Origin: Natrononativus amylolyticus
GTDB taxonomy: Archaea; Halobacteriota; Halobacteria; Halobacteriales; Natrialbaceae
Assembly (NCBI RefSeq): GCF_024362525.1
Contig: NZ_CP101459.1
Span: 558,001-622,000, forward strand
DNA length: 64,000 nucleotides
Direction: 5' to 3'
Part shown: positions 1-64,000 of the stretch, one piece after another
Position numbering within the stretch: the first letter of the stretch is position 1
Layout: every line of letters begins with the position of its first letter
Translations under genes and position numbers: made by a program
Notes under the pieces: model-generated
The model's input: the letters and a program-made list of their open reading frames with translations, nothing else
Told to the model about the DNA's origin: nothing
Database searches by the model: none

Positions 1-178
1 CATCGGCGTCGACGTCGTCGACCGAGCGCGTGATCTCGAGGAGGCTGTCGGCCGACGCCCACCCCGAGTTCCGTTCGCCCTGTTCGCCGATAACCGCCGC
101 GTGCCAGTCCCAGTACGCACCGGGATTCGAATCCTGGACCTGCGCCCACGCACACCTGGAGGCGACCGCGGCGGTCAT
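1..178 (-). CDS. DsbA/thioredoxin-fold family protein, partial (runs off the left edge)
   Basis: The minus strand is open to the window edge and reads like the helical and C-terminal half of haloarchaeal DsbA-type thiol oxidoreductases: an Ala-rich helix (TAAVASRCAWAQVQDSNPGA), an aromatic YWDWH segment, then GEQ and SGWASADSLLEI, which match the usual AVQD...F..H..L.ENQ...WS.D.L pattern. The first in-frame ATG is at 178, but similarity seems to begin slightly upstream (RIVFIPLPYFG), and the same frame stays open into an acidic stretch. The CxxC half expected upstream of this segment is not visible. Start and completeness are therefore unresolved; the gene may be 5'-truncated. Family call is from memory of the pattern, moderate confidence. 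Confidence 0.45.
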   Translation of the reverse strand, partial: MTAAVASRCAWAQVQDSNPGAYWDWHAAVIGEQGERNSGWASADSLLEITRSVDDVDAD

Positions 179-434
179 CGAATCCGCCCCGAAGTACGGC
201 AACGGGATGAAGACGATGCGGGCCCGCTCGGGATCATCGGCGCCGGCGCGGTCTGTGGGGGTCTCCTCTATCTCGTCTTCAGCACCTCGATCCTCTCGGC
301 CGGACTCATTCAGGCGGCGATCGTCTCGAGCGGCCTCGTTCTCGTGCTGGTCTCGCTTCTGAAGTGATCGACCGGTGGAACCCACCGCTTTTGGAGCGTC
401 TCGATCGCTCTCACCGTTCGAGAACTGACAGAAG

Positions 435-442
435 TATATATT
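435..442. promoter_or_regulatory. TATA-like AT island
   Basis: An 8-bp TATATATT block sits in otherwise GC-rich DNA between the DsbA-like fragment and the small zinc-ribbon gene. It could serve either direction as an archaeal TATA box. No start codon lies at a convincing 25-nt leaderless distance in a frame that leads into a recognised gene, so its target is not settled. Confidence 0.35.
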
Positions 443-567
443 CGAAGGCGGACCAATGTGGCGTATGGGAACTGTGGGCAGGGGTGGCGAACGGTGTACC
501 GAGCGAGCGCGACCGACGGACCGGCCCGCTCTCGAGTCGACCGAATCCGCCGCTGTTCGGGTGCACG

Positions 568-759
568 ATGGCCTTCGATGACCTCCTGCCCGGATTTCTC
601 GGGTTGACGAGCGAGCCGGAGAGCGCGGGCGACGGCGTGCTCCACGAGTGTCGCCACTGCGGTTCGAAGTTCGACGCTGCACCCGATCGGTGTCGAGTGT
701 GTGACTCTAGCGAAATCGCGACCTACGAGTTCGCCGCCGGGACGACACGCGAGGAGTGA
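568..759 (+). CDS. Small zinc-ribbon protein (63 aa)
   Basis: A 63-residue acidic protein with two CxxC knuckles (HECRHC and DRCRVC) separated by about 12 residues, the spacing of a rubredoxin-like zinc ribbon. Haloarchaea encode many such stand-alone ribbons, most of unknown role. I chose the ATG at 568 because the Cys region and G/C-rich third positions start there; the same frame is open upstream to 364 but that part looks like noise. It converges on the cobyrinic acid synthase gene with a 5-nt gap. No partner can be inferred. Confidence 0.7.
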   Translation: MAFDDLLPGFLGLTSEPESAGDGVLHECRHCGSKFDAAPDRCRVCDSSEIATYEFAAGTTREE

Positions 760-764
760 GCCGG

Positions 765-2123
765 TCACGCGGAGACGACCTCGAGGAAGCGATCGAAAGC
801 GCCGCTTTCGGGGTGGACGTGCGCGTAGGTTCCGAGCGAGGCGTACTCGCGGACCCCGTCGTGGGAGCCGTCGAGTCCCGTTCCGCGAACTACCTCGAAG
901 GCGAACCGCGCGTCGCCGTCGACGTCGGTACTCGAGTAGTGGAACTCGTGGCCCCGCAACCGCTCGCCCGCGCGGGCGGTGAGCGTGTCGGTCGTCGCCG
1001 CGAGTTCGACGTGGTCGAGCGCCCGGTACCGGTCGTGCATCGTCACGTCGACGGGGAGGATGCCGGCCATTCGGTATCGATCGTCGTCCCCGGTCGTCAC
1101 CGACTGCCCCATCGCCATCAGCCCGCCACACTCCCCGAGGACGGGTAAGCCGTCGCTCGCTAGTTCGCCCAGTGCGTCGAGCGTTCCGGCGGCCTCGAGT
1201 TCCGCGGCGTACCGTTCCGGGTAGCCCCCCGGCACGTAGACGCCGTCGCACTCCGGAACGGGATCGCCCGCGACCGGGGAGAAGGGGACGAGGGTTCCCC
1301 GTTCGCGAAACCGCTCGAGCGTGGCAGGGTAGCGAAAGCAGAAGGCGCCGTCGTCGGCGACGGCGATGCGGGCCCCCGTCGTCTCGGCCTGCGCGACTGT
1401 CGGGACGGTGGTGGGCGTCTCCGCGAGCGCTGCGAGCCGCTCCCCGTCGAGGTGTTCGCCGGCCTCGGCCAGCGCCTCCGTCGGCAGCTCCGCCTCCGAC
1501 CCCATGTGGAGTCCGAGGTGGCGATCCGGGATCTCGAGGTCCTCGAGCGGCGGGATCCGGCCGAGGTACTCGAGGCTCTCCGGGAGCGCCTCGCGGATTC
1601 CGCGCTCGTGGCGGCCGCCGTGGGCTCGCTGGGCGATGATTCCCGCGACCTCGACCCCGGCGTCGCACTCGTCGGCGTACGCCTGAAATCCGAGCGCCGT
1701 CGCCGCGACGCTCTCCATGCCCGCGTACGCGTCGACGACGAGCACGACGGGGAGTTCGAGCGCCGCGGCCACCGCGGCGGTACTCGAGACGTCGCCGTCG
1801 TACAGCCCCATCATCCCCTCGACGAGACAGAGGTCACCCTCGCCGCGAGCGTAGTTCCGACGCATCCCGTCGACGCCGCAGAGCCAGGGGTCGAGCGTTC
1901 GTGAGGGGCGACCCGCAACGGCCTCGTGGTGGCTCGGGTCGATGAAGTCGGGGCCGGCCTTCGCCGGTTGCACTTCGTAACCCGCCCGCTCGAGGGCGGT
2001 GATCGCGACGAGCGTCGCCACGGTCTTCCCGACGTCGCTGCTGACGCCGCCTACGACCAGCCCTCGCGGTGTGTCGAGACAGGAGTAGTCTGGTTGCGTG
2101 TTTCGCTCGCGGTCGCCGTCCAT
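765..2123 (-). CDS. cbiA: Cobyrinic acid a,c-diamide synthase (CbiA/CobB)
   Basis: Cytosolic ATP- and glutamine-dependent amidation of the a and c side chains of cobyrinic acid in cobalamin synthesis. The N-terminal half starts with a dethiobiotin-synthetase-like P-loop (GGVSSDVGKT, about residues 25-34). The C-terminal half is a class I glutamine amidotransferase: VPGGYPE, the nucleophile in GECGGL (Cys about 332), and histidines in HEFHYSS (about 392-398) and YAHVHP (about 433). Length, 452 aa, is normal for the family. No other cobalamin gene is visible in the window, so it stands alone here or belongs to an operon outside it. The ATG at 2123 starts just before the P-loop strand. Confidence 0.93.
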   Translation of the reverse strand: MDGDRERNTQPDYSCLDTPRGLVVGGVSSDVGKTVATLVAITALERAGYEVQPAKAGPDFIDPSHHEAVAGRPSRTLDPWLCGVDGMRRNYARGEGDLCLVEGMMGLYDGDVSSTAAVAAALELPVVLVVDAYAGMESVAATALGFQAYADECDAGVEVAGIIAQRAHGGRHERGIREALPESLEYLGRIPPLEDLEIPDRHLGLHMGSEAELPTEALAEAGEHLDGERLAALAETPTTVPTVAQAETTGARIAVADDGAFCFRYPATLERFRERGTLVPFSPVAGDPVPECDGVYVPGGYPERYAAELEAAGTLDALGELASDGLPVLGECGGLMAMGQSVTTGDDDRYRMAGILPVDVTMHDRYRALDHVELAATTDTLTARAGERLRGHEFHYSSTDVDGDARFAFEVVRGTGLDGSHDGVREYASLGTYAHVHPESGAFDRFLEVVSA

Positions 2124-2240
2124 ACCCTCGCTTCGCCGCCGAAGCCTGTGGTGGTTTCGGTCGGATTGGCGCCAGCAGATCCGTGGTCAGCGGATCGATC
2201 CGAAACGTTGTCTGATACTCGAATCATCGGACTGTGACCG

Positions 2241-2372
2241 TCACTCCTCGGATTCGACGTCGGAGCCACAAACCGTACAGAGATCGGCTTGCCAACTGAC
2301 TGTCCGCTGTACCTCCTGGATTTGCTCGCACACTGGACAGAACGCCTCGTACGCTGAACTGTTGTCGGTCAT
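2241..2372 (-). CDS. Small zinc-finger protein (43 aa)
   Basis: A short ORF with FCPVC and LCTVCG knuckles separated by about 16 residues, a two-CxxC zinc ribbon, followed by an acidic tail. The frame is open further upstream (to 2501), but the ATG at 2372 is the last start before the conserved-looking part and gives a compact 43-residue ribbon. It lies upstream of, and in the same direction as, the cobyrinic acid synthase gene, about 120 nt away, so joint transcription is possible but not shown. Function unknown. Confidence 0.6.
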   Translation of the reverse strand: MTDNSSAYEAFCPVCEQIQEVQRTVSWQADLCTVCGSDVESEE

Positions 2373-2729
2373 CTGTTCTCGGGTTGGTGTCTTCGTCTCG
2401 AGCCGCTGGGTCGAAAGCGTCGACTGCCCCCGTCCGAATCCGGTGTGGGGTGCGGTTTCGACGCTCTCGGTTGGGCTCTCGTCACACACCAGAACAGTCA
2501 CATCACCCCCCGATGTTCCCCGTCCTGGTTGCAGTCGCTTCGGTACTGGGTTCAGACTCCGACAACGTGAATGTTTTTGTAATCAATGCAAATTAGCAGA
2601 GATTAGCGACCGTGTGTGTTGAATGTCTCCATAAAATCAATAATATATTGAGTGTCTGGTGGTGAACGTCGAGCTTCGCATACTGGACGTTACGGTAATT
2701 TCGCTCTCGTCTCCCGCTCTGTGGGGCGC
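2373..2729. other. Intergenic, with an AT-rich core
   Basis: No convincing gene. The left part is GC-rich and shares frame with the zinc-finger gene upstream of its chosen start. About 2570-2660 is markedly AT-rich, with poly-T/A runs and an ATAATATATT block near 2640. It may hold a promoter for the minus-strand zinc-finger gene and a terminator for the regulator gene ending at 2730. Confidence 0.5.
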
Positions 2730-4766
2730 TCACTCAGCCGGCGAATCCGTCTCGAGGAGGGCTTCGAACACTTTCCGCTCGGCGATCCGAAGGTGCTGGG
2801 AGAACGTCGGCGGCGAGATGTCGAGCGAGCTAGCGACCGCCTTCCCCTCGGTCGCACGAGGCCACTCGAAGTATCCCGAGAAGTACGCCACCTCGAGCGC
2901 CAGTCGCTGTCGATCGGTCAACTGCTCCATCACCCCGTGCTCGTGCCAGCGCGACGGGCTCTCGGTGCGGCGTAGCTGGCGTTTCGACATGACCTTCGCG
3001 GCGGGGTGGTGGCGCTGGAGCGCCTCCAGTAGCTCCCGGATGTCGGTTCCGGGGGTGAGGTGGACGGTCAGCAGGTACTCCTCGTTCTCGAAAACGCCGC
3101 TTTTGACGTGGCCGTCGTAGGAGGCGATCGTCGAGTGGACCGACGGCTCCGACCAGCGGATTCGGAAACTGGCTGGCTCCGTTCCGACGAATTCCAGGCC
3201 GTCCCACCCATCCAGCGAGCGGAGACTGGTCTGAAGCGCCTTGGTCGCCTCTCTGGTTGCGACCCCGTAACCGAGAAACTCGCCGTCGCCGACGGGCACG
3301 ACGCGGTCGATCTGTACCGGCTCGTCGAGCGACCCGTCGCTCGCGTCGAACACGCGGCCGATCTCGAGTTGGATTTCGACGACCTCGTCGCCGGTCAGCG
3401 CCTGTTTCCGATCGACCGCGGCGATCGCGTGACCGACGATCTCGCCGAGCTGGCCGATCACGCGCTGTTCTTCCGCTTCGAACGCTCCAGGTCGGGCTGC
3501 GTACACGTTCAACACGCCGTACAGCGTCTCGGCGTGGACGATCGGAATCGCCGCCGACGATCGGTGGCCGTGCTTTGTGGCCTGCTCGCTCCACGGTTCG
3601 TACGTCGGGTCTTCCCACGTGTCGTTCGACACCTGCACTGTCCGCGTACGAACGGCCCGCCCGGTGGGTCCCTCGCTCCGTGGATCCGTCGAATCCACCG
3701 AGACCGTAACCTCCTCGAGATACTCGCCGGTGTTCACTTCGACCCGGGGAATCACCGTCTGGGTTCTCGCGTCGACCTCGCCGATCCACGCGAACAGGTA
3801 GGAGTCGGACGCGGTGAGCTGTTCACACACCGCGTACTCGATCTCCTCGCGCGTGGACCGCTCGATCGCCGCGTCGGTGATCCGGTGGACGACGTCGCTC
3901 AGGTGGTTGAGGCTGGCGAGTCGCTCGCGTTGCCGTTCGATCTTGCGTTCGCGTCGCCTTCGCGCCGTGATGTCTCGCGCGTACACCACGATACCGTTGA
4001 CGAGAGTGTCCTCGAGTAAGTTCCGGCTGCGGGCCTCGAGAACCGTCCACGCCCCGTCGGCGTTTCTGACGCGGAACTCGACCGCCGAGGACGAGCCGTT
4101 CGTGACCACCGTGTGTAAGGCGTCGGTCGCGACCTCTCGATCGTCCGGGTGGATCAACGCGAAGACGCTCTCGTCGGTGAGGTCCGCGGGTGCGTAGCCG
4201 AGGACGTGTGCCACTGAGGGCGTGACGTACTGCACCGTCCCGTCCGGCGAGAGGATCGCGTTGAGGTCGGCCGACTCCGTGACGAGCGTCTCGAACAGCT
4301 TCTGCTCTCGCTCGTGTTCACGTCGCTCTATCGAGTGATACACCGTTCGAACGAGCAGATCACCGTTGATCTCGTCTTTGACGAGGTACTCGGACGCCCC
4401 CCGGTGTAAGGCGTTGATGCCGGTCTCGTGGTCGGCCAGACCCGTCAGAACGACGACCGGTGTGTCGGTGTGCTCGAGAGCCGTTGACAGGGTCTCCAGC
4501 CCGGTGCTATCGGGCAGGTCGAGATCGAGCAGGACGGCGTCGAAGCGCTCGGAGTCGAGTCGCTCGAGGGCGTCGCTCAGGCGGGCATCCCGTTCGAGAG
4601 ACGGCGTTCCCCACTCGCGGTCGGTGCTCGAGCGTCCGAGACCGTCCCCCAGTCCGGTGACGCGATCGGACAGCTCCGTCGAGTCACGGAGCAACTCCTG
4701 GATGTACCTCGCATCCCCCGGGTTGTCCTCGATGAGCAAGAGCCGAATCGCCTCGGTTTGTTCCAT
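2730..4766 (-). CDS. Receiver-PAS-GAF-Bat HTH signalling regulator
   Basis: A 678-residue multidomain regulator. Order: N-terminal response-regulator receiver (LLLIEDNPGD at about 8-17, phospho-acceptor Asp in VLLDLDLPD near 82), a PAS domain (about 155-270), a GAF domain (about 290-460), a Bat-associated linker, and a C-terminal HTH_10 of bacterio-opsin-activator type (LTDRQRLALEVAYFSGYFEW onward, about 605-670). The start at 4766 was chosen because the receiver begins there; the frame is open far upstream but that part lies on top of other genes. It follows the single-receiver gene with a 2-nt gap and the histidine kinase, so the three form one unit. Confidence 0.88.
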   Translation of the reverse strand: MEQTEAIRLLLIEDNPGDARYIQELLRDSTELSDRVTGLGDGLGRSSTDREWGTPSLERDARLSDALERLDSERFDAVLLDLDLPDSTGLETLSTALEHTDTPVVVLTGLADHETGINALHRGASEYLVKDEINGDLLVRTVYHSIERREHEREQKLFETLVTESADLNAILSPDGTVQYVTPSVAHVLGYAPADLTDESVFALIHPDDREVATDALHTVVTNGSSSAVEFRVRNADGAWTVLEARSRNLLEDTLVNGIVVYARDITARRRRERKIERQRERLASLNHLSDVVHRITDAAIERSTREEIEYAVCEQLTASDSYLFAWIGEVDARTQTVIPRVEVNTGEYLEEVTVSVDSTDPRSEGPTGRAVRTRTVQVSNDTWEDPTYEPWSEQATKHGHRSSAAIPIVHAETLYGVLNVYAARPGAFEAEEQRVIGQLGEIVGHAIAAVDRKQALTGDEVVEIQLEIGRVFDASDGSLDEPVQIDRVVPVGDGEFLGYGVATREATKALQTSLRSLDGWDGLEFVGTEPASFRIRWSEPSVHSTIASYDGHVKSGVFENEEYLLTVHLTPGTDIRELLEALQRHHPAAKVMSKRQLRRTESPSRWHEHGVMEQLTDRQRLALEVAYFSGYFEWPRATEGKAVASSLDISPPTFSQHLRIAERKVFEALLETDSPAE

Positions 4767-4768
4767 CG

Positions 4769-5221
4769 TTAGCGCCCCCCCGTCGGGAGTTCGACCACGG
4801 TCAACCAGAACTCCTCGAGCGTGCGTACGAGCCGGGCCAGCGCTCGAGGGTCCGGCGGCTTCGTGACGTACGCGTTCGCGTGGAGTCGGTAACTCAGTGC
4901 GACGTCGTCGGCCGAGCGCGATCCGGTGAGGACGATCACCGGAAGCGTCGACAGGGCGTGCTCGGCTCGGATCCGAGCGAGGACGTCGAACCCGCTCACC
5001 CTCGGGACGTTCAAATCGAGGAGGACGAGATCCGGTCGCGTCGCGTTCGCGTACGATCCCTGGCGGTTGAGGAAGTCGAGCGCCTGCTTCCCGTCGGTGA
5101 CGACGTGTAGCGTGCTGTTCGTCGATCCCTGCGAGAAGGCGTCCTCGATCAACCGGACGTCCCCCGGGTTGTCTTCTACCAGCAGGATATCGGCTGCTGG
5201 CTTCTCCCGATGGCCGACCAT
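4769..5221 (-). CDS. Single-domain response regulator
   Basis: A 150-residue CheY-like receiver with no output domain. It shows the acidic pocket (LLVEDNPGD, about 13-21), the phospho-acceptor Asp69 in LLDLNVP, the Thr/Ser switch (VLTGS) and the conserved Lys in YVTKPPDP. Small receivers of this Rcp1 type often carry phosphate from a bacteriophytochrome-like kinase to other partners. It lies between a histidine kinase (38 nt upstream) and the receiver-PAS-GAF-HTH regulator (2 nt downstream), so it is probably a phosphorelay intermediate of this operon. Confidence 0.9.
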   Translation of the reverse strand: MVGHREKPAADILLVEDNPGDVRLIEDAFSQGSTNSTLHVVTDGKQALDFLNRQGSYANATRPDLVLLDLNVPRVSGFDVLARIRAEHALSTLPVIVLTGSRSADDVALSYRLHANAYVTKPPDPRALARLVRTLEEFWLTVVELPTGGR

Positions 5222-5259
5222 GCAGCGTCTCTAGCCCCCGGGCGCGATAACGTGCGCTG

Positions 5260-6441
5260 TTATCCCCGCGGACTATCAGCCACCGAGACAGGAAGGGTGA
5301 AGAAAACCGTCGCTCCCTCGCCGCGGTCGGAGTCGACCCAGATCGTACCCCCGTGTCGTTCGACGATCCGCTCACACAGTGCGAGTCCGATCCCCGTCCC
5401 GGCGTACTCGTCGCGACTGTGGAGCCTGTCGAACAACTCGAAGATCCGATCCGAATCCTGCGGGTCGATGCCGATCCCCTCGTCGCGAACCGAGAGGAGC
5501 CACTCCGATCCCCTCCGTTCGGCGCGTACGTGGACGATCGGGGGCTCTTCACCGCTGTACTGAATCGCGTTACTCAGCAGGTTCTGGAACACCTGTCGAA
5601 GCTGACTTTCATCGCCTTCGACGCGCGGAAGCGGGTCCGTCGTAACCCGCGCACCGGTCTCGGCGATTAGCATCCGGTAGTCGGCACGCACGTCGTCGAA
5701 GACCGCCTCGAGATCGACGGACGTGAACGGCTCTCCCTGGCTTTCGATGCGCGAGTAATCCAGGAGGCCGTGTATCATCGCACGCATCCGGTCGGCGCCG
5801 TCGACGGCGAACGCGAGGAACTCCCTCCCGTCTTCGTCGAGTGCATCGTCGTAGCGCTGGTCGATCAGCCGCAGGTAGCTCGAGACCATCCGGAGCGGTT
5901 CCTGCAGGTCGTGAGACGCTGCGTACGCGAACTGCTCGAGGCGGTCGTTGGACGTCCGGAGTCGGTTTATGGTATCCTCGAGTTCGCGCTGTGCCCGTCG
6001 CAGCTCCCGGTTTCGCAGTTCCACCTCGCGGGCCTGGGTCCGAGCCTGGGCGGCGTAGATTCCGACGCCGAAACCCGCGGTACTACCGAGTGCAGTGAAG
6101 ACGGGGTAAGTTCGATTTGGATCGGGAATGCCTCCGACGGTCAGGATCTGAAGCAAGACCAGCACGCCGAGTATCACTCCGAGCCCACCCAGACACCACC
6201 GAGCGACCGTCTGGTAAAACTCGGGACGGATGTCCATCTCTGACAGCCGGTACCCGCCGACGAGGAGGACGAGACCGGGAACGCCGATAACGCCGGAAAT
6301 CGTCAGAATGCTCGCGATCGGTGCCGCATTGACGACCTGGACGACCGCTCTGGCGACGGCAAGGGCCACGTACAGGAGACCGAGTGCGAGAATCGTCCGT
6401 CTCGCAGTAGCGGCGGAGACGGACGGAATCCTACGGTCCAT
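5260..6441 (-). CDS. Membrane sensor histidine kinase
   Basis: A 393-residue kinase. The N-terminal 130 residues hold about four membrane segments forming a small integral sensor, followed by a coiled coil (about 134-170), a HisKA dimerisation domain with His177 (ASHDLQEPLRM) and a HATPase_c domain (N box QNLLSNAIQY about 289, G1 DEGIGID about 328, G2 GTGIGLAL about 352). The sequence around His177 resembles phytochrome-type kinases. The sensor resembles that of the kinase at 21596-23056: both have a GxxxGxG...AQAxT motif before the coiled coil. First gene of a kinase / receiver / regulator operon. Confidence 0.9.
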   Translation of the reverse strand: MDRRIPSVSAATARRTILALGLLYVALAVARAVVQVVNAAPIASILTISGVIGVPGLVLLVGGYRLSEMDIRPEFYQTVARWCLGGLGVILGVLVLLQILTVGGIPDPNRTYPVFTALGSTAGFGVGIYAAQARTQAREVELRNRELRRAQRELEDTINRLRTSNDRLEQFAYAASHDLQEPLRMVSSYLRLIDQRYDDALDEDGREFLAFAVDGADRMRAMIHGLLDYSRIESQGEPFTSVDLEAVFDDVRADYRMLIAETGARVTTDPLPRVEGDESQLRQVFQNLLSNAIQYSGEEPPIVHVRAERRGSEWLLSVRDEGIGIDPQDSDRIFELFDRLHSRDEYAGTGIGLALCERIVERHGGTIWVDSDRGEGATVFFTLPVSVADSPRG

Positions 6442-6588
6442 TAGGACGACCGGACGAACGGGACGGTCAAGTCCTTGTCGCCGAAAACGGTGGGCAGATC
6501 TCCCGCCGCTCGAGCGGGCGACGGAGACGGGCGCGGGTCATCTTGCCGCCTCCCGTAACACGGATACCCCTCGCTGTGAAGTGGCGGT

Positions 6589-7977
6589 ATGGCAGCAGAT
6601 GTCACGGATGCGGTCGAGGACGGTTTCGAGCGGTATCGCGCTGCGCTGTTCGATTTGTTGCGCCAGCCGAGCGTCAGTACGACGGGTGAGGGAATGGACG
6701 TTGCCCCCGCCCTCGTCTGTGACACGCTCTCGGAGTTCGGTTTCGAGGGCGTCACGCAGGTCGAAACGAGCCGGTATCCGGTCGTCTACGCGGAGCACGT
6801 CGTCGACGAGGCGGCACCCACGTTGCTCTTTTACGGCCACTACGACGTCCAGCCGTCGGGTGACGACGCCGAGTGGGAGTCGCCCCCGTTCGAGCCGACG
6901 GTCAGAGACGGCAGTATCTACGCCCGCGGCGCCGGGGATAACAAGGGCCAGTTCAGCGCACACGTCTTCGCCGTCCACGCGCTCCGCGAAGCCGACGCCT
7001 ACCCCGACGTGAACGTCAAGCTCCTGCTCGACGGCGGCGAGGAAAGCGGGAGCGCGGGGTTCCGCGAGTACCTGTCCGACGAGCCCGCCGAGATCACCGA
7101 TGCCGATCTCGTCTACGTCGCCGACGGTCCGATGTTCGGGTCGGCGACGGACGCGGCGGGGGGATCCGGCGCGCGCTCACAGCGGCCGCTGATCGCCTAC
7201 GGGAACAAGGGTATCCTCTCGTTTCAACTCGACCTCCGAACCGCGAGAACCGACCTCCACTCGGGGAACTTCGGTGGGCCGGTGCCGAACGCGGCGACGG
7301 AACTCGTGGCGTTGCTCTCGTCGATGCGCGAGGGCGACGAGATCACCGTCGAGGGCTTTCACGACGGGATCGATGTCACCGACAGCGACCGTCGAACCGT
7401 CGAGAACATTCCGGTCGACGAAGACGCGATCAGGGCCGAACTCGAGCTTTCACACCTCGCGTCCGACCGCCCGTACTACGAGCGGCTGTTGCTCCACCCG
7501 ACGCTGACGATCAACGGCCTGTCCTCGGGCTACCAGGGCGACGGGATGAAGACGGTGCTCCCCTCGCGGGCGACGGCGAAACTCGACTGCCGGCTGGTGC
7601 CGAACCAGGACCCAGACGAGGTGTTCGAGGCCGTGCGCGCTCACGTCACCGCGAGACATCCGGACGTCGAGATCACGAAGCAGGGAACGTTCCCCCCGCT
7701 GAAGACGCCGCTCGAGGCGCCGGCCGCCGAACCGGTCGAGGAGGCGCTCGCCGCCGTCTGGGGGCAGTCGCCGGTGGTGTTCCCGGTCCTCGGCGGCAGC
7801 CTGCCCGCGGCGTACTTCAGGGAGGTGCCCGAACTCGCGGACGTGCCGGTGGTCGTCGTCCCCTACGCGAACCCCGATCAGGGCAATCACTCCCCGAACG
7901 AACACCTGGACCTCGACTGTTTCAGAAACGGGATCGAGACGAGCGCCGAGGCGATTCGCAGGTTCGCAGAGATCTGA
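6589..7977 (+). CDS. M20 family metallopeptidase (dipeptidase/ArgE-DapE type)
   Basis: A 462-residue cytosolic zinc hydrolase of the M20/M28 clan, closest to the carnosinase-like dipeptidase branch. Metal and catalytic motifs: FYGHYDVQP (His and Asp, about 84-92), ARGAGDNKGQ (Asp bridging the metals), GGEESGS (catalytic Glu), and a late NHSPNEH (His). The dimerisation or lid domain occupies the middle. The ATG at 6589 is the first start and gives a normal N-terminus. The gene is monocistronic, divergent from the histidine kinase and convergent with the secreted hydrolase at 8038. The substrate, probably a small peptide or N-acyl amino acid, cannot be told from sequence. Confidence 0.88.
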   Translation: MAADVTDAVEDGFERYRAALFDLLRQPSVSTTGEGMDVAPALVCDTLSEFGFEGVTQVETSRYPVVYAEHVVDEAAPTLLFYGHYDVQPSGDDAEWESPPFEPTVRDGSIYARGAGDNKGQFSAHVFAVHALREADAYPDVNVKLLLDGGEESGSAGFREYLSDEPAEITDADLVYVADGPMFGSATDAAGGSGARSQRPLIAYGNKGILSFQLDLRTARTDLHSGNFGGPVPNAATELVALLSSMREGDEITVEGFHDGIDVTDSDRRTVENIPVDEDAIRAELELSHLASDRPYYERLLLHPTLTINGLSSGYQGDGMKTVLPSRATAKLDCRLVPNQDPDEVFEAVRAHVTARHPDVEITKQGTFPPLKTPLEAPAAEPVEEALAAVWGQSPVVFPVLGGSLPAAYFREVPELADVPVVVVPYANPDQGNHSPNEHLDLDCFRNGIETSAEAIRRFAEI

Positions 7978-8037
7978 GCCGGTGTGTTCGGATTCGGGTG
8001 GTCGAACCGGAGTGAGCGATGCCGTCCCGCCGTTCGC

Positions 8038-8820
8038 CTACCCCTGCAGGACGAGGCCGCCGCGACGGACCAGCTTGCGGCAGGCCCAGTACGTCCACTC
8101 CGTTCTGAGATGGGGCGTACCCACCGATCGCGAGGTCTCGAAGAGGAACCCGACGGCGTTCGTATCGCCGCCGACCTTGTGCGAGAGCAGCGGGTTCGCA
8201 CCCGTCTGGTCGTTCCCGCGGGTGAACAGGGCGTCACCGCCGTAGCCGGCCGGCCGGACGTGCCGGTCGTTGAGCTCTCTGATGACGTCGTCTGCGCCGC
8301 TGCGAGCGTTCGGCGTCGGGAAGATCGCCTGGCCGACGCCCGAGGGAGAGCCACCGTAGATACCCATCGAACTGTGCAGGTCGAGGACGACGTCGGGGTC
8401 GTACGACTCGAGTTCGTTCCAGATCGCTCGCGCCAGCCGCGAACTCGGCCGCGATCCGGACGGCCAGTGGCGGTTGAGGTTGCCGCCACGGCCGCTGTAG
8501 GTGGTGTCGGCGATCGCCGTGCGGTCGGCCTCCGGGAGGATGACGACCTTCCCCTCGCGGGGGACCAGCTCGCGGAGCCTGTGGGCTGCCCTCCAGCCTT
8601 CGGGTTCGATGCCGTGCTGGCCGCCGACGATGAAGCCCGTCGGCCCGGCCTTTCCGGAGTCGATAACGTAGACGTCCGTCTCGAACTGGGTGCCGGCCAT
8701 GAGAGGATAGTCGTACCGGGAGACGCCGCTCGAGGCGGAGACGGTCTGGGCCGCTGAGAGGAGCGCTGTACTTCCTGTCGCCGTAAGGAACGCCCGGCGA
8801 CTGACGGATGACTTGAACAT
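8038..8820 (-). CDS. Secreted succinylglutamate desuccinylase/aspartoacylase-family protein
   Basis: A 260-residue exported zinc hydrolase related to M14 carboxypeptidases and aspartoacylases. It has a Tat signal (SRRAFLTATG, about 7-16) with an AxA-like cleavage region near residue 30. Family zinc ligands appear as GGQHGIEPEGW (His and Glu, about 66-76) and DLHSS (His, near 147). A likely catalytic Glu lies in FLFETSRS. The protein is short but spans the whole catalytic core. A TATATA block near 8877-8885 lies about 60 nt upstream on the coding strand. Substrate unknown; the export signal argues for degradation of an external peptide or amide. Confidence 0.8.
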   Translation of the reverse strand: MFKSSVSRRAFLTATGSTALLSAAQTVSASSGVSRYDYPLMAGTQFETDVYVIDSGKAGPTGFIVGGQHGIEPEGWRAAHRLRELVPREGKVVILPEADRTAIADTTYSGRGGNLNRHWPSGSRPSSRLARAIWNELESYDPDVVLDLHSSMGIYGGSPSGVGQAIFPTPNARSGADDVIRELNDRHVRPAGYGGDALFTRGNDQTGANPLLSHKVGGDTNAVGFLFETSRSVGTPHLRTEWTYWACRKLVRRGGLVLQG

Positions 8821-8990
8821 CGTATTCAGAAGACAGTCACGCTATTGGATACGAGGTACTCTTCACGTGTCGAGCTTTTATATATCGTCGACCGAGAATA
8901 TACTTTTATCGAATGTATTGAAGAACATATCTTCTGTAGAGAGGACCAGTGCGATGGGACGCACACCCGCCGTTATGGGATGAACAGGCG
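8821..8990. other. AT-rich intergenic region left of the tnpB element
   Basis: Contains the promoter side of the secreted hydrolase (TTTTATATATCG near 8876) and further AT-rich sequence up to the left hairpin of the transposable element. One open frame on the + strand (8845-9036) lacks coding character and is not called. Confidence 0.45.
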
Positions 8991-8995
8991 CAAAA

Positions 8996-9015
8996 CCTCG
9001 CGCTTTAGCGCGGGG
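8996..9015 (+). repeat. Left-end hairpin of the tnpB element
   Basis: Stem CCTCGCGC, loop TTTA, stem GCGCGGGG, then GATACGC. Matches the right-end hairpin at 10470 in stem length and G-T position. Confidence 0.75.
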
Positions 9016-9133
9016 ATACGCGCCGTCCCTGGCTGACGCAACCCACCGACAGTAGCATTGCTGGATATTCCACGACGAAACCCGAAACGTTACAATATAC
9101 CATATCATAACCAGTTATGGAGACGTTCCGAGA

Positions 9134-10450
9134 ATGCACGTCCACCGCACCCACCGAGCGAAAATTCGCAACCACTCGCAAGTGGAGCGGATGCTCGACC
9201 TGCACGCGTGGAGTGCCAGCAAGTTGTGGAACGTCGCAAACTACCACTCCCGGCAAGTCTGGGAGGACACGGGTGAGATTCCCGACGACGCCGACTTGAA
9301 AACCGAGTTGAAGACCCATCCAAAATACAAGGGACTACACTCGCAGTCCAGTCAGCGCGTTCTGGAGGAACTCGCTGAAGCCTTCACCTCGTGGTACGGC
9401 AAACGCAAGTCGGACAGTCGAGCGAATCCGCCTGGCTACCGCAAACGCAACTACTACGACGACGAGGGCAATCGTGTCCACGACGAACACCCACGAAGTA
9501 CGGTGACGTGGAAGCAGAAAGGCATTCGAGACGACGAGAAGCACAACCGCGTTCGATTGTCGAAAGGCGCAAACCACAAAGACCACCCGCGCGACTGGGA
9601 GTACATTCTCGTCGAATACGAGACGCGTCCCGAAGTCACCATCGAGAACATCCAGCAAGTTCGCGCCGTCTACGACACTGCGAAGGAGCGGTGGGAACTC
9701 CACCTCGTCTGCAAACACGACGTGGAGACGCCCGACGCGCCCGGTACCGAGACGGCGGGTATCGACCTCGGTATCTGCAACTTCGCCGCCGTCGCATACA
9801 GTACGGAAGAAGCCGACCTGTACCCCGGCAACCGCCTAAAACAGGACGGCTACTACTTCCCGAAAGAGATCGCCACATGCGATGACAGCGGTGGTGAACG
9901 GGCCACTCGGCTACACCGTAAGTGGTCGGAACGCCGAACGCACTTCTTCCACGCCCTTGCCAAGCACATCGTCGAACGGTGTATCGAGAAAGAGGTAGGG
10001 CGAATCAATATCGGGAAGCTCAACGGCGTGCGTGAAGACGAGAACGGCGAGTCGAAGAACTGGGGTAAACACGGCAACCTCGACCTGCACGGGTGGGCGT
10101 TCGACCGCTTCACAAACATCCTCGAATACAAGGCGAAGTTCGAGGGCATTGAGATGGAGACGGTACCAGAGCGCGATACCAGCAAGACGTGTTCCGTTTG
10201 TGGTACGGAAGATGAGGGTCAGCGGGTTGAACGCGGCCTGTACGTGTGTGACGAACACGATGCCGCGTTCAATGCTGACGTGAACGGGGCGGAGAACATC
10301 CGTCTCGACTTGAATGAAAGTAACTCCGAGTCTTCGGCCAGTTTGGCTGGGGATAGGAGTACCGGCTGGTTGGCACAGCCCGGAGTCTACCTGTATGACC
10401 TCTCCTACGGATTCCAACCGCAGGCTGAGGTGGTGGACTGCAAATCTTAA
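9134..10450 (+). CDS. tnpB: TnpB, RNA-guided nuclease-like protein of IS1341-type element
   Basis: A 438-residue OrfB/TnpB protein. RuvC-I Asp is present (GIDLG, Asp211) and RuvC-III Asp is present (ADVNGAENI, Asp382). At the RuvC-II position, where an E or a GD pair is usual, the sequence is INIGKLNGVRE (about 292-301), with Gly-Lys instead of an acid. The zinc finger has C353, C356, C372 and H375, so the fourth ligand is His, not Cys. A TATA-like AATATACC lies near 9095. The guide RNA, if made, would overlap the gene end and right hairpin. The protein may be inactive as a nuclease, or may use a shifted acid (Glu301 or Asp302). Confidence 0.88.
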   Translation: MHVHRTHRAKIRNHSQVERMLDLHAWSASKLWNVANYHSRQVWEDTGEIPDDADLKTELKTHPKYKGLHSQSSQRVLEELAEAFTSWYGKRKSDSRANPPGYRKRNYYDDEGNRVHDEHPRSTVTWKQKGIRDDEKHNRVRLSKGANHKDHPRDWEYILVEYETRPEVTIENIQQVRAVYDTAKERWELHLVCKHDVETPDAPGTETAGIDLGICNFAAVAYSTEEADLYPGNRLKQDGYYFPKEIATCDDSGGERATRLHRKWSERRTHFFHALAKHIVERCIEKEVGRINIGKLNGVREDENGESKNWGKHGNLDLHGWAFDRFTNILEYKAKFEGIEMETVPERDTSKTCSVCGTEDEGQRVERGLYVCDEHDAAFNADVNGAENIRLDLNESNSESSASLAGDRSTGWLAQPGVYLYDLSYGFQPQAEVVDCKS

Positions 10451-10469
10451 TATCCCAACGCTCGGGAAT

Positions 10470-10489
10470 CCTCGCCCTTCAGGGCGGGG
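10470..10489 (+). repeat. Right-end hairpin of the tnpB element
   Basis: Stem CCTCGCCC, loop TTCA, stem GGGCGGGG, followed by AGGATGTCA. In this family this region also forms the 3' part of the guide (omega/re) RNA; the guide itself would be the bases just right of the element, that is, the 3' end of the lipoprotein gene. Confidence 0.75.
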
Positions 10490-10495
10490 AGGATG

Positions 10496-11833
10496 TCAAT
10501 CGTCCACGTCGTAGTGGCCATCGGGACCGCCCCCGTCATCACCGCGGGCTGGGGCTGCGGAGAGTTCGAACGTGTACGCGCCGGTCACGCTGTCGCTGAC
10601 GAAGACGAACTCGCGCTCGCGGTTGTACACCGCGCTCCAGGCGAACGGTGGCGAGGCGGGTGCGGGGGTATCGGTCGAGTGGTCGGGGGCTCGATCCGCA
10701 CCGTCGGTGGTCGCGTAGCGTTCGGTCGCCACCGGCTCGCGCGGCTCGGTGAGATTACAGACCCAGGCCCCCTGGCGATACCCCCCGTCGACGAGCAACG
10801 CCTCGCCGTCGGTGTGGACGACGTCGTGAAAGTGTGCCGTCCACCAGAACGCCTCCGTCTGGTCCATCTCTCGAGCGTCGGGGGCGTGGGTGAACCCGAT
10901 CGGTTCCGGCTCCTCGAGCGACCCCTCGTCCCACCCGATGTCGAAGACGTGTTTCCCCCCCGGAACGCCGACCTCCGTTTCGTCGCCGATAATCGCGAGT
11001 TCGCGGTCGGGGTCGGGGTGGGCCTGGTGACAGCGCTCGAATCCCGGTTCGCCGATCTCCGTGTACTCCGGGTGCTCGGCGTAGCGGAACTGGCCGTGGA
11101 CGGTCGGGTGAAGTGGGTTCTCGAGGTCGTAGATCACGTACCCCTCGTTCGGCCCCATGATGTAGGCGGCGTGAAGGAGGTTCCGGGCGGGGTCGTACTC
11201 GACGTCGTGGCAGGCACCCGCCGGACCGACGGCGTCGACGAGTTCCGGTGTCGCTGGCTCGCTCACGTCGACCGTGAGCACGCCGACGTCCGTCTCCGGG
11301 TGGAGGTCGACCAGGTAGAGGACCGGCTCCTCGGGGTGTGCGGTGAGCCGGTGGACGCCCGTGTTCGGCGTCTCGAGGCGCCCGATCGTTTCGGGCGAGT
11401 CGGGCGTCCCGGCGTCCCAGCCGAAGTCGACCACCTCGATTCCCTGCAGACCCGAGTCGTCGTTGGCTTCCTGGGACCGGTAGTACACTCCCTCGCGCAG
11501 CGCGTCGAACTTGACGTCGTTCGACCGCGTCGCCTCGTTCGACGACTCGAGGCGGTGGGCCGCCGTCGGCTCCTCGAGATCAGAGAGGTCGACCAACGTG
11601 CTGGTGACGGTGCTCCCGGCCGAGGGAAAGCCGCCCAGGATGCCCCACTGGCCGTCGCGGCTGACGTGGCCGTAGGTGTACATCGGTGAGTCGTCGCCGA
11701 GTTCGTGACCCAGCGGCTCGAGCCGCCCCGCCGGCGCGTCGTCGTCGGTCCCCGAGTCGCCGAGACAGCCGCCGAGGACGGGAGCGACCGCGAGACCGCT
11801 CGACGAGGCGGCGAGAAACTGTCGGCGGTGCAT
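10496..11833 (-). CDS. Tat lipoprotein with beta-propeller (LVIVD-like) repeats
   Basis: A 445-residue exported lipoprotein: Tat motif (RRQFLA, residues 3-8), hydrophobic stretch and lipobox LGGC (Cys23), an acidic linker, then repeated blades of the type ...VVDFGWDAGTPDSPETIG..., ...VLTVDVSEPATPELVDAVG..., ...VIYDLENPLHPTVHGQF..., each pairing a value with a DLS/DVS-like turn. This is the pattern of surface LVIVD or seven-bladed propellers. Function unknown; possibly binding or scaffolding. The stop codon (10496-10498) coincides with the right boundary of the tnpB element, so the last residues may have been set by the insertion. A monocistronic gene. Confidence 0.75.
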   Translation of the reverse strand: MHRRQFLAASSSGLAVAPVLGGCLGDSGTDDDAPAGRLEPLGHELGDDSPMYTYGHVSRDGQWGILGGFPSAGSTVTSTLVDLSDLEEPTAAHRLESSNEATRSNDVKFDALREGVYYRSQEANDDSGLQGIEVVDFGWDAGTPDSPETIGRLETPNTGVHRLTAHPEEPVLYLVDLHPETDVGVLTVDVSEPATPELVDAVGPAGACHDVEYDPARNLLHAAYIMGPNEGYVIYDLENPLHPTVHGQFRYAEHPEYTEIGEPGFERCHQAHPDPDRELAIIGDETEVGVPGGKHVFDIGWDEGSLEEPEPIGFTHAPDAREMDQTEAFWWTAHFHDVVHTDGEALLVDGGYRQGAWVCNLTEPREPVATERYATTDGADRAPDHSTDTPAPASPPFAWSAVYNREREFVFVSDSVTGAYTFELSAAPARGDDGGGPDGHYDVDD

Positions 11834-11943
11834 ACCGGTACGCTATCACTACCACGGGAAAAGCGTTGTCGGCGCCGATCCGGGCTGGGACCAGAACACC
11901 TGCGGGTCGCCACGAGGTCGACGCGCGTGGACGCCGCCGATTT

Positions 11944-12216
11944 TCACCGACCGTCTGGCGCGGCCGCTCGCTCGAGGAGTTCGTCGGCGCCGTGATTTTT
12001 GGGATACTCGACGAGCGTGCGGCCGGCACCGATGCGCGAGAGGCGGTGGAGCTGTTCGGCGAAGGCGTGCCACTCGGCGACGCAGGTGCGGTGGAGCGTC
12101 CAGCGGTGGGTGTCGGTGCCGGCGAACGGCGGCGGGCCGACGTCGACGCCGTCGTCGGTCGTGATGGGGTTAGTACACCAGGGGCAGGTTTCGGAGGAGG
12201 TGAATGACTCGCCCAT
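11944..12216 (-). CDS. Small zinc-finger protein (90 aa)
   Basis: Starts MGESFTSSETCPWC and has a CPWC knuckle paired with a later H..C (TLHRTC), a likely treble-clef-like zinc site, then an amphipathic helix. I took the ATG at 12216 since upstream frame sequence (to 12309) looks non-coding. Haloarchaeal genomes carry several such HTxxC/CPxC mini-proteins without known role. It sits alone between the lipoprotein and an ABC exporter operon, all on the minus strand. Confidence 0.65.
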   Translation of the reverse strand: MGESFTSSETCPWCTNPITTDDGVDVGPPPFAGTDTHRWTLHRTCVAEWHAFAEQLHRLSRIGAGRTLVEYPKNHGADELLERAAAPDGR

Positions 12217-12424
12217 ACCTCCGTGTGGGACGGAGTGGCAGTTTGTAATCGAGTCCCTACCGCGACACAACGACCGGTTTGCAGCGCGGGAACGGCCGTA
12301 AGCCACCACCTGCTGTCCACTGGGCGTCAGAACACGAGGAGAACGAGTCCGGTCAGCAACAGGATGTTCAGGACGTCAGCGACGGCCGTCGGTAACCGGA
12401 ATCACCGGCTGGGCTAGGGCCGGG
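12217..12424. other. Intergenic, possible membrane-peptide remnant
   Basis: On the minus strand around 12325-12405 a short frame reads like the last membrane segment of a protein (AVADVLNILLLTGLVLLVF then stop) but has no start codon after the preceding stop. It may be a degraded gene end or chance. Nothing else seen. Confidence 0.3.
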
Positions 12425-14035
12425 TCAGCCGAGCCGGTAGGACTCGACGTGTCGAATCGAGAGAAACGCGGAGGCGCCGCCGGCACCGACGGCGAGGGCG
12501 GTCGTGAGTGCGAGGCCGACAACGCTCACGGCGAGCGTACTGACGTCGAAGACGGACGCCACCCAGTGGCCGACGACGGTCGACGAGCCGAGGATCACCG
12601 GCAGCGCGACTACGACGAGCACCAGCGAGTAGACGCCGAAGGCGATCGTACTCGGTACGATCGCTTTCGTGCTTCGAGAGACGCTCACCGCCTCGAACCG
12701 GGGGAAGACGGTGCCGATCCCGGAGGCGATGAACCCAGCGCTCACGCAGAGAACCAGCGCCGCGACCCCGAGGACGGCGAGCGTCCCCGTCGAGAGGGGG
12801 CTCACGATCCCGAGACCGATCACGGTGGCGACGGTAACCGGCGTACAGAGGAGTACGCCGGCAAGGGCGTGGCCGCCGACGAGGGCCCTGCCCGGGCCGG
12901 TTCCGAGCAGCGTCACGGGGAGCGTCGCCCCCTGGGTGCCGAGGACGTTGAGCGAGAAGAGCGAGCCCGCGATCCACGCCCCGCACAGCGTCACCCACAG
13001 GGGGAGCGTTCCCCCGACCTCGCCGGTCTGTACCGTCGTCGTCACCGGGCCGACCAGGACGATGAGCGGGTACAGCGAGAACGAGAGCGTGATCGGCGCT
13101 CGTCGGGCCCGCTTCCAGTCGGCGTGTATCACGCCGAGCAGCGGCGCCGGGACGAGTCCGTCGAGTCTGGACCGCTCCGCGGTGGGCTGACTCGCCGGTC
13201 GCTCGTGTTCGACCGAGACGCCGTCTGCGTACCAGAGCCACGCCGCCAGACGGCTGAGGACCGGCGCGGCGACGAGTAGCCACGCAACCGACGCGAGTAG
13301 CGCGCCGCCGGCCCGAAGCGAGGATCCGCCGACGGGGCTCCAGACGGTGGCGAGATCGCCGAACCACCCGACCGGCGTCGGGGAGAGCAGTCGGAATAGC
13401 GGATCGAGCACGGACGCGAAGTTCTGGGTGACGATCAGCCCCACGTACGCGAGCCCGAGGATTACGAAAAAGACGGTTCGAAGCCGCGTGAGAAGGCGAG
13501 AGCGAACGCCGCTGTTTCTCACCACCAGCGCGGCGACGAACCCGGTCACGAGCGCCGTGGTGATCACCGCACAGACGGTGGCGAGCGCGAGCGGCACGAC
13601 CACGAGCGACTGCAGCCCCACGGCGAACGCCGTCGCGCCGACGGTTCCGACGAGAACGGCCGGGACGCTCCAGAGCAGTAACTCCGCCAGCAACAGCCCG
13701 CCGATGACCTCGCGGTGGGAGACGGTCGTCAGCAACCCGTCTACGTTGTCCGGGCGAAGCGCGATCGCGTACGCCCGGTAGCCGCCGAAGGCGGCGATCC
13801 CGATCCAGGCGTAGACGAACGCCATCCGGACCCACTCGAGCGGCGTCTCGACGCTCCCGTCGGCGATCGCCGCGCCGAAGAAGTACAACCCGGCCAGGCC
13901 GGCGATGGAGAACGCCATCGACATGACGACGACGAACGCGATCGCGATCAGCTGTCCAGTGTTGGATTTCAGCGAGCGCCACCGGCGTCGGAGTTCGGTG
14001 AGCGCGATCGTGCGAAGGCGGAGTCGAACCGTCAT
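12425..14035 (-). CDS. ABC-2 type exporter permease
   Basis: A 536-residue polytopic protein with about 12 hydrophobic segments, beginning with a cytoplasmic basic segment (RTIALTELRRRWRSLK) typical of ABC-2 permeases. Large cytosolic loop near residues 215-270. It overlaps the ATPase gene by 4 nt (ATGA, 14032-14035), so the two are translationally coupled and form an exporter. Haloarchaeal pairs of this kind are annotated as drug, polyketide or lipid exporters without proof. The 536-aa length is about twice the usual single ABC-2 permease, so one copy may supply both halves of the channel. Confidence 0.85.
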   Translation of the reverse strand: MTVRLRLRTIALTELRRRWRSLKSNTGQLIAIAFVVVMSMAFSIAGLAGLYFFGAAIADGSVETPLEWVRMAFVYAWIGIAAFGGYRAYAIALRPDNVDGLLTTVSHREVIGGLLLAELLLWSVPAVLVGTVGATAFAVGLQSLVVVPLALATVCAVITTALVTGFVAALVVRNSGVRSRLLTRLRTVFFVILGLAYVGLIVTQNFASVLDPLFRLLSPTPVGWFGDLATVWSPVGGSSLRAGGALLASVAWLLVAAPVLSRLAAWLWYADGVSVEHERPASQPTAERSRLDGLVPAPLLGVIHADWKRARRAPITLSFSLYPLIVLVGPVTTTVQTGEVGGTLPLWVTLCGAWIAGSLFSLNVLGTQGATLPVTLLGTGPGRALVGGHALAGVLLCTPVTVATVIGLGIVSPLSTGTLAVLGVAALVLCVSAGFIASGIGTVFPRFEAVSVSRSTKAIVPSTIAFGVYSLVLVVVALPVILGSSTVVGHWVASVFDVSTLAVSVVGLALTTALAVGAGGASAFLSIRHVESYRLG

Positions 14036-14796
14036 TCACGGGCTCCGGCGGTGGGGTAGTCGGTCGTCACCTCGAGGAAGACGTCCTCGAGCGTCGAGCC
14101 GGCCCCGCTTTCGACCTGCTCCGTCAGCGCGGCCGGCCGGCCCTCCGTGACGAGTCGGCCCTTGTGGAGCACCCCGACGATGTCGGCCAGTTCCTCGACG
14201 ACCGACAGGATGTGCGTCGACAGAAACACCGTGTGTCCCTCGTCGGTCAGCTCCGCGATCACGTCGAGGACAGTTCGTGCGGCCCGCGGATCGAGGCCGC
14301 TGGTCGGCTCGTCGAGGAACACCACCGCGGGTTCGTGTAACAGCGCCTGGATGAGGCCGATCTTCTGGCGCATCCCCTTGGAGTAGTCCTCGATTCGCTT
14401 CCCGGCGTCCCTCGAGATGTCGAAGCGGTCCAGCCAGTGGTCGATTCGGCGGTCGGCCGCCTCCGGCGGCAGGTCGCGCAGTCGCGCGAAGTACGTCAGC
14501 TGCTCGCGGCCGGTCAGTTCGTCGAACACCGGCGGGTCCTCGGGGAGGTACCCGATCGAGGCGCGTACCGCCGCCCGGTCCGAGACCGGGTTTCCCTCGA
14601 TCCAGGCGCTGCCCTCCGTCGGGGTCGTGAGCGTGGTCAGCATCCGCATCGTCGTCGTCTTCCCGGCCCCGTTGGGACCCAAAAAGCCGTAGACGGCGCC
14701 GTCCGGGACGGCGAGGTCGACGCCGTCGACGGCAACCGCCGTCCCGAACCGCTTCGTGAGATTCTCCGTTTCGATCGCGTGTGTGGTGGTCGTCAT
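14032..14796 (-). CDS. ABC transporter ATP-binding protein (exporter type)
   Basis: A 254-residue ATPase with Walker A GPNGAGKTTT (about 42-51), Q-loop replaced by the E of YLPEDPP, signature YSKGM (about 140), Walker B VVFLDEPTSGLD (about 159-170) and the H-loop STHIL. This is the CcmA/DrrA-like class that pairs with ABC-2 permeases. The C-terminal tail (STLEDVFLEVT) is typical. The start overlaps the stop of an upstream open frame (ATGA at 14793-14796), hinting that a regulator gene once preceded it. Confidence 0.92.
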   Translation of the reverse strand: MTTTTHAIETENLTKRFGTAVAVDGVDLAVPDGAVYGFLGPNGAGKTTTMRMLTTLTTPTEGSAWIEGNPVSDRAAVRASIGYLPEDPPVFDELTGREQLTYFARLRDLPPEAADRRIDHWLDRFDISRDAGKRIEDYSKGMRQKIGLIQALLHEPAVVFLDEPTSGLDPRAARTVLDVIAELTDEGHTVFLSTHILSVVEELADIVGVLHKGRLVTEGRPAALTEQVESGAGSTLEDVFLEVTTDYPTAGARE

Positions 14797-15295
14797 GAGT
14801 ATCGAGTGAACAGCTCATCAGTCAGCGCCAGCGGGGAATGCGCTCGTGCAATGGCCCTGCCCGAGCGAGTCAGTCGATGCTCGGTCGGCGGCGCCTCTCC
14901 CTCGACCCGACCGCAGTCGGGCGGTCTCGCCGGGGGCGGCCGTAGCTGCGCTTCGGTTGCTGACGCTGACTGCCGCCTACTCGAGCGTTGCCGAACGAGA
15001 TACATATACTTTCCTAACACGTCTATATTTCAATACGAGTGAATGCGCGTCTCTTCGTCTGTAGCACCCTCAGCGGTGCGCAATCGTGTTTCTGTTAGTG
15101 ACAGACTGACAAATGTCGGCGTCTATCGTTCGCAGGTGGCCGGCTCGGCGAGGTGACCATCGGCGAAGCGCCCGAGTCGGCGTCGGCGAACCCCGGTTCT
15201 CGCTGGCGGATCAGACTCGAGTGAGCGCGACCGCGATCGCGAACAGACGTCGGAGAACGATCACCTATATATCGGTTCATCGATCAGACACTAGT
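14797..15295. other. Intergenic; possible remnant of a regulator reading frame
   Basis: On the minus strand a frame ending at 14793 (overlapping the ATPase start by 4 nt) reads EHRLTRSGRAIARAHSPLAL followed by TDELFTRYS, like the wing and last helix of a winged-helix regulator, but the sequence above it (to about 15020) does not look like a DNA-binding domain. Near 15000-15045 are two AT-rich blocks (ATACATATAC and CTATATTTCAATA) that could be promoters. No other gene is supported. Confidence 0.35.
15266..15273 (+). promoter_or_regulatory. TATA box of the membrane-protein gene at 15296
   Basis: CTATATAT ends about 23-25 nt before the ATG at 15296, the distance expected when transcription starts at the start codon itself (leaderless mRNA). 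Confidence 0.6.
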
Positions 15296-15739
15296 ATGCG
15301 GACCTCGTTCGTCGACGCCGTTCGCGGTATTTGCGCGGGGCTGGCGGTGCTCGCGTTCGTGGGGTTGTTTCTGGCGACGCAGATCCGCGACGTCTCGCTG
15401 TTCGTCCTGCTGGCGCTGTTCGCGGCCGGCGTCGCCGGACTCCTGGCCGCCGCCGGTCCGACCGCCGTCACCGCAGTTTTCGGCGACCCGCGGCCGTCGA
15501 CGCGGTCCGACGAGACGTCGGAGTGGTGGCTCGCGAACGTCGAGCACGCGCTCGAGGGCGCCTGGAACCGGTGGGCCGACCTCGCGCTGGGGCTCGGGAT
15601 GGCCGTCCTTGGCGTTGGGTCGTTCGCGCTGCTTGTGACATCGCCGCGGGAGGACCCGCCGCTGGGACTGGTGGTGACCGGCTTTCTCGGCGTGACCGGC
15701 GCGATGATCGTTCTCCCGTTCGCGCTCAAACCGTCGTGA
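15296..15739 (+). CDS. Four-segment membrane protein of unknown function
   Basis: A 147-residue protein with hydrophobic segments at about 11-28, 33-60, 97-117 and 124-143. Between segments 2 and 3 is a polar, acidic loop (PRPSTRSDETSEWWLANVE). The ATG at 15296 is preferred over the upstream open frame because a TATA box lies 25 nt before it. No family recognised. It is followed 115 nt later by the EEP nuclease gene on the same strand. Confidence 0.7.
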   Translation: MRTSFVDAVRGICAGLAVLAFVGLFLATQIRDVSLFVLLALFAAGVAGLLAAAGPTAVTAVFGDPRPSTRSDETSEWWLANVEHALEGAWNRWADLALGLGMAVLGVGSFALLVTSPREDPPLGLVVTGFLGVTGAMIVLPFALKPS

Positions 15740-15854
15740 GTGGGGCGAACTTCAGCCGACCAGCAATACGCTTAACATCGGCGCGGCGGTACCACCAATA
15801 CCGACAGCTTCGGTGACCGTTCGGCGATGTACGCCCGGTCGCCGTCCGACCACC

Positions 15855-16634
15855 ATGAAGATTCTCTCCTGTAACGCCGGTTACTTGCTCGGCTATCAGA
15901 ACATCCTCTGGGGGTACGTTCCGCCGCCAGTGGGATCGGTGCTCGGCGATCCCGACGCCGAACGGCGGTCCCTCGAGCGACTCGTCTCCGTAATCGACCG
16001 CGAGCGCCCCGACGTCGTCTCGCTGCTCGAGGTCGACCGCGGCTCCCATCGAACGAGCACCGACGGCCAGTGTCGCCGACTCGTTCGCTCGCTGCACGAA
16101 CAGGGGTTGCCCTACGAGGGCGGCGTCGCCACCAAGTACGGCACGGGGGACGTCGTCGAGTCCGTGCCGTTTTTCGGGAAGCTCGGAAACGCGGTGCTCT
16201 CGCGGACGGCCGCGGAGACGCGCGCACACTACCTGTCGACCGGCCGGAAACGCCTCGTCCTCGAGACCGAACCGACCGCCGACACGGTGTTGTTCGTCGT
16301 CCACCTCTCGCTGGGCGCTCGCACCCGGCGGCGCCAGCTGGCCGAACTCACCGACCTGATCGCCGAGCGGGCGGCGGGCCGAGACGTGATCGTCACCGGT
16401 GACTTCAACACGTACGACGAACCTGACGCGCTTGGCGCGTTCGCCGAGTTGGCCGGCCTCGAGCTACGGATACCCGGCGAGACGATTCCGGCTCGCCCGC
16501 TCGACGAGTTGCTGATCGACTCGCGCAGCATCGACCTGTTTCTGTGCTCGCCGACCGTCGACGTCGAACGGTGTGACGTCGTCGACGTCCAGGTCTCGGA
16601 CCACCGTCCGATCGTCCTCGAGGTCGCCCAGTAA
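15855..16634 (+). CDS. Endonuclease/exonuclease/phosphatase (EEP) family protein
   Basis: A 259-residue metal-dependent phosphodiesterase fold, the group that includes DNase I, AP endonucleases and sphingomyelinases. Motifs: LSCNAG (Asn at the N-terminus), SLLEVDRG (metal-binding Glu, about residue 60), TGDFNTYDE (Asp/Asn, about 184) and VSDHRPIV (Asp/His near the C-terminus). All expected catalytic residues are present. No signal peptide is evident. The ATG at 15855 places the conserved Asn at its usual spot. Its neighbour 56 nt downstream is a phospholipase-D-like protein with a membrane tail, so the pair may share a lipid or nucleic acid substrate. Confidence 0.85.
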   Translation: MKILSCNAGYLLGYQNILWGYVPPPVGSVLGDPDAERRSLERLVSVIDRERPDVVSLLEVDRGSHRTSTDGQCRRLVRSLHEQGLPYEGGVATKYGTGDVVESVPFFGKLGNAVLSRTAAETRAHYLSTGRKRLVLETEPTADTVLFVVHLSLGARTRRRQLAELTDLIAERAAGRDVIVTGDFNTYDEPDALGAFAELAGLELRIPGETIPARPLDELLIDSRSIDLFLCSPTVDVERCDVVDVQVSDHRPIVLEVAQ

Positions 16635-16690
16635 CACGTCACCCGAAACCGATTTCCATAAATCCGAGAACTACGTTGAGGCTCGTAGTG

Positions 16691-17353
16691 ATGAGCGAGG
16701 TCAGCACCGAACCGACCCCGACCGTCGGGCTGTTGGGGACCAACGAGTCAGACCGGCGGGTTCAGGAGGCGCTGGTGGACCTGTTCGCCGGCGACGGAAC
16801 GGTGTACATCGTTAGCGGCTACTTCACCTACCAGGGCTACCGCGCGATACGGGGCGACCTCGTCTCGTTTCTCGAGCGCTCGAGAGACAACGAGTTACAC
16901 GTCCTCGTCGGCCCGGCCTCGGATCAGTTCTCGGCGCGCATCGCCCGCGATCTGTGGGCGCTCGACGACCACGGACAGGTCCACCTGTACAAACAACCGC
17001 GGGGGCTGCACGCGAAGCTCTACCTCCGCGACGGGCCCGACCCCCACTGTATCATCGGCTCGGCGAACATCACGCAGGTCGCCTTCGAGTACAACGTCGA
17101 ACTCAGCCTCGAGATCACCCGGGAGAGCAACTCCCACCCCGACATTCGTTCGTTTCTCGACTGGACCGAAGACGCGCTGGCGCAGGCCGAACCGCTTCGA
17201 CGACGCGACATCCTCGGTCCGGTCCAGGTCGTGAGTTCGTTCGTCAACTGGTCGAACAAGGCGCGCCTGCTCCCGGTTCGGAACGTGGCGCTGCGGGTAA
17301 TCCCGGTACTGCTGTTCGCCGTCGTGCTAGCCGGATTGTTCCGACTCGTCTAA
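16691..17353 (+). CDS. Tail-anchored phospholipase D-like protein
   Basis: A 220-residue protein with a single PLD-like (HKD) catalytic motif, HAKLYLRD then GSANIT (about 111-133), and an earlier GYFTYQG segment typical of PLDc_2 nucleases. One HKD copy means it must dimerise to form an active site. The last 20 or so residues (RVIPVLLFAVVLAGLFRLV) form a C-terminal membrane anchor, so the enzyme faces the cytosol. The ATG at 16691 follows GTG in the same frame and gives the usual polar N-terminus. It lies 56 nt after the EEP gene, probably co-transcribed. Substrate could be DNA, RNA or phospholipid. Confidence 0.8.
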   Translation: MSEVSTEPTPTVGLLGTNESDRRVQEALVDLFAGDGTVYIVSGYFTYQGYRAIRGDLVSFLERSRDNELHVLVGPASDQFSARIARDLWALDDHGQVHLYKQPRGLHAKLYLRDGPDPHCIIGSANITQVAFEYNVELSLEITRESNSHPDIRSFLDWTEDALAQAEPLRRRDILGPVQVVSSFVNWSNKARLLPVRNVALRVIPVLLFAVVLAGLFRLV

Positions 17354-17358
17354 GTCTC

Positions 17359-18291
17359 TTACCGTCCCGGAGACCCTACCTCGGGAAGGCGTTCCTCGAG
17401 GCGCTCGCGGTCGCTCTCGAGCCACGGCGGCAGCTTCAGGTCCGTCCCGAGCTCCGCCTCGGATTCGTCGCGGGCGAATCCCGGTCCGTCGGTGGCGATC
17501 TCGAAGAGCACACCGCCGGGTTCCCGGAAGTAGATCGATTTGAAGTACTGACGGTCTTTCTGTGGCGTGACACGGAGACCACTGTCGGTGAGGCGCTCGC
17601 GCCACTCCAGTTGCGTCTCCTCGTCGGGTACGCGAAACGCTACGTGGTGGACCGTGCCGACGCCCTGTCGCCCCTGCGGTGTATCCGCGCGCTCACGAAC
17701 GTCGACGACCGCTGCACGGTCGCCGGATGCCCTGTACCGGGTTCGCTCTCCGTCCCGCTCGACCGGTTCGTATCCCAGAGTCTCGAGGACCCGTCCCGTC
17801 TGGTCGGGGTCGAGCGACTCGAGGGTGACGCCGTGGAACCCGCGGATCGCGTTCTCTGCGGGAACCGGCCCGTCGTCCCACGGGTCGACGTCGGTCGTAC
17901 CCGCCACGAGTTCGAGTGGCTGTCCGTCGTGATCTCTGAACGGGACGACGGTTTCGTCGAACCGAACTCGAGGGGCGTCGACTTCGAGGTCGTGGGATTC
18001 CAGACGGTCGGTCCAGTACTCGATCGATCCCTCGGGAACGACGAACGCGGTCGCGCTCGTCTGGCCGCGCCCGACGCGGCCCTGGCGTCCGTTCTCGAAC
18101 GGGAAGAACGTCAGAACCGTCCCCGGAGTGCCCACTTCATCCCCGTAGTAGAGGTGGTAGGTGTGCGTATCGTCGAAGTTGACGGTCTTCTTGACGAGTC
18201 GCAGACCGAGGACATCGGTGTAGAAGTCCACGTTCCGCTGGGGGTCGCTCGCGATCGACGTAACGTGATGGATGCCGGCTGTGTTGATCAT
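17359..18291 (-). CDS. Ring-cleaving dioxygenase of the glyoxalase (VOC) superfamily
   Basis: A 310-residue two-domain VOC protein of the MhqA/MhqO type. N-terminal domain begins GIHHVTSIASDPQRNVDFY (metal His about 8), the C-terminal domain begins GTVHHVAFRVPD (His about 217), and a later Glu in GVLFEIATD (about 268) completes the site. In bacteria this subfamily is induced by quinones and hydroquinones. It is followed upstream by a DoxX gene 24 nt away and a divergent HxlR regulator, the same trio found in quinone-stress units. Cytosolic. Substrate inferred, not shown. Confidence 0.85.
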   Translation of the reverse strand: MINTAGIHHVTSIASDPQRNVDFYTDVLGLRLVKKTVNFDDTHTYHLYYGDEVGTPGTVLTFFPFENGRQGRVGRGQTSATAFVVPEGSIEYWTDRLESHDLEVDAPRVRFDETVVPFRDHDGQPLELVAGTTDVDPWDDGPVPAENAIRGFHGVTLESLDPDQTGRVLETLGYEPVERDGERTRYRASGDRAAVVDVRERADTPQGRQGVGTVHHVAFRVPDEETQLEWRERLTDSGLRVTPQKDRQYFKSIYFREPGGVLFEIATDGPGFARDESEAELGTDLKLPPWLESDRERLEERLPEVGSPGR

Positions 18292-18315
18292 ATTGGTTGG
18301 GAGGATTCCGTGTGT

Positions 18316-18729
18316 TTAGAGACCGATACCGAGGCTGAACGCCCAGCTCTGGGCGGTCAGGACGGCGATCGCGAGCGCGCCGCCAGCCATGACGACGTTC
18401 TTCAGGAAGGCGGTGAGTTCGTCCTGTTGCTGGTCCTCGTTGACGGCCCAGAAGTCGTGCATCAGGAGCGCGGAGGCGACGAGGAACGCGGCGACTGCGA
18501 GCGCGCTCACCAGCGGGAACGCGCCCACGACGATCCCGAGTCCGCCCAGGACGAGCACCACTCCGGACGCCACGACCGACAGCTTCGGCGCCGGGAGGCC
18601 CTTGAACTCGGCGTAGCCGGCCATCCCCTCGAGCTGGAGGAAGTGGTTCAGTCCCATGAACGCGATCACGCCCCCGAAGAGGAGCCGTGCGCTCAAGAGC
18701 AGGACGGCTTCGATTCCCGATGCCACCAT
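18316..18729 (-). CDS. DoxX family membrane protein
   Basis: A 137-residue four-helix membrane protein with the DoxX signature: R-L-LFG..F...G.NHFLQ (about 15-32), a central GL-P-P block and the final H-D-W-pattern (LLMHDFWAV, about 89-97) then a last helix. DoxX proteins accompany quinone-, thiosulfate- or redox-related genes. The gene precedes the ring-cleaving dioxygenase by 24 nt in one transcript and is divergent from the HxlR regulator, which probably controls both. Confidence 0.85.
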   Translation of the reverse strand: MVASGIEAVLLLSARLLFGGVIAFMGLNHFLQLEGMAGYAEFKGLPAPKLSVVASGVVLVLGGLGIVVGAFPLVSALAVAAFLVASALLMHDFWAVNEDQQQDELTAFLKNVVMAGGALAIAVLTAQSWAFSLGIGL

Positions 18730-18880
18730 CAGGCGCTCACCTCCGAGCTGATCGTGGTTCGGTCACTGACTGCGAGTCCCGCACTCGATTCCGCTTGGAT
18801 AGCTACTTTCATTACGTTACTTACTTCGCAACCGAACCTATATGTACTCTCGGCGATAACGGTGATAGCAGATAACACCG

Positions 18881-19222
18881 ATGTCATCGATAGATTCCGA
18901 GACTGAGAACTCGCACGATGACGAGAACCCGAGCGCGTGTTCGGTCATCGAGGCCGTCAACGAGATCGGTTCCGAGTGGCGGCTGATCATCCTCCACGAC
19001 CTCGTCGACGCGGACGAGAAGCGCTTTAACGAACTCAAGCGGTCGACGGATGCCAGCTCTCGAACGCTCTCGCGCGTACTGGACGACCTCGAGGAGGCAG
19101 GGCTCGTGTCGCGGCGCGTCGAGGACAAACCGATCGCCACCTACTACTCGCTCACCGAAAGCGGGGCGTCGCTGTGTCCCGTGTTCAACGAACTCGAAAA
19201 CTGGGCCGACGAGCACCTGTAG
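18881..19222 (+). CDS. HxlR family transcriptional regulator
   Basis: A 113-residue winged-helix protein. After an acidic head come CSVIEAVNEIGSEWRLIILH (first helices with the family Cys at about 20 and the W-R-L motif), ASSRTLSRVLDDLEEAGLV (recognition helix) and the wing (ATYYSLTESG). Bacterial relatives such as HypR and QsrR sense quinones or aldehydes through the N-terminal Cys. It is divergent from DoxX plus dioxygenase genes (151-nt spacer), the usual position for autoregulation. A CTATATGTAC block near 18838 may be its TATA box. Confidence 0.88.
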   Translation: MSSIDSETENSHDDENPSACSVIEAVNEIGSEWRLIILHDLVDADEKRFNELKRSTDASSRTLSRVLDDLEEAGLVSRRVEDKPIATYYSLTESGASLCPVFNELENWADEHL

Positions 19223-19370
19223 CACTCCGTCAAGCGATGACTCGTGGGTGGACCCTGTCGACAACTATCGGTTCCACCCACGCGTTCAGGCTCGACGAAC
19301 TACTAGTAATCACACCGTACACGACCGATACGGAGGTCGGGTTTATCGTCGACGTCGTGGTTCGACGGGT

Positions 19371-20567
19371 ATGTCAACCCGAACGTTCACCGACGAGGAG
19401 TTCGAGGGCCAGTTCGAGCGAACCCTCGGAAAGGTGTACTACGGCTGTGCCGAGGTGGGTGAGTGTTTCGCGACCGCCGACCGGATCGAGGAAGGCGAGT
19501 ACGACAGCTGGTACGACGAGTGGTTCGCGACGGCCGAAGCAGTCGAGAACGTCGCCCGGACGGCCCGCGACGGCGGCCACACGGTGAGCGCCCGCGAGGC
19601 GTTCCTGCGGGCGGCGGAGTACTACCGCTCGGCGTACTACTTTCGCCGCCACGACCTCGACGACCCGGATCTTTTGGCGGCCTGGCGGCGTCAACGGGCG
19701 TGTTTCCGGTCGGCGGCGCTGCTGTTCGACCATCACTGCGAAGCCCTCGAGATTCCCTTCGAGGAGATGTCGCTGCCCGGTTACTTCCTCGCTCCCGACG
19801 ACTCGGGACGGGAGCGACCGACCGTGATCGGCTTTCCGGGCTACGACTCGCCGGTCGAAGAATCCTACCCGCTGCTGGCGAGAGCCGCCCTCGAGCGGGG
19901 GTACAACTGCCTGCTGTTCGAGGGTCCCGGCCAGGGCGGGGCGCTGTACGAACAACGGCTCTTCTTCCGCCCGGACTACGAGACGGTCCTCCGGCCCGTC
20001 GTCGACGATGCCCTCGAGCGGCCGACGGTCGACGACTCCCGACTCGCGCTGGTCGGCCGGAGCTTCGGCGGCTACCTTGCCCCGCGAGCGGCCAGCGGCG
20101 AGTCCCGCCTCGCGGCGCTGCTAGCCGACCCGGGCATCTACGACCTCGGCTCGCTGGTGGTCCAGCTCGTCCCCGAGTCGCTGCGCGATCCCGTTCTCGC
20201 CGGCGACGCCGAGGTCGACGCGGCGCTCGAAACCCGCCTCGAGGATCCCCACGCCCTGGAGTACTTCGGATCGCGGATGGCCGCCCACGGACTCGATTCC
20301 CTCGGCGCGTATATCCGCGAACTGCAGGCGTACACGCTCGAGTCGCGAGCCGAGCGGATCGAGTGTCCGACGTTCGTCGCGGGCAACGAGTCCGATCGCC
20401 TCGCCGTGCAAGCACGCGACCTCGCAGACGCACTCACCGTTCCGACGCAGTACGTCGAGTTCACCGAGGGGGAGGGCGCCGGCGGTCACTGCGAGGGGAC
20501 CGCCCAGTCGGTGTTTCACCAGCGGGCGTTCGACTGGCTGGACCAAACGTTCGCACGGACGGCGTGA
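19371..20567 (+). CDS. Alpha/beta hydrolase with N-terminal helical domain
   Basis: A 398-residue hydrolase of the FrsA/dipeptidyl-peptidase-like group that includes 2,6-dihydroxypseudooxynicotine hydrolase. The first about 130 residues are helical and rich in aromatic residues; then GYFLAP and VIGFPGYDSPVE (oxyanion strand), LLFEGPGQGG, nucleophile elbow VGRSFGGYLAPR (Ser about 228), a late Asp (ESDRL) and His (GGHCEG). Complete triad. The ATG at 19371 was chosen over the longer frame because the helical domain starts there. It lies 150 nt downstream of the HxlR gene but with its own upstream AT-poor spacer. Probably a carbon-carbon or ester hydrolase. Confidence 0.82.
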   Translation: MSTRTFTDEEFEGQFERTLGKVYYGCAEVGECFATADRIEEGEYDSWYDEWFATAEAVENVARTARDGGHTVSAREAFLRAAEYYRSAYYFRRHDLDDPDLLAAWRRQRACFRSAALLFDHHCEALEIPFEEMSLPGYFLAPDDSGRERPTVIGFPGYDSPVEESYPLLARAALERGYNCLLFEGPGQGGALYEQRLFFRPDYETVLRPVVDDALERPTVDDSRLALVGRSFGGYLAPRAASGESRLAALLADPGIYDLGSLVVQLVPESLRDPVLAGDAEVDAALETRLEDPHALEYFGSRMAAHGLDSLGAYIRELQAYTLESRAERIECPTFVAGNESDRLAVQARDLADALTVPTQYVEFTEGEGAGGHCEGTAQSVFHQRAFDWLDQTFARTA

Positions 20568-20587
20568 CGTTTCGCTGACCTGCACAG

Positions 20588-20731
20588 TCAGAGGCGGATC
20601 AGACCGAGCGCTTCGCGGATATGGTACTTCCCCTGGTCGTTCTCGCACGCTTCGAGGGCGTCCTCGAGGTGGGCCTCGATGCGGGTTTCGGTGTCGACGT
20701 CGTCCTCGACGTAATCGGGGTGTGTTCCCAT
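20588..20731 (-). CDS. Tiny acidic protein (47 aa), unknown function
   Basis: A short gene starting MGTHPDYVEDDVDTETRIEA with an amphipathic helix (LEDALEACEND) and ending REALGLIRL. Third positions are strongly G/C and the composition is halophilic, so it looks real despite its size. It converges on the hydrolase gene with a 20-nt gap. One Cys and one His only, so no metal site. No family recognised. Confidence 0.6.
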   Translation of the reverse strand: MGTHPDYVEDDVDTETRIEAHLEDALEACENDQGKYHIREALGLIRL

Positions 20732-20867
20732 ACCGATACGTTCGATAGAGGCCGTATGTTAGTTCAGTCAGGGTACGCAAGTCGCTTATCACCCACCTGA
20801 TAACATTGGGTGTGAATGTCCTGTTCGTAACATACGTTCTCGGGGAGAGGGACTGAGAAGACTCGAG

Positions 20868-21020
20868 GCGTCGTCCTCCGAGCGATCTGTGGAGGGAGAG
20901 AACATCCTTCCGTCGCAGTTGCAGCGAGGTGTGGCTACCGAACCGGGGAAGCGGGCCGTCCGGTCGACCTCCACCTCACAGAACTGGAAGGAGGAAGCCC
21001 ACGACTTCAGTCGTGGGTCG
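20868..21020 (+). pseudogene. Remnant of a tnpB 3' end with its right-end hairpin
   Basis: The + frame reads SERSVEGENILPSQLQRGVA, then TEPGKRAVRS and an EEAHDFSRG tail, the way C-termini of haloarchaeal IS1341-type TnpB proteins end. It leads into the palindrome CCCACGAC-TTCA-GTCGTGGG (20998-21017), a typical right end of the family. No RuvC or zinc-finger part remains, so it is a scar. The region 20732-21058 contains nothing else I can support. Confidence 0.6.
20998..21017 (+). repeat. IS605-family right-end hairpin (relic)
   Basis: Perfect 8-bp stem CCCACGAC/GTCGTGGG with TTCA loop, same architecture as 10470-10489. Confidence 0.65.
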
Positions 21021-21058
21021 ATGACCGTTTCGAACGACTGCAAACAGCGGCGAGAACG

Positions 21059-21469
21059 TCACTCGTAGTAGTCCTGGCGGGCGAGAACCTCGCCGAAGGC
21101 AACGTTTTCCTTAGTGCTCGTGATCTCGATGGTGACGCGTTCGCCTTTCTCTGCTTCCGGGACGATCACCACGTATCCTCGTTCGACGCGTGCGATGCCG
21201 TCACCTTGATCACCGAGGCTCTCGATGTCGACGGTGCGCGTATCACCTTCTCGAACGGGAGGATCGGCGTGTGAGCGACGCTCCGTGGCGGAAACAGTCA
21301 CCGATTTGTCGCCGTCGGTCTGGGTCGGGAGCAGTGCAATCCGGTACGTTTCGTCGGGTCGAACGTCGCCGGCAGTTAACTCGGCTGGCGGGATCTCGAT
21401 GACGTGCCGTCCGCCGGTGTCCGTGATCTGTGCGCTGAACACACACAACAGAGTATCAGGAATTTCCAT
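21059..21469 (-). CDS. TRAM-domain protein
   Basis: A 136-residue protein. The N-terminal 70 residues are of unknown fold. The C-terminal part is a TRAM RNA-binding domain (VREGDTRTVDIESLGDQGDG at about 72-91, then GYVVIVP and GERVTIEIT), a beta-barrel of the OB class. Haloarchaeal TRAM proteins are usually only about 60-140 aa and act as RNA chaperones in cold-shock-like roles. A complete gene on its own; upstream on the minus strand is a 125-nt spacer to the kinase gene. Confidence 0.85.
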   Translation of the reverse strand: MEIPDTLLCVFSAQITDTGGRHVIEIPPAELTAGDVRPDETYRIALLPTQTDGDKSVTVSATERRSHADPPVREGDTRTVDIESLGDQGDGIARVERGYVVIVPEAEKGERVTIEITSTKENVAFGEVLARQDYYE

Positions 21470-21595
21470 TGGTTCCGTTCGTACCGGAGATACCTCGAGG
21501 AACGCCCTTGAGTCTACCGGTGCGAACGACTCGCACGAGTCGATAGCATTCGGCCGCCGCCGGCAGGCCCGGCTCCGGTCTCGGGATCGGATCGG

Positions 21596-23056
21596 TCACC
21601 GAACCGCGTCCTGCGTCGGGGTGACGTTCTCGAATGCGAACTGCGTCCCGCCGGTCTCGCTCCTGCCGATCGAACACTCCCAGTCGTAGAGGTTCGCAAG
21701 CTCCTTGACGAACGTCAGGCCGAGGCCCATTCCGCCCTCGTCGGCGGCGGTCGTGTAGCCGGTTTCGAAGATCGCCTCCCGCTGCTCGATGGGGATGCCG
21801 ACGCCGTCGTCTGCGACGTAGAAGCCGGTCGGGAGCGCGCCGACGGTGATGGTAACGTCGTCGCCGCCGTGGGTGACGGCGTTTTCGAACAGGTTCCGGA
21901 AGAGGTGCCGGAGGTACGTCTCGTCGCCTGCGAGCGTTCGCTCGAGGGTGACCTCCAGGGTCGCCTTCGGGGCGTCGACTTCCGACCACGCCTCGCGGGC
22001 GACCGCCTCGAGAGCGACCGGCGTTCGTTCGGTCAACGCCTCCCCGCCCTGGGTGAGCACCAGCATGACGTCGATGATGTCCTCGATGCGGTCGAACGCC
22101 TCCGTGACGTGGGCGTGGGCCTCCGGGCTCGCCGTCTCGGGGAGTTGCTGGCTGTAGATCTGGCCGATCGAGACGGGGTTTCGCAGCTCGTGGGTGAGCA
22201 TCCCCGCGAAGTTCTCGAGCTGGGCGTTCTGTGCCTCGAGCTGGCGTTTGCGGCGGTTGCGGTTCGAGACGTCGCGGACGATGCCGACGATATCTCGGTC
22301 GCCGTCGGCCGTCGCCGGCAGGGTGGCGACGTTCCACTCGACGGCGAGCGGCTCGCCGGACGCGGTGATCAGCGTCGTCTCGTAGGTGTTCGCCGCTCCG
22401 GTCTCGAGGTCGCGCTCGAGCTGGGCTGTGACCGCTGTCATCTCGTCGCCGACGACGACCGAGGTGTGTGCACCGACGAGTTCCTCGCGCGTGTAGCCGA
22501 CCAGATTGGCGTAGGCCTCGTTGACGAACAGGATGTAGTACTCCTCGTCGATGATGAAAATACCGTCGTTGACGGTCTCGACGATCGTCTGGTAGCGTTT
22601 GAGCTCCTGACTGTACCGCTCGGCCTCGTGCTGGCGGTCCTCGGCGTCTAACGCCCGCGTCTTCGCCTGGGCGTCGTGATAGCCCATGCCGAGGCCGGCG
22701 ACGCTGGCGAGCGCCGTCAGCACGAGGGTGGTCGCCAGCGGATCGCTCACCGAACCGACGAGCGCGATGAACGCGAGCACGGCGAGAATGGCGCCGATCG
22801 CACGGACGTACCAGGTCGCGATATCGTCGTAGAGGTCCGCCCGAATCTCCAGTGTGGGTAGCAGATTGCCGAAGTAGAGATGGGAGAGTCCGATGCCGCC
22901 TACGAGAATTGAGATCGTCAGAACGTCGCCGAACCCGCGCACCTCGAGGAAATACAACAGCGGCAGCCCGGCGGCGGCGACGACGTACAACCAGCCGATA
23001 GCGAGGACGACGCGTCGTCCGCCGATGTCGGCGATCGTTCTCGACACGTGATCCAT
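21596..23056 (-). CDS. Membrane PAS histidine kinase
   Basis: A 486-residue kinase. About four membrane segments (residues 15-125) form the sensor, followed by a coiled coil, a PAS domain (about 152-264, IVETVNDGIFIIDEEYYILF), a HisKA domain with His289 (GMLTHELRNPVS), and HATPase_c motifs (NLFENAVTHGG, DDGVGIP, GGMGLGLTFV). The sensor resembles that of the kinase at 5260 (same order, with GLGMGY...AQAKTRA before the coil). A GTG at 23059 precedes the ATG; I took the ATG. No receiver gene adjoins, so it is an orphan kinase. Confidence 0.88.
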   Translation of the reverse strand: MDHVSRTIADIGGRRVVLAIGWLYVVAAAGLPLLYFLEVRGFGDVLTISILVGGIGLSHLYFGNLLPTLEIRADLYDDIATWYVRAIGAILAVLAFIALVGSVSDPLATTLVLTALASVAGLGMGYHDAQAKTRALDAEDRQHEAERYSQELKRYQTIVETVNDGIFIIDEEYYILFVNEAYANLVGYTREELVGAHTSVVVGDEMTAVTAQLERDLETGAANTYETTLITASGEPLAVEWNVATLPATADGDRDIVGIVRDVSNRNRRKRQLEAQNAQLENFAGMLTHELRNPVSIGQIYSQQLPETASPEAHAHVTEAFDRIEDIIDVMLVLTQGGEALTERTPVALEAVAREAWSEVDAPKATLEVTLERTLAGDETYLRHLFRNLFENAVTHGGDDVTITVGALPTGFYVADDGVGIPIEQREAIFETGYTTAADEGGMGLGLTFVKELANLYDWECSIGRSETGGTQFAFENVTPTQDAVR

Positions 23057-23171
23057 CACGAGAAGAGAACGTCCGGGCGTGTAATAACTGTTGTATATTA
23101 TCGAGCGCGTCGTTTAAGACAGTCGCCGGGTGGAATTTACGTGGGTCGGGTGCTCGAGGTCGCCTCCGCAC

Positions 23172-24599
23172 CTAGTTCGAGGTCATCGCCGTCACGTCGA
23201 ACGGCGGCGTAGCGTCCTCCGGCAGCGGCGTCTCGTAGGCGTCCGCACCGATCTCGGATTCGAACTCGTCGCGGGCCGCTGTGAGCGCCGTCTCGTCCGC
23301 GAGCAGGTCGTACGTCGCCCCCGCGAGCACCTTCGCCGCGAAGGCGACGCCCTTCAGGCCGAAGTCGCCGTTAGCCGCGACGACCTGCCAGGAGTGACCG
23401 GGGGCGCCGACCGGCCACGTCGCCGCCCGGAACTGACCCGTGGGAACGATCCAGCTGACGTCGCCGACCTCCGTCGAGCCGTGGGTGTGCTGATCGTGAT
23501 CGAAGGGGGGAACCGGTTCGGGGTACAGCGCCTCCTCGCGGATCTCCGCAGCGAGGTCGTCGGGAACGTCCGCGAGGTTGGCCTCGAGGCGGTCCTCGGG
23601 GACGGTCTCGCGTAGCTCGCGGGCGAAGGCGTAATCGGCCTCGTCGTACTCGATGGGGCCGACCGCCCGTATGTTCTCCCAGATCACCTCCGAGACGGCC
23701 TCGTTGGCGCGGTAGTCGTAACAGCCGGTCAGAAAGCGCTCGGTGACGTCGGTCTGGCTCATCATCGCGGCGGCCTCGGCGATGTCGCGCAGCCACTCCG
23801 TGTTCCGCTCCACCTCCTCGCGTTCGGGGGCGCGAACGAAGTACCAGACCGTCGCCTCCGGGGGGACGACGTTCGGAGCGTCGCCGCCGTCGGTGATCGC
23901 GTAGTGCAACCGCGCGTCGTCGGAGACGTGCTCGCGCATGTACTCGACGCCGGTGTTCAACAGCTGAACGCCGTCGAGGGCGCTCCGGCCCGACTCGGGC
24001 GAGCCCGCGGCGTGGGCTGCGGTGCCCTCGAACGTGAACATCAGCGAGTTGAGCGCGTTCGACGACCCCATACTGGGCGTGCTCAGATCGCCGGGGTGCC
24101 AGGTGAGTGCGGCGTCGAGGTCGTCGAAGACCCCCGCCCGCGCCATGTACGTCTTCCCGATGAGCGTCTCCTCGGCGGGACAGCCGTAGAAGACGACGGC
24201 GCCCTCGACGTCGCCGGCGTCGATCGCCTCCTTGAGCGCGAGGGCGGCTCCGACGCCCGCGGTCCCGAACAGGTTGTGGCCGCAGCCGTGGCCCGGTGCG
24301 CCCGCCTCGAGAGGGTCGCGCTCGGCGGCCACACCCTGCGAGAGGCCGGGCAGCGCGTCGTACTCCCCGAGAATGCCGATGCGCGGCCCCTCGGTCCCGT
24401 AGTTCGCGACGAACGCCGTCGGCATCCCGCCGACGCCGATTTCGGTCTCGAAGCCCGCCGCCTCGAGGGGCTCGAGCAACACCTCGGCCGAGCGCTCCTC
24501 GTGGAGTCCGAGTTCCGGGTGCTCCCAGAGCTCCCGTGCGATCTCTCTTAGCTGCGGTTCCCGGTCGTCGATGTGGTCGAAGAGTACCGATTTGCTCAT
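23172..24599 (-). CDS. M20D amidohydrolase, AbgB-like
   Basis: A 475-residue zinc amidohydrolase resembling the p-aminobenzoyl-glutamate hydrolase subunit AbgB. Motifs: LWEHPELGLHEERSA, GEYDALPGL, GHGCGHNLFGT (Cys/His metal ligands, about 99-109), CPAEE (catalytic Glu about 137), THGSTEVGDVSW and late GHSWQV. Family members cut N-acyl or p-aminobenzoyl amino acids in the cytosol. It is divergent from a TetR regulator with a 145-nt spacer, which probably controls it. Length normal. Confidence 0.87.
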   Translation of the reverse strand: MSKSVLFDHIDDREPQLREIARELWEHPELGLHEERSAEVLLEPLEAAGFETEIGVGGMPTAFVANYGTEGPRIGILGEYDALPGLSQGVAAERDPLEAGAPGHGCGHNLFGTAGVGAALALKEAIDAGDVEGAVVFYGCPAEETLIGKTYMARAGVFDDLDAALTWHPGDLSTPSMGSSNALNSLMFTFEGTAAHAAGSPESGRSALDGVQLLNTGVEYMREHVSDDARLHYAITDGGDAPNVVPPEATVWYFVRAPEREEVERNTEWLRDIAEAAAMMSQTDVTERFLTGCYDYRANEAVSEVIWENIRAVGPIEYDEADYAFARELRETVPEDRLEANLADVPDDLAAEIREEALYPEPVPPFDHDQHTHGSTEVGDVSWIVPTGQFRAATWPVGAPGHSWQVVAANGDFGLKGVAFAAKVLAGATYDLLADETALTAARDEFESEIGADAYETPLPEDATPPFDVTAMTSN

Positions 24600-24744
24600 G
24601 GCCTGATCCTAACGTACGCAGCAATAAACCTAGGTTATCCGTCGCCCCGATCGCGTGAGCGGGCGGCGACGGCGAAACGAGATCCGCCGGATGAGAACGG
24701 TTCAAGTCGTTCGGGCGACTAGTGCGGCCAACTACCTGCCGATA

Positions 24745-25380
24745 ATGACTGCGACATCCCCCCCGTCGATTCCGGACGACACGTACGAGGAACTCATAGA
24801 GGCGACGTTCGTCGCCCTCTCGAAACGCGGCTACCTCGGGCTGCGGGTCAGGGACATCGACGAGGAGTTCAGCAAGAGCCGTCAGCTCATCAACCACTAC
24901 TTCGAGGGGAAAGACGAGCTGATAACGGAGTTGCTCTCGTATCTGATCGCGTATGGCGAGGATAACCTCGAGGACGTTTCGGATGGCGACCCCCTGACGA
25001 TGCTGAACGACGAGATCGACGCCATCCTCTTCGGTACGGAGCTGGACGGCTTCGAGTTCTGGCCCTTCATGACCGCGATTTACGAGATTCAGTCGCAAGC
25101 CCACCACAATCCGGAGCACCGGAAACTGATCGACCGGCTGTACACCCACTCGGTCGATCACTTCAGCGACATCATCCGGGAAGGGATCGATCGAGGCGTG
25201 TTCGTCGACGTTGATCCCGATCAGGTGGCGACGATCATCGACGACCTCATCACCGTCGCCCATCTCAAAAAGATCTATCTGGGCCGCGAAGACGCGCCCG
25301 ACGACACCCGAACGCTGATCGACCAGTTCGTGCTCTCACAGCTCCTTCCACCCACAGAAACGCCTCCCTCGAGCCGCTAG
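24745..25380 (+). CDS. TetR family transcriptional regulator
   Basis: A 211-residue regulator: N-terminal HTH (YEELIEATFVALSKRGYLGL then VRDIDEEFSKSRQLINHYF, about 13-50), and a helical ligand domain with FWPFMTAIYEIQ and DDLITVAHLKKIY. The start at 24745 (MTATSPPS) gives the normal short head; an in-frame ATG at 24691 is an alternative. Divergent from the AbgB-like amidohydrolase, its likely target. The ligand is unknown. Confidence 0.87.
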   Translation: MTATSPPSIPDDTYEELIEATFVALSKRGYLGLRVRDIDEEFSKSRQLINHYFEGKDELITELLSYLIAYGEDNLEDVSDGDPLTMLNDEIDAILFGTELDGFEFWPFMTAIYEIQSQAHHNPEHRKLIDRLYTHSVDHFSDIIREGIDRGVFVDVDPDQVATIIDDLITVAHLKKIYLGREDAPDDTRTLIDQFVLSQLLPPTETPPSSR

Positions 25381-25568
25381 CAACTGACTCGATCGACTTC
25401 CCCGTTCTACTCCGAGGCTTCCGGCCGATGTACGGTACGCTCCAGTAGTGAAATTCCCATCGAACAGCCCGCTCACACCCCTTATGCCGGAATCTAGCGT
25501 GAGTCGTGGACACTCGCCGATGGAAGCTTTTAAGCCGTTTGCCATCTGGAAAATCATAAGGACATCAA

Positions 25569-26537
25569 ATGAAAGCGATAGAAACGACCTCGCTGGCACG
25601 GCGATTCGGAGAGGTGACAGCGGTCGAATCACTTGATTTAGCGGTCGAGCGCGGGGAGGTGTACGGCTTTCTCGGCCCGAACGGTGCGGGCAAATCGACG
25701 ACGATCAATATGCTGCTCGGATTCACGCCCCCTTCGGCCGGCTCGGGCACGATCCTCGGCCACGACGTCGTCGAGGAGTCGCTCGCGGTGCGCCAGGCGA
25801 TCGGCGTCTTGCCGGAGGATTTCGGGATGTACAACCGACTCACCGCCCGCCAGCACGTTCAGTTCGCGATCGACGTGAAAGGTGCCGACGACACCCCTGG
25901 TGAACTCCTCGAGCGGGTGGGGCTCGCCGAGGCGGCCGACCGGACGGCCGGTGGGTTCTCGACGGGGATGAAACAGCGTACGGCGCTTGCGATGGCGCTC
26001 GTGGGCGATCCCGAGCTGTTGATCCTGGACGAGCCGTCGTCGGGACTCGATCCCAACGGTGCCCGCGAGATGCGGACGATCATCCGTGAGGAGAACGACC
26101 GCGGCACCACGGTGTTCTTCTCGAGTCACATCATGGAGCAGGTCGAGGCGATCTGCGATCGCGTCGGGATCATGCGCGACGGTCGTCTCGTCGCCGAAGA
26201 CACGATCGACGCGCTGAAAGACCAGTTCGACGCCGACTCGCGGTTGGTCCTCACGGTCGATCGCGTCGACGACGCGATCGTCCCGACGCTCGAGGCGCGT
26301 CCGGGCGTGTCAGGGGTTTTCGTCGACGGCACCGACGTTACGGTCGTACTGTCCGATACGCGGCGGAAAGCGCCGGTGATCAACGCCGTCGAGGAGACGG
26401 GCGTCGTGATCACCGACATCACCAGCGAAGAGCCCTCGCTCGAGGACCTGTTCGCCGCGTTCACGAGCGACGAGCGATCCACGACGGCCGACCGTCCGAC
26501 CGGCGAGTCTCGCGCGACGGAGGAGCTCAACGCATGA
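25569..26537 (+). CDS. ABC transporter ATP-binding protein (NosF-like class)
   Basis: A 322-residue exporter ATPase: Walker A GPNGAGKSTT (about 39-48), VLPEDFGMY in the Q-loop, signature FSTGMKQR (about 136), Walker B LLILDEPSSGLDPNG and SSHIM. A C-terminal extension of about 80 residues (residues 215-300) has a small regulatory fold ending in SLEDLFAAF. An AT-rich block CTTTTAAG near 25527 could be the TATA box. The stop overlaps the permease start by 4 nt (ATGA, 26534-26537), so the pair is coupled. Confidence 0.92.
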   Translation: MKAIETTSLARRFGEVTAVESLDLAVERGEVYGFLGPNGAGKSTTINMLLGFTPPSAGSGTILGHDVVEESLAVRQAIGVLPEDFGMYNRLTARQHVQFAIDVKGADDTPGELLERVGLAEAADRTAGGFSTGMKQRTALAMALVGDPELLILDEPSSGLDPNGAREMRTIIREENDRGTTVFFSSHIMEQVEAICDRVGIMRDGRLVAEDTIDALKDQFDADSRLVLTVDRVDDAIVPTLEARPGVSGVFVDGTDVTVVLSDTRRKAPVINAVEETGVVITDITSEEPSLEDLFAAFTSDERSTTADRPTGESRATEELNA

Positions 26538-27385
26538 GCTGGGCACACGTCGCGCGCAAGGACTTCGCGGACGCGATCCGCTCGCGGACGCTCTGGGTGC
26601 TGTCGGCGCTGATGATTCTGACGGTCGCCGGCATCTCGGCGATCCCCGAACTCATCCACATCCCCGGGGAGGGACCGGCGCCGGGGTTCGACGAGGCGGT
26701 GAGTTTCATGTTCACCTGGATGACGCTGATGATCTCGATCATCGGGCTGTTGGCTGGCTATCAGGCGATCGTCAAGGAACGCGAGTCGGGGAGTATCCGG
26801 TTCCTGCTGGGACTCCCGAACTCGCGATTCGACGTCGTCGCCGGGAAGGTACTTGGTCGCAGCGCCGTCGTCGCCGTGCCGACGGTGATCGGGTTTCTGG
26901 TCGGTGCGGTCGTTATCGTCGTTCTCTACGACGGGTTCGCCGTCGTCGATTACGTCGCCCTGCTCGCCTTCTCGATCCTGCTGGGGGTGGTGTACGTCTC
27001 GGTCGCTGTCGGCGTCTCCGCGGCGGTCAGCACGCGGGCGAAAGCCGTCGCCGGCGTTCTCGGCATCTACCTGCTGTTCGACTGGCTCTGGTGGGCCGTC
27101 CCGATGGCGATCTACTGGCTGCTCGAGCGCGAGTTGCCGGGCGCCACCGACCTGCCGACGTGGTACCTCCTCGTCGAGCGGATCGGTCTCTGGGAACCGC
27201 TGGGCGCGATCGCCACGACGATGGTGGATATCGCCGGCGTAGAGACGGTGCCGATCGCCGACCGGATCGCAGGCGACGTCCCGTTCTACCTCGAGCCCTG
27301 GTTCGCGTGGGTGTTCGTCGCCGCCTGGATCGTCGTTCCACTCGGAATAGGCTACTACCGGTTCAGTCGCACCGTCCTGAGTTGA
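26534..27385 (+). CDS. ABC-2 permease (NosY-like)
   Basis: A 283-residue membrane protein with six to seven segments. After the first helix it has YQAIVKERESGSIRFLLGLP (about 77-96), the signature of ABC-2 permeases of the NosY/YhgE-like group found beside NosF-type ATPases, then FDVVAGKVLGR. The final helices follow a long periplasmic loop (about 190-260). Works with the ATPase just upstream. In haloarchaea such pairs are common and not tied to copper unless nosD or nosZ are near; none is here. Confidence 0.88.
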   Translation: MSWAHVARKDFADAIRSRTLWVLSALMILTVAGISAIPELIHIPGEGPAPGFDEAVSFMFTWMTLMISIIGLLAGYQAIVKERESGSIRFLLGLPNSRFDVVAGKVLGRSAVVAVPTVIGFLVGAVVIVVLYDGFAVVDYVALLAFSILLGVVYVSVAVGVSAAVSTRAKAVAGVLGIYLLFDWLWWAVPMAIYWLLERELPGATDLPTWYLLVERIGLWEPLGAIATTMVDIAGVETVPIADRIAGDVPFYLEPWFAWVFVAAWIVVPLGIGYYRFSRTVLS

Positions 27386-27567
27386 GAGGCGGAGACGCAC
27401 GGGTGCGTGGTCGTGGCGTCGGTACCTGCGTGCCCTGACGGCGGGCAGTGTCGGCGACTCAGCCGGCCCAGGAGACGCGTTCGGGGCGTCACCACCCTCG
27501 GCGATGCCACATGTGCAATCCGCACACGAACACCGGGGCTCGCCCGCGACCGCAGTTGCGGGGGTCG
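27386..27567. other. Intergenic; minus-strand Cys-cluster frame
   Basis: On the minus strand, a frame starting with GTG at 27571, overlapping the stop codon of the aldehyde dehydrogenase remnant, reads TTPATAVAGEPRCSCADCTC then GIAEGGDAP: four Cys within seven residues (CxCxxCxC), reminiscent of a tiny metallothionein. No convincing stop defines a small protein, since the frame runs on into the permease antisense. Listed as a candidate only. Confidence 0.25.
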
Positions 27568-28456
27568 TCACTCGGTCGGGACGGTCTCGTCGTCGCCCGC
27601 CGACTGCACCCAGATCGTCTTCCGGTTAACGAACTCGTGGATCCCCTCGAGGCCGAGTTCGCGGCCGTAGCCCGATGCCTTGACGCCGCCGAACGGCAGC
27701 CGTGGATCGGACTTGACGAGTTCATTGACGAAGACACAGCCCGCCTCGAGTTCGCGCGCCACCCGATCACCGCGCTCGAGGTCCGCGGTCCACACCGACG
27801 CGCCCGGCCCGTAGCGGGTCTCGTTGGCGAGGGCGATCGCCTCCTCCTCGTCGGCGACGCGGAAGACGGCGGCGACGGGGCCGAACACCTCCTCGGCGCC
27901 GGCGGGGCTGTCCACCGGCGGCTCGGCGAGCACCGTCGGCGGGTAGTACCAGCCAGGTCGGTCCAGCGGCTCTCCGCCACACTCGAGGGTCGCCCCCGCC
28001 GCGACGCTCGCTTCGACCTGGTCGTGGACGTCAGAGCGGAGGTCCTCGCGCACCTGGGGAGCGACGTCGGTCCCTTCGTCCATCGGACTGCCGACCTCGA
28101 GGCCCTCCATCTCCGCGACGAACCCCTCGAGGAACGAGTCGAAGACCGCGTCGACGACGACGAACCGCTTGGCCGCGATACAGGACTGGCCGGAGTTGAT
28201 CGTGCGGGCGGCCGCTGCGGTGGGGACCGCCGCCTCGAGATCGGCGTCCTCGAGGACGACGAACGGGTCGCTCCCGCCGAGTTCGAGAACGTGCGTTTTC
28301 AGCGCCGAGCCGGCCTGTTCGGCGACGGCTCGCCCCGCCCCGCCCCCCTCGCTCCCGGTGAGCGTTACGGCAGCGAGACGGTCGTCGCGGCGCGTTCGGT
28401 GTGGTCGTCGTACGTCTTGAGCGGGTCGCCGGTCGCAGGGTTGGTACTTTGCATGA
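27568..28456 (-). pseudogene. NAD(P)-dependent aldehyde dehydrogenase, internally deleted
   Basis: The gene begins with a good ALDH N-terminus (MQSTNPATGDPLKTYDDHTE, ATG at 28456) but after about 25 residues jumps to the middle of the enzyme (AAVTLTGSE..., near 28375). About 190 residues, including the first half of the NAD domain, are missing, and the N-terminal frame hits a stop at the joint. The rest is ALDH-like: LELGGSDPFVVLED (catalytic Glu), INSGQSCIAAKR (catalytic Cys), EEVFGPVAAV and the end FGGVKASGYGRELG. It resembles succinate-semialdehyde-type dehydrogenases. Inactive as read. Confidence 0.8.
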
Positions 28457-28619
28457 GTGAATCACCGTCGATCGGTGAGAGTACGGCGCCAATCACCAAA
28501 GATCCCCGACGGGGCTCGACGACGTCGGCCGAACGGCGAAAAGCAGATCGTTCCGACCCTTGTACCCGTCGCGTTACGCATTTCTGCGTTCCAGAACCTC
28601 GTCGTCGAGCCCCGCTCGA

Positions 28620-29066
28620 TCACCGCCGGCGCCAGCTCCACAGGGCGACCGCGGCGAGGGCGAGTGCGAGGCCGACGAGGAGGACCCACTCGGCGATCTC
28701 GCCGGTCGACAGCCCCTGCGAGCGGACGAGTCGCGTCTCCTCGAGCAGGAAGAGCGCGAGCAACAGCATCCCGAACAGGGAGGCGATCGCGACGCCGATT
28801 CCCTCGACGACCAGCCCCCGGAATGCCGCTGTATCCTCGCGGGCTGCCGGCGTCGGCTCCGCGGTCGAATCGGTGTACGCCGTCGCCTCCCAGGGGACGC
28901 CGAGATAGCCGATGACGTACGAGAGCGTGATGCCGGCGATCATGATCACGACGAACGTAACGGCACTCGCCGTCGCCCCCGGCGGGTCGAGAACGACGGT
29001 GAGGACGAGCGCGGCGACGAGCGTTCCCGCAAACAGGACGAGAAATTGTCTGAGGGAGGTGGACAT
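28620..29066 (-). CDS. Four-segment membrane protein, unknown function
   Basis: A 148-residue protein with membrane segments at about 7-26, 35-56, 86-107 and 122-143. A polar loop (about 58-84) contains YTDSTAEPTPAARED. No family is recognised. It lies between the deleted ALDH and the divergent propeller gene, with its start at 29066 and an AT-poor upstream region. A short tail RRR after the last segment suggests an inside C-terminus. Confidence 0.7.
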   Translation of the reverse strand: MSTSLRQFLVLFAGTLVAALVLTVVLDPPGATASAVTFVVIMIAGITLSYVIGYLGVPWEATAYTDSTAEPTPAAREDTAAFRGLVVEGIGVAIASLFGMLLLALFLLEETRLVRSQGLSTGEIAEWVLLVGLALALAAVALWSWRRR

Positions 29067-29307
29067 ACTGACGGTACGCCGGCGAGATCCAAGGTTCTAC
29101 TCACTGCGGCCGTGACAGTCAGTGCAACTGTATTACAGAGGAGAGGTGCGTCCGCCTGTCTCACTCGCTCGAGGCAGTGTCGACGTCTCGAGCCAGCGGC
29201 ACGCGCCTCAAGCGGGATGTGTGGTATTACGCCGCTGGTCGGCGTACTACGGGTATGTCTCAGTCGTTCGGAACCGTCGCAGAGCAGATACGCCGACGGA
29301 GCCCGAG

Positions 29308-30306
29308 ATGACCGGTCGTTGTTTTCTCTCGACGACGCCTACCGGGGTCGCCCGGCTCACCGTGGACGACGGGCGTGTCGACACCCATCTCACGGACGAG
29401 ACGGTCCACGCGCTAGCTGCCGGCTCTGCCGGATCGGACCTCGTCCTCGCCGGCACGGTGGATACGGGGGTCTTTCGTTCGCGTGACCGGGGCGAACGCT
29501 GGAGCCGTAGCGGGCTCGCGGGAGAGAGCATCTACTCGCTCGCCGTCGCGCCGAGTGACTCCGACCGGTGGTACGCCGGCGTGCGACCTTCGGGGCTCTA
29601 TCGTTCGGACGACGGCGGGGAAACCTGGGCCGAGTGCGAGTCGTTTCGGGACATCCGCGGACGGCGCCTCTGGCGATCGCCGGCCTCGCCGCCGTTCACC
29701 GCGTACGTCAGCGCGCTCGCGGTTTCGCCGGCCGATCCCGATCTCCTCGTCGCCGGCATCGAGTACGGCGCGGTGGTTCGAAGCACCGACGGTGGCCGGA
29801 CGTGGTCGACCCACCGGCGACGGGCGATCCGGGACTGTCACGCGCTCGTCTGGCACGCTACCGACGGCGACTGCGTCTACGAGGGCGGCGCCGGCGTCCC
29901 CCGCCGGCCCGGCGCTTACAGCATCGACGGCGGGCGAACGTGGACCAAACCCGGCGGCGGCCTCGATCGCGGGTACGGAGTGGCCGTCGCCGCCCATCCC
30001 GCCCGTCCGGAGGTGTAGTACGTCGCCGCGTCGACGAGTCCGTTCGCCGCCGAGCGCGAGGACGCGGCGAAGGCGGCGGTGTTTCGCCACGAGGGCGGGG
30101 ACGGCTGGCGGAAACTGGCGGGCGTTCCCGAGTCGGTGATGTCGTGGGCCCTGTGTACGGACCCATCCCGGTCGGAGCACCTCTGGATCGGTCGACGCGA
30201 CGGGTCGATTCTGCACTCGAGCGACCGCGGGGACAACTGGACGGTGCTCGACGGTGCGCTTCCGGCAGTCGCGTACTCGATGGTGATGCTGCCTCCGGCA
30301 GTATGA
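29308..30306 (+). pseudogene. BNR/sialidase-like beta-propeller with an in-frame amber codon
   Basis: A frame of 332 codons broken by one TAG at 30016-30018. It contains five BNR-type Asp-box turns: SRDRGERW, SDDGGETW, STDGGRTW, SIDGGRTW and, after the stop, SSDRGDNW, with matching blades between them. At the TAG the context is RPEV-TAG-YVAAS, where sister proteins of this kind usually read VWYV, so a TGG to TAG change is the simplest reading. The frame is unshifted on both sides. As read, translation gives a 236-residue product missing the last blade and a half. No signal peptide is evident. Confidence 0.75.
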
Positions 30307-30458
30307 CGTGCGGGTCAAGAAACGGGGACGTGCAGCGTCTCAGCGGGGGATGTCGTCGCTGAACGGCTATCTCGAGGCGCTTGTTCGACTGGCGAAAACT
30401 CCGTTGCAGTTCGTTGGCGACGGGCCCCGGTGGCGTCGCAACGACTCGCGTCAGGCCG

Positions 30459-30710
30459 TCAGACGACCTGGGAGGTGGTTTTCGGGTGGGTGGCGTCCGT
30501 GTGCTCCGTGGTCTCGAGTGCGATCTCGATCGCGCCCGCCGACGGGCGCCTGAGAGCGATCTCGAGTCGCGACCGACAGTGTGGGCACACTACCTGCGCT
30601 CGGACTCCCTCGTTCGTCGGCTCTGGACTGGCAACTGACCGCAGGCGGCTGAAATCGTCAACTCCCTCCCGACAGCACGGGTATCGTAGAACGTCTTGGT
30701 GACAGGTCAT
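30459..30710 (-). CDS. Small zinc-finger protein (83 aa)
   Basis: An 83-residue protein with Cys pairs at both ends of the ordered part: MTCHQDVLRYPCC at the N-terminus and VVCPHCRSRLEIAL in the middle. Together these can bind one zinc. The C-terminal 30 residues are polar. Third positions are G/C rich. It stands between the broken propeller gene and the PAP2 phosphatase, minus strand, 106 nt from the latter. Function unknown. Confidence 0.6.
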   Translation of the reverse strand: MTCHQDVLRYPCCREGVDDFSRLRSVASPEPTNEGVRAQVVCPHCRSRLEIALRRPSAGAIEIALETTEHTDATHPKTTSQVV

Positions 30711-30816
30711 GGTACGCGCGGATAGTGGACTGTGAATCCATGCTGACGTTCGGGCTCACACGTATGTGTCGCCGCCTGTACATAGCAGTTCTTTAAGTTC
30801 CGGAAACGGGGCTCGT

Positions 30817-31845
30817 TCACTGGCGAAGTCGCCCGACGTACGCTCGTCCCTGGGTGTACGTCCGACGCCACGTCGCCGGTGTGAGGACGTAGCGCACACC
30901 GAGGGCGGCCATCCTTGACCAGAACCCGAGGGCCGTGAGGAACCGCTGGACGAATCGGGAGTGGCGAGCGATCGGCACCGTGATGAACGCGCCGACGGCG
31001 AGACCCACCGCTCCGCCGGCGGCGGGGAGCGACAGCAGCGGGAAGGTCTCGAGGGCACCGACGAGGGGGACGACTGCCCCGAGAGCGAGACCGCCGTGGA
31101 GAGCGAGCGGACGAACGGCCGCTGACGGTCGCTCGCAGTCGACGAGTCGCCGTCCGAGGACGATGAGTTGCCAGCCGGCGAACGCACCGAGGGCCGTTCC
31201 CAGTAGCAGGACGCCGTCGGTATCGGCCCCGCCGACGAGGAGGTTACTCGCGCTGAAGACGACCGCGAGTGTGAACGCGACCGTCCCCTGATCGACCGCG
31301 ATTCGTGCGAGGAGCCACTCTCCGATCAGGACGAACGCGAGGCCGACGCCGACGCCGGCGACGATATCGACGAGGTAGTGCACCCCGAGGGCGATGCGTG
31401 AGACACACACAGCGGCGATAATCGTACCGGCGACGGCGAATCGCTGGCGGTGCGTTCCGATCGAGAGGCGGTGAGCCAGCGTGACGTAAACGACGGTCGT
31501 CATCAGCGCGTGCCCGCTCGGGAAGCCGTACCCGCTAGCCATCGCCGTCGCCTCGTACAGCGGCTGGATCATCCACGGCAGGGTCTCGAGCAGGACTAAC
31601 GGCTGGTCGGGACGGGGTAAGGCGAAGACGTGTTTGAGCGCCGAGATGAGCGAGAGGCCCGCGACGGTGAAGCCGACGACGACCGCTGCGTCGTCGCGTT
31701 CACTCCCACGAACCCAGTAGAGCAGTCCGACGACCAGGGCGAGAAACCAGACGTCGCCCAGCTGAGTGACGAGCGCGACGACGAGCGCCGCCCACTCCGG
31801 GATCGTCTCCTGGATCGGGCCGAACTCGCCGACGCCTCTGGACAT
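30817..31845 (-). CDS. PAP2-family membrane phosphatase
   Basis: A 342-residue polytopic protein with the three PAP2 motifs: KHVFALPRPDQP (about 72-83), GYGFPSGHALMTTV (PSGH, about 104-117) and SRIALGVHYLVDIVAG (SRxxxxxHxxxD, about 148-163). About eight membrane segments; the last 130 residues form extra helices and a basic tail. It should remove phosphate from a lipid phosphate (for example polyprenyl or phosphatidyl type) at the membrane surface. Divergent from a kinase-like gene, with two hairpins in the spacer. Confidence 0.88.
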   Translation of the reverse strand: MSRGVGEFGPIQETIPEWAALVVALVTQLGDVWFLALVVGLLYWVRGSERDDAAVVVGFTVAGLSLISALKHVFALPRPDQPLVLLETLPWMIQPLYEATAMASGYGFPSGHALMTTVVYVTLAHRLSIGTHRQRFAVAGTIIAAVCVSRIALGVHYLVDIVAGVGVGLAFVLIGEWLLARIAVDQGTVAFTLAVVFSASNLLVGGADTDGVLLLGTALGAFAGWQLIVLGRRLVDCERPSAAVRPLALHGGLALGAVVPLVGALETFPLLSLPAAGGAVGLAVGAFITVPIARHSRFVQRFLTALGFWSRMAALGVRYVLTPATWRRTYTQGRAYVGRLRQ

Positions 31846-31909
31846 ACTCGACCTACTCGGCGGAGGCGTTTAACTTCAGCCCACTCGAGGTCATCGTCTT
31901 CAACCGAAC

Positions 31910-31968
31910 CCCCGGAACTCGACTCCGGGGCACTTAGCCAATCTCTTGTTCCGTCCGTAGAACGGACG
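31910..31968. repeat. Two adjacent inverted repeats in a divergent spacer
   Basis: Hairpin 1: CCCCGGA-ACTCGAC-TCCGGGG (31910-31930). Hairpin 2: CGTCCGT-AGA-ACGGACG (31952-31968). Both have perfect 7-bp stems. They lie between the PAP2 gene (start 31845) and the kinase-like gene (start 32019). Could be transcript structures, operators or an eroded IS end. Confidence 0.55.
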
Positions 31969-32018
31969 ATCTCTGCGGAGACCAAAACCGTTAACCGACC
32001 GACGGCTGACCATCACAG

Positions 32019-32822
32019 ATGGCACACATCGAGTTCGTCGGACCCCCTGGTGCGGGGAAGTCGACGCTCTACCGGGGGCTGGTGGCCCGGCCCTCGTCGC
32101 CGGTCGTCCCGGCCGATAACGCCACTCGGCGGCTGCTGTGTACCACACTCGGTGAGCGACCCGCTGCGATCTATCGCTGGCTTCCCGACCGCGTCAAACG
32201 CCGCCTCGAGCGTGAGCTACTCGAGTACCGGTTGCGGTACCGGGCGCTCCAGGAACTCGCTCGTGATCGCCCCGCGTTTCTCGCGGCGATCGCCGACGCG
32301 TCCGATACCGCAACGTACGACCAGTTGCACCTCCACCGGATGTGGATAGACGTCACGGCGCGGTATTATATCGGCATGCGGGCACTGGACGACGGCGCGC
32401 TGCTGGCGCTGGATGAGGGGTTCGTTCACCGGGCGGTCTCGTTCGCCTGGCGTGAAAGCGACGCGGAGGCGGTCCGGCGGTACGTACGGACGATGCCGGA
32501 GCCGGGACTCGTGGTGTCCGTCGACACGCCGGTGGAGACGTGTCTCGCCCGCCAGCGGACCCGCGACGACGTGGTTGTCGAGAGACCGTGGGCGGAAGGG
32601 GAGGCGCGCGCGATTCAAGAGCGGCTACACACGCTGTGTTCGGAGGTCGTCGACCAGCTGGGTGACGACGTCCCTGTGGTCGAGATCGACGGGACGGACC
32701 CCGTCGACGCCGGCGCGAGGGCGATCGAAGCGGCGATCACGGACGAGCTGGCGACCGTTCACCGACGGGGCGGGACGCCCGCACGCCCGTGGGCCTCGCC
32801 GGATCGCGATGGGGAGTCGTGA
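32019..32822 (+). CDS. P-loop kinase-like protein
   Basis: A 267-residue protein with a Walker A motif at the very start (FVGPPGAGKSTLYRGL, about 6-21), a helical lid, LALDEGFVHR (Walker-B-like, about 130-139) and a base- or phosphate-binding core VVSVDTPVETCLARQRTRDD (about 168-187) with the LID-like R..R motif. This matches thymidylate- or adenylylsulfate-kinase-like folds. In haloarchaea such genes sit in glycan or surface-polymer clusters. It converges with the ParB-like gene 15 nt away. Substrate unknown. Confidence 0.75.
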   Translation: MAHIEFVGPPGAGKSTLYRGLVARPSSPVVPADNATRRLLCTTLGERPAAIYRWLPDRVKRRLERELLEYRLRYRALQELARDRPAFLAAIADASDTATYDQLHLHRMWIDVTARYYIGMRALDDGALLALDEGFVHRAVSFAWRESDAEAVRRYVRTMPEPGLVVSVDTPVETCLARQRTRDDVVVERPWAEGEARAIQERLHTLCSEVVDQLGDDVPVVEIDGTDPVDAGARAIEAAITDELATVHRRGGTPARPWASPDRDGES

Positions 32823-32837
32823 CGGTGCCGCCGAAGA

Positions 32838-33653
32838 TCACCCGACGGGTCGAACGTCGGTGAGGTCGGGATGGGACAGCGAGCGGGTCGCTCGCGCACT
32901 GAGTGCGGCGGGCGAGTCGGCCGCTCGGACCTCGTCACGGAGCCGTTGCCAGCGTTCGTGGCGCACCAGCACGACGACGGGAATCTCCTCGAGGTCCAGT
33001 AGCTTCGCGATGCTGAGGCGATGATTCCCGCAGCGTTTCTTCGCGAGCGTGCCGTCGCGGTAGACGTTGACGCAGATTTCCTCTAACAGCGGATGAGGCG
33101 CATCGCTGGCGTTCTCACGGACGGCGCCGCCTCGCTCGCGGAGGAGGTCGCGCTGCGTTCGATACCCCTCGCGCCGGATGCGGTCGTACAACGAGTCGAT
33201 CCCGCTGAAGTACGCACGGAGTTCCTCGGGTGATCGACATCGCCAGTACGGATCGGACGTACCGAGCCGGTTGGCGTACTCCCGGTAGAGCGGCGTCTCC
33301 TCCCAGTCGACGCCGTCTGCGAAGTGCATCTCGAGCGATCGGAAGGGCTCCGTCTCGGTGAATCGACTTGCTGGCCGATCCCACTCACCGGCGCGGACGG
33401 CCCCGAACGTCGACGGGCCGTCGCCGTGGTAGTACTCGATCTCGTCCGGATCGACCCACCTGAGCCGGAGGGGATTGGCGTCGCTGACGTCCGGGAGGAA
33501 CCGACAGCGAAACTCGTAGGCGGCCCACACCGCTCGCGGCGGCAGACTCGAGAAGGAGGGCTGTTCCCAGACGAGTTTGGTTGCCGTCCGTCGCGAGAGC
33601 GAGAGCAGGCCCCCATCGCGGTACAGGCGGATCGCAGTACGAGGTTTGCTCAT
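32838..33653 (-). CDS. Protein with ParB/sulfiredoxin-like C-terminal motif
   Basis: A 271-residue protein. The first about 60 residues are basic and aromatic (AIRLYRDGGLLSLSRRTATK), the middle is acidic with DEIEYYHGDG and ETPLYREYANRLG, and about 187-235 reads VNVYRDGTLAKKRCGNHRLS then IAKLLDLEEIPVVVLVRHER, the G-x-HR-x-x-x-A-x-x-L-x-x-x-x-IPV pattern of ParB-like folds. In ParB the fold binds CTP or cleaves nucleic acid. This arrangement occurs in archaeal surface-glycan islands. Function not known. It faces the kinase-like gene tail to tail. Confidence 0.6.
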   Translation of the reverse strand: MSKPRTAIRLYRDGGLLSLSRRTATKLVWEQPSFSSLPPRAVWAAYEFRCRFLPDVSDANPLRLRWVDPDEIEYYHGDGPSTFGAVRAGEWDRPASRFTETEPFRSLEMHFADGVDWEETPLYREYANRLGTSDPYWRCRSPEELRAYFSGIDSLYDRIRREGYRTQRDLLRERGGAVRENASDAPHPLLEEICVNVYRDGTLAKKRCGNHRLSIAKLLDLEEIPVVVLVRHERWQRLRDEVRAADSPAALSARATRSLSHPDLTDVRPVG

Positions 33654-33826
33654 TTCTCGCTCACGGACGTGACTCGTCCCGGATGTACTCGTCGATCCCC
33701 TGTAAAGCGTTTGGAACGACGGAGGTGCCGACTCCGAGCGTCGGCGACCGGCAACGGCCGATGCCAGCGCATCCTCGACACGATCGGAAGGGGAGAGTGG
33801 CCGCTGCGCTCACCAGACGAGCGAGG

Positions 33827-34279
33827 TCACTCGTCGGCGGAACGCATCCGTGCGGTGTAATCCCAGCTGTACACGGTCGCGGGCTCGAGGCGGATGCGAA
33901 CTTCCTCGCGGTCTTCGTCCAGCAGCCGCTCCGCAAGCGGCGTCTCGGTGCCGCCGAGATACCGCTCGAGGAGCGCCCGCAGGGTGTCCTTGTTCGTATC
34001 GGGCGCGAGGGTGGCGGTGCCGTTACCGCGCACCCCACGGTAGGGAACCGCGTTCGTCGAGACGTCGAAGCCGACGGCGGGGTCGGTCTCGAGGAAGCCG
34101 ACGACGTGGGCGTCGGCGGCGGTCGCACACTCGAAGCCGCCGTCGCGGTAGCGATACCACAGCGGCACCACCCACAGCGACCCGTCCGGCCGCCGGGTCG
34201 CGAGTCGAAGCGGAATCGTTACCTCTCGGAGAAATGCGGTGACCGCCTCCCGATCCCAGACGCCGCGGAACTCTGGCAT
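33827..34279 (-). CDS. Pyridoxamine 5'-phosphate oxidase-like flavin/F420 split-barrel protein
   Basis: A 150-residue split-barrel: FLREVTIPLRLATRRPDGSL and WVVPLWYRYRDGGF (barrel strands binding flavin or F420), then YRGVRGNGTATL and a C-terminal strand RIRLEPATVYSWDYT. This matches the FMN- or F420-binding PNPOx-like family common in haloarchaea. I placed the start at the ATG at 34279 because the frame above it (to 34573) does not look coding. Monocistronic; its substrate cannot be told. Confidence 0.78.
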   Translation of the reverse strand: MPEFRGVWDREAVTAFLREVTIPLRLATRRPDGSLWVVPLWYRYRDGGFECATAADAHVVGFLETDPAVGFDVSTNAVPYRGVRGNGTATLAPDTNKDTLRALLERYLGGTETPLAERLLDEDREEVRIRLEPATVYSWDYTARMRSADE

Positions 34280-34579
34280 ACGGGTAGGCACGTTTCGTGG
34301 TGAGAAAATCCCTACCCACCCCAAGACGAGTTCGACGTACCACGATGTAGTTTGCGTACCTCCCTCGAGTCCCGTTTCCCCGACCTCGGGACGTATTTTC
34401 AGGTGAGAAAGGCGTTCCTCTAGACGGCCGTGGTTCGTCTCGAAGAGCTCGAACGCGACGCGACGAGCGTCTACCTCCTTCGGCGGTCCGTCGACGCACG
34501 ACAGAGCGCGTTGATCCAGTGTCCCGCGAACTCGGGGCTTTCGTCCGCTCCCGCGCGACGGCACCCACCACAAAGCTCA
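34280..34579. other. Intergenic, no supported gene
   Basis: Open frames on both strands (for example VVRLEELERDATSVYLLRRS on + from 34430) lack conserved features. The right end holds the promoter of the AI-2E gene. Confidence 0.4.
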
Positions 34580-34587
34580 TTTATATT
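34580..34587 (+). promoter_or_regulatory. TATA box of the AI-2E family gene
   Basis: TTTATATT ends about 18 nt and is centred about 22 nt before the ATG at 34605, as for a leaderless archaeal transcript. Confidence 0.6.
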
Positions 34588-34604
34588 GACTGTAATACCG
34601 ACCT

Positions 34605-35717
34605 ATGGATCGTGGGCGCGGGTTTCTTCTGAGCCTGCTGGTGATCGTCTCACTGTTCGTGTTCCTGATCATCCGGCCCTTCCTCGAGTACGTGCTGCTG
34701 GGGCTGATCCTCGCGTACGTCCTCTTTCCGCTCCACGTTCGTCTGGCCGACGCTCTCGAGCGCTATACGCCGATCGAACACTTCTCCGATCATCTCTCGG
34801 CGCTGACCCTGATCGCGGGTAGTCTCGTCGCGGTCGTGGTGCCGCTCACCTACGTACTGGTCGCGTTCGTCGCAGACCTCCAGGAACTCGCCGCCGGTGA
34901 GACGGGTCTCGAAACCGGCGTGATCGAAACGCAACTCGCCGAGGCGATGGGCGTGACCGTCGACCTCGAAGAAGTGGTCGCTCTCGGGGGCGAGTGGCTG
35001 TTCGGCGTGTTCTTCGGTGACGTCTCGGGGCTGTTTGCGACGATACTGCACTTCTCGCTCGGCGGGGCGTTGCTCCTGTTTCTAGTCTTTTACCTCCTGG
35101 TCGATGGGCCCGCGCTCGTGGCGTGGCTCACGGAGGCGAGTCCGCTCTCGCCGACGGTCAGTGAGACGCTCATCGCCCAGATCGACCGCACCACGTGGGG
35201 CGCCGTCGTCGGTCACGCCTTCGCCGCGGTCGTCCAGGCGCTGGTCGCCGGGATCGGCTTCTACGTGGTGGGCCTCCCGAACGTGGTGTTCTGGACATTC
35301 GTCATGGTCATCCTGGCGTTCTTGCCGCTGATCGGAGTGTTCATCGTGTGGGCGCCTGCGGCGGGGTACCTGTACCTGATCGGCGAACCCGGCGCGGCGG
35401 CCTTTCTGACCCTGTACGGGTTGCTCATCGTGAGCTTCATCGACTACTACGTACGACCGATCGTGATCGACTCGCGCGCCCAGCTCAACCCCGCGGTGAT
35501 TCTCATCGGCGTCTTCGGCGGCGTGTACACCCTCGGGTTCGTCGGCCTGTTCGTTGGCCCCATCCTCATCGGCGTCCTCGTCGCCATCGTCGAGACCTTC
35601 CGCACGGAGTACTACGCCGCCGAAGACGACCGGGAACTCGAGCGTCCGCAGTCCGCTGAGACCGGAGCCGTCACTAGCTCGTTCGAAGAATCCGAGGAGC
35701 ACAGGACTCCACAGTGA
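34605..35717 (+). CDS. AI-2E family membrane transporter
   Basis: A 370-residue polytopic protein with about eight membrane segments and the family core: a soluble loop between segments 3 and 4 (about 95-150), ending FYLLVDGP, and the C-terminal PNVVFWTFVMVILAFLPLIG, then IDYYVRPIVI and GVFGGVYTLGFVGLFVGPIL. The family includes TqsA, YdiK and archaeal Na+/H+ antiporters, so substrate is open. An acidic tail of about 30 residues follows the last helix. Monocistronic with its own TATA box. Confidence 0.88.
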   Translation: MDRGRGFLLSLLVIVSLFVFLIIRPFLEYVLLGLILAYVLFPLHVRLADALERYTPIEHFSDHLSALTLIAGSLVAVVVPLTYVLVAFVADLQELAAGETGLETGVIETQLAEAMGVTVDLEEVVALGGEWLFGVFFGDVSGLFATILHFSLGGALLLFLVFYLLVDGPALVAWLTEASPLSPTVSETLIAQIDRTTWGAVVGHAFAAVVQALVAGIGFYVVGLPNVVFWTFVMVILAFLPLIGVFIVWAPAAGYLYLIGEPGAAAFLTLYGLLIVSFIDYYVRPIVIDSRAQLNPAVILIGVFGGVYTLGFVGLFVGPILIGVLVAIVETFRTEYYAAEDDRELERPQSAETGAVTSSFEESEEHRTPQ

Positions 35718-35888
35718 GCTGGGAAGGTGTCTCATCGTCGGTGTCGACCGTCTAGAAACACAGTGGGAACCGGACGCCTGCTTTTATCGAATCCTGTCGG
35801 CTAGGCGATAAGTCTGGACCAGCGGAACCGAACGTGGTTTTCGCTTTCCCATGGCATATTATTGATTGCTACTACCAATTGCGTCAAG

Positions 35889-35896
35889 TTTATATG
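35889..35896 (+). promoter_or_regulatory. TATA box of the small membrane-protein gene at 35921
   Basis: TTTATATG about 25 nt before the ATG at 35921; leaderless arrangement. Confidence 0.55.
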
Positions 35897-35920
35897 TTCC
35901 AGAACACTGTAGTGTTAGCC

Positions 35921-36103
35921 ATGAAGGTAGGAATCCATCTTCTCGGCTGGCTGGTCGCGATCTTCGCTGTCGCCTCAGTCGCGTTCTCGATCAGTAGTGG
36001 AGAGCCAACGGTCATTCTCGACCAGTTCCTGGTCGTGGGAGTGGTCGGGTTGAGTACCTTGTTACTCCTGCGGTTCTCACGACGGGTCGCAGTCTCCCGG
36101 TGA
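35921..36103 (+). CDS. Two-segment small membrane protein (60 aa)
   Basis: A 60-residue protein with two hydrophobic segments (GIHLLGWLVAIFAVASVAFS and LDQFLVVGVVGLSTLLLL) and a basic end RFSRRVAVSR. The ATG at 35921 is supported by a TATA box 25 nt upstream. The frame is open further upstream but that part precedes the promoter. It converges with the Bat-type regulator gene, 41 nt away. Unknown function. Confidence 0.65.
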   Translation: MKVGIHLLGWLVAIFAVASVAFSISSGEPTVILDQFLVVGVVGLSTLLLLRFSRRVAVSR

Positions 36104-36144
36104 CCCGATGACGGCCACCTATCCGAAGGAGGGGACGCGGTTCC

Positions 36145-36879
36145 CTACCGTGACGACTCCTCCGGTAGCGTGACGTTCGGAAGCGTCGAGTGACACAGCG
36201 CGCCGATCGACCGGCGCAACCGCTGGGAGATCGCCGATTTCGACACGTCGGCTTCCTCTGCCAGCTCCAGTTGCGAGACCCGTCGCGGGGTCTCGAAGTA
36301 GCCGCTCTCGTAAGCCTTCGCGAGCAGTTGTTGCTGTTTCGGTGTCAAACCGAGAACGTCGTCTTCCGTCCCGGTATTCGTCTCGAGAAGCGCCAGTACG
36401 TGTACCGAAATTCCCGCGTCCGTACAGAGTCGATTGAACTCGAGCAACTCCTCCCGCCCGGGAAACCGCAGTGACAGCGTCCATCCCTCGATGTCGCACT
36501 CCCTGTTGAGCACACGACCGAGTGTTCGTACCGTCAGCGGCATGAAGTGGAGGACCTCGTCCGTCAGTTCGGTTCGGTAAACGCACCGATCCGAGTAGAC
36601 GCCGACGCGATCGGTGTTCGTGACCGTTGGATCGTCATCGAGAGCGTCTTCGAACGCGGTCAGTTGGTCCTCCGGCCCCCGTGCAGTAAAGAACACTGTC
36701 TCCGTCGAGGTTGCCTGATCGGTGGACTCGTAGTCGGGTGTCACCACGACGTTCGGACAGCCACGGAGTGACGCCTGAAGGGCGAGTTGTGGGTGGGTCA
36801 ACCTGATTTCCGCCAACAACGCTGTCGGATCGTCGTCCGGATCGACCTCCGTATCGTGGTGGATGGAATGGGCACTCAT
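36145..36879 (-). CDS. Bat-type HTH_10 transcriptional regulator
   Basis: A 244-residue regulator without sensor modules. The N-terminal two thirds form the Bat-associated linker (TLSLRFPGREELLEFNRLCT at about 134-153). The C-terminal HTH_10 starts LTPKQQQLLAKAYESGYFET and continues VSQLELAEEADVSKSAISQR (about 180-228), the same fold as in the multidomain regulator at 2730. The start lies downstream of an AT-rich promoter region (36920-37015). Target genes unknown; no adjacent operon partner on the minus strand. Confidence 0.88.
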   Translation of the reverse strand: MSAHSIHHDTEVDPDDDPTALLAEIRLTHPQLALQASLRGCPNVVVTPDYESTDQATSTETVFFTARGPEDQLTAFEDALDDDPTVTNTDRVGVYSDRCVYRTELTDEVLHFMPLTVRTLGRVLNRECDIEGWTLSLRFPGREELLEFNRLCTDAGISVHVLALLETNTGTEDDVLGLTPKQQQLLAKAYESGYFETPRRVSQLELAEEADVSKSAISQRLRRSIGALCHSTLPNVTLPEESSR

Positions 36880-37146
36880 GGTTCGTCGGTCGGATCGGGT
36901 GACCTACGTTCCGTGTTCGTTCTCGAGATAGATAAATACACCAGATATTTAGATTAAATATGTGTATTGATATAGCATAAAACAACACTCTCGTATTTTT
37001 ATAATTCTGCGGATCCTTTCGAAATCATTGGAAATGGCCATTGGAAACGAATTGGTCGCAACTCGAGGAAGACGAAGAAACAATCGATGAGCAGGATCTG
37101 TCGAGTGAGAGGAACACTCTCCTCACAGCGCCGAGAAAGTGAGGGT
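36880..37146. other. AT-rich promoter region of the Bat-type regulator
   Basis: 36930-37010 is strongly AT-rich, with several TATA-like blocks (ATAAATACAC, TATTTAGATTAAATATG, ATATAGCATAAAA). It probably contains the promoter of the regulator gene on the minus strand. No gene recognised. Confidence 0.5.
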
Positions 37147-37337
37147 ATGGCTCCATCCGAGAACAGGTCGTTCCAGGTCGCTAACCAGGTGGTTGAGCCT
37201 GGGGAGAAAGCACGACTGACGTACCCTTAGTTCACGTTGACGAGACGCTGGAGGGGCTGATCGACGAGTGGATCGCCCACGGGGTATTCGACGAGTACCG
37301 GCCCGGTGGGTTCCAGCCCCCACGGACGCCGGTGTGA
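37147..37337 (+). pseudogene. Frameshifted gene remnant (low confidence)
   Basis: From the ATG at 37147 one frame reads APSENRSFQVANQVVEPGEK then ARLTYP and stop. An overlapping frame continues LVHVDETLEGLIDEWIAHGV and FDEYRPGGFQPP to a stop at 37335. Each part has halophilic coding character, and they join within a few bases, so one gene with a frameshift is plausible. The family is not recognised. Confidence 0.3.
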
Positions 37338-37456
37338 CACCGGTTAGCGGGGCGGGAATACACGAACTAAAAACGGGTCGTGCGGGTTGCTTCTTCGATT
37401 TCCAATGTGTGGGAATCTCACGGTCGAATGCGACAAGTGGCGTCTCGAGAACCGGG

Positions 37457-37750
37457 CTACTCGCGGTCGATCGTCACGCGGTTGCCGTCGACGCGAACCG
37501 TATACTCGCCGATCGAAAACGTGATCGCGAGCTCGCCCTCGGTCGCGAGCGTATCCAGCGCGTCGGGGTTGATCTGCTCGTAGAGGGTCGTCCCGAGGAC
37601 AGTCGAGACCTCTCTCGGATCGACGTCCTCGATGGCTGCGACGGCATCGACGATCGCGATACTCGGAGCGATCTCCGCCCAGTCGTGTTCGGCGTGGACG
37701 GGCAGTGCTCCGCTGTCTGACACACTCATTGGATACGTCCAAGCGGTCAT
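37457..37750 (-). CDS. HalOD1 output-domain protein
   Basis: A 97-residue protein that is almost only a HalOD1 (halobacterial output) domain: SIAIVDAVAAIEDVDPREVS at about 31-50, then INPDALDTLATEGELAITFS and a last strand YTVRVDGNRVTI. Stand-alone HalOD1 proteins are thought to be signal outputs of two-component systems. The start could be 37750 (MTAWTYPM) or 37729 (MSVSDSG); the shorter is the usual form. The gene ends in TAG at 37457. Divergent from the zinc-finger gene at 37997. Confidence 0.82.
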   Translation of the reverse strand: MTAWTYPMSVSDSGALPVHAEHDWAEIAPSIAIVDAVAAIEDVDPREVSTVLGTTLYEQINPDALDTLATEGELAITFSIGEYTVRVDGNRVTIDRE

Positions 37751-37996
37751 TCTATGTAAATTCGGTGAAACGGGTGCAAACTCACGACCAGTTGGGTGGG
37801 TCGTGTACGCGGCTGCCCGCTCGAGTGTTCCGACTACGGGGAGACGTGTCGAGCAGCGGGTGACCGCGGTCCACAGCCAACTGGTGCCTGTGTGTCGCAA
37901 CGGTCGGAACCCGTCCACAACCTCTCGCGTCGCCACCAGTTCTGAAATCCTGAACTTTCCGGATGGTTTTATTGTACAGCCCTGTGTACTGCTTCC

Positions 37997-38251
37997 ATGG
38001 CCCAACAGAAGGAATCGAACGAAGGAACAGTCCCCTGTCTCGTCTGTCGCGGCCGCTACAACTACTTGACCTCCGGCCACCTCTCGTCACCGAGATGTAA
38101 ACCCGGCAGACCCGCCGATATCGCGTCGTACCGAGTGTGGGTCTCCAAACAGTATGACATCGATATGGACGATCCGATTTTTCAACGAAACCAGATCCAG
38201 AACCCCGAAAACTACGCGAAACACGCAGAGCGCCTTGGGCTCCCAAAATAG
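37997..38251 (+). CDS. Small zinc-finger protein (84 aa)
   Basis: An 84-residue protein with CLVCRGRYNYLTSGHLSS near residue 14, a C-x2-C...H pattern resembling MucR/Ros-like fingers, followed by a helical region (IASYRVWVSKQYDIDMDDPI). Basic compared with its neighbours. An AT block GGTTTTATTG near 37963 lies about 30 nt upstream and may be its TATA box. The role is unknown; DNA binding is possible. Confidence 0.65.
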   Translation: MAQQKESNEGTVPCLVCRGRYNYLTSGHLSSPRCKPGRPADIASYRVWVSKQYDIDMDDPIFQRNQIQNPENYAKHAERLGLPK

Positions 38252-38347
38252 GAGATTCTGTCTCAACCGGCCGCCGCTCCTCGAAACTCTGCCCCCGTCC
38301 GTCCACCGCTTCCGTCTTCTACCCGTCTACCGGTTACTGGCGACGGG

Positions 38348-39097
38348 CTACTCTCCGTCGTCGCCTCCGACTCCTGGCGGCCAGTCGTCGTCACCGGCGG
38401 ATCCGAACGGGAAATCGTCGAAGTCGGGCCCTGCGGGGCCGTCATCGGTACCCGACCCCGGCGGGAAGTCGTCGAAATCGGGCCCGGGAGCAGAATCGTC
38501 CGACTCGAGTCCGGGCGGGAAGTCGTCGAACGCCGGCCCCGGCGGGCCGTCATCGGCGTCCGTCCCCGGCGGGGCCTCCTCGAGATCGAGTTCCGAGGGA
38601 GTATCGTCCCCGTCGGTTTCCGGCGGGACGTCGTCGGGCGCCGAGGGGACGTCGTCACTCGAGTCGGAGTCGTCCGCCACGGCCGGCGGTTCGACATCGA
38701 CCGCCCCGTCGTCGCTCTCGGATTCGGCATCCCCCGCGGATTCGTCGTCGGTCCCGGAGTCAGCCCCTCCAGCCGCAGCGTCGCCGTCGCCGTCGGCAGC
38801 ATCCGTTTCCGCCGGCTCGTCGGCACTGTCTGTGGTCTCGGCGCTCGCGTCCGGCTCGTCACCGCCGTCGACCTCGGCATCCGTCACTCCCACCTCGCCG
38901 TCCGCAGTCGCCTCCGGGGCGGTCTCGTCGGCGACCGCCTCGAGGTCGGTGGTGTTGGCGTCGTCCTCCGGGACGGGGTCGTCTCCCGGGAACATCTCCG
39001 GGACCACCAGCCACGTCAGCGCGAGCATCGTGAGCCCGATGAGACACAGCGGAACGAGCATCCCCACGATCGACGGCTCCGGATCGACTCGAGCCAT
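38348..39097 (-). CDS. Membrane-anchored acidic protein with 18-residue tandem repeats
   Basis: A 249-residue protein: one N-terminal membrane segment (IVGMLVPLCLIGLTMLALTW, about 9-28), then a very acidic Asp/Glu/Ala/Ser-rich domain. The last 71 residues are three and a part copies of an 18-residue unit of the form xxxDDxxPGPxFDDFPPG. The DNA encoding them (38402-38563, period 54) is repeated too. Start at 39097 (MARVDPEPS) gives the shortest head; an in-frame ATG is at 39109. Disordered and probably surface-exposed or cytosolic depending on topology. No family recognised. Confidence 0.7.
   Translation of the reverse strand: MARVDPEPSIVGMLVPLCLIGLTMLALTWLVVPEMFPGDDPVPEDDANTTDLEAVADETAPEATADGEVGVTDAEVDGGDEPDASAETTDSADEPAETDAADGDGDAAAGGADSGTDDESAGDAESESDDGAVDVEPPAVADDSDSSDDVPSAPDDVPPETDGDDTPSELDLEEAPPGTDADDGPPGPAFDDFPPGLESDDSAPGPDFDDFPPGSGTDDGPAGPDFDDFPFGSAGDDDWPPGVGGDDGE
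38402..38563 (-). repeat. Three tandem 54-bp repeats inside the acidic protein gene
   Basis: Each copy encodes DD-x2-PGP-x-FDDFP-x-G; the motif GGGAAGTCGTCGAA recurs on the + strand every 54 bp. A fourth, shorter and divergent copy follows at 38351-38401. Confidence 0.75.
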
Positions 39098-39459
39098 AGA
39101 ACGGCTCAAGGGACGAGGAGTGAGGTCATTAGTAATGGCAGAGTACAGGAATTAGGTCCTCGTGTGACCGTGGGCTGGCGGTTACGACCGACGCTGAGCC
39201 CGTGACTTCGGACTACCAAACGCCTTGGGTGCTTATAGAGCAACTGTCGACTCTCGCGGTCAACTCAGGCGCCATCTCGTCGACGACGAGAGTCTGACCA
39301 GCTTCCGGCGGTCACGGTAGTCGTCGTCTGCCACGCTCGAGACGGGGCGCGCAACGGTTAACCGCGTCGCGAGCCTACTGGTCTGTGATTCCAGGGCAGG
39401 AACGCAAGGCCTCTTTCTTTCCTTGTCGCGTGCTCGAAGAATCAACTGGAGTGACACGA
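39098..39459. other. Intergenic, no supported gene
   Basis: GC-rich spacer between divergent genes. A minus frame 39260-39457 lacks conserved features. Poly-pyrimidine CTCTTTCTTTCC near 39412 lies just before the cupin start. No clear TATA box. Confidence 0.4.
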
Positions 39460-39930
39460 ATGGCTACAAAAAGTAACACGCAGAACGGCCCCGTCCAGGC
39501 GGTCGAACTGTACCAGTTCGACGGGGCAGACGTCTGGCAAGAGGGCGACGACCGGGCGCAAATACGCGGCTACTTCCCGCTCTCGCCGGGTACGCCGAAC
39601 GCCAGTGAGGTGTCCGGAGACGACCTCATGCTCGTCTGCATCGAGATCGAACCCGGAAACTACCTCCCGTCCCACCGGGATAGCAACGAGGAACTCCTCC
39701 TCGTCACCGCCGGAACGGTCGAGGCGACGATCGGCGAGGAGTCGGTGGAACTCTCGAACGGCGCGTGTGCGATCGTCCCCGAGATGGTTCCTCACGGACT
39801 GCGAAACACGGGCGAAACGACGGCACGCGTCGTCGGGGTCTTTCCGAACGACGAACTGACGGCGACGTTCGAAGAGACTCTGATGCCGTTCGGAACCGAC
39901 GTGGTCACCATCGGCGGCGACACCAGCTGA
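39460..39930 (+). CDS. Cupin-domain protein
   Basis: A 156-residue single-domain cupin. Motif 1 is PGNYLPSHRDSNEELLLVTA (about 67-86) with GTVEATIG; motif 2 is NGACAIVPEMVPHGLRNTGE (about 106-125). The usual HxH pair of motif 1 is reduced to one His (SHRD) with a Glu, and motif 2 has its His (PHGL). Cupins of this kind act as small dioxygenases, isomerases or binding modules. The ATG at 39460 starts a polar head. Monocistronic; converges with the halocyanin gene. Confidence 0.82.
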   Translation: MATKSNTQNGPVQAVELYQFDGADVWQEGDDRAQIRGYFPLSPGTPNASEVSGDDLMLVCIEIEPGNYLPSHRDSNEELLLVTAGTVEATIGEESVELSNGACAIVPEMVPHGLRNTGETTARVVGVFPNDELTATFEETLMPFGTDVVTIGGDTS

Positions 39931-40019
39931 GCCGCAGGTCTCTTCGGACGACCCGTCCGTTTTTTCGACTTCCTGGGTACCACACCGGGAGGCCACCGGC
40001 GTACAGCCGTAGACGCGGG

Positions 40020-40517
40020 CTACTCCTCGAGGACGACTGCGCCTTTCATCCCCTGCGTGCGGTGGGGTTCACAGACGTAGAGGTACGTCCCCGGCTCGTC
40101 GTCCTCGAAGTCGTGTTCGAACGTGACCCCCTCCTCGTCCTCGAGGTCGCTCTCGAAAACGGGCTCGTCCGCCTCGGTTGCGTCGTCGATCTCCTCCTCT
40201 TCTTCGTCTTCGGGAGCGTGCACGACGTTGTGGACGCCGCCCTCGCCGGTCCACTCCCAGGTGACGGTCGTCTCCTGGCTGATCCGAATCGCGGGTGGCT
40301 CGAACTCGAACCCGTCGTCGCCGGTTCCGACCTCGACGGTGACTTCCTCGTCGTCGGTCAGGTCCTCGGTCTCCTCGTAGTTCTCGACGTCGTCGAACCA
40401 CTCGCCGTAGTCCGGTTCCTCGTCGTCGTCCTGGGCGGCGACGACTCCGGTGGTCGTTCCGAGAGCGACACCCGCGCCGATCGTCTTCAGTATCGTTCGT
40501 CTGTCAATTGATTCCAT
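40020..40517 (-). CDS. Halocyanin-like blue copper protein
   Basis: A 165-residue exported electron carrier. The head carries a Tat-like motif (DRRTILKTIGAG) and an A-x-A cleavage zone (VVAAQ near 29). Very acidic linker, then a plastocyanin fold with the copper ligands His96 (GGVHNVV), Cys149 (YVCEPH), His152 and Met157. An unusual 25-residue acidic insert (APEDEEEEEIDDATEADEPV) separates strands after His96. No lipobox Cys, so probably soluble in the pseudoperiplasm. Monocistronic. Confidence 0.86.
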   Translation of the reverse strand: MESIDRRTILKTIGAGVALGTTTGVVAAQDDDEEPDYGEWFDDVENYEETEDLTDDEEVTVEVGTGDDGFEFEPPAIRISQETTVTWEWTGEGGVHNVVHAPEDEEEEEIDDATEADEPVFESDLEDEEGVTFEHDFEDDEPGTYLYVCEPHRTQGMKGAVVLEE

Positions 40518-40664
40518 AGTGAACCGGCGACCGCGAACGACAAGAAGCCGAAACCTCCACTAGCAAGCCAGCCGGCCGATCGGCAGACGGCGGGGTCCAC
40601 TAGAACGGCCTCCTCTCGAACCTGCGGGATACCGGGGAACGTGCTTTCGAGACAGTTTCCAGCC

Positions 40665-42014
40665 TCACATCTGCCGTCCGGGGTGCTCGTCGGCCAGCCG
40701 TCGACGTCCGAGTACGTTCTCGCGGAGGGTCTCTCTTTCGTAGGACTCCCGAATCAGGCCACGCTCGCGCAAAACCGGGACCACGAGGTCGACGAAGTTC
40801 CGAAGCGTACCCGGCCGGGTAACCTCCTTGAGATTGAAGCCGTCGACGCCGACCTCCTCGCGCCAGGACTCGAGTTCGTCGGCCACCTGTTCGGGCGAAC
40901 CGACGATTACGGGCGAGGTCGAACCCAGTCCCGCGAACCTGGCCGCTTCGCCGACGGTCCACTCGCGTTCGTCGTTCGTCGTAAAGGCGTTCATCGCCCC
41001 CTGGATGGCCTCGGTTTCTATGTGTTCGATCGGCTGGTCGGCCTCGAGTTCCGAGAGGTCCATGTCGAGAAAGCCGCTCAGCAGCGAGAGGGTGCCCTCG
41101 ACGCTGACGTGTTCCGTGTAGGTCTCGTACTTCTCGCGGGCGATAGCCTCGCTCTCGCCGGTGATGACGACGATCCCGGGGAAGAACTTGAGCGAGTCGG
41201 GGTCTCGGCCGTGACTCGCGGCGCGTTCGCGCATGTCCGTTACGTAGTCGCGGGTCGCCGCCTTCGTCGGCTGGGAGACGAACACCGCCTCGGCGTTTCG
41301 AGCGGCGAACTCGCGGCCGCGGTCGGAGGACCCTGCCTGGTAGAGGACGGGCGTCCGCTGGGGGGAGGGTTCACAGCCGTGGGGGCCGGGCACCGAGAAG
41401 TACTCGCCCTCGAAGTCGATCGCCGACACCTTTTCGGGGTCGGTGTAGGTGCCGGCCTCGCGGTCGCGGACGACGGCGTCGTCCTCCCAGGAGCCCTCCC
41501 AGAGCCGATAGCAGACCGCCATGAACTCGTCGGCGCGGTCGTAGCGCTCGTCGTGGTCAACCCGACCCTCGAGGCCGAGGTTTTCGGCCGCGCTCTCGAG
41601 GTACGACGTCACGATGTTGAAGGCGATCCGGCCGTCGGTGACGTGATCGAGCGTCGAGAGCTCGCGGGCGAGCTGGTAGGGGTGGGTGTAGGAGGTCGAG
41701 CGGGTGATCGCGAAGCCGACGTGGTCGGTTACCTCGGCCATCGCGGGCACCAGCGCCTGTGGGGCGTTCGAAGGGGTCTGGATCGCCCGCCGAATCGCTG
41801 GATCGCGGCTGTCGCCGTAGACGTCGTAGATGCCGCGGACGTCGGCGAAGAAGATGGCGTCGAGGCCGCCGCGTTCGGCCGTTCGAGCGACCTCGGTCCA
41901 GTACTCGCGGTCGGTGTAGCGGTGGGACTGGTCACCGGGAATCGTCCAGGTGCCCGGCGAGACGTGCTCGACGGAGTTCATCGTGAAGAGATTGAAGTGC
42001 AGCGGCTCGCTCAT
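40665..42014 (-). CDS. FMN-dependent monooxygenase, NtaA/SnaA/DszA type
   Basis: A 449-residue bacterial-luciferase-fold enzyme of the NtaA-SnaA-SoxA(DszA) family. It begins LHFNLFTMNSVEHVSPGTW and has RYTDREYWTEVARTAERGG, IFFADVRGIYDVYG, a TSYTHPYQLAREL segment and DGRIAFNIVTSYLESAAENL, all typical. It uses FMNH2 from a separate reductase to oxidise nitrilotriacetate-like or sulfur compounds. No flavin reductase is adjacent. Length normal. Confidence 0.87.
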   Translation of the reverse strand: MSEPLHFNLFTMNSVEHVSPGTWTIPGDQSHRYTDREYWTEVARTAERGGLDAIFFADVRGIYDVYGDSRDPAIRRAIQTPSNAPQALVPAMAEVTDHVGFAITRSTSYTHPYQLARELSTLDHVTDGRIAFNIVTSYLESAAENLGLEGRVDHDERYDRADEFMAVCYRLWEGSWEDDAVVRDREAGTYTDPEKVSAIDFEGEYFSVPGPHGCEPSPQRTPVLYQAGSSDRGREFAARNAEAVFVSQPTKAATRDYVTDMRERAASHGRDPDSLKFFPGIVVITGESEAIAREKYETYTEHVSVEGTLSLLSGFLDMDLSELEADQPIEHIETEAIQGAMNAFTTNDEREWTVGEAARFAGLGSTSPVIVGSPEQVADELESWREEVGVDGFNLKEVTRPGTLRNFVDLVVPVLRERGLIRESYERETLRENVLGRRRLADEHPGRQM

Positions 42015-42106
42015 TGGACGTTCGTTTTCGGCGCCCGGGTAAAAGAGGAGGTGACACCGGTAAGCGAGGAACCCCCTCGAGGAACCAGGCGGCGGTCAGG
42101 GCCGAT

Positions 42107-43339
42107 TCAGCACGAACAGTAGTAGTCGGGACCGCCGAACTCCGTCTCGAGCAACTGGAGTGTCGGGCCCGGGTCGGAGGGTCGGTAGACGCCGGTGGTC
42201 AGCCCCTGGGCGGTCTCGAACTCGCCCGAAAGCAGCGCCCGCCACTCGTCGTTCGAGAGGACGTCGGTAGCGGTGGGATCGCTCGCGAGTCCCGCCAGGT
42301 AATCCCGGAGGTAGACCCACCGCGTCTCCTCGACCGGACCGGAGTCGTAGGGCTCGCCGACGGCCTCGGCATACGCTGCATAGGGGAGGTTCGCGCCGGC
42401 TTCGACCGGCATCGAGATCCACTTCCAGGGGCGGGTGTTGATGTCGAGCAGGACGTACTCCTCGCGGGTTTCGTCGTAGACGAACTCGGCTTCGCTGATC
42501 CCGTGGTAGCCCGCGGTCTCGAGGATCGAACGGGCGCGCTCCTCGAGAACGGGGTCGGACACCGTGTCGACGACACAGGAGGTGCCGTAGGCGCGTGGAT
42601 ATCGGACGCGGGCGTTGCCGACGACGCCTGTCGTCTCCCCGTCGGGGGCGACGTAGGAGGCGAACGACCGGTCCTTCCCGGTCGCGATCGGGACTTTCTC
42701 CTGGGCCATCACCCGCACACCCGCCTCATCGGCGCGGGAAACGACTTCCTCGAACTCGGCGGCGTCGCCCACCTCGACGACGTTCGTCCCCAGTAGCTCC
42801 TCGAACTCGCGTTTGCGCGCGGGCTTGACGACGAACGGGTAGCCGAGTCGGTCGGCGGCCGTCTCCGGGTCGACCTCCGAAAGGCGGTACGTCTCGGGGT
42901 AGGGAACCTCGAGTTCCTCGGCGAGGGCGTACAACGACTCCTTGTCCAGGACGGCCTCGATTACGCTCCGGTCGGCGAAGGGACGCCTGACGCCGTCAGG
43001 CTCGCTGCCGGCGAAGGCGTGAACCCACTCGTCCATACAGGGGAAGGCGACCGGCTCGTGCTCGAGGACGGCGGCGATGCGTTCGACGTCCGCGCGAAAC
43101 GCCTCGGGGTCCTCGAGGGGAAAGCTTACCGCGCCCGCTGTGACGACGGCGTCGGTGTACGGCCCGACCCCGTCGCCGTTGCGATCGAGGGCGATAACCG
43201 GAACGTCGTGGGCGGCGAGCGCCCGCGCGACGCTACAGCCCGTGATGTGGGCGTTGGCGACGAGCGCTGGCGGGCGATCGAACGATCTCGCTGTGAGGGC
43301 ATCACAGAGGTCTGCTGTCGACTGAAACGAACTGGCCAT
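42107..43339 (-). CDS. ATP-grasp enzyme (carboxylate-amine ligase-like)
   Basis: A 410-residue ATP-grasp protein: N-terminal pre-ATP-grasp Rossmann-like domain (PPALVANAHITGCSVARALA), then VIEAVLDKESLYALAEELEV, YPFVVKPARK (ATP-binding Lys), GTSCVVDTV and the metal-binding segment EAEFVYDETREEYVLLDINT then RPWKW. Resembles carbamoyl-phosphate-synthase-like ligases and peptide ligases used in surface polymer or natural product synthesis. Starts possible at 43360 and 43339; I chose 43339 (MASSFQS). Nothing nearby shows the substrate. Confidence 0.78.
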   Translation of the reverse strand: MASSFQSTADLCDALTARSFDRPPALVANAHITGCSVARALAAHDVPVIALDRNGDGVGPYTDAVVTAGAVSFPLEDPEAFRADVERIAAVLEHEPVAFPCMDEWVHAFAGSEPDGVRRPFADRSVIEAVLDKESLYALAEELEVPYPETYRLSEVDPETAADRLGYPFVVKPARKREFEELLGTNVVEVGDAAEFEEVVSRADEAGVRVMAQEKVPIATGKDRSFASYVAPDGETTGVVGNARVRYPRAYGTSCVVDTVSDPVLEERARSILETAGYHGISEAEFVYDETREEYVLLDINTRPWKWISMPVEAGANLPYAAYAEAVGEPYDSGPVEETRWVYLRDYLAGLASDPTATDVLSNDEWRALLSGEFETAQGLTTGVYRPSDPGPTLQLLETEFGGPDYYCSC

Positions 43340-43405
43340 GGCTGTCGGTGGGGCGTCCACTCACAAAACCCACCGGTTTCCGGCATCGCGGGGAGTGGCG
43401 ATCGC

Positions 43406-44221
43406 TCACTCGAATACGTGGAGGTGGACCTGACACCGGTTGCAGGTGAGCGCGGACTTGGGTGTCCCGTCAGCGGCCGTCTGTGGCGGGCCACAACAGC
43501 CGCCGACGATACCGTCGGTCAGCGCTGCTTCGCAGGCGGGACAGTGCGTGAGAAACAGTCCGAGGGCGTACGCGGCCGACGCCCGCCGACTCTCGGAGAT
43601 GTCGTACGCGGCAAGCGTGCGCACCGCGGCCGTCTGTGCGAGCGCGTTGGGGCGCCTGACCCACGACTCGGCGGTGATCGAGTCCGTCCCGTCGGAGAGC
43701 ACGACATAACGCTGCCCGTCCCGGTCGACCACGTCGACGTCCTCTGCGACCGGTGAGGCCTCGAGGACGGCAGACGCGAGTGATGCGTGGTCGTACTCCC
43801 GAAGTACGGCGATTTCGCCGTCCCAGCGATCGCGGAACTCGTCGGTGAGGGCGACCGATTCCGCCGTAACGTCGAGGACGTCGGCCGCCGCGAGTTCCGA
43901 AAGGAGCACTTCGCCGTCGACGTCGGTCGTATCACCTGCGAGCGAGTTCGCTGTCCCGTCTTCCGGACGCGTCGGGTCAGCGTTGCGGCGCTCGAACAGG
44001 GCGGCGGTGATCTGCGGGGTGTACGGGACCAGATACCCCCGCAGCCAGATCGTGGCGCCTCCGACGAGCAACACGAGTCCGCCTCCGGTCACGGAAACGG
44101 GTGCGACGACCAGCGAGAGGAGAACGAGGAAAGCGACGTTCCCGAGGGTACACGGCCAGCAGCGGTCCGATCCGGTGTACTGAGGCTGACGGAGGGGCCC
44201 GACGCGGTCGAGCAGTGACAT
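43406..44221 (-). CDS. Membrane protein with C-terminal Cys-rich finger
   Basis: A 271-residue protein. An N-terminal DRCWPC pair, two membrane segments (about 27-62), a cytosolic domain of about 150 residues with AESVALTDEFRDRWDGEIAV (winged-helix flavour), and a C-terminal Cys-rich end HCPACEAAL, GGCCGPP and CNRCQVHLHVFE (about 225-271). Looks like a redox- or metal-linked membrane protein. It is divergent from the CHAT-domain gene (181-nt spacer), so they may share regulation. Family not named. Confidence 0.65.
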   Translation of the reverse strand: MSLLDRVGPLRQPQYTGSDRCWPCTLGNVAFLVLLSLVVAPVSVTGGGLVLLVGGATIWLRGYLVPYTPQITAALFERRNADPTRPEDGTANSLAGDTTDVDGEVLLSELAAADVLDVTAESVALTDEFRDRWDGEIAVLREYDHASLASAVLEASPVAEDVDVVDRDGQRYVVLSDGTDSITAESWVRRPNALAQTAAVRTLAAYDISESRRASAAYALGLFLTHCPACEAALTDGIVGGCCGPPQTAADGTPKSALTCNRCQVHLHVFE

Positions 44222-44402
44222 CGGATATCGAAACGAACCGTCCCGAAGTATATGAACGCATTCCCGCCGGGTCGCTCACCGAACGGTCGAGGTTTCTCGC
44301 GCGGGGCGGCTACGACTGACTACCACGGGTATGAGCTTCGCCCGGAAACGTTCCCGAAATCGTGAGAAAGCGCATTTACCTCACTGAGCCGTAACGTACG
44401 TG

Positions 44403-46553
44403 ATGAGTCTCTCGAGGGAGACGTCCGACCGAAGGGCGACGGCCCAATCTGTAAACTCCGTCACTTTCGAGCCAGCCGACGGGGAGTACGGCGTCGAAGT
44501 GCTCGATCTGATCGACCGCCATCGGTACCTCCTCTGGACGCCCGCTCCCGTCTCGTTCGAGCGGGCGGACCCCGATACGTTCCCCGCGCCCGTCGACGCG
44601 GCGGTCTCGCTGTCGACGAGTGCGCTCACGTTTCCGACGGTCGTGCCGGTCGTCATCCGAGACGAGACGGGAACGTTCCTTGCGAGCGTCGAGCAGATGG
44701 CAACTGAGACGCTCCCCGAGGGGCGGTACTGTCTCGAGGTCGCCGCGCCGATCCGGCTGTACGTGGACGTCCACGCTAGCGTAACCGTCTCGTCGGATCT
44801 GCTCCAGACGTACATCGACTTCGGCGACGAGACGCCGGTTGCGATCGGTGCGACCTCGTATCACGAGGGGCCCGCCGCGACGGTAACCACGACTGACGAA
44901 CCACGAGACGTGATGGCTGCCGTCTCGACGTTCGCCTCGGGGCTCAAGACCCTGAGCCCCGAACGGTCGTTTCCCTCAAACCGCGGCCACCCTCCAGTCG
45001 TGGCCCGCGGCGACTCGTTGCGGATTCCGGACGGGCTCGAGCCGCCCGAGACGGAAATCCGTCTCGAGGTGCCTCCCGACCTGCCGTCGATCTACGCGGC
45101 CGCGCCGCTGGCGTACTACCTCGGTGCCGGCCTCGTTCCGGCGGACAGGCCGCGACTGGTCACGGAGACCGGTTTCGATTACGTCCTCGACGACCAAGTG
45201 GAGTACGTTACCGGGGTCGAACGGACGCTGAAGCGACTGTTCGTCCTCGACTGTGTGGTCCGAACCGAGGGCGTCCACCCCGTGGCGCTGTACGAACGCC
45301 GCCAGCTCGAGTCACAGCTCGACGTAGACTGCGAAGCGCTCTACGGCTGTCCGTCCGCAGCGCGCCTCGAGCGCTACTTCGAGATCCCGTTTTCGGCGCT
45401 CGAACCGCTGCTCCCCGACTGGAAGGTCGCCGCACACGTCGATCCCGTGCCCGCATCCGTCGAGTTTCTCCCGTTTCTCGCCCACCGACTCGCAGTAGTC
45501 CACCCCACGCGCGCCGTGGAGATCGCACCCCCTGACGACCGACAGACGGTCGCCGACGAGGTCCGTCGACACGATGGTGTCGGTCCCGACGCGCCAGCCC
45601 GCGGGGCCTCGCCGACGTCCGTCCGGCCAGCGCGAACGGGGACGATGGAGGAGCTCTGGATCGGCGAGGGGGTTCCGTTGGGGGTCAACAAGGCGGTACT
45701 CGAGGGTTATCGGAACCGGATCGGCCGCCAGCAGGTCGAGGGCGACATCGAACTCACCGTCGTTTACAACGAGGTTCCGGAGTCGCCGCCGAGTGACGAT
45801 CCCTTGACCAGTATGCACGCCGAACGGGCGCTCATCGACGAGGTGTACGGCTCCCGGAGCGATTTTCCGTTCGAAACGACGATCCATCACAACCTGACAG
45901 TCGCGGAGTTGCGGGCGGTCCTCGAGACGCCGGTGGACTTCCTGCACTACATCGGTCACATCGACAGCGACGGGATCAGATGCGTCGACGGGAGCCTGGA
46001 TGTGGCGACCCTCGAGGCCGTCGGCCCCGACTCGTTCTTCCTGAACGCCTGTCGGTCCTACGAGCAGGGTATCCACCTCATCGAGGGCGGGAGCATCGGC
46101 GGCATCGCGACGTTGGACGACGTCGTCAACGGCGAGGCGATCGAGATGGGCCAGACGATCGCCCAACTGCTCAACCGCGGCTTTCCGCTGTACGCCGTCC
46201 ACGAGATCGCCCGCGACGCGGTCGGCCACGGCGAGCAGTACGTCGTCCTCGGTGACGGCGGGCTCGCGATCGCCCAGGCGGAGAGCAGCGTTCCCAACCT
46301 CTGTGAAATCGAGCGCAACGGGGAGGGCTTCACGGTCGGAATTCGGACGTACCCGACCACCCGCCGCGGGCTCGGCACACTGTTTATCCCCTACGTCGCC
46401 TCCAACGAGGAGTACTTCCTGAGCGGCGGGTCCCTGAAGCCGTTTCGACTCTCGCGAACCGAACTACGGCAATTTCTGGCGCTCGAGAACGTTCCCATCC
46501 GCATACACGGAGAACTGCGCTGGAGCGACGACGTCGACATCTCAGCGCTGTAG
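44403..46553 (+). CDS. Large protein with C-terminal CHAT (caspase-like) domain
   Basis: A 716-residue protein. The first about 370 residues are beta-rich without a known name. From about 410 to 640 is a caspase/CHAT-like fold: ELTVVYNEVP (strand), MHAERALIDEVYGS, VDFLHYIGHIDSDGIRC with the catalytic His in IGH (His519), then DSFFLNACRSYEQG with the catalytic Cys (NAC, Cys550) and GIATLDDVVNGEAIEMGQ. The H...NAC pair at a spacing of about 31 is the CHAT/separase-like hallmark. No membrane segment or signal. The ATG at 44403 follows a GTG; I chose ATG. CHAT proteins act in stress or defence as cysteine proteases, but no partner protease substrate is evident here. Confidence 0.7.
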   Translation: MSLSRETSDRRATAQSVNSVTFEPADGEYGVEVLDLIDRHRYLLWTPAPVSFERADPDTFPAPVDAAVSLSTSALTFPTVVPVVIRDETGTFLASVEQMATETLPEGRYCLEVAAPIRLYVDVHASVTVSSDLLQTYIDFGDETPVAIGATSYHEGPAATVTTTDEPRDVMAAVSTFASGLKTLSPERSFPSNRGHPPVVARGDSLRIPDGLEPPETEIRLEVPPDLPSIYAAAPLAYYLGAGLVPADRPRLVTETGFDYVLDDQVEYVTGVERTLKRLFVLDCVVRTEGVHPVALYERRQLESQLDVDCEALYGCPSAARLERYFEIPFSALEPLLPDWKVAAHVDPVPASVEFLPFLAHRLAVVHPTRAVEIAPPDDRQTVADEVRRHDGVGPDAPARGASPTSVRPARTGTMEELWIGEGVPLGVNKAVLEGYRNRIGRQQVEGDIELTVVYNEVPESPPSDDPLTSMHAERALIDEVYGSRSDFPFETTIHHNLTVAELRAVLETPVDFLHYIGHIDSDGIRCVDGSLDVATLEAVGPDSFFLNACRSYEQGIHLIEGGSIGGIATLDDVVNGEAIEMGQTIAQLLNRGFPLYAVHEIARDAVGHGEQYVVLGDGGLAIAQAESSVPNLCEIERNGEGFTVGIRTYPTTRRGLGTLFIPYVASNEEYFLSGGSLKPFRLSRTELRQFLALENVPIRIHGELRWSDDVDISAL

Positions 46554-46600
46554 TGACGTTTCGGCCGTAACGGGAGTTCCTCGGCGGCCAAGGCGGATAT

Positions 46601-46619
46601 CCCGACCCGTGAGGTCGGG
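46601..46619. repeat. IS605-family end-like hairpin (relic)
   Basis: CCCGACC-CGTGA-GGTCGGG, 7-bp stem, just after the CHAT gene. On the minus strand the flanks (CAACC...GGGATATCC) resemble the left end of the intact element (AAACC...GGGGATACG). No transposase sequence remains. Confidence 0.5.
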
Positions 46620-46705
46620 GTTGTTGACCATCTGTACTGTAGAAGCGTCTCTCGGCTGAGAGGCCTTTCTACCCGTAAAGAAAAGGTCTTGCTCGTGGTG
46701 AGGAA

Positions 46706-46852
46706 CTACGAGATCGCGCCGCCGTTGGCTGCCGCCACGCTGCCGGTCTGGGAAGCTAACAGACAGAGCGTGAACAGCGCACCGAGCGCGCGTGGGTGGG
46801 CTTTGAGGTACTCAACGAACTGCTTGCCGGCCGATGGTTGTAAGTCGGACAT
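46706..46852 (-). CDS. Tiny membrane peptide (48 aa), DUF7503-like
   Basis: A 48-residue peptide: polar head (MSDLQPSAGKQFVEYLKAHP), one membrane-like segment (RALGALFTLCLLASQTGSVA), and end AAANGGAIS. This is the layout of small haloarchaeal peptides of DUF7503 type, from memory. An in-frame ATG at 46867 adds MCTGA, and an AT-rich TATA region near 46890 lies at leaderless distance from that start, so either may be used. It lies between IS scars. Too short for a function; a toxin-like or signal peptide role is possible. Confidence 0.6.
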   Translation of the reverse strand: MSDLQPSAGKQFVEYLKAHPRALGALFTLCLLASQTGSVAAANGGAIS

Positions 46853-46867
46853 CGCACCCGTACACAT

Positions 46868-47167
46868 GTTATGTGAGTTATTAAATATTTTTTAAAGTAT
46901 CTATCTATATGTTGGAAAATTACAGGCAAAGGGATTCTTCGTTGTAGTAAGGTTGATATTTAGTGTTTTGATGATGCGTTAGTATGACGGCGACGGCGGC
47001 GGACCGGTTGGTGGATTACCGGATAGAGGAGAGAGTCTACGACTGTCGTCGTGGGTGGATGGTGAGGGAATCGAGAGCACATCCTGACGGGCTGACGTGG
47101 TATTGACTCACCGCGTCAAACTCCGGCAGAAAAAGTTCTCGAGACGGTTAGCCGTTCGCGTCGCGGT
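46868..47167. other. Intergenic, AT-rich promoter region and degraded IS end
   Basis: 46880-46930 is AT-rich (TTATTAAATATTTTTTAAAG) and probably promotes the tiny peptide gene. At 47038-47056 CTACGAC-TGTC-GTCGTGGG is a decayed version of the family right-end hairpin at 20998. No gene seen. Confidence 0.45.
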
Positions 47168-49024
47168 TCACCGGTTGTGGCGCAGGCCGAGTGCGCCGGC
47201 AACGAGGAGCGCAACGAGGCCGACTGCGATACCGAATCCGGGCATCGAGTCGTCGTCGTACTCATCGTCGGCGTCCGTCTCGTCGTCCGTTTTCTTCTCG
47301 TCGGTCGGTTCGTCGTCGGTGATGGTGTCGTCTTTCTCGGTGTCGGTCTTCTTCTCCTCCTCTTCCGGTTCGTCTTTCTTCTCGTCCGTGTCGTTCGCGT
47401 CGTCCTTCGTATCCTTCTCGGCGTCGGTACCGGTGTCACCTTCCGCGTAGGTGGCGGACTCGCTTTCCGCGAACTGGACGTTCTGGTTCTCCTGGATCGT
47501 GATCTGGACGGCCGAGGCCTCACCGTCGTCCTCGGCGACTGCGAACGCCGTGTTCGACTGGTAGTTCACCTGCGTGATGTTCTGGCTCTGTTCGACCTCG
47601 GCGGTCGACCACTGCTCGACGGCGTTGAGTTCGTCGTGCGGGCCGTCGTAATCGAAGCTCAGGCGGTCGACGTCGTCGACGGAGTCGCCGCCGATGGTCG
47701 CGACGCTCGTCTCGGTCAGCACGACGCCTTCGTAGTTCGAACACGCGGCCTCGAGTTTGCTGCGTTCTTTCTCGTCGAGGTCGCTGTCGTCGATGAAGAT
47801 GTTGAGCGCCTCGGCGGAGGCGACCTGTGCGTTGACGTTCTGCTGGTAGGTCAGCTGGACGGCGTCGGCGGTGCTGCCGTTCGTGGCGATCGCCTGGGCG
47901 GCACTGTCCAGGTTGATGTTGACCTGTTCGACGCTCTGGTACTGGGTGACGCTGGCCTCTGCGGTCTGGTTGACGGCGCCGGCGTCAGCATCGCTTTTCT
48001 TCTCGGGATCGTCGTGGACCTCGGTCGCCTGTGCGAGGACGTCAGTGCCGTCCTCGATGCCGGCGGTGGCGATGTTCAGCCCCGTCGCATCGAGCATGAC
48101 GTTGAGCGCCTCGGCGGAGCCGACCTGTTCGTTGAGGTTCGACTGCTCGGTGAGTTGGATCGCCGTCGCGGAGGCGTTCTCGCCGACGGCGATGGCGATC
48201 GCCGTCCCTTGCTGGTTGACGTTCGCCTGGCTGACCTCCTGGGCCTGCTCGACGGTCGCGTCCGCGCTCTGGTCGGCGTCAGCGCCGTCCTGGCCGTCCT
48301 GTTTCTTCTGTTTGTCGTGCTCACCGGGGTCGGCCGCGGACGCGTTGTCGGCGTAGACGTTCGCCGCGCTCGCCGCGCCCTCCTGGAGGTTGTAGTTGGA
48401 CTGCTCGGTGACCTGGATCGCCGTCGCCTCGCTTTCGTTCTCGGCATAGGCGAACGCGGTCGCGTTCTGGACGATGTTGGTCTGGTCGACCAGCTGGGCC
48501 TGGCTGACGGTGGCGTCGGCCGTCTGGCTGACGGTGGCGTCGCCGTTTGCGACCGCCCAGCCGTCGTACTGCTGGGAGTCGCCGTTGCCCATGAGCAGGT
48601 AGACGTCGCCGACGTTGTCGAACTGCGTCTCGTGGCTGATCTGCTCGTTGGCGGCGCTGGCGTCGCCGTCCTGGACGTTGTCGTTGTACTGGTCCACCTG
48701 CTGGATGGCCGTGGCGTCTCCGCCGCCGATGGCGATGGAGACCGCGAGGCCTTCCTCGTGGATGTTCACCTGGCCGACGTTCTGGTACTGGATGACCTCG
48801 GAGGTGGCATCGGAGTCACCGTTCAGGTGGGCGTCGACGTACTCCTCGAGGCTTTGGTCGCCGGTGTCGGCGCCGAAGGCGAGGTAGAGGTCGTCACCGT
48901 TTTCGAGTGTTTCGACGGTCTGTGTCGGACTGTCGTCTGCGATCGCTACCGGCGCGGTCGCGAGAACAGACAGTACAACCATGCATGCAATCAGGATGGA
49001 TTTCAGTTGGGGGAGGTTTGTCAT
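47168..49024 (-). CDS. PGF-CTERM surface protein with curlin-like repeats
   Basis: A 618-residue exported protein. Signal peptide at 8-29 (Sec-type, ends PVAIAD). Five repeats of about 52-55 residues at about 74-128, 169-222, 254-308, 355-409 and 474-525, each with the pattern VxQxQxVxQxNxx then AxAxAx then AxQxxxQxNxNxQ. The regular Gln/Asn spacing resembles curlin/CsgA amyloid repeats. Several N-x-S/T sites (for example NATA, NASA, NESE, NITQ). Then a Lys/Asp/Glu-rich stalk (530-592) and a PGF-CTERM tail (SMPGFGIAVGLVALLVAGAL) for archaeosortase processing and lipid attachment. Likely a cell-surface fibre or adhesin. Confidence 0.8.
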   Translation of the reverse strand: MTNLPQLKSILIACMVVLSVLATAPVAIADDSPTQTVETLENGDDLYLAFGADTGDQSLEEYVDAHLNGDSDATSEVIQYQNVGQVNIHEEGLAVSIAIGGGDATAIQQVDQYNDNVQDGDASAANEQISHETQFDNVGDVYLLMGNGDSQQYDGWAVANGDATVSQTADATVSQAQLVDQTNIVQNATAFAYAENESEATAIQVTEQSNYNLQEGAASAANVYADNASAADPGEHDKQKKQDGQDGADADQSADATVEQAQEVSQANVNQQGTAIAIAVGENASATAIQLTEQSNLNEQVGSAEALNVMLDATGLNIATAGIEDGTDVLAQATEVHDDPEKKSDADAGAVNQTAEASVTQYQSVEQVNINLDSAAQAIATNGSTADAVQLTYQQNVNAQVASAEALNIFIDDSDLDEKERSKLEAACSNYEGVVLTETSVATIGGDSVDDVDRLSFDYDGPHDELNAVEQWSTAEVEQSQNITQVNYQSNTAFAVAEDDGEASAVQITIQENQNVQFAESESATYAEGDTGTDAEKDTKDDANDTDEKKDEPEEEEKKTDTEKDDTITDDEPTDEKKTDDETDADDEYDDDSMPGFGIAVGLVALLVAGALGLRHNR

Positions 49025-49464
49025 GGTCTCGGGTCGATATATTCGATCATTTGAATCTCTTTGCTCACTGAGTCTGAAGCGACCCGAAATTTCCTATGCT
49101 GAAGACTTCCTTTGGTATCTGGGCGTTGACAGCGAGAAGAAACCGCTTACTGCCGGTTTCGTGGATTACTGGAACCGCGGTGGCGTGGGTGGGACGCGGC
49201 CGAATTCGGGAGGTAGGGTGTAGTTACGGCCGATTTATGGTGAAACAATGTATCGTCTGCGGAGAACGGTGATCGGACCCTCGAGCGGGCGCACGCAGCG
49301 TGTGCGAAACGGAGTTGAGGGGTGATCCGTCGACACCTCGGTGTCTCCCTTCACAGGGTTCGCGGACGGACTCGAGACGGTGAGATGAATATCTGCGACT
49401 TCGTCGAATTACGGTATTTGATCGGTACAGACCGGGGAAAATAGCAGGTGAGTGTCGGCGACGT
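49025..49464. other. Intergenic, promoter of the surface protein and no other gene
   Basis: AT-rich CGATATATTCGA near 49034 may belong to the surface-protein promoter on the minus strand, although it lies nearer to the start than is usual. A minimal frame at about 49231 (MVKQCIVCGER) looks like a zinc-knuckle remnant. The rest shows nothing. Confidence 0.4.
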
Positions 49465-49812
49465 ATGGTTGGGTTGCCACCCCGGCTCTCAACGGGAGTC
49501 GCTGGGCTCGACGACGTACTACACGGCGGCTATCTCGCGGGTGACGCTTATCTCCTCCGCGGGGAGCTCGGAACCGGAAAAACGCTATTGGGGCTGCACT
49601 TTCTTCGCGACGGAGCCGATGCCGGTGAGACCGTGCTGTTCATCAATCTCGAGGAGTCCGAAGCGAAGACCGGTGACACTCTCCGGGGTCGGATTCGACC
49701 TGGACGGGATCGACTTTCTCGATCTGAGTCCTCGCTCTGACGTCTTTACTGTCAGCGGTGACTCGAGAGCGCGTGCTCTCTCGACATCGACTGCGTATAC
49801 AGTTTCATGGGT
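49465..49812 (+). pseudogene. KaiC/RadA-like ATPase, frameshifted and truncated
   Basis: The first 70 residues are a good KaiC-like N-terminus: STGVAGLDDVLHGGYLAGDA, Walker A GELGTGKTLLGL (about 32-43) and VLFINLEESE (about 57-66). After EAKTGDTL a +1 shift is needed to continue SGVGFDLDGIDFLDLSPRSD, which matches the usual next strand (LGFDLDGIDFLDLSPS). Beyond about 49800 no match remains, so the central and C-terminal parts (Walker B) are gone. The gene is dead. Haloarchaea have many KaiC-like signal proteins. Confidence 0.75.
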
Positions 49813-50442
49813 ATCCCGAACCGGAGGTCGCTCTTTCGCAGACGACCAACGAGTCTCGAACGGCCCGGGTGTGTTCAACCCGCTCAGCGTACAGAACAGA
49901 TCCTCGGTTCGTCGTCCATTGATTCTATAGCCCAAACACATCAAGATAATTTTACTACGTCAAAAACTCTGGGGGGCTATTCTACAATCTTTGCAATACT
50001 CTGTCGAAGCTATTGCGCGCGCCCCTTCATGTTACAACTAGTATCGGTGTGACGTCTCCCAGGAACCGCCGTTCAGTCATACTGTATTTAATTTTAGTCA
50101 TTTATGATTTCTTCCGGACTTTGGCCCTAGACACCGTCGGCCGTGAAGATAGAGTATATTCACCAGTCCGGTGTTCTGAGAGGATCGCTCTGGTACACAG
50201 TGGGCGGACGAAACTACTTCTCCAGGAAGTCCTCGAAACTGAAGCCGATTCACACCCCAAATATTTCTCATATTGGACAATATTGGTTCCCTTGGAAACA
50301 TGGTGGAAATCAGATTATATGGTTTTACCACACCAAAATCCCCGATCATAAAAGAGACGAGACTCCGCCCGAAAGACTGGAACTGACGGGCGACTGTAGA
50401 CTACGTTCTCGGCAGTTTTGTTCGCAGGAACGCGTAGATCGC
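49813..50442. other. Low-GC region without recognised gene
   Basis: About 630 nt of unusually AT-rich DNA for this genome, especially 49930-50350, with stretches such as TATTTAATTTTAGTCATTTATG near 50090. Open frames on + (to 50351 and 50559) show no known motifs. It follows a broken KaiC-like gene and precedes the sugar cluster, so it may be foreign DNA or a degraded insertion. Confidence 0.45.
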
Positions 50443-51429
50443 TCAGTCGAATTCGGGGAGCACGTGTTCCTCCATGACCGAGATCGTTTCGTGCGGATCG
50501 CCACATTTCGAGCCAACGAGTACGCGAGTGACACCCGCTCGTTCGTACTCCCGGAGTAACCTCACGACCTCTTCTGGATCGTCCGTGATGTTGTATTTGG
50601 TGCGGATCTCCTCGTCCGACATCGCGGCGAGACGGTCGTCGGCCTCGCGCTGTATCTCCCGCGGGTCAGTGCTGTCTATCTGATCGTGTGGGACGTACTC
50701 ACCACGGTCGCGGATCTCCTGTACCAGTTCGTCCGGATCTCCGATGTTGATCGACACCTCGGTCGTGACGTCTACATCGTCGAGACTCCGCCCTCGAGTC
50801 GAGAGCCCGTCTTTGTACGGAGGGATGATCTTCTCACGAATCTTCTTCGGGGATGCCGCTGTGATCAGGTGGTCCGCGTGTTTTCCCGCGAGCGTACACG
50901 ACGTCGGACCCCACGCCGCCCAGTGGATCGGAAGCGAGGCTTTCGGCTCGGTGTGGAGTCGGATCCCCTCGTACTGGAAGTACTCGCCGTCGAACTCGAG
51001 GTACTCGTCTGCAGTCCACAGCTTCTCGAGGAGGTCGATCGTTTCGATCATCATGGCCGCTCGTTCGCCCCACTCCGGCCAGTCGTCCAAAAAGTGTGCT
51101 TCGTTCAGCGCCTCACCGACACCGAGACCGAGGTGGAACCGTCCCGGATACATGCTGTCGAGTGTCGCAAGCGCCTGTGCGAGCAGCGGTGGGCGGTATC
51201 GCAGCATCGGACACGTGACGGACGTCCCGACCGGAACGTCCGGAACTTCGTTCATCAGCGCCCCGAACCACGGGAGAATGTGATGGGTGTACGGTCTCGA
51301 ACTGATCCACGGGAGGAAGTGATCGCCGATCCAGATCCCACCGAATCCGGCATCGACGGCCCGTTTTGCGAGTTCGATATCTGCACTCGGCTCTCGGAAA
51401 CATCCGTATACGTTGTAATGACAATCCAT
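50443..51429 (-). CDS. F420-dependent sugar (glucose-6-phosphate-like) dehydrogenase, LLM family
   Basis: A 328-residue luciferase-like TIM barrel. Strong match to the F420-dependent glucose-6-phosphate dehydrogenase group: GGIWIGDHFLPWISS (the DHF motif, about 29-43), VGTSVTCPMLRYRPPLLAQA, RFHLGLGVGEALNEAHF (F420 pocket, about 96-112) and HWAAWGPTSCTLAGKHADHL. The enzyme should oxidise a sugar or sugar phosphate at C1, passing hydride to F420. It faces away from, but is next to, the sugar ABC operon, so a sugar lactone may be its product. First start gives the normal short N-terminus. Confidence 0.85.
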   Translation of the reverse strand: MDCHYNVYGCFREPSADIELAKRAVDAGFGGIWIGDHFLPWISSRPYTHHILPWFGALMNEVPDVPVGTSVTCPMLRYRPPLLAQALATLDSMYPGRFHLGLGVGEALNEAHFLDDWPEWGERAAMMIETIDLLEKLWTADEYLEFDGEYFQYEGIRLHTEPKASLPIHWAAWGPTSCTLAGKHADHLITAASPKKIREKIIPPYKDGLSTRGRSLDDVDVTTEVSINIGDPDELVQEIRDRGEYVPHDQIDSTDPREIQREADDRLAAMSDEEIRTKYNITDDPEEVVRLLREYERAGVTRVLVGSKCGDPHETISVMEEHVLPEFD

Positions 51430-51510
51430 CGCGTACTGTGTACTGGAGGCGAGACGATAAAAAATTGCGTGCCTGTCCTGTCTACACCATTGATTTCGTC
51501 GACGTTCGTC

Positions 51511-51936
51511 TCAGCTGGACTGGTCCAGTACCAGGTCCTGTTCGTAGTTCTCTCCCTGGAAGTTCAGGTGGATACGGAGTTGTTCGCTCTCCGTCGTCTC
51601 GTCGGGTCCGAACGCTTGTAGCCTGAACTCGAGGACCTCCTCCATCCCGGTGAACTGGTACTCGCCGTTGCTATCGGTCGTCGTCTCGTGCGTCGGGTTC
51701 TGACCGAGGCGTCGCTCCTCGCCGAGGATGACGGTTGCGTCTTCGACGGGGTCGCCGTTGGCGTCGACGACCGTGCCGCGGATGTTTCCGTCGTTATTCG
51801 CGGAGACGTACCCGAACACCCCGATCGAGATGACGAGGGCGACCGCCAGCACGATCGAGATCCGATTGAACAGCAGCTTCCGCACGGTCACCTTCTCCGC
51901 CACGAGCAGGATCAGCGGTGGTATTTTCAGGTCCAT
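51511..51936 (-). CDS. Membrane protein with carboxypeptidase-regulatory-like (CnaB) domain
   Basis: A 141-residue protein: a short cytosolic head (MDLKIPPLILLVAEK), one membrane segment (ISIVLAVALVISIGVFGYVS, about 26-45), then a CarboxypepD_reg-like beta-sandwich: IRGTVVDANGDPVEDATVIL (about 52-71), TTDSNGEYQFTGM, and LRIHLNFQGENY. It starts 5 nt before the permease stop region of the sugar ABC operon (permease ends at 51942), so it is the last gene of that operon. Outside facing, the domain could hold or deliver a sugar polymer to the importer. Unusual company for an ABC importer. Confidence 0.75.
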   Translation of the reverse strand: MDLKIPPLILLVAEKVTVRKLLFNRISIVLAVALVISIGVFGYVSANNDGNIRGTVVDANGDPVEDATVILGEERRLGQNPTHETTTDSNGEYQFTGMEEVLEFRLQAFGPDETTESEQLRIHLNFQGENYEQDLVLDQSS

Positions 51937-51941
51937 TTGAA

Positions 51942-52835
51942 TCACTGTTTCATTGCGCTCATCGTGACGCTCTGGATGAAGTGTTTTTGCAGGAGGACGA
52001 ACAGGATCACGATCGGGACGAGGACGATGATCGCGAACGCGTACTGGAGCGTGAACTCGCCCGTCAGCTGGGACTGAAACTCTGCGAGGACGACGGGGAG
52101 CGTTTTGTACGAGTCGTCGGTCGCGACGAGCAACACCCACAGGTACTCGTTCCAGGAGTTGACGAACGCCAGAATGACGACCGCTGTCAGCGCCGGTTTA
52201 GCGTTCGGCCAGATCACGCCGAACAGAATAAACGCTTCAGAGGCGCCATCGAGTCGAGCGGCTTCGATCATCGAGTCCGGGATCGAGTTGAACGCCGAGT
52301 ACAGGATAAGCAGGTTCACGATACTCACGGCGTGTACGATGGCTATGCCAGCGTACGAATTCACCAACCCCAGCCGGACGGTGACGAGATAGTCTGTCAG
52401 GAAGATCGTGTGAAACGGAATCAGCATCGCTGCGACGGTAACGCCCATGATGAACTTCCGTCCGTAGAACTCCATCGTAAAGGCGTACGCCGCTAGCGAG
52501 CAGATGATCAGTTGGCTACCGATGACGATCAACGACACTAGCACACTGTTGAGGAAGTAGCGGAGCAGTGCGATCTCGTAGTAGATGGTCACGAAGTTGT
52601 AGAAGCTGAGGTCTTCGATGATCAGCGACGGGCGCTCACCGAGGATGGCCCCGCTCGGCCAGACGAAGCCGACGCGGACCAGCCAGTAGTAGGGGAACGC
52701 GAAGAGGAGCGCCAGCAGGCAACTCAGCGTGAAGTACAGCGCCTTCGCGCCGAACTCCTCGCGGCTCTCACCGAAGCGTTTTTTGAACGCGTTCGTGACG
52801 TCGTTTCGGTCGACGAATCCGTTCGTTCCGTTCAT
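51942..52835 (-). CDS. Sugar ABC importer permease (MalG-like)
   Basis: A 297-residue inner-membrane component with six membrane segments and the EAA coupling loop EAARLDGASEAFILFGVIWP (about 198-217) which contacts the ATPase. Belongs to the CUT1 type. The first about 28 residues are polar and charged. Overlaps the end of the partner permease by 4 nt (ATGA at 52832-52835). Second permease of the heterodimer, acts with the MalF-like protein, the lipoprotein and the ATPase at 55334. Confidence 0.92.
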   Translation of the reverse strand: MNGTNGFVDRNDVTNAFKKRFGESREEFGAKALYFTLSCLLALLFAFPYYWLVRVGFVWPSGAILGERPSLIIEDLSFYNFVTIYYEIALLRYFLNSVLVSLIVIGSQLIICSLAAYAFTMEFYGRKFIMGVTVAAMLIPFHTIFLTDYLVTVRLGLVNSYAGIAIVHAVSIVNLLILYSAFNSIPDSMIEAARLDGASEAFILFGVIWPNAKPALTAVVILAFVNSWNEYLWVLLVATDDSYKTLPVVLAEFQSQLTGEFTLQYAFAIIVLVPIVILFVLLQKHFIQSVTMSAMKQ

Positions 52836-53764
52836 GTGTACTGCTCCGTCTGGAGTTTGTATCCGCCGAAGGCGATGATGAGTGTGATTGCGACCATGAT
52901 GATACTGAGCACGGCTCCATAGCCGAAGTCATTGTAGTTGAACGATTGCTTGTAGATCCACGTGAGGAGGATCTCCGTTGAGTTTCCGGGTCCGCCACCT
53001 GTCATGACCATCACGACGTCGAACAGCCGGAACGTACTCGCCATCCCAACGAGCGCACAGATCCCGAGTGTGGGCTTTAACAGCGGCAGGGTGATGTAGC
53101 GAAACTTCTGGTACCGTGAGGCGCCGTCGATGCTCGCCACTTCGTACACCTGCTGTGGGATGCTCTGGAGCCCGGCGAGGATGATCAGCATGAAGAAGCC
53201 AACCGTCGTCCAGACCTGAATCATGAAGATCGACAGCCGAGCGTACCACGCTCTCCCGAGCCAGCTGATGTTATCGCTTATCAAGCCGAGCTCTAACAGG
53301 AAGTAGTTCAACACGCCGTAATCGGTGCTGAAGATGTACTGCCAGATCACGGCGACGGCGACCATCATCGTGATGTACGGCAGGAAGAATATCGCCCGGA
53401 ACACGTCAACCCCGGGGAACCGACGGTTCAGTAGTAGTGCAATTCCGAGCGCTATCGCGATCGCGACGGGCACCGCGAGGAAGAACAAAATCGTGTTCAT
53501 CAGCGCGGTCGGGAACACTGGGTCGCTCGCGAGCGCGGCCCAGTTGTCCAGTCCCAGGAAGGTCAGGTCGCCCGCCCGCGACCGCTCGTGAAACGAGAGA
53601 ACGATGTTGTAGAGGAAGGCGATGTACTTGTACAGGATGAGCCAGGTGACGAGCGGGGTCAGAACCACCCAGGCGATGAGCGTTCGACGCTGGTAGCGAC
53701 TCAACTCGAGTTCGCCGTTTCGGAGGTCCGCAACCCGGTCTTGGAGAGTGGCTAGTGACGACAT
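52832..53764 (-). CDS. Sugar ABC importer permease (MalF-like)
   Basis: A 310-residue six-segment permease with the EAA-loop EVASIDGASRYQKFRYITLP (about 207-226). N-terminal ISQ-like segment ELSRYQRRTLIAWVVLTPLV. The CUT1 family usually imports di- or oligosaccharides; UgpA and related ones import glycerol phosphate or sugar acids. It follows the substrate-binding gene by 34 nt. Complete length. Confidence 0.92.
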   Translation of the reverse strand: MSSLATLQDRVADLRNGELELSRYQRRTLIAWVVLTPLVTWLILYKYIAFLYNIVLSFHERSRAGDLTFLGLDNWAALASDPVFPTALMNTILFFLAVPVAIAIALGIALLLNRRFPGVDVFRAIFFLPYITMMVAVAVIWQYIFSTDYGVLNYFLLELGLISDNISWLGRAWYARLSIFMIQVWTTVGFFMLIILAGLQSIPQQVYEVASIDGASRYQKFRYITLPLLKPTLGICALVGMASTFRLFDVVMVMTGGGPGNSTEILLTWIYKQSFNYNDFGYGAVLSIIMVAITLIIAFGGYKLQTEQYT

Positions 53765-53798
53765 TGAGTGAATTCGGTAGTGGGGTAGTTCCTCGGTA

Positions 53799-55118
53799 TT
53801 AGTTGAGGGCGTTGTTGATCCGGTCCTCGGCGTCCTGAAGCGCCTCTTCGGGGTCTTTCTCGCCGAGGCCCGCCGATCCCATCTCCGCGCGAACGATGTC
53901 GTCGATCTCCGGCAGCTCCGGGACGATCGGAACGACGCTGAGGTCGTCCGAAATCGTATTGAACTGGTCGTACAGCTGCGCCAGCAGCGGACGATCTTCG
54001 CGGTACTCGTCGTCGTTCGCTAGCTCGTCCAGCGCCTCCTCGTTGGGGACGAGTACGGTCGTCTCCCTGAGAAAGTCCTTCTGCCACTCGGTGTTCGTGA
54101 TCACGTCGATCAGGTCGAACGCCGCCTGCTGCTCCGTTTCAGAGTGGTCCGACTCGGTAATGCTCAGCGTGTGGAACTCGGCGAAGTTCCCGCCCTCCGG
54201 GCCAGGACCGATCTCGATCGACTCCTCGTCGACCCAGTCTTCGCCCTGCTCCTGGATGGGGCGAAGCGCGGAGTCGCGCGTGAAGCCGATCGCGGTGTCC
54301 CCGACGGCGTAGAACTCGCTCGTCTCCTCGAAGTCGCCGGTCCACGTGACTTCGGGGATGATACCCTCGTCGGTCAACTCCGCCATCCGGGTGAGAATTT
54401 CGACGGCACGATCGGTGTTCAGGACCGCCTCCGTCCCCTCTTCGTTGAGAATGTCGATGTCCTCGCTGAAGAAGAACGCCCACGCCGTGAAGCTGTGAAT
54501 GAGCGACATCAGCCCGTACTCGGCGTCGGACTCCTCGACGAGCTGTTCTGCGTTGTCGAGGTAGTCGTCGGTCGACCAGAAGTTGCCGAGGCTCGGCGGC
54601 TCGATCCCCGCCTGGTCGAAATACTCCACGTTGGAGACGGTCATCTGACTGTTGAGATAGAACGGAGCGGCGTACAGCGTCCCGTCGTAGCGGCCGAGAT
54701 CCAGAGACGTCTCGCTAAAGCGGTCGAGGAACTCGTCATCCGCGAACTGCTCGATGTCGGCGAGCACGCCGTCCGCGGCGAACGACGCGTGGGAACCGAA
54801 CTCCGCGTCGAGGACCGTGGCGGGATCGCCACCCTGGAGCCCCGACTCGTAGTAGGGAAGTACCTCGTCGCCGCCCTGGTCGGTCCAGGTCCACTCGAAC
54901 TCGTCGTACTCGTCGCCGTACTCCTCCTCCCAGTCGTCGATGTAGCCGTTAATCGAATCCTCCAGAAACGCCAGGTTCCACGTGAGAAACTCGAGGTCAC
55001 CACCGCTATCGCCGTCTCCCCCACCACCGAGACAGCCGGCTAACGCAGCCCCGAGACCCACGCCGATCCCTTTCAGATACGTACGCCTCCCTCCAGCGCT
55101 TTTGCTGACGTCTCGCAT
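53799..55118 (-). CDS. Sugar ABC importer, Tat-lipoprotein substrate-binding protein
   Basis: A 439-residue binding protein of family 1 (MalE-like). Head: twin-Arg RRTYLKGIGVGLG and lipobox ALAGCLGGGG (Cys about 29), so exported folded and lipid-anchored outside. Core: LEFLTWNLAFLEDSINGYID, then GDPATVLDAEFGS, TLYAAPFYLNSQMTVSN and FMHAG-like hinge regions. I chose the ATG at 55118 (MRDVSKSAGG) because a TATATA lies 25 nt upstream; an in-frame ATG at 55133 falls between TATA and the expected start site. First gene of the operon; ligand unknown. Confidence 0.9.
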   Translation of the reverse strand: MRDVSKSAGGRRTYLKGIGVGLGAALAGCLGGGGDGDSGGDLEFLTWNLAFLEDSINGYIDDWEEEYGDEYDEFEWTWTDQGGDEVLPYYESGLQGGDPATVLDAEFGSHASFAADGVLADIEQFADDEFLDRFSETSLDLGRYDGTLYAAPFYLNSQMTVSNVEYFDQAGIEPPSLGNFWSTDDYLDNAEQLVEESDAEYGLMSLIHSFTAWAFFFSEDIDILNEEGTEAVLNTDRAVEILTRMAELTDEGIIPEVTWTGDFEETSEFYAVGDTAIGFTRDSALRPIQEQGEDWVDEESIEIGPGPEGGNFAEFHTLSITESDHSETEQQAAFDLIDVITNTEWQKDFLRETTVLVPNEEALDELANDDEYREDRPLLAQLYDQFNTISDDLSVVPIVPELPEIDDIVRAEMGSAGLGEKDPEEALQDAEDRINNALN

Positions 55119-55142
55119 GTTATGATACAACAAAGGTCAGGG

Positions 55143-55148
55143 TATATA
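55143..55148 (-). promoter_or_regulatory. TATA box of the sugar ABC importer operon
   Basis: TATATA on the minus strand centred about 27 nt before the ATG at 55118. Indicates leaderless transcription of the binding-protein gene. Confidence 0.6.
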
Positions 55149-55299
55149 GGTCTATTTTCAGTATGTTAACATGCGGCCGAACGTCGGTGCAGGTTACACT
55201 CGAATCGTCAGTGAAGTGGCCGCCATCGCCGACTCTGCGACGAGGCTGTGCCCGAGATGGTGTGCCAACCAGCCGTGGTAGTGGCACGCTCACCCAAAC

Positions 55300-55307
55300 A
55301 CTTTTAC
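55300..55307 (+). promoter_or_regulatory. Probable TATA-like box of the MalK-like gene
   Basis: ACTTTTAC about 27-30 nt before the ATG at 55334, on the + strand. The 200-nt spacer between divergent importer promoters is the natural site for a shared operator, perhaps for the IclR protein nearby. Confidence 0.4.
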
Positions 55308-55333
55308 CAAAATGGAGGGAACACTCGCCCAGA

Positions 55334-56500
55334 ATGAGCCATCTTTCCATTGATGGGGTATCGAAGGTATTCAGTAGCGGCGAGGAGGGGGAGATCGTTG
55401 CCGTGGATGATGTCTCGATGGAGATCGAGGACGGGGAGTTCCTCGTTATGGTCGGTCCCTCCGGCAGCGGGAAATCGACACTCCTGCGCCTCATCGCGGG
55501 GTTGGAAACGGTGAGCGAGGGGGAGTTCTATCTCGGGGACGAGCGAATCACGGGCAAGAAACCTAAGAACCGGGATCTGGCGATGGTCTTTCAGAACTAC
55601 GCACTCTATCCTCACCTCTCGGCTCGAAACAACATCGGGTTTGGCCTCAAGATGCAGGGCGGAATCCCGAAAGACGAGATCAACAGGCGCGTCGAGGAGG
55701 CAGCCGAGATCATGGAGATCGGGGACCTGCTGGAGAAGATGCCGAACGAACTCTCCGGCGGGCAGCAACAGCGCGTCTCGCTCGGCCGGGCGATCGTCCG
55801 AGATCCGGAGGTGTTTCTCATGGACGAGCCGCTGTCGAACCTCGATGCGAAGCTCCGAACCACGATGCGAACGGAGATCCAGCAACTCCAGGACGAACTC
55901 GGCGTAACGACGATCTACGTGACACACGATCAGGTAGAGGCGATGACGATGGGGGACAGGATCGCCATCTTGAATCAGGGCGAACTCCAGCAGGTCGCGA
56001 CGCCGATCGAAGCCTACTACGAACCCCAAAACCGGTTCGTCGCCGGGTTCATCGGCTCGCCGTCGATGAACTTCATCGACGTGGCCGTTGACCGTTCTGG
56101 TGGAACGACGACGTTCGAGCACGCCGACTTTTCGTACGTGGTCTCCGAACTGGTAGCGGCGAAACTGCCCGAGGAAGTCGAGGAGGTTACGGTGGGTATC
56201 CGCCCCGAAGACCTCGAAGTCAATGCGGGCGGTCCGGACGAGTACTCGTTTACGACGGGTGTCTCCGTCGTCGAACCGCTCGGAAAAGAACAGCTGGGTT
56301 ACTTCGATCTCGGGACCGTCACGTACACGGCGAGCGTTCCCGGCTACTACGACATCGAAGAGGGACAGACGATCTCCGTCCACGTGCCCCCAGAGCGACT
56401 GCATCTCTTCGACGTGAAAACGGGTGACACGATCGCCAACCGCGAGCCACCGGGCGAGGAGGAACGGGAAAGTGCAACGCAGGCAATGAGCGATCGATGA
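55334..56500 (+). CDS. Sugar ABC importer ATPase (MalK/UgpC-like)
   Basis: A 388-residue ATPase of the CUT1 class: Walker A VGPSGSGKST (about 40-49), Q-loop VFQNYALYPH, signature LSGGQQQRV (about 139-147), Walker B FLMDEPLSNLDAKLR, H-loop VTHDQ. C-terminal TOBE/MOP regulatory domain (about 240-375), with GSPSMNFIDV and VTVGIRPEDLEV. It is divergent from the permease operon and serves it. The ATG at 55334 was selected from the promoter spacing; the frame is open upstream. Confidence 0.92.
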   Translation: MSHLSIDGVSKVFSSGEEGEIVAVDDVSMEIEDGEFLVMVGPSGSGKSTLLRLIAGLETVSEGEFYLGDERITGKKPKNRDLAMVFQNYALYPHLSARNNIGFGLKMQGGIPKDEINRRVEEAAEIMEIGDLLEKMPNELSGGQQQRVSLGRAIVRDPEVFLMDEPLSNLDAKLRTTMRTEIQQLQDELGVTTIYVTHDQVEAMTMGDRIAILNQGELQQVATPIEAYYEPQNRFVAGFIGSPSMNFIDVAVDRSGGTTTFEHADFSYVVSELVAAKLPEEVEEVTVGIRPEDLEVNAGGPDEYSFTTGVSVVEPLGKEQLGYFDLGTVTYTASVPGYYDIEEGQTISVHVPPERLHLFDVKTGDTIANREPPGEEERESATQAMSDR

Positions 56501-56690
56501 TTCCAGCTGGTCGACGCGCCCGCTGCTGTGTCTCGGGTCACCGGTCCAGTCGTGACACTACGGACAATCCGAGGTGATCGTCTCTCGGTTCGACCCCGGT
56601 CGACTCGGACGTCACCACCAGGACCCCACTCCGTCTTCTTGCCGGACGGGGGTCGACACCCGAGTTTATATTGGATTGCGAGGCGAATAC

Positions 56691-57300
56691 CACTCCGGCG
56701 CGAGCAACGTAAGCTCTCGCGGAAGGAGAAAGGGTCGAACAACTATGAGAAGCAACGGCGGAAGGTCGCCAAGGTGAAGCGCCGTGTCAAGCGGAAGGTG
56801 CTGGACTTCCAACACAAGTTGACGACGTGGCTCGTCAAGACATATGACGCCGTGTTCGTCGAAAACCTCAACGTCGCCGGAATGCTTCAAGGAGATGGGA
56901 ACGCGCGGAACAAGCAGGACGCGGCGTGGGGGCAGTTCATCACCCTACTCAAATACAAGGGCGACCTGTACTGCACGCATGTCGTTCAAGTGCCTGCTCG
57001 AGGGACGACGAAAGAGTGTGCGTCGTGTGGAATGGAGACGGCAAAGCCTATCTGGGTTCGGGAGCATTCGTGTCCGGCGTGTGGGTTTGAGACGGATAGG
57101 GATGCGAACGCGTCGATGAACGTCTTGAAGCGCGGTTTTTCTGAAGTAGGGCTGGGATGGCCCGAATCCACGCCTGTGGAGACTGTGACCGCTGTGGATA
57201 CCGCTGGTTTCCAGCGAGTGTCTGCAAGTCACGTCATCGAAACAGGAAGCCTGTCTTCGTGAGGGCAGGATTCCCCGCGCCACCGTGCGCGGGGTAACAT
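56691..57300 (+). pseudogene. 5'-truncated tnpB with right-end hairpin (relic)
   Basis: The frame keeps only the second half of a TnpB (end at 57262): LRREQRKLSRKEKGSNNYEK, VFVENLNVAGM (RuvC-II Glu), CASCGMET...CPACGFETD (zinc finger, four Cys) and DRDANASMNVL (RuvC-III Asp). The N-terminal half with RuvC-I Asp is gone, so it is dead as a nuclease. The palindrome CCCCGCGC-CACCGT-GCGCGGGG (57273-57294) is its right end, so the element boundary is about 57300, 29 nt before the dehydratase gene. Confidence 0.85.
57273..57294 (+). repeat. Right-end hairpin of the tnpB relic
   Basis: 8-bp perfect stem CCCCGCGC/GCGCGGGG with 6-nt loop; points into the promoter region of the enolase-superfamily gene. 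Confidence 0.7.
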
Positions 57301-57328
57301 TCAAATTGCTGTATGCTAACGGTCCAGT

Positions 57329-58507
57329 ATGGAAATATCGAGCGTAACAGCACACGCCGTAAATATTGACGTAACCGACCGAGAAGACGGGGGTATCGCG
57401 CCGTACGTCACGAACCACGGTGCGGTCGAAGACGTTACGCGAGTCGTCGTCAAAGTCGAGACCGACGAGGGGATCACCGGCTGGGGAGAGATGCGCGTCT
57501 TCTTGACGCCGGCCGCGACGATCTCCGTGATCGAAGAGGGCGTCGCCCCGATCGTCACGGGTCACTCTCCCTTCGAGGTCGAGAGCCTGCGACGGCTGTT
57601 TTTCATCGAGTACTCGAACATCGACATGTTCTTCGCGGCCGTCGAGACGGCGTGCTGGGACATCGTCGGAAAGGCACTCGGCGAACCGATCTACAAACTG
57701 CTCGGCGGGTGGACTGCCCGATCCCAGACCGACATGCGACGTGACGCGACGGGGAACGCGAGCCAGCGCGTCGAGGTGGCGTACTGTCTCGGCATCCTCT
57801 CGCCCGAGGAGTCTCGAGTGCACGCAGCGAAGGCACTTGAGGAGGGGTACTCGGTGCTGAAGACGAAAGCCGGGCGGGATTGGAAACAGGACGTCCAGCG
57901 GATCATCGCGATGGACGAGGAGGTCGACGGCGACCTCGAGTTCCGCCTCGATCCGAACCAGGGCTGGCGGGTCGACGAGGCCGTCCGTGTCGGCGCCACC
58001 CTCGCCGATGCGGGCGTCTACCTGCAGTACCTCGAACAGCCAATCCGCGTCGACACCCACGAGTCACTCGCCGCGTTACGCCACCGTCAGCCCCAGCCGA
58101 TCGGGCCGAACGAGGATATGTATATCGCGCACAACCTCCGGTCGCTCATTCAGAAGGGCGGCATCGACGTCGCCGTCGTCGACCTGACGCCCGCCGGCGG
58201 GATCACGGGCGTTCGCCAGCAGGCGGCGATCGCCGAGGACGCGGGGATTCCCGTAACCCACCACTGTGCATTCGACCTGGGGATTCGCACCGCGGCGATC
58301 ATGCATGCCGTACACGGGATTCCCGGGTTCAACCTCCCGCCGGATTCCGTCTACTACGCGTGGGAGGATGACGTCCTCGAAGAGCGCTTGGATATCTCCG
58401 GGGGCGCCATTACGGTACCAGACGGCCCCGGACTGGGAATCCAGGTGGACGAACGGAAAATCGACGAACACGCGATCGATCCCGCAACCGACGGGAAGTA
58501 CTTGTGA
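57329..58507 (+). CDS. Mandelate racemase/muconate-lactonizing (enolase superfamily) enzyme, probable sugar-acid dehydratase
   Basis: A 392-residue enolase-superfamily enzyme. N-terminal capping domain (1-125) and TIM barrel. Barrel motifs: LKTKAG (K-x-K base pair, about 179), FRLDPNQGW (metal Asp about 213), YLEQP (metal Glu about 239), IGPNED (metal Glu about 265), VVDLTPAGGI and PVTHHCAFD (His about 316). The pattern fits dehydratases of sugar acids such as xylonate or galactonate. It lies in the sugar cluster beside the importer, the creatininase-like gene and the DHDPS-like gene. Two inward-facing IS relics flank it at 29 nt and 4-12 nt. Confidence 0.85.
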   Translation: MEISSVTAHAVNIDVTDREDGGIAPYVTNHGAVEDVTRVVVKVETDEGITGWGEMRVFLTPAATISVIEEGVAPIVTGHSPFEVESLRRLFFIEYSNIDMFFAAVETACWDIVGKALGEPIYKLLGGWTARSQTDMRRDATGNASQRVEVAYCLGILSPEESRVHAAKALEEGYSVLKTKAGRDWKQDVQRIIAMDEEVDGDLEFRLDPNQGWRVDEAVRVGATLADAGVYLQYLEQPIRVDTHESLAALRHRQPQPIGPNEDMYIAHNLRSLIQKGGIDVAVVDLTPAGGITGVRQQAAIAEDAGIPVTHHCAFDLGIRTAAIMHAVHGIPGFNLPPDSVYYAWEDDVLEERLDISGGAITVPDGPGLGIQVDERKIDEHAIDPATDGKYL

Positions 58508-58511
58508 ACTA

Positions 58512-58561
58512 CCCCTGCCTACTCACTCACGGCTCGCGCCGTTCGTTCCTTGAGGCAGGGG
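58512..58561 (-). repeat. Right-end palindrome of a minus-strand tnpB relic
   Basis: Outer stem CCCCTGCCT (58512-58520) and AGGCAGGGG (58553-58561) with a GC-rich inner part. On the minus strand it reads as the right end of an IS1341-type element; its outer edge falls within a few bases of the dehydratase stop codon. Confidence 0.7.
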
Positions 58562-58760
58562 CTTCCTGTTTCAACGACGCGACTTGCAGACACGGAAAAC
58601 GAGTCCACAGCGGTCGCAGTCTTCACAGGCGTTACTTTGGAGTGAACCACTCCTAGTTTCTCTAGACCACGCGATTTCACATTGAGAGCTGCGTTCCAAT
58701 CTCTATCCAACTCGAATCCTGAGGAAGGGGGCTTAGCGCCCTCTCTTTCAGCTAAGGCGA
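58519..58760 (-). pseudogene. tnpB 3' remnant, minus strand
   Basis: The minus frame reads GFELDRDWNAALNVKSRGLE (RuvC-III Asp in DRDWNAALN) and ends VSASRVVETGSPCLKERTAR, the usual C-terminal end of the haloarchaeal IS1341 TnpBs. The upstream part (RuvC-I, RuvC-II, most of the zinc finger) is missing or unrecognisable. It is the mirror partner of the relic at 56691-57300: both have their right ends toward the dehydratase gene. Confidence 0.8.
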
Positions 58761-58921
58761 GAACCGCCGTCACGCGTTTGATATGGTGACGGCCACGAAC
58801 GGCGTTCGATCGGCGGGGATCCCCGCCCGAGGGAGTTGCGCTCTCGAGCGACCGCCGGTCGCGCCGGGAATCGTTCGCCGGCGACACAACTTTATTGTGA
58901 CCTGCTTGTGATACTCGAGAT
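58761..58921. other. Spacer before the creatininase-family gene
   Basis: No gene. An AT-rich block (ACAACTTTATTGTG near 58887) lies about 30 nt before the ATG at 58922 and is the likely TATA region. Confidence 0.45.
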
Positions 58922-59725
58922 ATGTTCCTGACTGGTACACCAGATCGGCGGTACGCGTGGGCGAGTCTCCCGTACGAAGCGATCAAAGAGACGGGTGAAA
59001 CGCCGGGGTCCGTCCTCGTCTTGCCCGTCGGCAGCATCGAACAGCACGGCCATCACCTGCCGGTGGCGACCGATACGCTGCTCGTCACGGCCGTCGCGGA
59101 CGCCGCCGTCAGCGCGATCGCCGACGACGTCCCCGTCGTCCTGGCGCCGACGGTGTGGAGCGGCCACTCGCCGCACCACCGCGATTTCGGCGGGACGCTC
59201 TCGCTGCGCTTCGAGACGCTCAAACGCGTCCTCGAGGACGTCGCCGACAGCGCGCTGGACAACGGCTTCGACGCCGTGATCCTGGTGAACGGCCACGGCG
59301 GGAACAAAAACCTGATAGGCGCGGCAACGGGGAGCATCGGTCGGGCCCATCCGGAGACGGAGGTGATGGGGCTTACGTACTTCGACCTCGCGGCTGACGC
59401 GATCGAGGACCTGCGAGAGAGCGACACGAGTGGGATGGCCCACGGCGGCGAGTACGAGACGTCGTTGATGTTGCACCTGTACGACGAACTCGTCGATACT
59501 GAGGCGACGGAGGCGGTGTACTACGACGATCACTACGATCACGCCGGCGTCGATCTGCTTCGTGGGGGCCCACTCGGCGTCTACCGGTCGTTTGCGGCGT
59601 ACTCCGACAGCGGTGCGATCGGCGACTCCGAACTCGCCTCCGCCGAGAAGGGCAGCGCGATTTTCGACCTCGTTCGGAGCGAACTCGCCGACGTGGTACG
59701 CGCAGCCCACGAGGCAACCGCCTGA
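58922..59725 (+). CDS. Creatininase family protein
   Basis: A 267-residue metal hydrolase of the creatininase/MftE/ArfB fold. Motifs: VLPVGSIEQHGHHLPVATDT (metal Glu, His, His and Asp, about 38-57), SGHSPHHRDFGGTLS, ILVNGHGGNK (about 120-129) and AHGGEYETSLM (metal Glu). All metal residues are present, so it is probably active. Family members open cyclic amides; here, in a sugar catabolic cluster, a lactone or cyclic intermediate is an attractive guess. Same strand as the dehydratase gene but separated by an IS relic, so it has its own promoter. Confidence 0.87.
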   Translation: MFLTGTPDRRYAWASLPYEAIKETGETPGSVLVLPVGSIEQHGHHLPVATDTLLVTAVADAAVSAIADDVPVVLAPTVWSGHSPHHRDFGGTLSLRFETLKRVLEDVADSALDNGFDAVILVNGHGGNKNLIGAATGSIGRAHPETEVMGLTYFDLAADAIEDLRESDTSGMAHGGEYETSLMLHLYDELVDTEATEAVYYDDHYDHAGVDLLRGGPLGVYRSFAAYSDSGAIGDSELASAEKGSAIFDLVRSELADVVRAAHEATA

Positions 59726-60161
59726 GTCCCTCCGACTTTCGAGCCCCGGGTGTGTAATCTCCGTTGAGGAGGCAGCCGCTCGACGCTTCAGGTATACGGT
59801 TCGTGCTCCAGCACACCCGTTGCGTCGGTTCATAGCGCCGTCTTCGGGGAACGGTTTGTCGATCCGCGGGTTCGTGTACGAACCGGGACCGGTACTCATC
59901 CGTTTGGATCAAACGAACGTCACGCGGTACCGTCCTCGTTTCCGCTTATCAAACTTCTTCGATTCCAGCATAAGCGGTCGACAGAGCCGCTCTCTATAAA
60001 AGAGTCGGACGTCAGTACGAAAATTACGCACATAGGATTGTAACATCAGTGGTGTTCGGGCGCATGCGAAGGTTCGGTGAACAGTTCGGTTGGGATCGAC
60101 TCGTGGCGATTCCCGGCTTCCACGTTTCCAGTGAGCAAACGACGGTATCGCGGACGGCGTC
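59726..60161. other. Intergenic, no supported gene
   Basis: Convergent spacer of 436 nt between the creatininase-family and IclR genes. Contains a TATA-like palindrome CTCTATAAAAGAG near 59990 and moderately AT-rich sequence. Open frames lack coding signs. Confidence 0.4.
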
Positions 60162-60926
60162 TCAGGACGTCGTCAGCAGATTCACCTCGATCACGTTCGC
60201 CGATTGGGCGAGTTTTTGGGGAAGGGTCTCTTCGAACATGTGGTCCGTCAGCCGCTGGCTGGGCCCCGAGACGCTGATCGCCCCGAACACGTCGCCGGCA
60301 GGGGTTCGAAGCGGGACCGCTACGCATCGGACGCCGGTGACGACCTCCTCGTAGTCGTGGCTCACGCCAGTTTCCCTGATCGTCTCCAACTGCGACCAGA
60401 GCGTCTCTTTGTCCTGGATCGTCTGGTCGGTGTACGCGGGCATCCCGCGTTTTTCGAGGACGGCTTCGACCTCCTCGCGGTCGTTCTGTGCCAGAATCGC
60501 CTTGCCGAGGGCCGAACAGTGCATATGAAGCCGCGTTCCGGGGAACGCAGCCGTGTGTACGGCCCCTTCGCCCCGTTCTTTGTGTAAGTAGACGACCCAG
60601 CTGTGCTCTTCGACGGCGAAGTTTACCACCTCGCCGACGTCCTGGGCCAGCTGCTCGACCTCCGATCGTACGACGTCGTACTCGGTGACCGACTGTTTCG
60701 CCGATTCGGCGTACGCGACGAACTTGAGACTGATCCCGTACTCGTCGCCCTCCTTCTTGACGAACTCTTCCTGCCGGAGCGTGTTGAGATGGTGGTGGAC
60801 GTTCCCCCTCGACATCTCGAGTTCGTCGGCGATCGTCGCAATTCGCGCGCCGCCGTGGTCCTGCAGCACCTGCAAGATCTCACAGGAGGTCCGAACCGAT
60901 TGGATGGTTCGCCCGGTCTCGTTCAT
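60162..60926 (-). CDS. IclR family transcriptional regulator
   Basis: A 254-residue regulator: N-terminal winged helix (SVRTSCEILQVLQDHGGARI, then IADELEMSRGNVHHHLNTLR, about 10-51) and C-terminal effector domain (about 80-250) with SALGKAILA, CVAVPLRTPAGDVFGAISVS and GPSQRL. Haloarchaeal IclR proteins such as XacR control sugar-acid oxidation. It is divergent from the DHDPS-like gene (190-nt spacer), so it probably controls that gene and perhaps the whole sugar cluster. Confidence 0.9.
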   Translation of the reverse strand: MNETGRTIQSVRTSCEILQVLQDHGGARIATIADELEMSRGNVHHHLNTLRQEEFVKKEGDEYGISLKFVAYAESAKQSVTEYDVVRSEVEQLAQDVGEVVNFAVEEHSWVVYLHKERGEGAVHTAAFPGTRLHMHCSALGKAILAQNDREEVEAVLEKRGMPAYTDQTIQDKETLWSQLETIRETGVSHDYEEVVTGVRCVAVPLRTPAGDVFGAISVSGPSQRLTDHMFEETLPQKLAQSANVIEVNLLTTS

Positions 60927-61116
60927 GGCACCCTATACCGAGATGAGCTACATTTGACTTTCGGAAACGGCAGTCTGTCTCGATCGGCGGGGCGTTCGGA
61001 TCGACACCGGTTTCTGGAGTGTCTACATCCATACTCACCGTCCGATAGGCGTGTTTGTTGCTCGCAACCGGTTTGCGAGGACATACCCTTTTGCTACTGG
61101 GTCGTTTACACGGGGT

Positions 61117-62010
61117 ATGAAGCTGACCGGGGTCTACCCGCCGCTGATCACGCCAGCCACCGCAACGGACGACGTCGACACCGACACACTCGCCACCCAC
61201 GTTACCACCCTCGCGGCCGCCGGCGTCGACGGGTTCTTTCCGTGTGGAACCGTTGGCGAGTTCACTAGCCTCACGAACGAGCACCGATCAACCGCGATTC
61301 GGACAGTGGTCGAGCACGCCGACGGGAAACCCGTCCTCGCCGGGTGCGGAGGGAATTCGGTAGCTGATGTCGTCACCCAGATCGAAACCGCCGCGGCCGC
61401 CGGCGCGGACGTCGCCGTCGTGATCACGCCGTACTACCTCGAGACGGACGACGCCGGCGTCGAGCGCTTTTTCGAGACGGTTCTCGAGCGCTCGCCCCTC
61501 CCGGTGCTCATCTACACTATCCCGTTTCTGACACACACCCCGATCAGCGTCGAGTCCGTCCGCAGACTCGCGGCTTCCGACCGCGTCGTCGGAATCAAAG
61601 ATTCCTCCGGGGACGCTCGCTTCCACTCCCGGCTGAACGCCGAAACGGACGAAGAGTTCACGGTCCTCCAGGGGATCACCGATCACGCGATCATCTCCGT
61701 CGCCGGTGGCTCGGACGGGCTCATTCCCGGCGTCGCCAACGTCGCTCCGAAGGCGCTCGTCGAGGTGTACGAGGCGACGCGGGCCGGTAACTACGATCGT
61801 GCACTCGAGTTGCACACGACGGTCATCGATCCCCTGCGCTACGCGTTCGATGGCAGTTCCCTGACGGCGGGGCTGAAATACGCCCTTCGGGAGAGGGGTC
61901 TCGACGTTGGCGGCCCGTTTCCGCCGCTGACCGCGCTCTCGGACGACGAACAGGTTCGGATCAGTGATAGACTCGCCGACGTCCCGGAGAAATTTTTATA
62001 TCGAGTGTGA
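61117..62010 (+). CDS. DHDPS/NAL family enzyme, probable 2-keto-3-deoxy sugar acid aldolase or dehydratase
   Basis: A 297-residue class I aldolase-family barrel. Motifs: GVYPPLITPAT (N-terminus), PCGTVGEFTSLTNEHR (G-T/S-x-G-E, about 42-57), the Tyr of VLIYTIPF (about 134) and the Schiff-base Lys of VVGIKDSSGD (about 162). In archaea this family includes KDG/KDPG aldolase (KdgA) and, in haloarchaea, 2-keto-3-deoxyxylonate dehydratase. Placed after a sugar-acid dehydratase, it would act on the resulting 2-keto-3-deoxy acid. The ATG at 61117 gives the correct N-terminal strand. Confidence 0.87.
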   Translation: MKLTGVYPPLITPATATDDVDTDTLATHVTTLAAAGVDGFFPCGTVGEFTSLTNEHRSTAIRTVVEHADGKPVLAGCGGNSVADVVTQIETAAAAGADVAVVITPYYLETDDAGVERFFETVLERSPLPVLIYTIPFLTHTPISVESVRRLAASDRVVGIKDSSGDARFHSRLNAETDEEFTVLQGITDHAIISVAGGSDGLIPGVANVAPKALVEVYEATRAGNYDRALELHTTVIDPLRYAFDGSSLTAGLKYALRERGLDVGGPFPPLTALSDDEQVRISDRLADVPEKFLYRV

Positions 62011-62778
62011 ACTCACAATGAGTTGTCGTTTCACAGCTACCTGTCACATTTTAAATATTTTACTGTTTGCTTCGCGGCATCCTCCGAGCACCTCTGCCGA
62101 CGTCTATAAGCGAAGTGATTGGTGCGTCAGTCACACGCCATAACAGTGTGGAGATAACCCAATAACTCACACAGCTAGATCGACGACTTAATCGCGAATC
62201 ATATAAACGCTCAACGAGCGTCGTCGGGTCTGAAACCACTTTTTGATCAGATCGCGCCCAACTAGACGAGTTGACCGTTCGATACCATCACTCGAGTAGC
62301 GACAGATATTCGTACTTACTGACGTGGGATACGGCCTCGGAGAGATCTTTTTTGCGTGGTGATGCAGTAACGTAGCCACGAATTCAGTGCTTCAATTTCT
62401 AAAGACGTCGACATCGAGATTCGACCTCAACTCAATCAATGTTGATTGTTATCTACAATATCGTGTGGCAGTTATATTGACAATACTCCATCAATCTCGA
62501 CTTGGAGTGACTTCAGAATGGTACGGTCGGAACAATGATGTGTAAAACACAGTTCAGTAATGGGTCTTTATCGTGGCATTCAGCATAACTCAAGTGGAGC
62601 TTCCGACCTACTCGCTCCCTTCGGTCGCTCCTTGAGGTCGGAGAAGAAACCGGCGAAGGACGGCGCAACCGCACGACTGTAGCTACCCGACCCTCCGAGC
62701 GTATAAGAACCATCGGGCAGCAATCTGAAATATTGGGGCGCATCGAACGGCGCCGGTCAAACTCCTCGTTCTCGATGA
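62011..62778. other. AT-rich intergenic region with an IS scar
   Basis: 768 nt, low GC in 62035-62520, with no reliable gene. A minus frame around 62280-62340 reads DLSEAVSHVSKYEYLSLLE and then stops, perhaps part of a lost gene. At 62603-62641 is an IS605-type right-end palindrome on the minus strand (see separate entry). Confidence 0.45.
62603..62641 (-). repeat. IS605-family right-end relic, minus strand
   Basis: Outer stem CCGACCT (62603-62609) with AGGTCGG (62635-62641). On the minus strand the preceding frame reads GFFSDLKERPKGASRSE, the usual TnpB C-terminal end next to such a palindrome. No more of the gene is recognisable. Confidence 0.55.
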
Positions 62779-64000
62779 TCAGCGCCCGGTGCTCGAGACC
62801 TCGACGAGGACGTCGAGCAGGTCTGCAAGTTGACGAGGAAGCAGAAAGCGCTCGCGAACGTGCTCCTGACCGTTCGCCCCGAACCTCGTTCGACGGTCCT
62901 CGTCTTTGAGCAGGTCGACGACGCAATCCGCGGCGCCCGCAGTGTCGGCCGGCTCGACGAGATAGCCGTTTCGACCGTCTTCGACCTGCAGCGGAATGCC
63001 CCCGACGCTCGAGCCGACGACCGGTGTGCGCTTCCAGAGGGCTTCCGAAACGACCAGTCCGAACCCCTCGCGCAGTGACTTCTGGACGACAACGTCCGAT
63101 CGACGCTGCAGGACGTTTACCGTCGCGTCCGGGAGATCGGTCAGCACGTGTACATTTGTATCGTCGACCGCCTCCGCGGCGACTCGTTCGTACAGCTCGA
63201 ATCCTTCGGGATCGTCGGCGGCCATTCCGCCGGCCAGCGCCAGCTGGAGGTTCGGAATCGCCTCGCAAGCGCGCCGGTACGCATTCAGGGTGCCGAACTG
63301 GTCCTTCCACGGGTCGAACCGTGAAACCTGCGCGACGACCGGCGCGTCGAACGAGAGGGGGTCCAGATGATCGCATTCGACTGCCATCGCTTCCTCGTCA
63401 AGCGAGCGGTTTTTCGCCGTTAGGGGATCGATCGAGGGGTAGACAACGCTCATCGGAACGTCGAGTTCGAGTTCGTAGGCCGATCGGCTGAAGATCGCGT
63501 GATCGATCCGCCCCGTGTACTCGGAAAGGAATGCCAGGTACTCGTCGGACGGATCGGTGAGGTCGATATGACAGCGCCAGACGATCGGCGCGTTCGGGAG
63601 GGTTTCTTCGACTCGGTCGATCATCCCCAGCGGTTGCGGGTCGTGCAATACGACGATGTCGTATTCGTCTTTGAGCGCGGCAGCGTTTCGGTCGGTCACG
63701 TCGTGATACGTCGCTTTCATCTCCTCGGTCAGCCGGGCCCCCTCACCCTGGAGCCCGTTGTGGATCGCCTTGGTCACCTCGAAGAAGTCGTCGCCGGCGT
63801 CCATGACGAGCCAGTCGGTGTCGACGCCGAGGTCGATACAAACCGGAACGATCGAACGGAGCAGTTCCGCGACGCCGCCGCCGGTCGCGGTCGAATTGAC
63901 GTGAAGGATCCGGACGTCGTCAAGCGTTGTAGCGAGCGACCGGAGCCGTTCGAGTCGCTCCCGCCCGGCCACCTCTGCGAACGCCTCGATCGATCGATCC
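62779..64000 (-). CDS. Trehalose-synthase (TreT)-like glycosyltransferase, N-terminus beyond the window
   Basis: At least 407 residues of a GT4 glycosyltransferase. Starts inside the window edge with RSIEAFAEVAGRERLERLRS, then ILHVNSTATGGGVAELLRSI (UDP/ADP-sugar donor site), VWRCHIDLTDPSDEYL, VVAQVSRFDPWKDQFGTLNA and the EX7E-like end SLREGFGLVVSEALWKRTPV then VGGIPLQVEDGRNGYLV. This is the layout of TreT trehalose synthases, which join a nucleotide-activated glucose to glucose. Open to 64000 in frame; the GTG at 63972 is not the start. Trehalose is a compatible solute in some haloarchaea. Confidence 0.82.
   Translation of the reverse strand, partial: DRSIEAFAEVAGRERLERLRSLATTLDDVRILHVNSTATGGGVAELLRSIVPVCIDLGVDTDWLVMDAGDDFFEVTKAIHNGLQGEGARLTEEMKATYHDVTDRNAAALKDEYDIVVLHDPQPLGMIDRVEETLPNAPIVWRCHIDLTDPSDEYLAFLSEYTGRIDHAIFSRSAYELELDVPMSVVYPSIDPLTAKNRSLDEEAMAVECDHLDPLSFDAPVVAQVSRFDPWKDQFGTLNAYRRACEAIPNLQLALAGGMAADDPEGFELYERVAAEAVDDTNVHVLTDLPDATVNVLQRRSDVVVQKSLREGFGLVVSEALWKRTPVVGSSVGGIPLQVEDGRNGYLVEPADTAGAADCVVDLLKDEDRRTRFGANGQEHVRERFLLPRQLADLLDVLVEVSSTGR

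Follow-up and report, generated by a model that had tools for sequence, protein, structure and literature searches.

The DNA analysed here (the window) is a 64,000-nucleotide stretch of contig C2 (768 kb) of Natrononativus amylolyticus, whose genome totals 3.99 Mb in three contigs. The minus strand carries an ORF of 618 aa with an ATG start at 47168-49024, where the initial annotation had called a five-repeat protein; the coordinates are exact and the strand can now be added. The encoded protein has counterparts at 43-59% identity in dozens of species, mostly in uninterrupted frames. Thus, we consider the minus-strand ORF to be a real gene. Nothing independent supports the long ORF that runs antisense to it at 47177-49054. 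The nearest relatives of the gene are in the Natrialbaceae. The following features were assigned, all on the minus strand:

47168..49024, minus: five-unit repeat protein, anchored form, 618 aa (ORF; relatives at 43-59% identity)
48938..49024, minus: Sec-type signal peptide, residues 1-29, cleavage at about AIA-DD (by eye)
48815..48922, minus: conserved N-terminal module, residues 35-70, LENGDDLYLAFGAD..SLEEYVDAH (invariant residues in the alignment)
48641..48796, minus: repeat unit 1, residues 77-128 (unit profile match)
48353..48508, minus: repeat unit 2, residues 173-224 (unit profile match)
48095..48253, minus: repeat unit 3, residues 258-310 (unit profile match)
47795..47950, minus: repeat unit 4, residues 359-410 (unit profile match)
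47450..47596, minus: repeat unit 5, residues 477-525 (unit profile match)
47246..47449, minus: acidic/Lys spacer between repeats and anchor, residues 526-593 (alignment)
47174..47254, minus: PGF-CTERM anchor, residues 591-617 (TIGR04126, E 2.6e-9)

The units measure 52, 52, 53, 52 and about 49 aa (49-53 aa, within a few residues of the 52-55 first proposed) and are separated by linkers of 44, 33, 48 and 66 aa. In an alignment with 24 relatives, Y47, F50 and G51 of the N-terminal module are invariant, every relative has a hydrophobic N-terminal segment, and the acidic/Lys spacer occurs in anchored forms only.

Both sorting signals named in the initial annotation stand. The N-terminus is Sec-type as judged by eye (K, a long hydrophobic core, then AIA-DD), and the PGF-CTERM segment scores 36.5 bits against TIGR04126, over the cut-off of 24.5; the Pfam model PF18204 falls just below its own cut-off (18.6 versus 18.8). 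Elsewhere in the genome we identified a gene encoding archaeosortase A (TIGR04125, E 1.4e-95, 320 bits), which we propose would cleave the protein and attach it to lipid. Apart from the anchor, no known domain was found with Pfam and NCBIfam in the window protein or with Pfam in 38 family members.

Three other ORFs lie close by. A 717-aa protein (44400-46553, plus strand) looks by eye like a CHAT/caspase-type protease and has no Pfam match at E<=0.01, and beside it is a 48-aa DUF7503 protein (46706-46852, minus strand; E 2.9e-16). A 91-aa ORF at 49465-49740 on the plus strand covers only the first quarter of a KaiC ATPase domain (PF06745, 1-61 of 231) and is probably a gene remnant.

Repeat unit and predicted structure

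When loosely defined, the repeat pattern is found five times in the window protein and in none of 20,000 shuffles of its residues. The unit was analysed in 190 copies drawn from 38 related proteins, with the consensus VTQYQDVEQVNINEQSTAVAIAEDGSEATAIQVSYQENENVQFGSADATNVY. Across these copies column entropy switches back and forth between roughly 0 and 3 bits: Q3, Q5, Q9, N11, N13, Q15, A18, A20, A22, A28, A30, Q32, Q36, N38, N40 and Q42 are invariant or nearly so, and the residues between the fixed Q/N positions vary at about 3 bits. Positions 18, 20, 22, 28, 30, 44 and 48 are always small, and positions 1, 7, 12, 19, 21 and 31 are hydrophobic in 83-100% of units; those that would form the opposite face (12, 19, 21 and 31) are hydrophobic in 83-99%. 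The unit divides into two halves that resemble each other, each reading Q...Q.N.N.Q and then A.A.A or A.A.N. This pattern suggests beta strands that present ladders of amides and alanines on one side, and the alternation of 0 and 3 bits is what would be expected if such ladders were buried. Units at the same position share 0.60-0.67 identity across species, compared with 0.42-0.53 for different units. Since unit k is closest to unit k elsewhere, the five units represent an ancestral layout with no recent expansion.

AlphaFold2, run on residues 31-525 with 38 sequences, predicts long beta strands in all five units, where most ten-residue blocks have a pLDDT of 66-91, and disordered linkers with a pLDDT below 50 (overall mean pLDDT 59.9, pTM 0.59). 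Foldseek, run against 350,542 PDB chains, returned just four at E<=10, and the best two, FapC (E 0.14, probability 0.04) and Pontibacter CsgA (E 2.5), are not significant and serve as a hint only. VIA-align gave no Z of 2 or more, and Foldseek against viral models found nothing significant. Profile searches of the PDB with the protein and with the unit returned no FapC or CsgA chain at E<=10, and showed no sequence similarity to any other amyloid of solved structure. Their best matches, to PhoQ (E 0.028 and 0.086), were considered as a solved relative and rejected as chance Q/N matches.

The acidic composition and PGF-CTERM recall haloarchaeal S-layer glycoproteins, and together with the low AlphaFold2 confidence in the linkers they would suit a constituent of the S-layer, or a disordered, acidic protein of the surface, in which the Q/N pattern has no structural meaning. 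However, strict alternation and invariance in all units are unlike disorder, and neither the window protein nor the 38 members match a Pfam S-layer or other domain. We regard this explanation as improbable.

Comparison with curlins and other surface amyloids

The initial annotation described the repeats as curlin-like. As a statement of kinship this is not supported by the Pfam, profile or motif evidence. None of the 38 family members matches PF07012 at E<=1, and the source genome has nothing at E<=0.01 in a class-wide search in which four other haloarchaeal genomes exceeded the cut-off and the E. coli control was positive. Hhalign found no alignment between the unit profile and true archaeal curlins, although the curlin side comprised only four close sequences, which makes this a weak test taken alone. 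The curli motif QXGX2N (minimal repeat X6QXGX2NX10) is absent from the window protein. Membership of the curlin family was thus rejected by every sequence test run. A true curlin of the CsgA/CsgB family acquired from bacteria would account for the Q/N rhythm, and one haloarchaeal genus does encode genuine PF07012 proteins, but the repeat period is wrong as well. By the profile tests this origin is largely refuted, and we consider it very improbable. The CsgG, CsgE and CsgF export genes would in any case be unexpected in a single-membrane archaeon.

The genuine PF07012 proteins were found in four genomes of that genus (L084, L085, L086 and L087). The one at G027:C1:1329075-1329671 (L084 1300-2037, minus strand) has 19-aa repeats, NDADVDQRNKAGVFQDGKN, and matches at E 2.1e-45; each of these genes is followed by one for a conserved 258-aa protein that has no Pfam match. 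The single archaeal protein with curli-like repeats mentioned by Dueholm et al. (2012; PMC3521004) seems likelier to be one of these than a member of the family described here. Like the window family, the Haloterrigena-type curlin is haloarchaeal and secreted and has Q/N repeats, but it differs in its 19-aa period and strong PF07012 match, and the two do not align by profile.

Among bacterial amyloids, CsgA and CsgB have regular Gln/Asn positions and form a major/minor pair of related secreted subunits. In contrast to the ~52-aa units and linkers seen here, their repeats of ~19-23 aa are packed end to end and carry a QXGX2N or N-x5-Q motif, and export is through CsgG. FapC and FapB of Pseudomonas likewise are two related subunits, with imperfect Asn/Gln-rich repeats joined by long flexible linkers; FapC repeats are 34 or 48 aa (PMC6242892), and its core is described as hydrophilic plus hydrophobic (PMC12822426). 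Fap proteins have three repeats instead of five, use an outer-membrane export system and lack a PGF-CTERM. By analogy, the window layout, with ~52-aa units, long linkers and putative amide and hydrophobic faces, appears closer to FapC than to CsgA. The folds to compare are the strand-arc-strand beta-solenoid of curlins and the stacked, linker-joined Greek-key repeats of Fap; for the window protein, the corresponding observations are the all-beta AlphaFold2 units and the non-significant Foldseek matches given above. The MspA sheath amyloids of Methanospirillum and Methanothrix, which have imperfect repeats with conserved G, A, N and Q (PMC6242892), are also archaeal and at the cell surface. They can be likened to the window protein by description, and differ in their ~80-aa, poorly conserved repeats and in forming the tubular sheath of methanogens. 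Other haloarchaeal PGF-CTERM surface proteins share the archaeosortase A anchor and acidic spacer; the difference is that the extracellular part of the window protein has no known domain.

Family forms and one-unit partners

The protein belongs to a family that is widespread in the Natrialbaceae, mostly unanchored and usually accompanied by one-unit partners; the last two features were absent from the earlier reading. Among 292 genomes from the class, 58 encode relatives at E<=1e-8: 55 are from the same taxonomic family, and the remaining 3 represent two further families of the order. Named matches are in Natrinema, Natronorubrum, Natrialba, Halovivax, Haloterrigena, Halobiforma, Halopiger, Haladaptatus and Halomicrococcus. 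When 393 genomes drawn evenly from the phylum were searched with the unit profile, matches at E<=1e-6 were confined to the same family; the Haladaptatus and Halomicrococcus members came from other searches. Public records call these proteins hypothetical or PGF-CTERM sorting domain-containing. Among open-licence papers we found no paper or experiment on the family, and a tblastn search of 50,697 phage records for a phage origin gave no match.

Three forms can be distinguished: free, stopping right after unit 5; PGF-CTERM anchored; and Tat-signal. Most members are unanchored. Five anchored Natrialbaceae proteins, including that of the window, form one clade in the tree (SH-aLRT 99), and an anchored Halomicrococcus protein is placed elsewhere. 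At five loci (L029, L030, L031, L037 and L082) the five-unit protein carries a Tat-type signal (KRRGYLKG), implying that it is exported folded; some of these proteins have Lys-rich C-terminal tails. Natronorubrum bangense has a large/small locus on both chromosome and plasmid (L058 and L059), with identical predicted proteins.

Beside most free-form genes, about 0.5-1.7 kb upstream and on the opposite strand, are 1-4 genes encoding small secreted proteins of ~100-270 aa. Their signal is conserved (MKR..L..TVALIGSLMFMGFAGTAAA), and each carries the unit once, in some cases interrupted by an insertion. The unit and small-protein profiles align by hhalign (Prob 97.6, E 3.8e-12), and a search with the small-protein profile recovers every one of the five units in the window protein. 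AlphaFold2 gives a small partner a pLDDT of 48 and no predicted fold. Under a strict script filter, 28 of 40 loci have divergent small genes upstream of the large gene, and a related set is found in 29 of 40; the other recurring neighbours look by eye like housekeeping genes. In 66 genomes of the family for which both results are available, 51 have large and small genes, two have the large gene only (G006 and G264), none has the small only, and 13 have neither (Fisher p 5e-12, which overstates the case because the genomes are related). Joint absence recurs in several genera that have both elsewhere (g4, g11 and g29). In the source genome, the chromosomal contig carries a free form with three tandem small genes, and the window copy on C2 has no small gene adjoining it. 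Longer small-type proteins, encoded at L055 4506-5291, L056 5514-6323 and L078 4718-5749, have a separate domain between the half-units or more than one unit.

The main rival explanation is a monomeric surface protein that never polymerises, its units folding as one beta-solenoid or as individual beta domains and serving as a stalk, an adhesin or an S-layer spacer. The five-unit layout is fixed and its units are orthologous by position, unlike CsgA, whose repeat number varies freely (Dueholm 2012, PMC3521004); the long acidic linkers with conserved motifs (GNGDGQQFDGWG and GMNVATAG) suggest a defined tertiary structure; and PGF-CTERM is common on ordinary haloarchaeal surface proteins. However, repeat number is fixed in FapC too, almost always at three (PMC12822426), and a monomer leaves unexplained the one-unit secreted proteins that are kept adjoining the large gene and co-occur with it. 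We give a monomeric beta stalk or adhesin a substantial minority chance.

A candidate surface amyloid in Haloarchaea

We see an even chance that the window protein is an anchored member of a haloarchaeal, two-component secreted family of amyloid-like (beta-arcade) proteins. In favour of this proposal are the alternation of entropy and the hydrophobic positions over 190 units, the all-beta units of the AlphaFold2 model, FapC and CsgA as best, non-significant Foldseek matches, the unit shared with the small secreted proteins, their divergent placement and their co-occurrence with the large gene, the presence of archaeosortase A and the single, supported clade of anchored Natrialbaceae proteins. 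Against it are the low mean pLDDT, the poor model of the small partner, the lack of significant structure matches, the lack of a small partner adjoining the window's anchored copy and the relatedness of the co-occurring genomes. To call it a candidate functional amyloid, as the initial annotation did, is reasonable in view of the regular Q/N repeats, the predicted repetitive beta structure and the archaeosortase A in the genome.

Following Sec export, each ~52-residue unit could form one or two rungs of a beta stack outside the cell. One face of the stack would carry Gln/Asn and Ala ladders, the opposite face would be short and hydrophobic, and the acidic linkers would loop out. Archaeosortase A would cut the PGF-CTERM and tie the protein to a membrane lipid, so that the stack would be held at the cell surface. 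The small one-unit proteins and the unanchored five-unit form could add to its open edge by stacking between molecules, and labour may be divided among the anchored, free and small forms. The product may be a fibre or matrix at the surface that serves in attaching cells and forming biofilm.

More broadly, and with slightly less confidence than an even chance, a two-component surface amyloid system separate from Csg and Fap may be native to the Natrialbaceae and some Haladaptataceae. It would combine one-unit secreted subunits with a five-unit protein in one of three states: free, exported by Tat (in some cases bearing a Lys-rich tail) or tied to the membrane by archaeosortase, the last giving a sortase-rooted amyloid fibre.

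To our knowledge, the proteins behind the amyloid-dye binding of haloarchaeal biofilms are not established. Such binding is seen in biofilms of Haloferax volcanii (PMC4180959). If the family described here makes fibres, it would provide a gene pair for deletion and purification, and an example of amyloid assembly in near-saturated salt that needs no secretion channel in an outer membrane. Besides curli and Fap, there would then be a third way of making fibres out of Asn/Gln ladders, and the form anchored by archaeosortase would reveal how such a fibre is rooted on an archaeal surface.
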